DNA of 29,282 bases, taken from a virus. The notes under the pieces are model-generated. The model was not told the origin of the DNA, did not search any database, and saw nothing but the letters and a program-made list of their open reading frames with translations. The stretch covers positions 1 to 29,282 of IMG/VR virus record IMGVR_UViG_3300040806_000419, one strand, 5' to 3'. The translations under genes and the position numbers were made by a program. Shown here in pieces: positions 1 to 29,282 of this stretch; within the stretch, counting starts at the first letter, position 1; every line of letters starts with the position of its first letter.

Positions 1-740
1 CCACCAACAGCGGTCGAGGTTGCCTGAGGAACATAGTTCACGACTGCTGCCGAGGTCGTATCGACCGTCGGGGCAGCTGCCTGAGCCGTGATCCGCTTGG
101 CCACGTCGAGCTTGTAGGTGTCGAAGCCAGCGACCATACCCACCTGGCTACGCTCGTAAGCGGAGTCAGACTTGTTGTTCCCGAAGGAGCGGGTAGCTGC
201 TGCCAGGTTGCCTGCCATGCCGTTGTAGTCGCGGCTGGACAGGGCCAGGTAGCGGTCGAAGTCCGGCACACCTTGCTCGTTCATGAGGCTGTCGCACAGC
301 GCCACGTCGTCGTAGTCACCAGCCGGGGTGGTGGTGGTCACAACGAGCGTGCCCTGGTTAGCGGCAACGTCAAGGACGGCGGTGTTGATGTCGGAAGCGA
401 GCTTCTGACGTGCTGCCGTGCCGAGGCGACCCTCTTGGAGGGCGTCACGCAGTTCCAGCGTGGTCATCGTCCAGGGGACCGCCTTGCTGTAGCCCAGGGT
501 AGCGGGCACAGAAAGCTGGGTCATATCCTGGTAGGAGCCAGCGATGGAGCTACCAGCGGTAGCGTTGATGGACTGAGCGATGTAGGGCATCGGACGCCAG
601 ATGGTGTCGCGTGCGCGCTCCATCATTGCGGAGTCAGTGTTATACACGCTCACGTTACGGGAAAGGATCAGGGCATCGTTGAAGCCTTCGAGGATGTCCT
701 CAAACGCAACGCGCTCTTCCTTGGAAAACGAGTTAGCCAT
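1..740 (-). CDS. P22-type major capsid (coat) protein, 3' end missing
   Basis: This gene encodes the subunit of the procapsid and mature head shell. From the ATG ending at 740 the frame stays open for 246 codons and leaves the window without a stop, so the C-terminal part is missing. The translation starts MANSFSKEERVAFEDILEGF and contains ARDTIWRPMPYIAQS, a VPWTMTTLELRDALQEGRLG segment and FDRYLALSSRDYNGMAGNLA. I recognise these as hallmarks of the P22 gp5-like coat family, in which the ELRD.LQEGRLG-like stretch corresponds to the ELRADDLRD region of P22. A strong AGGAGG Shine-Dalgarno lies about 6 nt before the ATG. It follows the scaffold gene by 15 nt, which is the usual order and makes coat the last gene of the operon visible here. 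Other frames over this stretch are shadows. Confidence 0.93.
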   Translation of the reverse strand, partial: MANSFSKEERVAFEDILEGFNDALILSRNVSVYNTDSAMMERARDTIWRPMPYIAQSINATAGSSIAGSYQDMTQLSVPATLGYSKAVPWTMTTLELRDALQEGRLGTAARQKLASDINTAVLDVAANQGTLVVTTTTPAGDYDDVALCDSLMNEQGVPDFDRYLALSSRDYNGMAGNLAAATRSFGNNKSDSAYERSQVGMVAGFDTYKLDVAKRITAQAAAPTVDTTSAAVVNYVPQATSTAVG

Positions 741-755
741 GATGGCCTCCTAAAG

Positions 756-1658
756 TTATTTGCTTGCCTTGAGCTGTTTCTTGTAGCGCATGACCTTGGA
801 ATAATCCCCGGTCTTCTCCGCTTCAGCTCTCAGCCGTTCAAGGGTTGAGTCCACCGAACCCGATACACGGCCTGTTGCTTTGACCGTCTTCTCGGGCGGC
901 GGTGCCGACTTCTTCGTTGCAATCTTCAATTTGCTCTCCAATTTGCTGATCGCAAACGCGAAGTCAATGGGGTCATCAATCTGAGCAAGCTCCTGCGCCT
1001 TCTTTGGGTTCTTCCCTAGGGCATAGACCACGAACTCAGGGTTCTCCGCGCCTTTGACGATGATGCCTTGCTGCGTGACGTTGAGGATGTCCTTAACGGT
1101 GTCCTCCGCGTCATCGAAGTCCTTAGCCTTCATCGCCTCCTTGCGGCGAAAATACTCCTGCTGCTTCTCGGCCCAGGCCTGTTCAATGGCCTGCTGCTGA
1201 CGTTGGGCAGTCTCCTGCTCCGCGTCATGCCTACGCTTCCTGTCAAACCAGTCCGCGAGAGCCTTCTCGTATTTATCCGTGTCGTAGTCGTAGACCTCAA
1301 GGGTGGGCTTAGGCCCTAGCGGCTGGGCACGTTGGCCCTGGCTCCGCATCTGCTCAAGTTCTTGTTCTAGCTCACGGTTCCTACGCTTCTGCTCTCGGTG
1401 CTGCTTGCGCAGGTCGCGCACCCATTCCGGTGCTGCTTCCTCTGGGGCTGGCGACTCCCCGTCAATCGATACGATTAGATCGTCTTCAGACTCTTCAGAC
1501 TCTTCGGCCTCGGCTTCTACCGGCTCCGACGGCTCGTCCGACGGTTCTGAGTCATCGTCGAGCTGTAGCTCTTCGACTTCTTCATCCCCGGCTTCGCTGA
1601 GCACATTTTCTTCGTCTTCATAGACTTCTTCCTCGATCTGTTCTGCCAAATCGTTCAT
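756..1658 (-). CDS. Capsid scaffolding protein
   Basis: Predicted assembly chaperone of the procapsid (300 aa) that is released before or during packaging. I choose the ATG at 1658 (MNDLAEQIEEEVYEDEEN) because AAGGGG sits 6 nt upstream; a GTG at 1679 would add seven residues but has a poor ribosome site. The first ~80 residues are strongly acidic (Glu/Asp/Ser rich). They are followed by a long charged coiled coil (RKQHREQKRRNRELEQELEQ) and a Gln/Ala-rich helical stretch. The C-terminus is a short basic helix (YSKVMRYKKQLKASK). An acidic N-terminus, helical middle and basic C-terminal coat-binding helix are typical of P22 gp8-like scaffolds. The position between the portal block and coat supports the call. 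No protease motif is visible, so it is probably not a protease-scaffold fusion. Confidence 0.85.
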   Translation of the reverse strand: MNDLAEQIEEEVYEDEENVLSEAGDEEVEELQLDDDSEPSDEPSEPVEAEAEESEESEDDLIVSIDGESPAPEEAAPEWVRDLRKQHREQKRRNRELEQELEQMRSQGQRAQPLGPKPTLEVYDYDTDKYEKALADWFDRKRRHDAEQETAQRQQQAIEQAWAEKQQEYFRRKEAMKAKDFDDAEDTVKDILNVTQQGIIVKGAENPEFVVYALGKNPKKAQELAQIDDPIDFAFAISKLESKLKIATKKSAPPPEKTVKATGRVSGSVDSTLERLRAEAEKTGDYSKVMRYKKQLKASK

Positions 1659-1711
1659 TTCAAACCCCTTCAGACTCACCCATTGGACGGCTGGGCGGAT
1701 GCCGTGAACAC

Positions 1712-1740
1712 ATATTATAAAAGCCTTGACGCTTATGCAA
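1712..1740 (-). promoter_or_regulatory. Candidate sigma70-like promoter for scaffold-coat genes
   Basis: The 87-nt gap before the scaffold ATG is the only sizeable gap in the left structural operon and contains an AT-rich patch. Read on the minus strand it gives TTGCAT (1740-1735), 17 nt, then TAATAT (1717-1712). An overlapping TATAAT (1719-1714) would have a 15-nt spacer. The start of transcription would fall about 45-50 nt upstream of the scaffold ATG. An extra promoter here would raise scaffold and coat output above portal and terminase, as needed for hundreds of coat copies per head. The call rests on motif and position only. Confidence 0.45.
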
Positions 1741-1745
1741 TTAGG

Positions 1746-4508
1746 TTATAGGCGACCATTACCTAGCGGCGACGCGCTCTCTTCCTCTTGAGCTGGCGTC
1801 AATCCCTGCAATGCCTCAATCCCCTCGGGGAGCACAAATGGGAGGGCGCCCAAACCGAACATCGTCGTGGGAGATAGCATCTTCTCTCTTATGCTTTCTC
1901 CCTCTTTAGTCGGATCGTCTAGGCGATACACCTTAGACTCATACCCATCAACGGTCATAGTCTCCGGAAGATTGGTAAGCGGCGAAGCAGGCGCTGGCCC
2001 TATGGACTTATTGATCGCCGAAGGGATGTTTTGGTCGTACTGGACCTTTAAGCCTTCATCACCCCAGCGATCAACCTGCGCCTGACCTGGCGCAAAGCTG
2101 ACGCCGTCGTATCCTTCCTCGGCAGCCTTTTTAAAGATGTACTTGATTGCGAGCTTATTCCAGGATTCCGTGTCTCCAACAAACGGACCCTCCGTTGGCT
2201 TGTTGCGCTGCTCTATTCCTTCGCGCCTTATATCGCCACCAGGGTCAGTCTTGTCTAAAGCAGCCTGAATCTTCGACACCAGCTCCGGGTCAATACCCTT
2301 AGACTCCAGGAATCTGCTTCGCTGGTCATATATGCGCTCAAGATATTCGTTCCATTCCGGCTTGCTTTTTATAGCCGCTCCACCGTCAGCATTCCGCGCA
2401 GGAAGGTCGCCCATTTTTTCTGCTGCACGAATCACTTGTGCGTCTAAATAAGTGCTGCCGTCCCGAAGGCGCCTCCGCGCCTCCATCTCGACCGCCTGCC
2501 GTGCAAGCTCTGGGTCGTTGTCCCAATTGCGAAGGACTCTTTCCCTTGTCCTTTCACTACCCCCAAATTCACCCATTGTCTCGCGGACGTATAGGTCCAC
2601 TTTTTGTTCATCAGTGAGCTGATCCAGGAAGTCTTCCCTGAGGTTGGTTATAGCATTCCTCTCAGCTTCCAGGTTTGCGTTTTTCATTGTATTAAGGATG
2701 TCACCCGCCGCATCAAGCCCCCTCCTGCCGCCCCTCCGATAGTTCTCCAAGGCTATAGACAGGCGACGGACATTGCTTACAAAAGCGTCGTCAATGCCAC
2801 TGTCGCTTACATAAAGGGCCGTTCTATCAATGGGCTCCAGAAGTGGCGCAACCTCCTCGAACAGCTCGTCCGATGCCGCCTCTGCCGCTCGCATTTTCTC
2901 TTCGGACTTAAAGCCTACTTGCCGACCCCGCTGAGCCCAATCCGACTGAAGCTCCTCCACATACAAGATCTTTTCGCCTGTCGGCAGCTCCCGATCTTTT
3001 GTCCGGACGTGGAAGATGTTGTTTGTGTCGTCAGGGAAGTGGACGTTTTCCGTGAACCTCGTCTCTCCATCGCTTGGCATGGATAGCCGTATTTCTTGAT
3101 AGTTATCGCCACCTTCTAGGGTATGTTCACCCCATTTGGTGTCCCCCTCCATCATGCTCCCAATTTCGTCATACTCGTTTGCTATTGCCTGAAGCTGGAC
3201 CTGGGCTTCATCCGCACTAGTGATGTTAGCGTTTTCAATCCACTCTCGAATGCCGCTGGGGACAGAATCACGCTCTAAGCCATCAATGGCGTAACCCAAA
3301 TCATCATTGCCCACCAACGTATAACTAAACGATGCCCCGGGTACATCGCCTGCGTTTTGTTGCTGACCGTTTTGGTCAGTGACGGTAAGCGAGATGCGTC
3401 GAATAGGGTCACTGTTGTAGTTCTCTTCAACCATTCCCCTAGCTTGATTGTAAATCTCCTGCTGTATTGAGTAAGGCAATTCGTCGAAATCTCTTACTCC
3501 CTCTGAATAACCTTTCACAAGCTCCCTAAGATTAGCCACCGAGTCAACGTCGTCGTTGCGAGCCGCATAACGTACTAGCCTATCGACATCGTCATCATCC
3601 ATGACGAACCTTTCTGGCTCGTCAATCGCAAAGTATTTCGCTTCTTCATCGATATACTCTGCCCCATACGCCTGGTCGACACTCAGGTCTTCTTCGCCAT
3701 AGTCGAACCGAAACTCTCCCTCAGAGGGGCCAGAGCTAATCTTCTCCTCCATCTGCAAACGGTTGCGGTCGATATGGTCTAGGATCTCTTGCTGGGTCAC
3801 CCTGTCCTGGCTAAACAGCTTGTTCAAGCCAAGGGCAGCAATCTCCTCGTCCTTAACCCCTTGTTTTTTAAAGTATCGTCTAGTGTCATCGCCACGCCCT
3901 TTTGCCTGGGGCATATTCATGGCAACGTCTTCAGCCTTGCTGTACAGACCAATTTGATTGACCGGAGCGCGAACGCTCTGGGGAGGCCTTACGTTCTTGG
4001 CGATAACAGGCGGGATCGCGGCCATAGCCGCCATCGTGCCCTTGAGGCCTGGAATGAAGTTTAGCGGGTCTCCGAAGATCTCTGCGAAGGTAGCTAAGCC
4101 CGGTGACCCAGTAGCTTCCATCGTCGTCTGCCCGACAAACTCTGACGGGGCCGCAAGGGGTGACAACACCTCTCCCACCGCGCTGAGAGCTTGCTGGCCC
4201 TCTTGCGTGCGTGGGCGGTAGGTCAGGGCCTCTTGGATCTGTTCGACCCTCTGACCGGCTTCTAGGGGGCTTCCTGTGCGTGCTAGCGTGAAGAGCCCCT
4301 CAAGACCTGCCGGGACTGCCCCAGCAAGCCCCGTTCCCAGGGCTCCAGCCGCCTCCATCGCCCCGGTCACCTGGCGATCAAATGGGCTCTGAACGATGCC
4401 CGGCTGCTGACGGCGAGCCATCTGCCCACCACCGGAGAAAGGCTGAGCCGGTTGCGTCAGCCCAGCGATGTAGGAATCGATGAACTCTTTAACGCCCCTG
4501 GTCGCCAC
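1746..4508 (-). CDS. Large phage protein with polyvalent-protein-type modules, between portal and scaffold
   Basis: A 920-aa protein of unknown biochemical role. GTG start at 4508 with AAGGAG 8 nt upstream, overlapping the portal stop by 20 nt. Visible parts: (a) residues ~50-75, an Ala/Gly-rich hydrophobic stretch; (b) ~96-125, TYRPRTQEGQQALSAVGEVL, a segment also found in the 657-aa protein at 20476-22449; (c) ~210-255, a helical module with KKQGVKDEEIAALGLNKL and RVTQQEILDHIDRN; (d) mid-protein NYQEIRLSMPS followed by ILYVEELQSDWAQRGRQVG; (e) near the C-terminus ESWNKLAIKYIFKKAAEEGY then DGVSFAPGQAQVDRW; (f) a final hydrophobic patch (TTMFGLGALPFVLPEG). From memory, modules c-e recur in very large phage polyvalent proteins, with unknown function. 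In P22 portal and scaffold are adjacent, so this is an insertion. An internal or ejected virion protein is plausible but unproven. Base composition is visibly more AT-rich than in portal or terminase. Confidence 0.8.
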   Translation of the reverse strand: MATRGVKEFIDSYIAGLTQPAQPFSGGGQMARRQQPGIVQSPFDRQVTGAMEAAGALGTGLAGAVPAGLEGLFTLARTGSPLEAGQRVEQIQEALTYRPRTQEGQQALSAVGEVLSPLAAPSEFVGQTTMEATGSPGLATFAEIFGDPLNFIPGLKGTMAAMAAIPPVIAKNVRPPQSVRAPVNQIGLYSKAEDVAMNMPQAKGRGDDTRRYFKKQGVKDEEIAALGLNKLFSQDRVTQQEILDHIDRNRLQMEEKISSGPSEGEFRFDYGEEDLSVDQAYGAEYIDEEAKYFAIDEPERFVMDDDDVDRLVRYAARNDDVDSVANLRELVKGYSEGVRDFDELPYSIQQEIYNQARGMVEENYNSDPIRRISLTVTDQNGQQQNAGDVPGASFSYTLVGNDDLGYAIDGLERDSVPSGIREWIENANITSADEAQVQLQAIANEYDEIGSMMEGDTKWGEHTLEGGDNYQEIRLSMPSDGETRFTENVHFPDDTNNIFHVRTKDRELPTGEKILYVEELQSDWAQRGRQVGFKSEEKMRAAEAASDELFEEVAPLLEPIDRTALYVSDSGIDDAFVSNVRRLSIALENYRRGGRRGLDAAGDILNTMKNANLEAERNAITNLREDFLDQLTDEQKVDLYVRETMGEFGGSERTRERVLRNWDNDPELARQAVEMEARRRLRDGSTYLDAQVIRAAEKMGDLPARNADGGAAIKSKPEWNEYLERIYDQRSRFLESKGIDPELVSKIQAALDKTDPGGDIRREGIEQRNKPTEGPFVGDTESWNKLAIKYIFKKAAEEGYDGVSFAPGQAQVDRWGDEGLKVQYDQNIPSAINKSIGPAPASPLTNLPETMTVDGYESKVYRLDDPTKEGESIREKMLSPTTMFGLGALPFVLPEGIEALQGLTPAQEEESASPLGNGRL

Positions 4509-6537
4509 TCACTAGGCTCCTTATGTTCTTGGCCGTGTCAAGCCGTAGCCGCTCGTCGTCGTTATCGACCTTGCTGTACGTTTCAATCGTCTTCGCCTGC
4601 TTGTATTCGGCGTCAGCGATGGTCTCAATCACGTCAGCGCGGGCCTTCTGAGCCTTCGCCTGGGCCTCTTCAGCCGCCGCGGCCAGGAAGATGGCGTTGG
4701 GGTCCTGCTGCTGGCCAGCCATCTGCTGTGCCATCATCATCTGCTCGCGCTCTTCCTCGGTAGGCTCAACCGCACCCATCTGCACGAGCTGGTTGCGGAA
4801 GAACTTCCGAACGTCACCCATGCCTTCGCCTTCCATATTCATCAGGCTTAGGGCAGACAGCACCTGCATGGTCTGCGGGTCTTTCGTAATAGCCATCATC
4901 CCGGTCAATGCGCGGACGGTCGAGGCACGCTTGGAGTCGCTGCTCGGGCCTACGTCAACGAAGACATCCATTTTCGCGTCGGATAAGTCATTCTCGTATA
5001 CCACCTCGCCCACCTCGGAGAGGGTCGGGGTCATCAGCTCCACCGAGCCGATCTCAAGCTCCTCGGTCAGCGTCTTCATGCGACGCTTCTCTTCCGTGTA
5101 GACCTCCTGGGCCATCGAGAGCCAGACCTCACCGCAGCGCTGCATGGCCTTGGCGAAGTTGGACATGTAAATGAACGCCTGCTTATCCACGCGCTCCTGG
5201 ATCAGCTCCACGGCCTTCCCAGACATCCCCGACACCATCTTGTCGGCCTCACCCTGCCCGCCAAGGATGTCGTTCATGTCGGCCTCTGTGGCCTGTAGGA
5301 GGCCAGCCAAGGCTTGGGGGATCTGCGGGGAGCGGGTGTAGGCCACCGGCCCAGCCGCCTGGGTCTCGCCATTCGGTCCCGTGATGGGATTTACCAGAAG
5401 GTAGGGGTAGTCCTTGAGGTTGTCCTCGGCCCACATCATTTGGTGCCCTGCTACCTGCTCGGGTAAGAGGATGGGCTTCTCAACAGAGCCTAGGGCAGAG
5501 ACCTCCGCCAGCTTGGATAGCTGCATGTTCTTGAGGCGCTGAGCGTCCTTTGCCAGACGAACGTGGCCCATGCACCGCTCGACGTTGTCCACAACCCAGC
5601 GCTTGCCGTAGACCGGGATGATCGGGATGCACTTGCCAGCGATGTAGCCGAGATCCTCTAGGACCTTGCCACCGGACATCAGATACTTGTGGACTTTACG
5701 ACGCTTAACGCGGCGCTGGCGGACCTCGATGGATCCAATGGCTGCCAGCTTGTTCTCTAGTTCGGGGTCGGCGTCGAAGTCAGCCTTACGGTACTTCTCT
5801 TCGGTCCCGTCGATGGCCTCAAAGATGCGGATCGTCTCCGTGACATCCTCAACTTTGTAGTATTCCGCAATGTAAACGACGTCTGGGGTACACCAGTCGA
5901 ACTCGACCTGGGTGATCTCCTTCGGCCAGTCGGAGGGGTCGTCGTCGAACTCAGCGACATAGGATTCGCGGGTCATCGAATAGATCACGAAGCAGAACTT
6001 GGCGTCTGCCTTGTCCTGGCGTCGGGAGTTCAGGTCGAAGAAGACAGAGCTGTCCGCGTCGAAGATGGGCTCAATGCGGATGCGCTGGTGCTCGTTATCC
6101 TCGTCTTCCTCGTCCTCGTATTCAGTACGAAGGCGGAAGGCGCCAAAGCCACCACCCACAGCCTCCTCGAAGGCATTGTCGTAGGCCTCGTCGGCGCAGG
6201 AGTCGTGCTCGTCAGCCCGGAACAAACCGTCCAGAGTGTCCGCCAGCCCATCGTACTCAGGCTCCCGCGGCAGGTAGTCCACGGCAATGCGGTTGTTCCG
6301 GTACTCATTGATGATGCGAATCACGGAGAGGTGGATCTTGTTCACCTCAAAGCGGGGCTTGTTCTCGAATTGCTCTTCAAGCGGGCCTTCCCACTGAGCC
6401 CCGGCGATGCTGTAGAAGCGTCGGTCCTGGAGGCACTGAAGGCGCTCGTCCCTGATCGCGGACTGCGACTCGTCAAACTCCCGGAGTGCTTGCGCGTGGA
6501 CGTCCGTCATGCGCTGCTCTTTCGTCATTCGTGCCAT
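4489..6537 (-). CDS. P22-type portal protein
   Basis: Forms the dodecameric ring at the unique head vertex, nucleates procapsid assembly and is the channel through which DNA is packaged and ejected. At 682 aa it is close to P22 gp1 (725 aa). Recognisable features are the N-terminal YSIAGAQWEG segment followed by NKPRFEVNKIHLSVIRIINE, an acidic DEEDEDNE loop near residue 140, the central ADMNDILGGQGEADKMVSGM-type helix region, and a long Gln/Ala/Met-rich helical C-terminus (EREQMMMAQQMAGQQQ) that in P22 forms the barrel extending into the head. The ATG at 6537 has a weak upstream site. The stop overlaps the start of the 920-aa gene by 20 nt, which implies translational coupling. The gene directly follows TerL with a 34-nt gap. 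Confidence 0.93.
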   Translation of the reverse strand: MARMTKEQRMTDVHAQALREFDESQSAIRDERLQCLQDRRFYSIAGAQWEGPLEEQFENKPRFEVNKIHLSVIRIINEYRNNRIAVDYLPREPEYDGLADTLDGLFRADEHDSCADEAYDNAFEEAVGGGFGAFRLRTEYEDEEDEDNEHQRIRIEPIFDADSSVFFDLNSRRQDKADAKFCFVIYSMTRESYVAEFDDDPSDWPKEITQVEFDWCTPDVVYIAEYYKVEDVTETIRIFEAIDGTEEKYRKADFDADPELENKLAAIGSIEVRQRRVKRRKVHKYLMSGGKVLEDLGYIAGKCIPIIPVYGKRWVVDNVERCMGHVRLAKDAQRLKNMQLSKLAEVSALGSVEKPILLPEQVAGHQMMWAEDNLKDYPYLLVNPITGPNGETQAAGPVAYTRSPQIPQALAGLLQATEADMNDILGGQGEADKMVSGMSGKAVELIQERVDKQAFIYMSNFAKAMQRCGEVWLSMAQEVYTEEKRRMKTLTEELEIGSVELMTPTLSEVGEVVYENDLSDAKMDVFVDVGPSSDSKRASTVRALTGMMAITKDPQTMQVLSALSLMNMEGEGMGDVRKFFRNQLVQMGAVEPTEEEREQMMMAQQMAGQQQDPNAIFLAAAAEEAQAKAQKARADVIETIADAEYKQAKTIETYSKVDNDDERLRLDTAKNIRSLVSGDQGR

Positions 6538-6571
6538 TGATCAGGCCCCACTGTAAAAGTCAAGCCATTAT

Positions 6572-7816
6572 CTACCATCGGTTGATGGTGGGCAACGGCT
6601 CAACGTGTGTCGGCTTCGACGCCTTCTGCGTCCGCCTCACGCTCTCGCAGGCATAGCGCAGGGCATCGATCAGGTGGTTGTCTTTGTCCTCGAGGACGGG
6701 CAGCACAGCGTCTGTGAGCGCGTCCTTTTTGTACGAGTACATGGTGAGTTCGTCGATGGTGTGCTGGCACCTCGGGTGGACCACGATGTCGTAGCTCTTG
6801 AGCCACTCGACCCCCTCTTCCAGGCTCTTCGGACCCTTCACGGCTGCCATAATCTTCGGGAAGCCGTGCGACCTCATGTAGCTTATCGTCTCAGGTCTGG
6901 CGCTGTCAGCCACAATGGGCCACTTCTCTGCCTCGGGGATCTGGAAGAAGAGTTCGGGGGTGTTCACGATCTCACAGCCCACCATATACGCTTCATGGTC
7001 AACGTAGAGCGTCCTGCCCTCGATAAAGCACCGGATTAGCACCGTTGGGTCCGTAGCAAAGCCCCAGTCAGCACCAAAGCGCAACGTAGCGTCTGCGGGG
7101 GTCTCGAACTCCTCCACGCTCCAGTTTTTGAAGACGCGGGTCGAGCTGTTCTGGAGATATTTACCCAGCCAGACGTGCTCATACTTCTCGTAATCCCTGC
7201 CCCGGTCGTACTCCATCTCCGCTTTGAGGACGTCGGGGAACCACGGATTATCCTTGTAGTTGACCTCGATGACCGTTGCATCCGGTGGAGGTCTGTCACC
7301 CCTCAGGAGCTGATCGACGGGATCGCTGTTCTGGCTCGGGTTCCAGGTGAACCACAGCTCTGATCCTTCCTTACGGATCGTGGGACGCAATAGGTCTAGG
7401 GAGCGCTGTGAGAGGCTCTGAGCCTCTTCCACCCAAGCGCAGTCATAACCCTCAAGGGACTTGATCGAGTCGCTGGTGTGGTTCTGCATCCCCTGGAAGA
7501 TGATCATTCCAGAGCCGTGGGCGGACTTGATCACCGTCTCTTGGACGATAAATGCGCCCTGGACCCCTAGCTTTTCAATCTTGTCTTCCAGGAGGCGCTT
7601 CACAGACTGAGCCAGGCTCTTCTGGACCTCCCGGACACAGACCGTCCTCCGGTTGGGGTTCATGATGTGCTCTTCGATGAGCATCTCTGCGAAGAAGTGC
7701 GACTTCCCGGATCCACGACCGCCATGCGCGGCCTTGTAGCGGGCTGGCTGGAACAGAGGAACGGCCCATCGCGGCGTCTCGATTCTGAGGGTGGAGTCAA
7801 TCGCCAACGACGACAC
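6572..7816 (-). CDS. Terminase large subunit (packaging ATPase/nuclease)
   Basis: Motor that pumps phage DNA into the procapsid and cuts the concatemer (414 aa). The N-terminal ATPase has a Walker A GGRGSGKS at residues 32-39, a Walker B CAWVEEA at 126-132 and a coupling-motif-like ELWFTWNPSQ near 153-162. The C-terminal RNase H-fold nuclease shows the acidic set expected for the family: Asp250 in FGADWGFA, Asp304 in VADSARPE and the Asp/His-rich DKDNHLIDALRYA near 384-396. The pattern fits the Terminase_3/PBSX-like large subunit family. A GTG at 7816 is chosen as start. It lies 20 nt inside the terS 3' end, the usual coupled arrangement. Confidence 0.95.
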   Translation of the reverse strand: MSSLAIDSTLRIETPRWAVPLFQPARYKAAHGGRGSGKSHFFAEMLIEEHIMNPNRRTVCVREVQKSLAQSVKRLLEDKIEKLGVQGAFIVQETVIKSAHGSGMIIFQGMQNHTSDSIKSLEGYDCAWVEEAQSLSQRSLDLLRPTIRKEGSELWFTWNPSQNSDPVDQLLRGDRPPPDATVIEVNYKDNPWFPDVLKAEMEYDRGRDYEKYEHVWLGKYLQNSSTRVFKNWSVEEFETPADATLRFGADWGFATDPTVLIRCFIEGRTLYVDHEAYMVGCEIVNTPELFFQIPEAEKWPIVADSARPETISYMRSHGFPKIMAAVKGPKSLEEGVEWLKSYDIVVHPRCQHTIDELTMYSYKKDALTDAVLPVLEDKDNHLIDALRYACESVRRTQKASKPTHVEPLPTINRW

Positions 7817-8186
7817 GTTCGATCTTCTGAACAGTCAAGGGGGCTTCTTCGTCGCCAGCGATCACTTTGCGCTCGCCATACTTCTTGGGAGCCAGCTTGG
7901 CTGCTCGCCACTGCCGTGCCCAGATCCTGAGCTTGACCACCTGCCAATCATCGGTTCCGGCCTCGTCAGCCATGTCGATGATCTTATCCATCTCAGCGTC
8001 CTGCTGGTCCATCCTCGCTCTTGTGAGCTTGGCCTGGAACTCCGCGTCACGGATCGCCATTCGGTAGACGGTTGCGGGGGCTACTTTGAACGCGGCACAG
8101 GCTTGGCCCATGCTCGATCCGGTAGCGATCAGCTCCAGGAACTCATCTTGCTGAGCTGGAGTCCACTTGATCATTTTCCTTGGCAT
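7797..8186 (-). CDS. Terminase small subunit
   Basis: DNA-recognition subunit of the packaging machine (129 aa from the ATG at 8186, MPRKMIKWTPAQQDEF). The N-terminal half is a helix-turn-helix of the Terminase_2/TerS type: LIATGSSMGQACAAFKVAPA followed by TVYRM. After it comes a helical oligomerisation part (RARMDQQDAEMDKIIDMADE) and a DWQVVKLRIWARQWRAAKLA helix. The C-terminal PKKYGERKVI segment is common in TerS proteins. The start is uncertain: the frame stays open upstream to a TTG at 8270, and an internal ATG at 8174 has AAGGA only 2-3 nt upstream. Context is decisive, because it abuts and overlaps TerL. A pac site, if this phage uses headful packaging, would probably lie in or near this gene, but I cannot identify it by eye. 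Confidence 0.88.
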   Translation of the reverse strand: MPRKMIKWTPAQQDEFLELIATGSSMGQACAAFKVAPATVYRMAIRDAEFQAKLTRARMDQQDAEMDKIIDMADEAGTDDWQVVKLRIWARQWRAAKLAPKKYGERKVIAGDEEAPLTVQKIERVVVGD

Positions 8187-8286
8187 CGCGCGATAGCTCT
8201 CTCTTTTCGACAACCTCCGGCTTCTGGGGACGCCGCCCTTCTGGCCAGACCTCGAAGTGTTGCCGCTCAAAGATCCAAACTAGCAT
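8143..8286 (-). CDS. Small protein upstream of and overlapping terS
   Basis: A 47-aa reading frame starting MLVWIFERQHFEVWPEGRRP. It is preceded by GGAGGAG with 6 nt to the ATG, one of the strongest ribosome sites in the region. Its end overlaps the proposed terS start (8186) by 44 nt in another frame, so ribosomes finishing it could feed terS, whose own ribosome site is weak. I do not recognise the sequence. The C-terminal half is highly charged (VVEKRELSRDAKENDQ). It could be a real small protein or a leader peptide that sets terS translation. The strong ribosome site is the main reason to list it. Confidence 0.5.
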   Translation of the reverse strand: MLVWIFERQHFEVWPEGRRPQKPEVVEKRELSRDAKENDQVDSSSAR

Positions 8287-8349
8287 TGACGCTCCTCCGA
8301 CGGGGCAACGGGCGGGAACCACCGCCGGGGAGCCCCTACAGTGTATCAA

Positions 8350-8535
8350 TCACTTAGCTTTGTCACCACCATGCTTACGGTACAGCTCCTGGCCTTCCTT
8401 GTAGCCTTTCTCATAGGAGCCGCCCACATAAACGTTGAAGGGCTTCTGGGCGTAGCCGTCTTGTTTCCCCAAAAGGCGGTTGAAGTCGTGCGCTTTTACT
8501 TTCAATGGATGCTTCCCCCGTTCTGCTCCAGCCAT
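8350..8535 (-). CDS. Small conserved-looking phage protein, unknown function
   Basis: Up to 61 aa; the core reads KVKAHDFNRLLGKQDGY followed by KPFNVYVGGSYEKGYKEGQE. The ATG at 8535 lies 34 nt inside the preceding gene. A TTG at about 8505, overlapping the preceding stop and with GGGGGAAG upstream, is an alternative start that would give a protein beginning MKVKAHDFN. The ordered, polar sequence with a repeated Tyr/Gly pattern looks like a real folded protein rather than a shadow. I cannot assign a function. About 60 nt of non-coding sequence separates it from the next gene downstream, containing a GGCGG/CCGCC hairpin (8311-8326) without a T-run. Confidence 0.6.
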   Translation of the reverse strand: MAGAERGKHPLKVKAHDFNRLLGKQDGYAQKPFNVYVGGSYEKGYKEGQELYRKHGGDKAK

Positions 8536-8702
8536 TCCCGGACCTGCTGCCCCGCTAACTCCATTTGATCACCCAGGAAGTCAGCGAAGGCGTACATCAG
8601 CTCGTTGATCATTTCCTGCTCTTGTTCCGTGGGCTCGCCGCGGAGAGCGATAGAGATCGCCTCCTTCTCGTCGTCCCACTCAATCCCTAAGATCTCTACC
8701 AT
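8502..8702 (-). CDS. Small acidic protein, unknown function
   Basis: 66 aa from the ATG at 8702 (MVEILGIEWDDEKEAISIAL), with GGAG 7 nt upstream. The open frame extends to 8849, but the extra 49 residues are Trp/Thr/Arg-rich nonsense lying over the lipoprotein gene, so I reject the long version. The remaining sequence is mainly helical and acidic (PTEQEQEMINELMYAFADFL). It overlaps the upstream lipoprotein gene by 23 nt. No family recognised. Confidence 0.62.
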   Translation of the reverse strand: MVEILGIEWDDEKEAISIALRGEPTEQEQEMINELMYAFADFLGDQMELAGQQVREWLEQNGGSIH

Positions 8703-8868
8703 GCCAGGCTCCACAGTCAGGCTCGCGCTTTTCGTAGTCGGGCCAGTAGCCGTTGCACACCATGTCCGTGTAGTGCTCGGCCTCCATTTGAGCCTCATGG
8801 TAGCTGTCGTCGCAGGCAACGACCATCCCCACGAGGAGGATGGCCACAATCCAGATGGCGTGGTTCAT
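8680..8868 (-). CDS. Small predicted lipoprotein/membrane protein
   Basis: 62 aa. The N-terminus is a clear hydrophobic signal (MNHAIWIVAILLVGMVVACD) ending in a lipobox-like V-V-A-C, so Cys19 could be lipidated; otherwise it is a single membrane anchor. The remainder is polar with three more cysteines, including MVCNGYWPDYEK. From memory, short phage proteins with a membrane anchor and a similar EAEHYxxMV...WPxY pattern are common near replication and packaging genes, with no known function. Its ATG overlaps the stop of the preceding gene by 4 nt (ATGA). Confidence 0.65.
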   Translation of the reverse strand: MNHAIWIVAILLVGMVVACDDSYHEAQMEAEHYTDMVCNGYWPDYEKREPDCGAWHGRDLRD

Positions 8869-9152
8869 ATCGTGATCGTCCCGTTCTCAATGTCCCTCTG
8901 GGCAATGGCATCGACGTAGTCGAAGATGTCACCCCAGTGCCGGGCGATTAACTCACGCTCCAGAGCCTCGTTGAAGGGCTCCTGGCTGGCGCCGACATCC
9001 CACAGCACCTCCGCGAAGCCATCACCGATTGCGCACCACAGCTCGTCAACCTCGCGGAACTTGATGCGGTCCTTCAGCCACAGGGTGGCGAGGTGGTCAA
9101 TGTGATTGTTGTGCGCCACAAACTCGTCGTAGCTCATCATCGCTTCTGGCAT
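8865..9152 (-). CDS. Hypothetical helical protein
   Basis: 95 aa from the ATG at 9152 (MPEAMMSYDEFVAHNNHIDH). I prefer it to the in-frame ATG at 9167 because AGGAG lies 7 nt before 9152. The 14-nt leader GATGAGGAGACACA is identical to the one in front of the annealing-protein gene at 12141. The protein is acidic and mostly helical with many aromatics (LWCAIGDGFAEVLWDVGAS). No family recognised. It is coupled to the lipoprotein gene downstream by a 4-nt overlap. Confidence 0.65.
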   Translation of the reverse strand: MPEAMMSYDEFVAHNNHIDHLATLWLKDRIKFREVDELWCAIGDGFAEVLWDVGASQEPFNEALERELIARHWGDIFDYVDAIAQRDIENGTITI

Positions 9153-9198
9153 CTTGTGTCTCCTCATCCGTGGCCCCTTGCCACACCCAAATAATCGC

Positions 9199-9630
9199 TC
9201 AGAACGGCAACTCTGTACACGTTTTGTTTATACCGTTTTGTTCTGACAACCGCTCTTTATATGCTTCAATGCGACTTTTGGCTAACCGCAGACGCTTAAA
9301 GTCATTATAACTCAATGGCTTACCGTTTTTCTCCATCTGCTTGGCGCCCTCAATCACCAGGCGATCAACGGAGACCTCCTCCTTCAGTTTCTTCGGGATG
9401 TGCCCCTTCGGAAGCTCCTTCTCAAACAGCACGCTTACAGGAAGTGCTAGCGCCTGGACCACCTCGAGGCCATTGGCATTGCAGGCCTTGCAGTGAACGA
9501 GGACCTTCCCGTCCTTTTCCTCGATGTCCATTGACGGGTTACGGTCACCGTGGACAGGGCAGCACGCCTTCCACTTGTTCTTGCCCGTGGATCTCACCTT
9601 CTCCAGTCGGTCCAGAAGCTCTTCAACCAT
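9199..9630 (-). CDS. Stand-alone CHC2 zinc-finger, DNA primase-like protein
   Basis: 143 aa. Residues ~19-54 form a CHC2-type primase zinc-binding domain: KWKACCPVHGDRNPSMDI with Cys24/His27, then VLVHCKACNANG with Cys47/Cys50. In DnaG-type primases this finger recognises template DNA and sits in front of a TOPRIM catalytic domain. Here no TOPRIM or helicase domain follows; the rest is a charged helical tail (KELPKGHIPKKLKEEVSVDR...). It may recognise DNA for a host or separately encoded primase, or be a remnant or regulator. The 3' end is unusually AT-rich compared with neighbours. The 5' end overlaps the preceding gene by 8 nt, and the helicase lies just upstream, so a role in replication is likely. 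Confidence 0.82.
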   Translation of the reverse strand: MVEELLDRLEKVRSTGKNKWKACCPVHGDRNPSMDIEEKDGKVLVHCKACNANGLEVVQALALPVSVLFEKELPKGHIPKKLKEEVSVDRLVIEGAKQMEKNGKPLSYNDFKRLRLAKSRIEAYKERLSEQNGINKTCTELPF

Positions 9631-9829
9631 CCTTGCGATTCCCCCATGCTTTAGCGATCTTCTTCACACCTTGTCGGAACGCGGTCTTCTCCACGCCCCG
9701 TAGGTGCTCCCATTCGTTGATCTGTGCAAACACCCGGAGGAGTGCCGCGGCCTGTCGCTCCGTCAGCATCTCCTCCTCCCACTGCTCAAGCTGACGCTTC
9801 TTGCGAGCCCCACGCCCCGAGTTCTGCAT
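9623..9829 (-). CDS. Small basic helical protein, unknown function
   Basis: 68 aa starting MQNSGRGARKKRQLEQWEEE, with GGAGGGGG about 5 nt before the ATG. It has a basic N-terminus, a helical middle (LTERQAAALLRVFAQINEWE) and a basic end. It overlaps the preceding gene by 44 nt and the zinc-finger gene by 8 nt. Small basic helical proteins at this position could bind nucleic acid or partner with the helicase or primase, but no family is recognised and no function is claimed. Confidence 0.6.
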   Translation of the reverse strand: MQNSGRGARKKRQLEQWEEEMLTERQAAALLRVFAQINEWEHLRGVEKTAFRQGVKKIAKAWGNRKDG

Positions 9830-10001
9830 CTCGTCCCCCTCCCCAGAGGTCTTGGTTGATCAGTTCTTTCTGTGGAAACGTCCTAGCCCGCGGGATGGGC
9901 GACTCGTACTGGGTCTTACTCTTATAGCTCGACACCGAGGGCTGCCGATACTGAAGGGTGAACCCCTTTGACAACATGAACTTAAGCTCTTCCGCGAGCA
10001 T
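9786..10001 (-). CDS. Small hypothetical protein overlapping the helicase 3' end
   Basis: 71 aa from the ATG at 10001 (MLAEELKFMLSKGFTLQYRQ), with TTAGGAG ending 5 nt before it. The same frame is open to 10172, but that part lies over helicase coding sequence and has an Arg/Ser-rich shadow composition. The true gene overlaps the helicase stop by 20 nt. Ordered N-terminal part, then a flexible Gly/Ala-rich tail (WGGGRDAELGAWGSQEASA). No family recognised. Confidence 0.5.
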   Translation of the reverse strand: MLAEELKFMLSKGFTLQYRQPSVSSYKSKTQYESPIPRARTFPQKELINQDLWGGGRDAELGAWGSQEASA

Positions 10002-11442
10002 AACGGCTCCTAATTTGCTGGTGTTGAATGAAGCCCATGACCTCGGGCGAGATGTCGTTTGCCCGGATGGGCGTGATGCGGTCAGGCCAGCAGCCAAACT
10101 TTTGACGGTAGAGGTGAGAGGCCCAGCCCGACTTGTACCCCTGATACTTGCCATAGAGCGCGAGCTGCCCATACCAGTCGCCGCGGCTTAGCTGAACCCG
10201 CTTCTTGCGCTCGAGGCGCTTCAGCTCAGAGCCATCGGTTTCCAGGCGCTCCTTGATTGGATGAGTGTAGCCGCAGGCACACCTCATGCCTGTGAACTTG
10301 CCGTGGCACTGGGGGCAATCGTGGACCTTCTTCTCCTTCTTCTCCTTTACCTGGTTCTTCTCAGAGAAGCCCTTCTCCTTCCTGTCCAGAGACTCGGGCT
10401 CGATGTCTTCCGCGAATCCATGCCGTGCCACATTCCCGGCGTGGTCCAGATAGATCGCGTCCTCTTTGCCTTCAGCCGTCCGCATGATCCGCCCTGCCCG
10501 CTGGACATAAGCGATGATCGAGCGGGTGGGGAAGCAGTCAATGAGGCATGACACCTTCGGTGCGTCGTAGCCGACATTGAGCAGCCTCGAGCAGGAGAGG
10601 ATCAGGAACTCGCCCTCATCGTGGGCGCGGTAAATGACCTGCCTTTCCTCGTCATCCATGTAGCCGTCGATGTGGACCGCAGGGATGCCTGCCTCGTTGA
10701 ACTTGTCCACCATGTCGCGGCTGTGCTTGATCGAGGGTGAGAAGGCGATGGTCTGGCGCCCGTTGGCGTGCTTCAGCCAGTTCTGGATGATGTCCCCCAC
10801 AAGGGTCTGATCGTCTTCCGTGGCCTTGCCTAACGCCAGAGGATCGTAATCGGACCCACCCGTCCGCAGGTTGCGGCTCTTGATCTTGGAGACATCGACC
10901 GAGGCCCCACCGAAGTATTTCACGGGGGTCAGGAAGCCTCCGTCTAAAAGCTCCGTGGGCGTGATCGGGCACACAAGATCGTTATAGGCCAGGCCCAATC
11001 CCTTTGAGTATGGGGTAGCCGTCAGTCCGATGAAGGGAACTGCTGTATACCGATCCATCATGTACTGCGTTGCCTTGTAGTGGACGTGGGCTTCATCGAC
11101 TATCGCGAAGTCAAACTCGGGCAGGTGCTTCCGTCGGGCGATGGTCTGGATCGAGGCGATCTGAATCGGAGCCCGGTAGTTGGTTCTTTCATGCGAGCCC
11201 TGCATTACCCCGACATTTAGGCCTTCCGCGTCAAAGGCGTCCAGAGCCTGCTGAACCAGCTTGATCCGATCACAGATGAAGATGCCGCGCTTGCCCTTCT
11301 TGGCTGCCTCAGATAGCAGGTATGCCGCTGTGATCGTCTTACCGAATGAACATGGCGCCGCAAGGATCGGGCGCGTCTTTCCCCTTCTCAGAGAGTCGCG
11401 GAGCATCTCCACGGCCTTCTCCTGATGTGGTCTTAACTGCAT
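9982..11442 (-). CDS. Superfamily 2 DEAH-box DNA helicase
   Basis: 486 aa, predicted ATP-driven DNA or nucleoprotein remodelling enzyme used in phage replication or recombination. Motifs: Q-like LRPHQEKAV at the N-terminus; motif I APCSFGKT (29-36); motif II VDEAH (115-119); motif III GLTATPYSKG (139-148); HIDGYMDDEER and RLLNVGYDAPKV in the second RecA domain; motif VI QRAGRIMR (314-321). A four-cysteine ribbon follows (CPQCHGKFTGMRCACGY, ~376-392), then a basic tail with aromatics (WYGQLALYGKYQGYKSGWAS). This layout fits the phage RadD/UvsW-like SF2 group. The motif I variant Cys-Ser-Phe instead of Thr-Gly-Ser/Ala is seen in that group. Start is the ATG at 11442 after GAGGAGGA. It is the first gene of the leftward operon and diverges from the recombination operon. 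Confidence 0.9.
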   Translation of the reverse strand: MQLRPHQEKAVEMLRDSLRRGKTRPILAAPCSFGKTITAAYLLSEAAKKGKRGIFICDRIKLVQQALDAFDAEGLNVGVMQGSHERTNYRAPIQIASIQTIARRKHLPEFDFAIVDEAHVHYKATQYMMDRYTAVPFIGLTATPYSKGLGLAYNDLVCPITPTELLDGGFLTPVKYFGGASVDVSKIKSRNLRTGGSDYDPLALGKATEDDQTLVGDIIQNWLKHANGRQTIAFSPSIKHSRDMVDKFNEAGIPAVHIDGYMDDEERQVIYRAHDEGEFLILSCSRLLNVGYDAPKVSCLIDCFPTRSIIAYVQRAGRIMRTAEGKEDAIYLDHAGNVARHGFAEDIEPESLDRKEKGFSEKNQVKEKKEKKVHDCPQCHGKFTGMRCACGYTHPIKERLETDGSELKRLERKKRVQLSRGDWYGQLALYGKYQGYKSGWASHLYRQKFGCWPDRITPIRANDISPEVMGFIQHQQIRSRYARGRA

Positions 11443-11578
11443 TGTTCCTCCTCAAACACGAATGCCTGGACCTTTAATGGTAGGGGAGCGTTGGAAGGAG
11501 GAGAAAGAATATTTAGTTATAAGGGGGAAAGTTCCCTATTCCCCTTCTAAGGGAACGGGAACGGGAACATGAAAAGAG
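11443..11578. promoter_or_regulatory. Divergent control stretch between helicase gene and candidate RNA
   Basis: Non-coding. It holds the helicase ribosome site (GAGGAGGA next to 11443) and the only AT-rich island of the region, AAAGAATATTTAGTTATAAG (about 11504-11523). That island offers -10-like hexamers in both directions: TATAAG on plus, TATAAC and TAAATA on minus. I could not find a convincing -35 partner at 16-18 nt on either strand, so promoter positions are only suggested. It is followed by an inverted and tandem repeat block at 11531-11568. Confidence 0.35.
11531..11568. repeat. GTTCCC/GGGAAC inverted repeat plus three tandem GGGAAC hexamers
   Basis: GTTCCC at 11531-11536 faces GGGAAC at 11551-11556 across a 14-nt spacer. 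GGGAAC then recurs head-to-tail at 11557-11562 and 11563-11568, giving three exact tandem copies. This could be a protein-binding array (operator or replication-associated site) or the foot of the structured transcript that follows. No T-run accompanies it, so it is not an obvious terminator. Confidence 0.6.
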
Positions 11579-11636
11579 GGGCCGGTCGCTGGGAAGCGCA
11601 AAGGGTGCAAGGGGAGTGAGGAGACGCCCACCCGGC

Positions 11637-11975
11637 CAAATCGTTGCAAACCCCACAAGAGAGGAGTAGGGTTTTACGCGTCGGTGGGGTTACCAGCCCC
11701 TAAAGATCCGACGGAGAACAGGTGGAATCGTTCACCCGACGCAGGTCCATCATAGCGTCCACAAGTGTCCGAAGCAATCCTCGACCGTCCATTCTTTAGA
11801 TGCTGCTACCCATATCTTGTGCCGACTGGGTCTGCTCCCCACAAGATGTGCTGTCGCATGGCGCAGCCAGCAGCAAAGCCAGATGTTAGGCCAGGACCTT
11901 TGAGAGCGGGACAAACAGCGTCAGGTGCCACGGAAACGTGGGGGGTGGTGTTGCGAGCCACAGGCAAATCGTTGC
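11637..11975 (+). repeat. Pair of exact 11-bp direct repeats in the intergenic RNA region
   Basis: CAAATCGTTGC occurs at 11637-11647 and again at 11965-11975. In the second copy the sequence forms a small GCAA/TTGC hairpin; in the first copy the preceding base differs (C instead of G), which weakens the same fold. The repeats could be duplicated protein-binding sites, duplicated RNA elements or chance, since an 11-mer repeat in ~650 nt is uncommon but not impossible. Confidence 0.5.
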
Positions 11976-12059
11976 TGATTACGCTGGCCTAACGGGAAAT
12001 GGGTTTGTCATGGGGGCACCAACAGCTCTCAAAAGACCACTGCACCCTGAAGAAAATAT

Positions 12060-12080
12060 GGCAAACATTTTTGCCTTTTT
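12060..12080 (+). terminator. Intrinsic terminator at the 3' end of the candidate RNA
   Basis: GGCAAA (12060-12065), loop CATT, TTTGCC (12070-12075), then TTTTT (12076-12080). The six-base-pair stem with a run of five T has the correct polarity for plus-strand transcription. It lies 60 nt before the first gene of the recombination operon and just upstream of a separate promoter candidate. It therefore ends an upstream transcript rather than the operon mRNA, unless it acts as an attenuator. Confidence 0.7.
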
Positions 12081-12083
12081 GTG

Positions 12084-12112
12084 TTGCACGAGAGAAACGA
12101 TAGCAGTATTCT
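12084..12112 (+). promoter_or_regulatory. Candidate promoter of the recombination operon
   Basis: TTGCAC (12084-12089), a 17-nt spacer, then TATTCT (12107-12112). It matches sigma70 consensus at 3 of 6 and 4 of 6 positions, with ideal spacing. It directly follows the terminator and precedes the operon start codon by 28 nt, with the GAGGAG ribosome site between them. The same TTGCA-type -35 appears in the scaffold promoter candidate. Call rests on motif and position only. Confidence 0.45.
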
Positions 12113-12140
12113 GTTGCTGGGATTGATGAGGAGACACACA

Positions 12141-12707
12141 ATGCAAACACTCCCGAAGCACATCTGGGACACCCTGTCCCGTATTGACGTCTCTGAGCAC
12201 GTTGAGACGAAGCAAGGCTTAACCTATTTGTCCTGGGCTTGGGCCTGGGGCGTGATGTCTGAGCACTTCCCCGACACCACCTACACGTTCACCAGCGAGA
12301 CGTTCCCGGACGAGACCGTTGAATACACCTGCTTCGTCACGGTGAAGCACTGCGGCCAAGTCCACACCCAGATGATGTGGCTGCCTGCAATGGATCACCG
12401 CAACAAGGCTGTGAAGAACCCGGACGCCTTCGTCCGCAACTCCTGCAAGATGCGCTGCCTCGTCAAGTGCCTCGCCATGATGGGCCTTGGCCACTACATC
12501 TATGCCGGAGAGGACCTTCCCCAGGGGCAGGCTCCCGAAGCGATCAACGAGCATGAGCGCGAATTGATCGACCGCATGATCGAAGAGACCGGCGTGGACG
12601 TTGTCAAGTTCTGCAAGGCTTATGGCATCTCAAAGACTGCTGACCTCCCTAAGGCCGCGTTCGATAAGGCTCTGGCTCAGCTTGAGAAGAAGATGGAGAG
12701 CAAATGA
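12141..12707 (+). CDS. Single-strand annealing protein, DUF1071/Sak3 family
   Basis: 188 aa from the ATG at 12141, after AGGAGA with about 7 nt spacing; the frame is open from 12081 but the upstream part overlaps the terminator and leader. It binds single-stranded DNA and anneals complementary strands, the recombinase of lambda-Red-like systems, within the Rad52-like superfamily. Key segments are GLTYLSWAWAWGVMSEHFPD (residues 26-45), TQMMWLPAMDHRNKAVKNPD (76-95), VRNSCKMRCLVKCLAMMGLG (98-117) and YIYAGEDLP (119-127). These are the conserved boxes of DUF1071 (PF06378). The C-terminal ~50 residues look like a linker plus helical tail. It is first in the operon with the YqaJ exonuclease and SSB, its expected partners. 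Confidence 0.88.
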   Translation: MQTLPKHIWDTLSRIDVSEHVETKQGLTYLSWAWAWGVMSEHFPDTTYTFTSETFPDETVEYTCFVTVKHCGQVHTQMMWLPAMDHRNKAVKNPDAFVRNSCKMRCLVKCLAMMGLGHYIYAGEDLPQGQAPEAINEHERELIDRMIEETGVDVVKFCKAYGISKTADLPKAAFDKALAQLEKKMESK

Positions 12708-12886
12708 TGGAAGACCGGATTAACGAACTGGAAACCTCTCTTGGCGTTGCCCTGCACTTGCTGAACGAGTGCCGTGAGGCGCTGTTTGTGTTTGACGAGA
12801 ATCACCCGCTCATTGCGCGGACGGAGAACTTTGACATCGCGCTTGTCACTGAAGCGCTTAGCCAGCAAGGGGCTGACGGGGCATGA
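12704..12886 (+). CDS. Small helical protein, unknown function
   Basis: 60 aa (MMEDRINELETSLGVALHLL...). The start ATG overlaps the upstream stop by 4 nt (a second ATG follows directly at 12707), and its end overlaps the exonuclease start by 4 nt. It is therefore fully embedded in the coupled operon, which supports it being real. Predicted mostly helical, acidic, with one cysteine. No family recognised. It may be an accessory to the annealing protein or nuclease, judged only from position. Confidence 0.65.
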   Translation: MMEDRINELETSLGVALHLLNECREALFVFDENHPLIARTENFDIALVTEALSQQGADGA

Positions 12887-13482
12887 GAATCCTCGACGTA
12901 GAGCAGGGCTCCGAGGAGTGGCTGGCGGCGCGTCTAGGCGTGCCGTCTGCCTCGATGTTCGGGAAGCTCATCACGCCCACTGGCAAGCGCTCCTCCAGCT
13001 TTGACGGCTTCGTCAATCAGATGGCCGCAGAGCGCATCACAGGCGCGTCAACGCCCTTCCCCCAGACCGATGCAATGGCACGGGGGACGGAGCTTGAACC
13101 GTCAGCTAGGGCGTTTTACGAGCTTGAGACTGGGAACGACGTCATCGAGATGGGGTTCATCAAGCACGCCGAACTTGAGGCGGGCTGCTCCCCGGATGGC
13201 TTTGTGGGAGAGGACGGGGGCATCGAGATCAAGTGCCCCCTGCCTCACACCCACATTGAGACGCTTCGGGCAGGCGTCATGCCTGCAAAGCACATACCCC
13301 AAGTTCAAGGCTGCATGTGGATCACGGGGCGTGAATGGTGGGACTTCGTCTCTCACCACCCCTCCATGCACACATTGATTACCCGCATCGAGCGAGACGA
13401 TGTCTTCATCACCGCGCTGGCCGATCTCGTCGCCGAGGCCTGCGAATCTATCGACAAATTGGTTAAGGAATACAAAGCATGA
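12883..13482 (+). CDS. YqaJ/lambda-exonuclease family 5'-3' exonuclease
   Basis: 199 aa. Resects double-stranded DNA ends so the annealing protein can load on the single strand. The PD-(D/E)XK core is visible: N-terminal VEQGSEEWLAARLGVPSASM (6-25), MARGTELEPSARAFYE (65-80), AGCSPDGFVG with Asp105, GIEIKCP with Glu115 and Lys117, and the downstream PQVQGCMWITGREWWDFVSH (139-158) whose Gln residues complete the active site. Length is close to lambda Exo (226 aa). The preceding and following genes overlap by 4 nt each. The pairing with a DUF1071 annealing protein and SSB forms a classic two-component phage recombination module. Confidence 0.92.
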   Translation: MRILDVEQGSEEWLAARLGVPSASMFGKLITPTGKRSSSFDGFVNQMAAERITGASTPFPQTDAMARGTELEPSARAFYELETGNDVIEMGFIKHAELEAGCSPDGFVGEDGGIEIKCPLPHTHIETLRAGVMPAKHIPQVQGCMWITGREWWDFVSHHPSMHTLITRIERDDVFITALADLVAEACESIDKLVKEYKA

Positions 13483-13874
13483 GTTCAGTCAACAAAGCGA
13501 TCATTCTCGGAAACGTCGGACAAGATCCTGAGGTTCGACAAACGAAAAATGGCACGGCTGTCTGCAACTTCAGCATCGCCACGAATAAGACCTGGAAGAC
13601 CCAGGACGGGCAGAAGCAAGACAAGACCTCCTGGCACCGCGTCACAGCGTGGGGGAAGGTGGCCGAAATCGCCGGTCAATATGTCAAGAAAGGCTCCAAG
13701 GTTTATGTTGAGGGGGAGCTTGAATACGGCAGCTTCACGAATAAGGACGGTGTTGAAGTTCCGACCTGCGAAATCGTCATTCAGTCTCTACAGCTTCTGT
13801 CTCGCCCCGAGGGGAATGCTACGCCGAAAGCAAAGCCTTCCGATGATGACTTTTCTGATGAGGTGCCCTTCTGA
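13479..13874 (+). CDS. ssb: Single-stranded DNA-binding protein
   Basis: 131 aa. One OB fold of the bacterial SSB type: VNKAIILGNVGQDPEVRQTK, the NGTAVCNFSIATNKTW strand pair, TSWHRVTAWGKVAEIAGQYV and SKVYVEGELEYGSF. A short linker leads to an acidic C-terminal tip DDDFSDEVPF, matching the SSB-Ct peptide that recruits partner proteins. It protects single-stranded DNA made by the exonuclease and during replication. The cellular family is longer (~178 aa in E. coli), with most of the difference in the linker. Overlaps exo by 4 nt and the HTH gene by 1 nt. Confidence 0.94.
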   Translation: MSSVNKAIILGNVGQDPEVRQTKNGTAVCNFSIATNKTWKTQDGQKQDKTSWHRVTAWGKVAEIAGQYVKKGSKVYVEGELEYGSFTNKDGVEVPTCEIVIQSLQLLSRPEGNATPKAKPSDDDFSDEVPF

Positions 13875-14065
13875 TGGACTTTGGTCTCCGTTTGGCTGCG
13901 ATCCAGCTTGAAGAGAAGCTGAAGAACAAGGATCTCGCGAAGATCCTTGAGGTGCATCCGGGCCAGGTTGCCCGCTATCGGCAGATGCGTGACGTGAAGC
14001 TGTCCCTCGCTGTGCGTATCGCTGAAGCCGTGAACCGGCCCCTTGAGGACTTTTTGGAGGAGTGA
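13874..14065 (+). CDS. Small helix-turn-helix protein
   Basis: 63 aa, essentially one Cro/CI-like or XRE-like HTH: LEEKLKNKDLAKILEVHPGQ then VARYRQMRDVKLSLAVRIAE. It would bind DNA as a small dimer. Given its place inside the early operon it could be a Cro-like regulator of early transcription, and the intergenic region at 11.44-12.14 kb would be the natural target. No dimerisation domain or repressor-cleavage domain is present, so this is not a CI-type lysogeny repressor. The start overlaps the ssb stop by one base; the stop overlaps the ninB start by one base. Confidence 0.75.
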   Translation: MDFGLRLAAIQLEEKLKNKDLAKILEVHPGQVARYRQMRDVKLSLAVRIAEAVNRPLEDFLEE

Positions 14066-14508
14066 TGCAAGGGGAATTCTGGAGGATTGAGAACAAGCAA
14101 CGCATTGATGAGGTTTTTGCGAACCTGAAGCAACACATCCTCAACACCTGGGACTGGGCCAAGCCCTTAGCTCTACAGGTAAAGCCTTACGAGGGTAAGC
14201 GTTCCCTCGACCAGAACGCACTGTTCCACGTCTGGATTCGGGAGATGGTCGCGCACTTCAAACCTGCGCGGCCAGGCCTGGATGAAGAGGAAATGAAGGC
14301 AATTGTGAAATACCGCTTCCTCGGGACTGAGTCCATAAAGGCTGGTAAGATCATGATTGAAAACCAGTTACGTCATACATCAAAACTCAAGCGCGGCGAG
14401 ATGTATGAGTTTATGGAGCAGGTAAATCAATGGTGCCTCGATCTTGGATTGAACCTTACCGTGCCCGACGATTCCGAATTCATGCAGATACGCCGGTCCC
14501 AGGCGTAA
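14065..14508 (+). CDS. ninB: NinB/Orf recombination mediator
   Basis: 147 aa from the ATG at 14065 (GTG at 14062 is an alternative), with GGAGG just upstream. The KRSLDQNALFHVW motif near residues 45-57, preceded by PLALQVKPYEG and followed by a MKAIVKYRFLG segment and MYEFMEQVNQWCLDLGLNL, is characteristic of NinB (PF05772). The family includes lambda Orf, a single-strand DNA and SSB-binding protein that helps load the annealing protein in RecF-pathway-like recombination. Its position just after ssb and exonuclease fits that role. Confidence 0.9.
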   Translation: MQGEFWRIENKQRIDEVFANLKQHILNTWDWAKPLALQVKPYEGKRSLDQNALFHVWIREMVAHFKPARPGLDEEEMKAIVKYRFLGTESIKAGKIMIENQLRHTSKLKRGEMYEFMEQVNQWCLDLGLNLTVPDDSEFMQIRRSQA

Positions 14509-14527
14509 CGCTCCGGGGGGAGGGGTA

Positions 14528-15715
14528 ATGGGAGCGCCAGAGCAACCAGATGAGAAGCTGCTGGAATTTTGCGTCTCCGACAAGGAGCGGCTGTACCTTC
14601 AGGCCACGCTTGAACACGGCTCCATGAGGCAGGCGGCAGCGGCGTGCTCTGTAAGCGCAGGCACCGTCCGTCAGGCCATTGATCGAGTACGGACCCGCGC
14701 AGCGAAGATGGGCTATGCGCCTGAGTTCGATCTTGTGAGGCCCACCACGGCACCGTTTGCTGTGAAGGGCACGTCTACCTTGTACGGGGAGGACGGCCAG
14801 CCCAAGCTCCAATGGGTTAAGACGAACCTCGAGCGTGAGGCCCAACTTGAGATCATGAAGCAGGCCGTCGAGGCGATCTGTGAAGACGTCTTGCCCGTCT
14901 CTGCGATCCCTCCTCCTCCCGATGTAAACGAGCAGCTCATGTCGGTTTACCTCTGGGGGGACGCCCATGTGGGGATGCGGGCGTGGGCCGATGAAGCCGG
15001 TGAGAACTTTGACCTATCCATCGCAGAACAGGATATGTGCAACGCCGTTGACTATCTTGTTGAGCGCAGCCCGCCCTCGAAGCGCGGCGTCCTCATAAAT
15101 CTTGGCGATTTTTTCCATTACGCCAACATGGATGGAACGACCAAAAGCGGGCACATCCTAGACCGCGACAGCCGCACGGCGAAGATGATCGACGTAGGGG
15201 TGAGGATTATTAAACGCTGCCTAGAGAGGATGCGTGAGAAGCACGAGATCGTCGAGCTAATCAATGCACCGGGGAACCACGACGAGAGCTTTGCCTACTT
15301 CCTAAACGTCCTCTTCCGCAACCTCTACGGTAACGAACACCGCATCATCATCCACGACAAGCCCACCACGCGGCATTACCTTCAGCACGGGAAGTGCCTG
15401 ATAGGGGTCGTACACGGCCACCAGACTAAAGACCGCGAGCTTCCTGGGATTATGGCTACGGAGAAGCCCGAGGAATGGGGCGCCACCAAGCACCGGGTAT
15501 TTTTCCGGGGGCATCACCACCATGACTCGCGGGTGGAATACAACGGATGTACCGTTGAGATGATGCGAACGCTCTCGCCCAAGGACTCCTGGGCGGCTGG
15601 AGGCGGCTACTTGTCTGGCCGTGACATGAAGTGCCTTGTTATGCACCAGGAGTTTGGCGAGCAAATGAGGCTAACGTGTGGGATTGACGTGTTGAGGAGC
15701 ACTTACGATGAATAG
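14528..15715 (+). CDS. HTH-calcineurin-like metallophosphoesterase
   Basis: 395 aa, with GGGGAGGGG before the ATG. Residues ~20-60 look like a helix-turn-helix (MRQAAAACSVSAGTVRQAID). From ~140 comes a two-metal phosphoesterase core: YLWGDAHVGM (Asp145, His147), INLGDFFHYAN (Asp194), APGNHDES (Asn250, His251), GVVHGHQTK (His296, His298), FFRGHHHHDSR (329-332). The full Mre11/SbcD-like metal set is therefore present. I recall this HTH-plus-phosphoesterase family from many phages, often annotated only as a phosphoesterase. A nuclease role in end processing is an inference from the operon; phosphodiesterase activity on another substrate cannot be excluded. Its stop overlaps the next gene by 8 nt. 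Confidence 0.88.
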   Translation: MGAPEQPDEKLLEFCVSDKERLYLQATLEHGSMRQAAAACSVSAGTVRQAIDRVRTRAAKMGYAPEFDLVRPTTAPFAVKGTSTLYGEDGQPKLQWVKTNLEREAQLEIMKQAVEAICEDVLPVSAIPPPPDVNEQLMSVYLWGDAHVGMRAWADEAGENFDLSIAEQDMCNAVDYLVERSPPSKRGVLINLGDFFHYANMDGTTKSGHILDRDSRTAKMIDVGVRIIKRCLERMREKHEIVELINAPGNHDESFAYFLNVLFRNLYGNEHRIIIHDKPTTRHYLQHGKCLIGVVHGHQTKDRELPGIMATEKPEEWGATKHRVFFRGHHHHDSRVEYNGCTVEMMRTLSPKDSWAAGGGYLSGRDMKCLVMHQEFGEQMRLTCGIDVLRSTYDE

Positions 15716-15911
15716 CTATGGGAACATGAAAGAAAGCCTACGCCGGAACGCGGCATATCAGCAGATAGACTGCCAGTACGCACCTGGCTATGGGAGCGAT
15801 GCCTTCCGCCTTACCATTGAGGATGGCGCCAAGCGCGTCTCTGACGTCTTCCACATCTACAACGACTCTGATCTTAACGCGGCGATCAACAAGCTCTACG
15901 GGCGGCTGTGA
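15708..15911 (+). CDS. Small hypothetical protein
   Basis: 67 aa (MNSYGNMKESLRRNAAYQQI...). Its ATG lies 8 nt inside the phosphoesterase gene and its stop overlaps the next start by one base, so it is translationally coupled. The sequence mixes strands and helices (AFRLTIEDGAKRVSDVFHIY) and looks like a compact folded domain. No family recognised. Confidence 0.65.
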   Translation: MNSYGNMKESLRRNAAYQQIDCQYAPGYGSDAFRLTIEDGAKRVSDVFHIYNDSDLNAAINKLYGRL

Positions 15912-16093
15912 TGCGCTCCGTCCACTTCGAGGAGCTGGACGAGGACGAAGACGGCTGGATTCAAGTCACCCTGACCGTGATTACAGACGATCCAGCCCTC
16001 TTGAGCCGTGCCCGGAAGGCGTTTAAGGCGGTCACGGACGATACGCCCCGCCTAAGCGCCATAAACAGGCCTACAGGAGGCGATAATGAGTAA
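15911..16093 (+). CDS. Small acidic hypothetical protein
   Basis: 60 aa from the ATG at 15911 (TGATG junction; GTG at 15908 is possible). It starts MRSVHFEELDEDEDGWIQVT, giving an acidic beta-rich N-terminus, followed by a helix (PALLSRARKAFKAV) and a polar tail. It overlaps the next gene by 8 nt. No family recognised; inclusion rests on coupling and sequence quality. Confidence 0.6.
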   Translation: MRSVHFEELDEDEDGWIQVTLTVITDDPALLSRARKAFKAVTDDTPRLSAINRPTGGDNE

Positions 16094-16220
16094 ACAGGTA
16101 CTAGGGTATGGGGTAGTGCTCTTCGCGCTCCTAGGGCTGTTCCTGGCCCTTCCAGGGGCACTTATCGCTATCCCCCTCTGGTGGGTGGCCTTGCTCTTAC
16201 TCGATCTGATGGAGGACTAA
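16086..16220 (+). CDS. Tiny inner-membrane protein
   Basis: 44 aa: MSKQVLGYGVVLFALLGLFL then ALPGALIAIPLWWVALLLLD and the tail LMED. It is almost wholly hydrophobic, enough for one long or two short membrane helices with a turn at the Pro-Gly. Start ATG overlaps the upstream stop; its TAA overlaps the HNH start (TAATG). It could be a holin-like or membrane-effector protein expressed early with the recombination genes. No family recognised, so function is open. Confidence 0.6.
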   Translation: MSKQVLGYGVVLFALLGLFLALPGALIAIPLWWVALLLLDLMED

Positions 16221-16663
16221 TGTCACTCAAGCGTGAGCCGTGCGACATCCAATTTTCATATTGCGTTAGGGCAAAGGCCAACTGGTCCTGCGAGCACTGT
16301 GGCAAGTCTTTCGGAGGGACAAGTCCGGGGCTGCATTGTGCCCACATCCACGGGAGGCGCCACAACAGCGTGAGGTGGTCCCTGGACAACGCGGTGAGCC
16401 TCTGCGCCTACCACCATCGCTATTTCACAGAGAACCCCACGGAGTTCTTCATGTGGCTTGAGAAGCATCTTGGGCGTTGGCACTTGGACGTCTTGCTGGA
16501 AAAGAAGAACGCCATCTTCAAAGGCTCTAAATACATCAAGAAGGAGGTCGCAGGCTACTACCGGGAGCTTCTGGGGAAGTTCGGGACGCTAGACGACGAG
16601 GGCCGCTGGCACCCGCATGAGTTCTCTGAGGAGGACAGGCCCGAATGGCTCTCATATAACTGA
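16220..16663 (+). CDS. HNH-type zinc nuclease-like protein
   Basis: 147 aa from the ATG at 16220, with GGAGG 4 nt upstream; the frame is open from 16181 but that part lies inside the tiny membrane gene. The N-terminal half is an HNH/His-Me zinc fold: SCEHCGKSF (Cys24, Cys27), LHCAHIHGRRHNSVRW (first His and Cys pair), LDNAVSLCAYHHRYFTENP (Asn57, Cys62, His65/66). I recall similar phage proteins annotated as HNH endonuclease. The C-terminal half is helical and charged. As the last gene of the recombination operon it could cleave branched or concatemeric DNA in the manner of lambda NinG/Rap, but homology to Rap is not visible by eye. It overlaps the convergent lysozyme gene by 12 nt at the 3' end. 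Confidence 0.8.
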   Translation: MSLKREPCDIQFSYCVRAKANWSCEHCGKSFGGTSPGLHCAHIHGRRHNSVRWSLDNAVSLCAYHHRYFTENPTEFFMWLEKHLGRWHLDVLLEKKNAIFKGSKYIKKEVAGYYRELLGKFGTLDDEGRWHPHEFSEEDRPEWLSYN

Positions 16664-17098
16664 GCGCCAGTCCCCGCCCTCAAACATCACAGCTTCGGCC
16701 TCGCGTCTTCGGACCAGGCCGTCAAGCACTCGCCCGCCCGCTTTATTCCAGCGCCTGATTTCATCAGGCACAGCCCCAAGATCCCCAGCGTTAAGCCGAC
16801 GCAGTAGGGTGCTGCTTTCAAAGTTGCCTGGACCCAGGTTGAAAACCCACGAAACCAGCGCGTCGAACTGACACTGCTCAAGGCTGCGTTCACAGAGTGC
16901 GGTGACATAGCCCTCAAACTCCTCCAGATCCTCAATCAGGAGCGCCTCTGCGGCCTCCTGGTCGATCACATCACCTTCTTCAACGCCGAAGGTATGGCCA
17001 TAACCGATAGTCCATACGCCAGCAGGACAAAGGTAAGCCTCCAGCTCACAGCCCTCAAAATGCTGAATAAGGGCTTGGCCTTCACTGCTGACCTGCAC
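16652..17098 (-). CDS. T4-type lysozyme (GH24 endolysin) with Cys in the catalytic triad
   Basis: 148-aa muramidase that cuts the beta-1,4 MurNAc-GlcNAc bond. I choose the GTG at 17098, giving VQVSSEGQALIQHFEG, the canonical N-terminus; the longer frame to 17200 overlies the lipoprotein gene. The signature FEGCELEAYLCPAGVWTIGY followed by GHT places Glu at the T4 Glu11 position, Thr at Thr26 and Cys at the Asp20 position (E-C-T triad). The conserved C-terminal core VSWVFNLGPGNFESSTLLRR, the IRRWNKAGG box and VLDGLVRRREAEAVMF are intact. No signal or SAR helix is present, so release to the periplasm should require a holin, for which small membrane proteins upstream are candidates. Confidence 0.93.
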   Translation of the reverse strand: MQVSSEGQALIQHFEGCELEAYLCPAGVWTIGYGHTFGVEEGDVIDQEAAEALLIEDLEEFEGYVTALCERSLEQCQFDALVSWVFNLGPGNFESSTLLRRLNAGDLGAVPDEIRRWNKAGGRVLDGLVRRREAEAVMFEGGDWRSVI

Positions 17099-17285
17099 AG
17101 CTCTCGACCTTGCCGCACATAGCCTCATAGGCGACGTTGTGGCCGATGATCTGCTCGATGGTGTCTTCCGTATCCGCGCGGCTAGCGCAGATAGGTTCAA
17201 ACACCAGGCAGGCAGGTTCAGTCCCGGAAGGAGCGCTCGCGCACCCCGTCAGGGTCATTGCCATTGCGAACACTACGACGCGCAT
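17082..17285 (-). CDS. Predicted outer-membrane lipoprotein spanin (Rz1-like)
   Basis: 67 aa from the ATG at 17285 with GAGAGG 6 nt upstream. The signal sequence MRVVVFAMAMTLTGC ends in the lipobox L-T-G-C, so the mature protein starts at a lipidated Cys. The short periplasmic part contains PACLVFEPICASRADTEDTI then EQIIGHNVAYEAMCG. I recall this pattern from phage Rz1-like lipoproteins with a C.VF.PI....ADT..TI.QI..HN..Y...C signature. Its 5' end overlaps the membrane-protein gene 17218-17421 by 68 nt in another frame, the nested arrangement typical of o-spanins. It would join inner and outer membranes in the final lysis step. Confidence 0.8.
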   Translation of the reverse strand: MRVVVFAMAMTLTGCASAPSGTEPACLVFEPICASRADTEDTIEQIIGHNVAYEAMCGKVESCAGQQ

Positions 17286-17421
17286 TGATACCTCTCTTAA
17301 CACTTTCAGCCATGGCCTTCAGGCTGTCTGATTCATGGGACGCCTTCCCGTGACCCCTCCCTGAACGATAGGCATAAGCTATCGCCCCAAGGACGGTTAG
17401 GACGAGGATCGTCTCGATCAA
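17218..17421 (-). CDS. Predicted inner-membrane spanin-like protein
   Basis: 67 aa beginning at a TTG (17421) that overlaps the preceding stop (TTGA), with GGAG 8 nt upstream. N-terminal membrane helix MIETILVLTVLGAIAYAYR, then a charged helical segment (GKASHESDSLKAMAESVKRG) and the tail DPDGVRERSFRD. The type II topology (N-in), short coiled stretch and the overlapping lipoprotein gene fit an i-spanin partner. It is shorter than typical Rz (~150 aa), so the periplasmic reach would be small. The alternative is a membrane accessory protein of the lysis cassette. Confidence 0.6.
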   Translation of the reverse strand: MIETILVLTVLGAIAYAYRSGRGHGKASHESDSLKAMAESVKRGINARRSVRNGNDPDGVRERSFRD

Positions 17422-17657
17422 CTGTGGCGCTCCATCATCCGATCCATCTTGGCGTCCAGGGCGTCGATCCGGTCAATCACGCGGTTGATGTCGGCATGGA
17501 CATCCGCCTTCGTAATGTACTCCTTGGCGATCTCTTCCCTGGTCCGATTCAGAAGGATGTTGATCCGCTGAAGCTCGTCGGAGCGGGCCTTGAAGGTCCA
17601 TGAAAGGAGTCCAAGCCCGCACGTCAGAACAGCGCTCCAGATGACGTCAATGTCCAT
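17418..17657 (-). CDS. Membrane protein with coiled-coil tail, lysis cassette
   Basis: 79 aa, with AAGGA 7 nt before the ATG. Begins with one hydrophobic helix (DVIWSAVLTCGLGLLSWTF) followed by a long amphipathic coiled coil: LQRINILLNRTREEIAKEYI, TKADVHADINRVIDRIDALD and AKMDRMMERHS. The DVHADINRVIDRIDALDAK-like heptads resemble XhlA/hemolysin-type small phage proteins that lie beside holins. A role in anchoring a lytic enzyme or assisting the holin is an inference. Tightly spaced between the neighbouring small membrane genes. Confidence 0.7.
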   Translation of the reverse strand: MDIDVIWSAVLTCGLGLLSWTFKARSDELQRINILLNRTREEIAKEYITKADVHADINRVIDRIDALDAKMDRMMERHS

Positions 17658-17659
17658 GG

Positions 17660-17818
17660 CTAGTCCTTACTGCGTGCGTTCCACAGATCGAAAAGGGTGC
17701 GGATCTTCTCCTTCATAGTCTCTTGGTCGGCGTGCATCTTCGCCAAGACAATCACCAGAGAAATGAAGCCCGCAAAGATCGGCCAGAGGCTGACCAGGAT
17801 GTCGAGACGGTTGTCCAC
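17660..17818 (-). CDS. Small single-helix membrane protein, holin-like candidate
   Basis: 52 aa from the GTG at 17818 with GGAGGGG about 4 nt upstream; the longer frame to 17992 overlies the previous gene and is rejected. VDNRLDILVSLWPIFAGFIS then LVIVLAKMHADQET: one strong membrane helix, then a charged helix (MKEKIRTLFDLWNARSKD). Could be a holin, antiholin or accessory protein. Note the similar plan to the downstream 79-aa protein (N-terminal helix plus charged tail). Confidence 0.6.
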   Translation of the reverse strand: MDNRLDILVSLWPIFAGFISLVIVLAKMHADQETMKEKIRTLFDLWNARSKD

Positions 17819-17835
17819 CGCACCCCTCCACTGTC

Positions 17836-18030
17836 TTACTCGTCGTCGGCGTTCTTGTTCTTGCCGACATTGCCCGCCAGCACATTGAGCACGCGCAGGA
17901 TCGTCGCCACCCACTGATCGTCTGACTTCGTGGGGGTGAGTGCCGTGATCGCAGTGGCCGCGGTGACTACAGACGTGATCGCCGTAAGCCATGCGGGGAA
18001 TGAGTCAAAGAGAGCTAGAAACTGTTCCAT
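17836..18030 (-). CDS. Holin-like small membrane protein
   Basis: 64 aa: [60 protein letters not shown] and the tail ADDE. One membrane helix around residues 12-32, a short polar loop, then an amphipathic or second helix and a polar tail. I recall near-identical layouts ([11 protein letters not shown]...[13 protein letters not shown]) as conserved phage proteins next to endolysins, function unproven. AAGGAG about 8 nt upstream. Best holin candidate of the cassette by family resemblance, but untested. Confidence 0.7.
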
Positions 18031-18044
18031 GAATTGACTCCTTT

Positions 18045-18353
18045 TTATGCCCAGGGTGTGCCAAGGGCGGTCTCAGGGATAACGGCATCAGCAAAGCGCT
18101 GAGCCATTTCTTCCTCAACGTCGTCGCGGATCTCATGCCAGACCCAATGGAGGACGAAATCCTCCGTCAGGCTCTCAAAGGGCACGAAGTCTGGGCTTGA
18201 GGGATCCGGGGTCAGCTCAATGGCGCTCGACAGGAACAGCTCGTTGCCGTACTTGTCCGTCACCCCATCCGCCTTGCACTTCCAGAAGACGGTGATCACG
18301 CCACCGTCCGTGGAGTTGCGCCGCAGGTTTTCAATGGTCCAGGTGCAGTTCAT
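18045..18353 (-). CDS. Small conserved phage protein downstream of the tailspike
   Basis: 102 aa: begins [20 protein letters not shown] and contains [40 protein letters not shown] and [21 protein letters not shown] recall short phage proteins with the same order (W.I.NL.R...DGGV...HW.., TPDP....FIP...LTE..V..WVW) in many marine and enteric phages, always unassigned. A beta-rich N-terminal half and a helical end are likely. The location between tailspike and lysis genes suggests a virion or lysis accessory role, which is an inference. Confidence 0.72.
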
Positions 18354-18361
18354 GGTGCCCC

Positions 18362-20479
18362 CTATGCGTAAAAGTAGATTTTGGTGTAGAGGGGATCGGT
18401 CCCCGCCAGGCTTGCGGTACGGCTGAAGTAAAGCAGCTCAGCGGAGCTATTGACGAAGATGTGATCGTCCGTCACTGAGGATCCCGTACTGTCGTAGCCG
18501 AAGGTGTTTAGGTCGTAGTGATACACCCACGGGGCCGACACACCATTCTGCACGTTGAGGTTCATCTCGTTGATTGAACGACTCACGGCTCCAGTTAGGA
18601 CTGAGGTTGCCTTCATAAACACGTCGTTGGAGAAGGGGATCTTCGTGATAATGGTCGAGCCCCCGCTCGCCAGGGCGCTGACATCGGTGTACTTCTCAAG
18701 GACGCGGTCGTCTTCAGGCATGAATGCGGTCTGGCCCTCGAACATCCCAAAATAGTCAACGGTGAACGTCGTAGGCGTCGTCCCGCCGTCAGCATCCTGG
18801 GCCGTCAGGCGAAGTTCCAGCTCAGAGATAGCCTGGTTCGAGTAGTAGACGGACCCGAAATAGATCTTGTAGTCCGTCGTTATGCGCCCTGAACGGTTAG
18901 CGGGGAGAGTAGGCCCGGCGAATACGGCAGAGTTAGCCTCAAGCAGCTCAAGGGTATAGCTAGTGCCAGACTTGATCTCAGCGAATCGCACGTCGGTCGT
19001 GGGGTTTGCTAGAGGAGTCGGGATGCGAACGTAGAGCCCGCCGCCAGCTACGTCCGCCTTGGCCCGAACGACAAACGTGTACCAGCCGTTGAGGGTCTGC
19101 TCCTTGTTGTTGATTAGGATTCGGGCACGGTTAGTTACAGAGGCCCCACCGAGGAACTGGAGGGTATTGCTACCCAGCTCGTCGTCGCTCGTCTTAGGAA
19201 CAATCGTGGTCCCAAGGAAGGTGGATTCGTAAAGCTTGGTGTTGAACTGCGGGTCCACGATCATGTTGGGCGCAGTCTTATCAAGCATGATGGTGCGGGC
19301 GATGCTGTGCTCATTCAGGGAGCTGCCGGTATCGTTGCTGGAGACAATGTTGAACTTGTTCCCCACCGATTGACTGCCACGACCACCAGTGAAATCGACC
19401 GTGTTCTGCTCGCAGAGGTTGCCGCGGAAGTAGTTGACGGTGTCGCTTGCGTCAAACCCGGTCGCGTAGATCTCAATGTCGTTATCAACGAAGGAGTTGT
19501 TGTAGGTGCCGCCACGGATCTCAATGCCTACCCCTGCCCCCGTTCCACCTAAGCGGCAGCGGTAGACCTGGGAGGCGTTGATGCTGCCTTGACCAGTGAC
19601 ACCGAACTTCATGCCGTGGTAGTTGTAACTGAATTCACAGTCCGTGAAGGAGTTCAGCATGGAGAACTCTTCAGAGAAGGCAGGGCCTACAGCCGTTAGG
19701 AGAGCGCCAATCCCGTCAGAGCCAGTGTTTGCGCCATAGAAGGTGCAGCCCTCCACGCTCATGTAGTGAATCCAGTTGGCGTGGAACAAGCACGTTACAG
19801 CAGGGTTGGGGTTAGGTTCCCCAGTAACCGGGTCAACGCCCGTGAAATACGTTGCGTTAAGGGTCAAATCCTTGACCGCGATATGGAAGAGCTTCCCGCT
19901 TGCCGTGTGGTCGTTGACCTGAAGCATGGTGTTCGGAATGGAACCACCGGAGCCAGAGAAGTCAGAGCCCGCTACGATGGCCGCAGAGCCCTCGGAGTCC
20001 CCCTTGAGGGTGATCGAGTTGTAGCGGATGAAGATCGTGTCCGTGATCTTGTAATCCCCTTCCGGGAAGAGGATCGTCCCACCGCCAGCAGCACCAACCG
20101 TGTTGATCGCAGACTGGATGGCATCCGTGTCGTCGGTCGTACCGTCACCGCGAGCACCGAAGTCCTTGACGTTACGCGGTACGCCAGCCTCCACGTTTGA
20201 GGCCGAGGCATAGACCTGAGTCCCTAGCTTGTTCTGAACGACCAGGCTGTAGTTCTGATCAACATAGAACGCGGCAGGGGTGCCGTTGTTCGACGGATAA
20301 CCGCCCAGGGTCGTGATCGGCTGGGTAGCGGGGAGGGTCAACGCCTCATCCCAGTACACTTGTATCTGGTTGGAGACGGTCGGCACATTCGGAAGCCCGA
20401 CATAGATCTTGCCGTTCTCTAGGGGCTGGCCGTCGATGTCCGTGAAGACGGGGAAGAACGGGGTTACCTTGATGCTCAT
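18362..20479 (-). CDS. Tailspike with P22-type head-binding domain and beta-helix
   Basis: 705-aa receptor-binding protein, expected as a trimer. Residues ~5-96 match the P22 tailspike head-binding domain: PFFPVFTDIDGQPLENGKIY, VGLPNVPT, NQIQVYWDEALTLPATQPIT, then YSLVVQNKLGTQVYASASNV. From ~100 comes a pectate-lyase-type right-handed parallel beta-helix entry: VPRNVKDFGARGDGTTDDTD followed by AIQSAINTVGAAGGGTILFP and EGDYKI. Gly/Asn-rich coils run to ~380, and a C-terminal beta-sandwich region contains AQDADGGTTPTTFTVDYFG. The beta-helix probably binds and cleaves host surface polysaccharide; catalytic acids cannot be assigned by eye. The head-binding domain implies direct docking on a P22-like tail hub. 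Start overlaps the preceding gene by 4 nt. Confidence 0.9.
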   Translation of the reverse strand: MSIKVTPFFPVFTDIDGQPLENGKIYVGLPNVPTVSNQIQVYWDEALTLPATQPITTLGGYPSNNGTPAAFYVDQNYSLVVQNKLGTQVYASASNVEAGVPRNVKDFGARGDGTTDDTDAIQSAINTVGAAGGGTILFPEGDYKITDTIFIRYNSITLKGDSEGSAAIVAGSDFSGSGGSIPNTMLQVNDHTASGKLFHIAVKDLTLNATYFTGVDPVTGEPNPNPAVTCLFHANWIHYMSVEGCTFYGANTGSDGIGALLTAVGPAFSEEFSMLNSFTDCEFSYNYHGMKFGVTGQGSINASQVYRCRLGGTGAGVGIEIRGGTYNNSFVDNDIEIYATGFDASDTVNYFRGNLCEQNTVDFTGGRGSQSVGNKFNIVSSNDTGSSLNEHSIARTIMLDKTAPNMIVDPQFNTKLYESTFLGTTIVPKTSDDELGSNTLQFLGGASVTNRARILINNKEQTLNGWYTFVVRAKADVAGGGLYVRIPTPLANPTTDVRFAEIKSGTSYTLELLEANSAVFAGPTLPANRSGRITTDYKIYFGSVYYSNQAISELELRLTAQDADGGTTPTTFTVDYFGMFEGQTAFMPEDDRVLEKYTDVSALASGGSTIITKIPFSNDVFMKATSVLTGAVSRSINEMNLNVQNGVSAPWVYHYDLNTFGYDSTGSSVTDDHIFVNSSAELLYFSRTASLAGTDPLYTKIYFYA

Positions 20480-22449
20480 TGCTCGGACTCCTCGAGTTCT
20501 CTTAGTTGCACACGGGCCGTTTCAGGCACGGTTGTAGGGCTTAGCTGACCTATCTCCGCAGACAAAGCTCTAATAAATTCTGACGACACGCGAGCCTCTT
20601 CCGGGCTACCTCGTTTGGTGCTCGCAATACGCATCAGCAATGACCGAATAGGCTTGGACTCATACGCCCTTGCAAGCAGCCCAGCGGTAACCGCGCCAGC
20701 CGTAAAGCCTGACACCCCTCCAAAGGTTTGCAACAAAGCATCAGCAGCAACGAATGGCACCGCCTGTACCCCGGTGGGAGGAGCGACCCCAGCCTGCTGC
20801 GCACGCCTTGTAATATCTAGGACGCGAACCAGCGCATCAAGCTGACGCTTCTGAGGGCCAGTGAAGACGATATCTATCGACTTGCCTAGCTTATCAACCT
20901 GAGAAACGAACTTGTCTGGGCTAATGTTTTCAACGCCGCCAGCTTTATTGGCTGCGTGGTTGATGACTGCAATGCGCGCGGCGCTCTTTCCTCTTTCGCT
21001 AAGATTTCGATAGATCGCTGCTATACCGCTCGGCTTTGTTGAGGAGAACAACGCGTCCCCAAGCACCTCTGGGGAGACATCTCCATCCCTCAATGCCCGA
21101 GTTAGCGTCTTGTTCCTTAGCTCTACAGCCATCTCTCTAAGGTTTCTATTAGCAACTTGCCATTTATTTAGACTAGCTTCTCCTGCGTTCTTCTTTATAA
21201 AGTCGGTCATGTCTTGCAACAAAGGCCTGTAAATGCTTGATAACGCCCTCTCCGCCCTTGACCTCACCTTGGGCATCTCGATCATCCTAAACGCATCACC
21301 TACAAGCTCTCTATTTGCTTCAATATTGAGTATATTTTGGTCTGCAATGGCTTCACGCCACGCCTCAAGCTGCTTTATCGGCTCCTCAAGGCTCGTGTTT
21401 TTTATAGCTTTGAGATCAGCTACAACCTCGTCGATTTTAGCTTGAGTCCTTTCTACCGGAACCGGACCCTTGTCTTTAATGGACTCTAAAACCTGCCGTT
21501 TTTGCCCTGCGAATTTGCTGAGCTTTGCCCCTCGCGCTTCAAGCAAGTCCTCTGCAACAAGGTTAATGACTCCAGAAAGCTCAGGGGCGTCATACTGTGA
21601 CAACAGCCTAGCTATGGCTTTGACTCTTGATTCTTGCTGGCGGACACGCTTCCCGCCCGTCCCAACAAATGGGATCTTTTCGCTAGCAGACTGCGCGGAC
21701 TTACCCATAAACGATTGGGGCGGAGCCACGTCGCTGGTCATAACAGGGATGCCCATCCGCTCTTCCGCCAAATAAACGTCCTGAGGGGTCGCCTGTACCA
21801 TTGGACGCTCATCTATTTCTGGAAGATCAGGGAACACTCCAGCATCTTCCTGCTCGGCTCTCAGCGCCATCTCTCGCTCAAACTGCGCCCTACGGGTTCG
21901 CTCCTGCTGCGACTTAGCCGCCTCCCGCGCAAAGCGCCCCCCTTCCCTCGCTTGCCTAGCCAAAGGGGCTCCTACAAGCGCCGGGGTGCCCAAGACTGGG
22001 GGAAGCTGCGATAACGGTTCGCCTATCGCCTGGGCATACTCACGGCCAGCTTCTGTGAATGGCGTAGGCGTTGCCGACTCAGCATAGCGCTTGGCGTACT
22101 CCTCAACCAAACGCGCACCTTCTTGCGTCCCGTATTGGCCGTTTAGGATCATCTCCGACAGGCCCCTAAGGGTTCCCGCAACCATCCCCGCAGTGCCAGT
22201 AAACGCCCCTAAGCCAAGCGCAGCCAGGGCGTCTGTAATCCCAATGAGGTTCTCCCCAGGAGACCTAACGCGCTGCTCCTGCGCTACAGAGGGCGCCAAC
22301 GGCTCCTCCATTGGCGTAGGGATCTCGTCTTGAGCAACATCTTGCGTCTCAAGTCGGTCGATCTCTCGAGCCAGGATAAGCACGTCATCCTCTCGCCCCT
22401 CTTGATAGGCGATCTCTAGGGCGCGCTTTAGCTCTTCGAGTCTATCCAT
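20476..22449 (-). CDS. Large internal virion/ejection protein candidate
   Basis: 657 aa. Begins with a short helical repeat-like motif (MDRLEELKRALEIAYQEGRE then DDVLILAREIDRLE) that I associate with phage internal or ejected proteins. Residues 68-98 are a Gly/Ala-rich hydrophobic segment that could cross a membrane (ITDALAALGLGAFTGTAGMV...). Residues ~122-152 (YAESATPTPFTEAGREYAQA then IGEPLSQLPPVLGT) resemble the segment in the 920-aa protein at 1746-4508. The remaining ~450 residues are almost entirely helical and charged. It is the third protein of the block after the two ejection-family proteins, the slot of the large P22 gp16 or gp20 equivalents. Function is inferred from position. Base composition is more AT-rich than in tailspike or portal. 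Confidence 0.72.
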   Translation of the reverse strand: MDRLEELKRALEIAYQEGREDDVLILAREIDRLETQDVAQDEIPTPMEEPLAPSVAQEQRVRSPGENLIGITDALAALGLGAFTGTAGMVAGTLRGLSEMILNGQYGTQEGARLVEEYAKRYAESATPTPFTEAGREYAQAIGEPLSQLPPVLGTPALVGAPLARQAREGGRFAREAAKSQQERTRRAQFEREMALRAEQEDAGVFPDLPEIDERPMVQATPQDVYLAEERMGIPVMTSDVAPPQSFMGKSAQSASEKIPFVGTGGKRVRQQESRVKAIARLLSQYDAPELSGVINLVAEDLLEARGAKLSKFAGQKRQVLESIKDKGPVPVERTQAKIDEVVADLKAIKNTSLEEPIKQLEAWREAIADQNILNIEANRELVGDAFRMIEMPKVRSRAERALSSIYRPLLQDMTDFIKKNAGEASLNKWQVANRNLREMAVELRNKTLTRALRDGDVSPEVLGDALFSSTKPSGIAAIYRNLSERGKSAARIAVINHAANKAGGVENISPDKFVSQVDKLGKSIDIVFTGPQKRQLDALVRVLDITRRAQQAGVAPPTGVQAVPFVAADALLQTFGGVSGFTAGAVTAGLLARAYESKPIRSLLMRIASTKRGSPEEARVSSEFIRALSAEIGQLSPTTVPETARVQLRELEESEQ

Positions 22450-23642
22450 TACAGGCTCCCTGAAGCTCGGTATTCGGCAAGAATGTCGTCAGCGCTGCGG
22501 ACTGCCCCACCCGCAGGGCTAGGTTCCGCGCTTTCTGCCAGGTAGGTGCCAAGATCACCGCCACGGAGAAGGTATTGAGCTAATTTCATTTGCTCCTTAG
22601 CGACCTTTTCTTGCGCAGGAATCAGTTCATCAAGCATTTTAAGCAACCCAGGCCCGCTCATATCAGTATCGAGCGCGGTCTCAAGCGCAAGCCTTAACTC
22701 TTCGCTGTTCAATGCGCCAAAGGTAACAGACCCGATAACCTCTAATCCCAACCGTCTTTGAGCATTTCGCAACGCAATCGTGGCGTCCCTAAAGGTAGGC
22801 AGATACTTCTGCCAAGCGCCAGTCGACGCTCCTTCCTCTGCTATCAAGCGTCTCGCGTTTTTTAATTCTGCAATAGTCTTGAGAACAGAATTAGCTTTAT
22901 CATACGCCTCCTTCCCTTCTCCCATGCTAATTTCGGCGCGCTTTGTAGCACCAGCTTTCTCCCTTGCGAGGTCAATCCCAAGCTGTTGAGCCGTCTTTAA
23001 CGCTTCTGCGCGCTCCTCACCTTGGAGAACCCGTCCAGCAGCATCAACCGCCTGAGATGTCCCGTCATTAAATATATTGATGAAAAACCCGGTCTCACCA
23101 ATCGGGATAGTGCTCTGGACCTTCTTTTCGGCAGGCTTAGACAGGCCAGGGATCTGTTTAATAAAGTCCTCTCCGAAAGCCATTGCCCCCTGCATAGCCA
23201 GGGCCTCTATCACGGAGCCTGAGTCAATATCGGCCAGCTTACGGATGGTTTGAAGGCTCTGAACTTCCTCCATATCGTTAATACTCTGAGCCGCCTCAAT
23301 CCGCTGGTCCAGCAACGCCTTGCCTCGCTGGGGATCGTAGGTAAAGGCAAAAATAAGCTGCCCTAAATCCCGCTTAGCCACGCCCTTCTGCTCTTCCGTC
23401 ATAGCCTCAAACGAGGCCTTGACAGTGTTCACCATTTCGGGAGGCGTGACCTGGAGGAGTTGAAGGTAGTCCGATACGCCCTTGTTAGGCTTGCGTGCGA
23501 ACTCATTGAACGCCGAGCGGAACATATCGTTCTGCTGTTGTTGCTGGCGCGCCTGATATGCCCCCTGGAAGGCCTGTAGCGCCTTCTGGGCGGGGTTCTG
23601 CACCATGCTTAGGTAATTAAAGGGCTGTGTAACCTGTGCCAT
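22449..23642 (-). CDS. Phage DNA ejection-associated virion protein
   Basis: 397 aa, with GAGGA 8 nt before the ATG. N-terminal MAQVTQPFNYLSMVQNPAQK, a Gln-rich stretch (QARQQQQQND), then helical segments FNEFARKPNKGVSDYLQLLQ and TPPEMVNTVKASFEAMTEEQ, then FAFTYDPQRGKALLDQRIEA and IEALAMQGAMAFGEDFIKQI. I recognise this order from podophage proteins that follow the p32-type DNA-transfer protein. They are helical, are released into the host envelope and help form the DNA conduit. The second half is a long coiled coil (AREKAGATKRAEISMGEGKE). It overlaps the next gene by one base. Precise role is inferred. Confidence 0.75.
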   Translation of the reverse strand: MAQVTQPFNYLSMVQNPAQKALQAFQGAYQARQQQQQNDMFRSAFNEFARKPNKGVSDYLQLLQVTPPEMVNTVKASFEAMTEEQKGVAKRDLGQLIFAFTYDPQRGKALLDQRIEAAQSINDMEEVQSLQTIRKLADIDSGSVIEALAMQGAMAFGEDFIKQIPGLSKPAEKKVQSTIPIGETGFFINIFNDGTSQAVDAAGRVLQGEERAEALKTAQQLGIDLAREKAGATKRAEISMGEGKEAYDKANSVLKTIAELKNARRLIAEEGASTGAWQKYLPTFRDATIALRNAQRRLGLEVIGSVTFGALNSEELRLALETALDTDMSGPGLLKMLDELIPAQEKVAKEQMKLAQYLLRGGDLGTYLAESAEPSPAGGAVRSADDILAEYRASGSL

Positions 23643-23651
23643 GTCCGGTCC

Positions 23652-25082
23652 TCAGATGATGGGGGTCTGTAGCCCTGCATTGATGTTGATGTTCGGCGGT
23701 AGAGGTGCGAATACATTGCCGGGAGCCATGCCACCACCTGCGCCGATATTGACCCCAGGCGGCGTGCTGCCGAAGAACTGCTGGCTTGTCACAGGCCCGG
23801 TAACAGGAACGGGCGTTGTGGGGGCGAGGCCACCTCCTGCGGCAGTGTTAATAGCTGCTGACGGTTGACGTGCAAAGATGTCCCCTAAGATCGTGTTTGC
23901 GCCCTCAAGAATGCTGCTGGGGATAGCTTGTTGAGCAAGCTCTCGGCTTGCCTGGAGGCCTCCGAAGTCTGCTAGCGTCTCCGCCTGAGACGCCCCACGT
24001 CCTAGCGCCAATTCCGAAGCTCTTTTGCCAGTTAACGTCCGCAAGTTAGCAACACCACCGATGGCCTCGAAGCCTCGGTTAAGAAGCCCTTCGGAGACCC
24101 CTAAGCCCTGACGAGAAAGCCCGCCAAGGCGTTCGTACTGTTGTTCAATGTATTTTTGAAGGAGCTTGGGGCGGAACTGTGCGAGGGCTGCTTGTACGTT
24201 CCCACCTCGAAGATTGCCGGTCGCCGCGGCATTGGCAAGGATCGCTTCCTCTCCCTGCCGTGCGATAGCCTGGAACTCGGGGTTAGCCTCAAGGTTAGCG
24301 ATAGCTGCTCGCTGAGCCTCGGGGCCTTGTAAGCCTGCTAGGGCTGATTGCTCCTGAAGGGCCTGGCTACCTGCCGTCTGGTATAGGTTGAGGTTCTGGA
24401 TCTGCTGAGGGGCAAGCTCCATGTAAGGGGCGAGGAGTTCCTCTGCCTGTAGGTTTGCCGCCTTGACCTCTTCAAGAGCCTTACGGGCCGCTTCAGCCTG
24501 GGCTGCGTCTGCCTGGGTCAGCATCTGCTGCTGGTTCTTGATGGCCTTCTCTGCCGCCTTCTGCTGGATTAGGCCACCTACAATCTGCGTGCCTGCGTTC
24601 AGCAGCAATGTCCCTAGACCACTCATAGACCCACCTCCGCCTAACGCGCCTGCCGCGCTAGAGATAACCGATCCAACCTTCCCAGCAGCGCTAGAAAGGG
24701 TTGCACCTAAACCCGTAGAGCCAGCCGCTGCTCCAGCGCCAGCAGTTCCTGCACCAGTTGCTCCGCCAGCAGCTCCACCAGCCGCGCCAAAACCGCCACC
24801 GAATGCGAGCAGAGGGCCAGCCGTGAGAGCAAATAGCCCAGCAGGACCGCCAATACTGTCCACAAACTTACCAATGGCGCTGCGCTGGTTACGATAGGCG
24901 CGATTCTCTGGCAGATTGCGCCATTCACCCAAAGCCTGGATGGCCGCGTTGTACTGCTCAGGGCTTAGGCCCTCAACGTCAACCCCCGCCTCGCGGAACG
25001 CCTGGCGCGTCTCCGCGTCCTGCTGCTCTTGCAGCATCCGAAGCTCGTCGCTCATAGCCGGGTTGTAGCTTAATCCACCCAT
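23652..25082 (-). CDS. DNA transfer/ejection protein (p32-like)
   Basis: 476 aa. Structure by eye: charged N-terminus; a ~100-residue Gly/Ala-rich hydrophobic stretch from ~80 (LFALTAGPLLAFGGGFGAAG ... LLLNAGTQIVGGLIQQKAAE), suited to membrane insertion; then helices. The most diagnostic part is AGSQALQEQSALAGLQGPEA, IANLEANPEFQAIARQGEEA, ILANAAATGNLRGGNVQAAL, AQFRPKLLQKYIEQQYERLG. I recognise this as the conserved core of the phage DNA transfer/ejection protein family found in P22-like phages. The C-terminus is Gly/Pro/Asn-rich. It would be packed inside the head and leave before or with the DNA. A 58-nt gap separates it from the preceding gene. Confidence 0.88.
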   Translation of the reverse strand: MGGLSYNPAMSDELRMLQEQQDAETRQAFREAGVDVEGLSPEQYNAAIQALGEWRNLPENRAYRNQRSAIGKFVDSIGGPAGLFALTAGPLLAFGGGFGAAGGAAGGATGAGTAGAGAAAGSTGLGATLSSAAGKVGSVISSAAGALGGGGSMSGLGTLLLNAGTQIVGGLIQQKAAEKAIKNQQQMLTQADAAQAEAARKALEEVKAANLQAEELLAPYMELAPQQIQNLNLYQTAGSQALQEQSALAGLQGPEAQRAAIANLEANPEFQAIARQGEEAILANAAATGNLRGGNVQAALAQFRPKLLQKYIEQQYERLGGLSRQGLGVSEGLLNRGFEAIGGVANLRTLTGKRASELALGRGASQAETLADFGGLQASRELAQQAIPSSILEGANTILGDIFARQPSAAINTAAGGGLAPTTPVPVTGPVTSQQFFGSTPPGVNIGAGGGMAPGNVFAPLPPNININAGLQTPII

Positions 25083-25140
25083 GTCGGGCCCTCTAATTGT
25101 GCTAGGCCATTTTCGCCCATATCGCTATCCAGAGCAAACG

Positions 25141-25473
25141 TCAAGAGATCTCTCGGCCAGATGCCCGGATCGTGATCACGTTCGCGCTCGATGCCGTCGA
25201 GATGAAGCCGCCGATGTCGAGGTTGTGGCCTACCAGCTCGGGGCAGGTGTAGCTCTCACCGGGAGCGATGGTCCGCGTGTCAACGATCAGGTTCCCCGTG
25301 CCAGCCGTGTCACCAGCCGCTACCAGGTTTACAGACAGCGTGGCATCGCTCACAGACGTATTCGTAGCCGTGAACTTGTCGATGGTGGCCTTAACGCCTG
25401 TCGCCGTGTACTGCGTCGTCTGAGCGATCTCAGCGAGCTTGGCAGGGATTAGAACTTTGCTTGAGACAGCCAT
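25141..25473 (-). CDS. Small beta-rich virion-region protein
   Basis: 110 aa: starts MAVSSKVLIPAKLAEIAQTT and contains YTATGVKATIDKFTATNTSV, IVDTRTIAPGESYTCPELVG, HNLDIGGFISTASSANVITI and ends ASGREIS. Alternating strands and Thr/Ser/Val richness suggest a small beta-sandwich. I recall the K.I.DKFTATN... and GHVL..GdFIST pattern as a common unassigned podophage protein near tail genes. The partial protein at the right edge has the same general build but no obvious sequence identity. A decoration or tail-fibre attachment role is possible. Confidence 0.75.
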   Translation of the reverse strand: MAVSSKVLIPAKLAEIAQTTQYTATGVKATIDKFTATNTSVSDATLSVNLVAAGDTAGTGNLIVDTRTIAPGESYTCPELVGHNLDIGGFISTASSANVITIRASGREIS

Positions 25474-25482
25474 GATTCACTC

Positions 25483-26550
25483 CTAGGAGAAGGTAACGGT
25501 GTCAGATGCACCGGCTGCGGTGATTGTGTAAACGGTATCTGTTCCGACCGTGGCAGAGGTTTGGGTCACGCCAGCGCTGAAGGTTGCGGAGTAGCCTTGG
25601 GGCACTTTCAAAATGATGACTCCAGAGCCGCCTGCATACCCGGGCTGGCTGTTTGAGTCTGTTCCGCCAGACCCACCGCCTCCTCCAGTGTTTGCTGCCC
25701 CCGGCGTACCGTCTCGGCGCGTCGCGCTATTGTTACAAGAGGTGGCGTCTCCGCCGTTACCTCCACCGCCAAGACCGCCAAGACCTCGCGAGCCGTTGTT
25801 GCGGAATCCGTCACCGCCGCCACCACCGCCCCCTGCGCGATAGGTCGCTACGCCAGTAATGGAAGATTGGACCCCATCGCCGCCATCGCCTGCCTTGGTG
25901 CTTGTTGAAGACTGGCCGACCCCGCCAGCCCCACCACCACCACCGCCGTTGTATCCATTGCCACTGCAACCCGACCCTGAACCGTTCCGGCCCGATCCGC
26001 CCGCATACCCCTGCCCAGCCGTACCGCTTCCCCCGGGGTTTGCTCTACCGCCGCCACCACCTGACCCGCCCAAGCCTCCGGCCCCACCTTGTTGGCCAAG
26101 ACCGCCGCCGATGCTGGTTATGGTGGAAAAAGTCGAGTCATTGCCGTTCGTCCCTGACCCTGCTCCAGGGATTCCACCAGAACCTCCAGAGCCTACCGTG
26201 ACGCTGTATGCCGTAGCCACTGACAAAGACAGTGGCGTTTCGGCGCTTGCTCCTCCGCCAGATGACTCGCCAGACACGGAAGACCGATAACCGCCTGCAC
26301 CACCGCCGCCTTCGTGTGATAACGCACCGCCTCCGCCACCAGCGATCACAAGAAACTCTACTGTCAAAGCTCCTCTCGGCGCGCTTAAACCGGCCCAGTA
26401 TGCCCCCGTATACCCTTCGTAGATTTCTTCTGTGGTGTTGTATCTCACAGCACCTTGAGCCGCAGACGCAGGCCGCTCTGCCGTCGTCCCAGCCGGGAGG
26501 ATCAGGCTGCTCGTAGCGATGATGCTGGCAATGTCGCGTGCTCGGCTCAT
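25483..26550 (-). CDS. Gly-rich tail/adhesin protein, paralogue 3
   Basis: 355 aa. N-terminal MSRARDIASIIATSSLILPA then the module GTTAERPASAAQGAVRYNTT...EIYEGYTGAYW, which recurs in the next two genes. FLVIAGGGGGALSHEGGGGA opens ~230 residues of Gly-rich sequence (GGGGRANPGGSGTAGQGYAG and similar). The C-terminal module VIILKVPQGYSATFSAGVTQ, then TSATVGTDTVYTITAAGASD, ends in TVTFS. Glycine-rich domains of this kind form polyglycine-II helix bundles in T-even gp38-type adhesins. The N- and C-terminal modules are shared with the two upstream genes, but the Gly-rich loops differ, as expected for receptor-contact sites. Overlaps its upstream neighbour by 4 nt (ATGA). Confidence 0.8.
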   Translation of the reverse strand: MSRARDIASIIATSSLILPAGTTAERPASAAQGAVRYNTTEEIYEGYTGAYWAGLSAPRGALTVEFLVIAGGGGGALSHEGGGGAGGYRSSVSGESSGGGASAETPLSLSVATAYSVTVGSGGSGGIPGAGSGTNGNDSTFSTITSIGGGLGQQGGAGGLGGSGGGGGRANPGGSGTAGQGYAGGSGRNGSGSGCSGNGYNGGGGGGAGGVGQSSTSTKAGDGGDGVQSSITGVATYRAGGGGGGGDGFRNNGSRGLGGLGGGGNGGDATSCNNSATRRDGTPGAANTGGGGGSGGTDSNSQPGYAGGSGVIILKVPQGYSATFSAGVTQTSATVGTDTVYTITAAGASDTVTFS

Positions 26551-27863
26551 GAGAAAGTCACCGTGTCAGATGCGCCTGCGGCGGTGATGGTGTAGATCGT
26601 ATCCGTGCCGACCGTGGTGGATGTTTGGGAGACGCCTGCGGAGAAAGATGCTGTGACTCCTGCGGGAACTTTGAGGATGACGACCCCAGAACCACCTGCT
26701 GAGCCAGACGCCGCCTCTACTTCGCCACCGCCACCACCGCCACCAGTGTTTGCCGCCCCAGCCGTGCCTAGTCCGTTGTCTGTGAGCGCTCCATCACCTG
26801 CACCACCCTTTTGAGCAGTGACGGACGTGCCGCCACCGAGCCCTCCACCGGATGCTGCCGTGGTATTTGTGTTGCAACCTCCACCGCCGCCACCTGCGTA
26901 ATAAATCGAGGAGCCGGTGATCGTGGAGGCCTTTGCTAATCCTCCATTCCCGCCTTGTCCTATGACGCCGGTTTGCGTTGTCGCGGTCTGCCCAGCTCCG
27001 CCAGCTCCGCCGCCTCCACCACCTGCGCCGTATGCAGTGCGGTCAGAGGCAGCACCATCAAACCCTTGGGCTGGGGTGGTAGCCGGAGTGTTTCCTAAAC
27101 CCTGGCCAGTGGTGACATCAGACCCAGTGCCGCCACCCGATCCACCATTTCCGCCAGCATCGACGTGGCCGCCACCCTTCCCTCCTCCAGCGCTTATGAT
27201 GGTGTCGAATGTTGATGCCCCGCCAGCCGTCGCCGTATTTGCGCTAATGTTAGGCCCATTTGCTGCGCCGCCAGAGCCAACGGTGACGGCATACGCAGTC
27301 GAAAAAGCGAGCGAGGATGTTCCCTCTCTAAATCCGCCAGCTCCGCCACCGCCTACGCCACTTCCACCACCACCAGCGATGACAAGATACTCAACTTGAA
27401 GTGTCGCATCGCTTAAAAACACCCATCCCGTCCCATCATAGCCTTCGTATGCGCTCGCGCTGGTGTTGAACCTCAAGCTCCCCGCCGAAGGCGAAGCGGG
27501 CCTCTGTGCCGTCGTGCCCCGCGGCACGATCAGCTCGCCGTTGAAGATGACGGGGCCGGTAAAAGTTCCTCCTGTGGGAGGGACAGCAGAGGCAATGCTA
27601 TAGACGTCGTAGACGACGATCTCAACAATATCGCCGGGGGATAGGGCAGCGAGGGATGAGATCGTGTTTGTGGTCGTAGTGTTGTAGTCAGTACCGGCGA
27701 CAAGGATCACGCCGTTTAGGGCCACATCGACATAGGTGCCATCGCTGAAGACCAGGGTGTTGCCGGAGTCATCCACCCCAGACAGGGAAGTCTCCCCGCC
27801 TGACGCGGTGAAGTAGTAACGATTCCGAACCCCTACGCCTGGAGCTTTACCTATGTACGACAT
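26547..27863 (-). CDS. Gly-rich tail/adhesin protein, paralogue 2 with extra N-terminal domain
   Basis: 438 aa. Starts MSYIGKAPGVGVRNRYYFTA, followed by an extra ~95-residue fibre domain: GETSLSGVDDSGNTLVFSDG, YVDVALNGVILVAGTDYNTT and LSPGDIVEIVVYDVYSIASA. I recall this domain from aquatic-phage tail fibres. Then GGTFTGPVIFNGELIVPRGT leads into TAQRPASPSAGSLRFNTSAS (shared module), the VEYLVIAGGGG entry, a Gly-rich region, and the C-terminal VILKVPAGVTASFSAGVSQT...TVTFS module. Middle gene of the three. TGATG junction with the upstream gene and ATGA with the downstream gene. Confidence 0.8.
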   Translation of the reverse strand: MSYIGKAPGVGVRNRYYFTASGGETSLSGVDDSGNTLVFSDGTYVDVALNGVILVAGTDYNTTTTNTISSLAALSPGDIVEIVVYDVYSIASAVPPTGGTFTGPVIFNGELIVPRGTTAQRPASPSAGSLRFNTSASAYEGYDGTGWVFLSDATLQVEYLVIAGGGGSGVGGGGAGGFREGTSSLAFSTAYAVTVGSGGAANGPNISANTATAGGASTFDTIISAGGGKGGGHVDAGGNGGSGGGTGSDVTTGQGLGNTPATTPAQGFDGAASDRTAYGAGGGGGGAGGAGQTATTQTGVIGQGGNGGLAKASTITGSSIYYAGGGGGGCNTNTTAASGGGLGGGTSVTAQKGGAGDGALTDNGLGTAGAANTGGGGGGGEVEAASGSAGGSGVVILKVPAGVTASFSAGVSQTSTTVGTDTIYTITAAGASDTVTFS

Positions 27864-28942
27864 CAGGCCACCCCAAAGGTCACGGTGTCACTCGCACCAG
27901 CAGCCGTTACAGTGTAAACGGTATCAGACCCAACCGTGGAGGAGGTTTGCGTCACACCTGCGGAGAATGTTGCGGAGTATGTTGAGGGGATGCGGATGAT
28001 TACGACGCCAGAGCCTCCGGAAGCACCTCGCGCAGGGTCAGCGCCGTCAACATTTCTTACGCCACCGCCTCCACCGCCTCCCAAATTTGCCGTTCCTGCC
28101 GTGGCGTTGCCGGTTGGATTCGTATAGTACCCATTGTAACCGCCACCAGCGCCCCCTCCGCCTGCTCCTCCAACCCCGACAGTCCCATAGATGCCAGTGC
28201 CATACCCAAGTCCGCCACCTCCGCCACCCCCAGCATAAAAAACGCTAGCCCCCGTGATGGAGGAGGAAAGACCGTCGCCACCGTTCCCCGAAGCGTAATT
28301 GCCGCCATTCAGGCTGCCCGGATCACCTGCTGCACCAGCACCTCCGCCGCCACCAGAGCCTTGTTCTCCGCTCCCTGCGCTACCACCGCTATTTCCTTGC
28401 CCTGCGATCCCTGCACCGCCTGAGAGGATTCGGTAACCGGAGCCGCCACCTGAACCACCAGCAGAGCCAATCCCCGCCCCAGTGCCGCCACCACCACCAC
28501 CTGACGAGACGATAGTGCTAAAGGCGGAAGAAGCGCCGTTTGAGCCGCCGCCATTGTTTCCGCCAGCAGAGCCTCCGGCGCCAACGGTCAGCGTGTAGGC
28601 GACAGAAAGGGCAAAGTCTTGCGTGCTGGCCAACATCCCGCCAGCGCCACCTCCGCCGCCACCGGTGTAGCCCCCCGTGTTGGAATAACCACCACCGCCA
28701 CCACCGCCAGCCACCACAAGATATTGGGCGGAAACGCTGGGCGCATCGCTCAGAAACGCCCACTGGAGTCCGTTGTAGCCCTCATAGCGTTGCTCGGTTG
28801 TGTTAAATCGAACACTCCCCGTCGCAGGAGAAGCAGGGCGCTCTGCGGTGGTCCCAGCAGGCAGCACCATGCGGTTATTTACCGTCAGATCATCAACGGT
28901 TGGAGAGATAGGGATCGCTGGCGGCTGGCCAATGTAGCTCAT
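27863..28942 (-). CDS. Gly-rich tail/adhesin protein, paralogue 1
   Basis: 359 aa. MSYIGQPPAIPISPTVDDLT, then VLPAGTTAERPASPATGSVR and FNTTEQRYEGYNGLQWAFLS (shared module). AQYLVVAGGGGGGGYSNTGG opens a Gly-rich region (many GGGG runs with Tyr/Asn/Ser between), then VVIIRIPSTYSATFSAGVTQ, TSSTVGSDTVYTVTAAGASD and TVTFGVA. Like its two downstream relatives it probably decorates a tail fibre tip or appendage and contacts the host surface. The first five residues MSYIG are the same as in the middle paralogue, suggesting a shared attachment end. One-base overlap with the partial gene upstream. Confidence 0.8.
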   Translation of the reverse strand: MSYIGQPPAIPISPTVDDLTVNNRMVLPAGTTAERPASPATGSVRFNTTEQRYEGYNGLQWAFLSDAPSVSAQYLVVAGGGGGGGYSNTGGYTGGGGGGAGGMLASTQDFALSVAYTLTVGAGGSAGGNNGGGSNGASSAFSTIVSSGGGGGGTGAGIGSAGGSGGGSGYRILSGGAGIAGQGNSGGSAGSGEQGSGGGGGAGAAGDPGSLNGGNYASGNGGDGLSSSITGASVFYAGGGGGGGLGYGTGIYGTVGVGGAGGGGAGGGYNGYYTNPTGNATAGTANLGGGGGGGVRNVDGADPARGASGGSGVVIIRIPSTYSATFSAGVTQTSSTVGSDTVYTVTAAGASDTVTFGVA

Positions 28943-29282
28943 CAGACGATGTCCAGGTGGCTCATGACCACGTCGGCAGATGCCGCAGTGTCCGAAGTGA
29001 CCGTTATCACGTCTCCGGGCTCCATAACGATCTTCTGATCACCCCCAACCACAACGAGGGTGCCACCTACCGGGACGGGCGCAGCCTTAACGAGGTAGAC
29101 GCTGTCCTCGGCCCCAGAGGTACGCCCAGAGGCGTCTAACACCACATCGACAGCAATCGAGCTGGTGAAGATGTTAGCGACAGACAGGCCGATGATCGTG
29201 GTCTGGGTTGACGCGGGGCAGGTGAAGATGGTCGCGGGGCTGGTGCCTACGGCGGTGTCTGTCTCTGATCGGAAGAAGTTGG
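28942..29282 (-). CDS. Small beta-rich tail protein, 5' end missing
   Basis: The frame is open from the right edge to a TGA at 28942-28944, giving at least 112 residues; the start lies outside the window. Visible: NFFRSETDTAVGTSPATIFT, CPASTQTTIIGLSVANIFTS, SIAVDVVLDASGRTSGAEDS, VYLVKAAPVPVGGTLVVVGG, DQKIVMEPGDVITVTSDTAA, SADVVMSHLDIV. The alternating strands (TTIIGL..ANI, DQKIVMEPGDVITV) look like a small beta-sandwich similar to proteins beside tail fibres in aquatic phages. A stand-alone ATG at 29145 would give only the last 67 residues and cut through the fold, so I do not accept it as the start. Confidence 0.75.
   Translation of the reverse strand, partial: NFFRSETDTAVGTSPATIFTCPASTQTTIIGLSVANIFTSSIAVDVVLDASGRTSGAEDSVYLVKAAPVPVGGTLVVVGGDQKIVMEPGDVITVTSDTAASADVVMSHLDIV

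Follow-up and report, generated by a model that had tools for sequence, protein, structure and literature searches.

Evidence for a new class of large, pseudoknotted phage RNA preceding replication and recombination genes

Few RNAs, to our knowledge, combine such a size with such strict folding, and nearly all of those that are understood serve as catalysts, scaffolds or precise regulators. Structured leader RNAs of marine phages, such as manA, wcaG and similar elements, were discovered by comparative genomics, are contained in Rfam and precede particular types of genes. ROOL and GOLLD are large, ornate RNAs of phages and prophages whose function is unknown; ROOL possesses multiple pseudoknots, and GOLLD is composed of a conserved 3' region and a less conserved 5' region, with many members exceeding 800 nt (PMC12286853). 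The put RNA of phage HK022 modifies RNA polymerase and is located at the start of the early transcript before the early genes (PMC9378689). That phages carry large structured RNAs is already known (GOLLD, ROOL), and the novelty of the RNA reported here, designated type A, lies in the RNA class.

The stretch of DNA analysed, referred to as the window, is the 29,282-b virus record IMGVR_UViG_3300040806_000419. It encodes a P22-like portal protein, terminase and scaffold as well as a recombination/replication cluster (Sak, YqaJ, SSB, NinB, exonuclease, NinG, helicase). The helicase heads an operon on the minus strand (start 11442) and the Sak annealing protein an operon on the plus strand (start 12141), in which it is followed by YqaJ, SSB, NinB, exonuclease and NinG. 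For the gap of 698 b between the two operons (11443-12140), a first-pass annotation had noted the absence of a good gene, and it indeed contains no conserved open frame. No reading frame is open across 19 members of the class, and in the ORF at 11765-11992 substitutions are distributed evenly over the codon positions (144/130/140) and frame-breaking indels occur, by which a protein gene is ruled out. A scan of the 29-kb window revealed no tRNA or tmRNA genes. Elsewhere in the window, three tandem paralogous genes on the minus strand (25483-28942; 355, 438 and 359 aa) all match phrog_2295, a family without an assigned function.

Homologues were collected from viral contigs that carry a related helicase or Sak protein and subsequently by iterated profile search, which aligns the window gap to close relatives and to many distant phages; within the window lineage, copies of the RNA are about 77-84% identical. 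Its 5' end was placed from the promoter and helix P1 and its 3' boundary from the end of conservation (ACUAU/ACUGC tail), the size ranging from about 370 to 450 nt. The class comprises 92 viral loci; since several of these are overlapping fragments of a single contig, its size is better expressed by the distinct core sequences, of which there are at least 51. The element always occurs as a single copy per contig. A motif scan that is independent of the neighbouring genes (CGGGANAAACAGCGT-N2-4-GGT) yielded 53 stretches, 52 of which contain the element, the match in L140 being discarded as a chance match. Later scans contributed few extra loci, and patterns built to extend type A and type B, a second RNA treated below, gave nothing new. 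Among 84,980 bacterial and archaeal genomes, a single contig (L144) was found; it is filed in an Anaerolineales bin, and its element is flanked by phage-like genes (NinG, a DNA methyltransferase and a phage-type transcriptional regulator). Searches of cultivated phages by blastn with four divergent members and two members with other cores, and searches of plasmids, gave no real homologue, and the covariance model found the element absent from isolate phages with relatives of the helicase.

Table 1 Features of the type-A RNA and its surroundings in the window; z values are those of the strand-swap test
Feature	Position	Strand	Evidence or remarks
DEAD/DEAH-type phage DNA helicase, divergent neighbour	9982..11442	-	Pfam ResIII/Helicase_C, phrog_16
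Predicted RNA promoter: -35-like TTGCAA (11644-49), 17-nt spacer, -10-like TAGGGT (11667-72)	11644..11672	+	
Structured RNA, about 369 nt	11678..12046	+	Profile and covariance searches; non-coding
5' domain	11678..11742	+	Compensated P1 versions and many L1 stems
Helix P1 (GCGTCGG/CCGACGC), encloses L1	11678-84/11736-42	+	Compensated versions
Hairpin L1, 7-nt loop	11686-89/11697-11700	+	Many stem versions
Variable arm, 11-bp stem and apical hairpin (11828-30/11837-39)	11811..11850	+	Kept in close relatives
Helix H1	11850-54/11863-67	+	98% of cells paired; double changes in 5 of 5 pairs; z 5.8
Pseudoknot PK1, H1 loop with AAAGC(C/G/A)AGA	11859-62/11878-81	+	96% paired; z 5.3
Long-range helix PC, pseudoknotted with PD and PE	11885-94/11984-93	+	34 distinct strand pairs; z 14.7
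Long-range helix PD	11899-907/12025-33	+	96% paired; double changes in 6 of 9 pairs; z 6.7
Near-invariant motif GGGACAAACAGCGU, between PD and PE	11908..11921	+	Alignment A1
Helix PF (CAGCG/UGCUG), crosses PE	11916-20/11973-77	+	100% paired
Long-range helix PE	11924-29/12015-20	+	100% paired; double changes in 4 of 6 pairs; z 9.4
Hairpin H6, loop GUUGCGA	11945-49/11957-61	+	z 3.7
PK2, H6 loop bases with downstream strand	11954-56/11969-71	+	z 2.0 (weak); two pairs significant in the predicted-pair test
Near-invariant motif UUGCUGAUKAC	11972..11982	+	Alignments A1 and A2
Terminator-like hairpin GGCAAA-CATT-TTTGCC, then TTTTT	12060..12080	+	2 observed over both strands versus 1.0 ± 1.6 expected
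Sak-type single-strand annealing protein, downstream neighbour	12141..12707	+	Pfam SSAP_Sak 5e-43, PHROGs

The predicted fold (Table 1) is composed of a 5' domain (P1/L1), a variable arm, an H-type pseudoknot formed by H1 and its loop (PK1), and a core in which the strands follow each other in the order PC5' PD5' PF5' PE5' H6 PF3' PC3' PE3' PD3'. PC and PF are mutually nested, as are PD and PE, and the two sets interleave, which makes the core pseudoknotted. Helix PF, which was added by RNAalifold, links both invariant motifs; it has a single compensatory change (CGGCG/UGCCG in L009), is invariant elsewhere and hence is weakly tested. The predicted core holds the two invariant strands, GGGACAAACAGCGU and UUGCUGAUKAC, together, and such near-invariant internal strands would suit a binding or active site better than a simple switch. 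H6 and PK2 are supported by eye in L096, L098, L101, L130 and L144. A further helix, H7 (strand-swap z 4.5), is absent from the window lineage, and a candidate helix P8, in which 12021-26 would pair with the ACUAU tail, was not accepted: it suits many lineages, yet fails in the CCUACG group (z 1.8).

Covariation was assessed in several ways, among them a strand-swap test in which each 5' strand is scored with its own 3' strand versus the 3' strands of the other sequences. The perfect 10-bp stem on which the first-pass annotation had drawn, here PC, is present and covaries strongly: its distinct versions fit their own partner, with a score of 20.1 versus 10.6 for the strands of others. Two helices that cross this stem, PD and PE, had been missed. 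In alignment A1, 82.7% of the pairs are standard versus 67.6 ± 0.6% after shuffling and at most 47% with the partners slid, and in the model-built alignment A2, to which PF was added, the 47-pair model reaches 86.2% versus 72.2% in shuffles, with double changes in 33 of the 47 pairs and a covariation score of 0.343 versus 0.119; the contigs are fragments of related metagenomes and the sequences are not independent, so these shuffles overstate significance. Guards against this are the controls by strand swapping, sliding and the tree-based null, together with the number of distinct helices. The covariance model does not include pseudoknots; the pseudoknot helices alone, which lie outside it, give a covariation score of 0.379 versus 0.129 ± 0.011. 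In an in-house, R-scape-like test against a tree-based null, 18-19 of the 41 predicted pairs are significant after Bonferroni correction, and in an all-against-all search every pair with E=0 is a predicted pair. The strongest covarying pair of the alignment is 11860-11880 in PK1 (E<0.001 versus the tree-based null). L144, which was held out of model building, scores 143 bits and on inspection contains new compensated versions of PC, PE, PD, H1, PK1 and PK2. The folding energy, which the earlier annotation had proposed to compare with dinucleotide shuffles, is no better than these (z -0.13 for 11579-12085, z -0.19 for 11678-12046), because the fold is pseudoknotted and thus beyond MFE modelling. 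Taken alone, this energy would speak against the finding; a shuffle-equal energy is, however, uninformative as a ground for rejecting a pseudoknotted RNA. The suggestion of a new structured phage RNA has thus been confirmed by a wide margin through the covarying stems of the homologues, including the held-out one, and we are all but certain that a real structured class is involved.

In the 5' domain, compensated P1 versions, written as DNA, include GTGCCGGA/TCCGGCAC, GTGTCGG/CCGACAC, GCGCGTG/CACGCGC and GTTCCGGA/TCCGGAAC. The P1 5' strand has two candidate partners, a middle strand CCGACG (11708-13) and the far strand (11736-42), and the far pairing is the better compensated (GUGCCGGA/UCCGGCAC, GCGCGUG/CACGCGC, GUUCCGGA/UCCGGAAC). 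In type-B RNAs, RNAalifold favours the near partner, and the alternative partners may represent a two-state switch common to these RNAs. The 11-bp hairpin noted earlier (11811-21/11840-50) exists in the window and persists in close relatives, whereas the variable arm that it forms is not shared by all lineages. Of the three-way junction formerly proposed at 11801-11875, the outer stem (11802-07/11869-74) occurs in close relatives only. The apical hairpin of the arm is compensated by eye (GGG/CCC, GGU/ACC, UAGUG/CACUA and others). The GNRA hairpin formerly placed at 11928-41 is not confirmed as drawn, its CC being taken by the better-supported long-range helix PE.

A sigma70-like -35/-10 pair ends 4-10 nt before P1 in 50 distinct sequences, for which the mean best promoter score is 8.36/12 versus 6.35 ± 0.14 in shuffles. 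The stronger promoters align as TTGACA, TTGACG or TTGATT, a spacer of mostly 17 nt, and TANNNT; the window copy, located 5 nt before P1, is weak (7/12). The RNA would accordingly possess its own sigma70-like promoter, which is well supported and speaks indirectly for a discrete transcript; as it lies just before P1, the transcript probably starts at 11678 and not at 11579, where the first-pass annotation had begun it. The terminator which that annotation had placed at 12060-12080 is not above chance and its stem is not conserved in the nearest relatives, and the separate promoter proposed before the next gene fails a consensus scan, so that both are weakly supported; on visual inspection, close relatives repeatedly show a TTGCA-17-ATAmT-like pair before this gene. 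Behind the RNA, a conserved terminator is lacking, the element in most phages abutting the ribosome-binding site (RBS) of the next gene, and no conserved pairing was found over this site. Strong terminators are located upstream of the RNA promoter in several phages; behind the RNA they are not enriched (126 kb of RNA-strand sequence contained 8, several at a distance of about 2.2 kb).

In every case, the RNA is co-directional with the replication/recombination genes that follow it. Its orientation relative to the helicase is of either kind, and in the window lineage the helicase is directed away from the RNA, which is nonetheless kept. The first downstream gene varies and may encode Sak (window lineage), the helicase (L103, L110, L134, L136, L138), a PDDEXK_14 nuclease (L041, L048, L096, L114), Mom (L051), an integrase arm-domain fragment (L036), a replication-initiator-like protein (L101) or, in other phages, small proteins without known function, the RNA being retained as its neighbours change. 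The space between RNA and helicase resembles a cargo slot in L036, L041, L048, L051, L096 and L114, with a PDDEXK_14 nuclease, a Mom-type DNA modification protein or the integrase fragment as contents. A family of proteins of about 150 aa (phrog_18407, without an assigned function) follows type-A RNAs at L089:2342-2785, L070:1091-1579 and elsewhere; these proteins look PD-(D/E)XK-like by eye, have no convincing Pfam match and no PDB match, and similar-looking proteins follow type-B RNAs.

Type B is a second structured RNA of about 400-460 nt, located at L058:4088-4532, L064:4139-4537 and nine more loci. It shares with type A the promoter, the P1/L1 5' domain and the place before the helicase, and its core is unrelated; RNAalifold predicts 93 pairs, 21 of them with double changes, and the core of L058 has no Rfam match. 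Candidates for further cores at L042:720-1200, L077:4225-4680 and L056 share with type A the 5' domain only, and L046 has a gene-free gap of different sequence upstream of the helicase; these four are possibly additional core types. A promoter and 5' RNA domain shared in one pre-replication slot, with unrelated large cores swapped behind them, could be imagined as a system of exchangeable RNA machines, possibly catalytic, that act in replication or host takeover, an idea which we consider speculative and rather unlikely.

As to function, the explanation that we prefer, with confidence evenly divided, is that of a new large phage RNA which is itself the trans-acting product. Transcription would proceed from the conserved sigma70-like promoter with its start at P1, and the position of the RNA suggests that it is made early, ahead of the replication and recombination genes. 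The folded RNA would then function as a trans-acting RNA or within an RNA-protein machine in phage DNA replication or takeover, and the genes behind it would be expressed by read-through. Action in trans is favoured because the next gene turns over, the RNA is kept despite reversal of the helicase, the RBS lies outside any conserved pairing, and the near-invariant internal strands look more like a binding or active site than like part of a switch; that the RNA acts mainly in this manner is nevertheless a tentative assignment, to which we give slightly less than even weight. Most elements lie flush with the RBS of the next gene and lack a conserved terminator, which is leader-like and speaks against a trans-acting product. 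That the RNA always points into replication genes and has no conserved terminator instead favours a cis-acting 5' leader of the replication/recombination operon mRNA, controlling elongation or translation and in one form put-like, which we regard as a serious contender of lower probability. In its favour are the RNA's own predicted promoter with a start at P1, the direction shared with the following operon even where the operon differs, and the position adjoining the next RBS. Strong terminators before the promoter in several phages would make RNA and operon one unit, and an effect on the whole operon would be compatible with a changing first gene. On the other hand, the type-A RNA greatly exceeds put RNA in size and intricacy, downstream terminators are not enriched, no conserved element is present at the RBS, and the first gene is unrelated across phages. 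The HK022 put RNA provides a phage precedent for a leader (PMC9378689).

The constant proximity to replication genes, the helicase with its primase-type zinc-ribbon protein and the initiator in L101 would also fit a structured pre-primer or origin-activating transcript which, like plasmid ColE1 RNA II, starts phage replication nearby. Near the element in the window, the GC skew and the AT skew both switch sign, and two alternative partners for the P1 5' strand would be expected of a switching pre-primer. The skew change, however, also tracks the switch of coding strand, and it is the RNA pairs and not a DNA site that are conserved, so we consider this role improbable. Slightly more improbable still is a mobile ribozyme-like element, catalytic or once-splicing, which travels with a nuclease gene in the manner of introns with homing nucleases. 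Directly behind the RNA there is often a PD-(D/E)XK gene or another gene of mobile type, and several different cores occupy one slot; against this, the RNA is located between complete genes and not within one, lacks a nuclease in many phages (L103, L110, L134, L136, L138), occurs once per contig, and matches no group I, group II or small-ribozyme model of Rfam. An ordinary non-coding spacer or decayed gene with stems formed by chance would agree with the shuffle-like folding energy and is refuted by covariation, which lies far above column shuffles, slid partners and the tree-based null, while the sequence is recovered in many contigs and the held-out L144 fits; we give this reading practically no credence. 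Whether trans-acting product or leader, the RNA occurs widely among uncultivated phages, is without known relatives and stands at the start of replication genes, and its position and novelty point to an undescribed RNA-based step in the replication of phage DNA or in gene control, for which the covariance model and the promoter yield direct, testable predictions.

Searches with the Rfam 15 covariance models, which include GOLLD, ROOL, OLE, group I and II introns, HDV, tmRNA, 6S and riboswitches, gave no match at gathering score in the window; the best lax match (E=1) is at chance level and outside the element. Eighteen loci with this or related elements gave only one match, a distant tRNA, and L051 gave nothing up to E=5. 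A literature search of open-access papers found no described RNA at such a locus. Judged from sequence comparison, the proposal that the type-A RNA represents a large, non-coding class of phage RNA not described before is well supported. A hammerhead ribozyme was considered, as some members read CUGAUGA...GAAA, and rejected: the window and many others read CUGAUUA and so lack the essential G, part of the motif is engaged in PF, and Rfam gives no match. A group I intron was rejected in view of the location between complete genes and the lack of an RF00028 match, and a guide RNA of the OMEGA/HEARO type because the neighbours are PDDEXK_14, Mom, helicase and others, not IscB/TnpB, and many copies have no nuclease behind them.

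Compared with manA and wcaG, the type-A RNA is likewise structured, of metagenomic phage origin and placed ahead of genes, but it has no Rfam match and the gene behind it varies. Put RNA is much smaller than the type-A element. Like put RNA, the type-A RNA is placed ahead of early genes at a predicted transcript start; unlike it, the type-A RNA measures about 370 nt, contains interleaved long-range helices and shows no enrichment of terminators behind it. No homology to GOLLD or ROOL had been claimed at the outset and none was found, either in sequence or by covariance model; the type-A RNA is shorter, at about 370-450 nt, and in the window is not near tRNA genes but heads replication genes. 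It resembles these two RNAs in being large, phage-encoded and without an assigned function, and it shares with ROOL the presence of pseudoknots.
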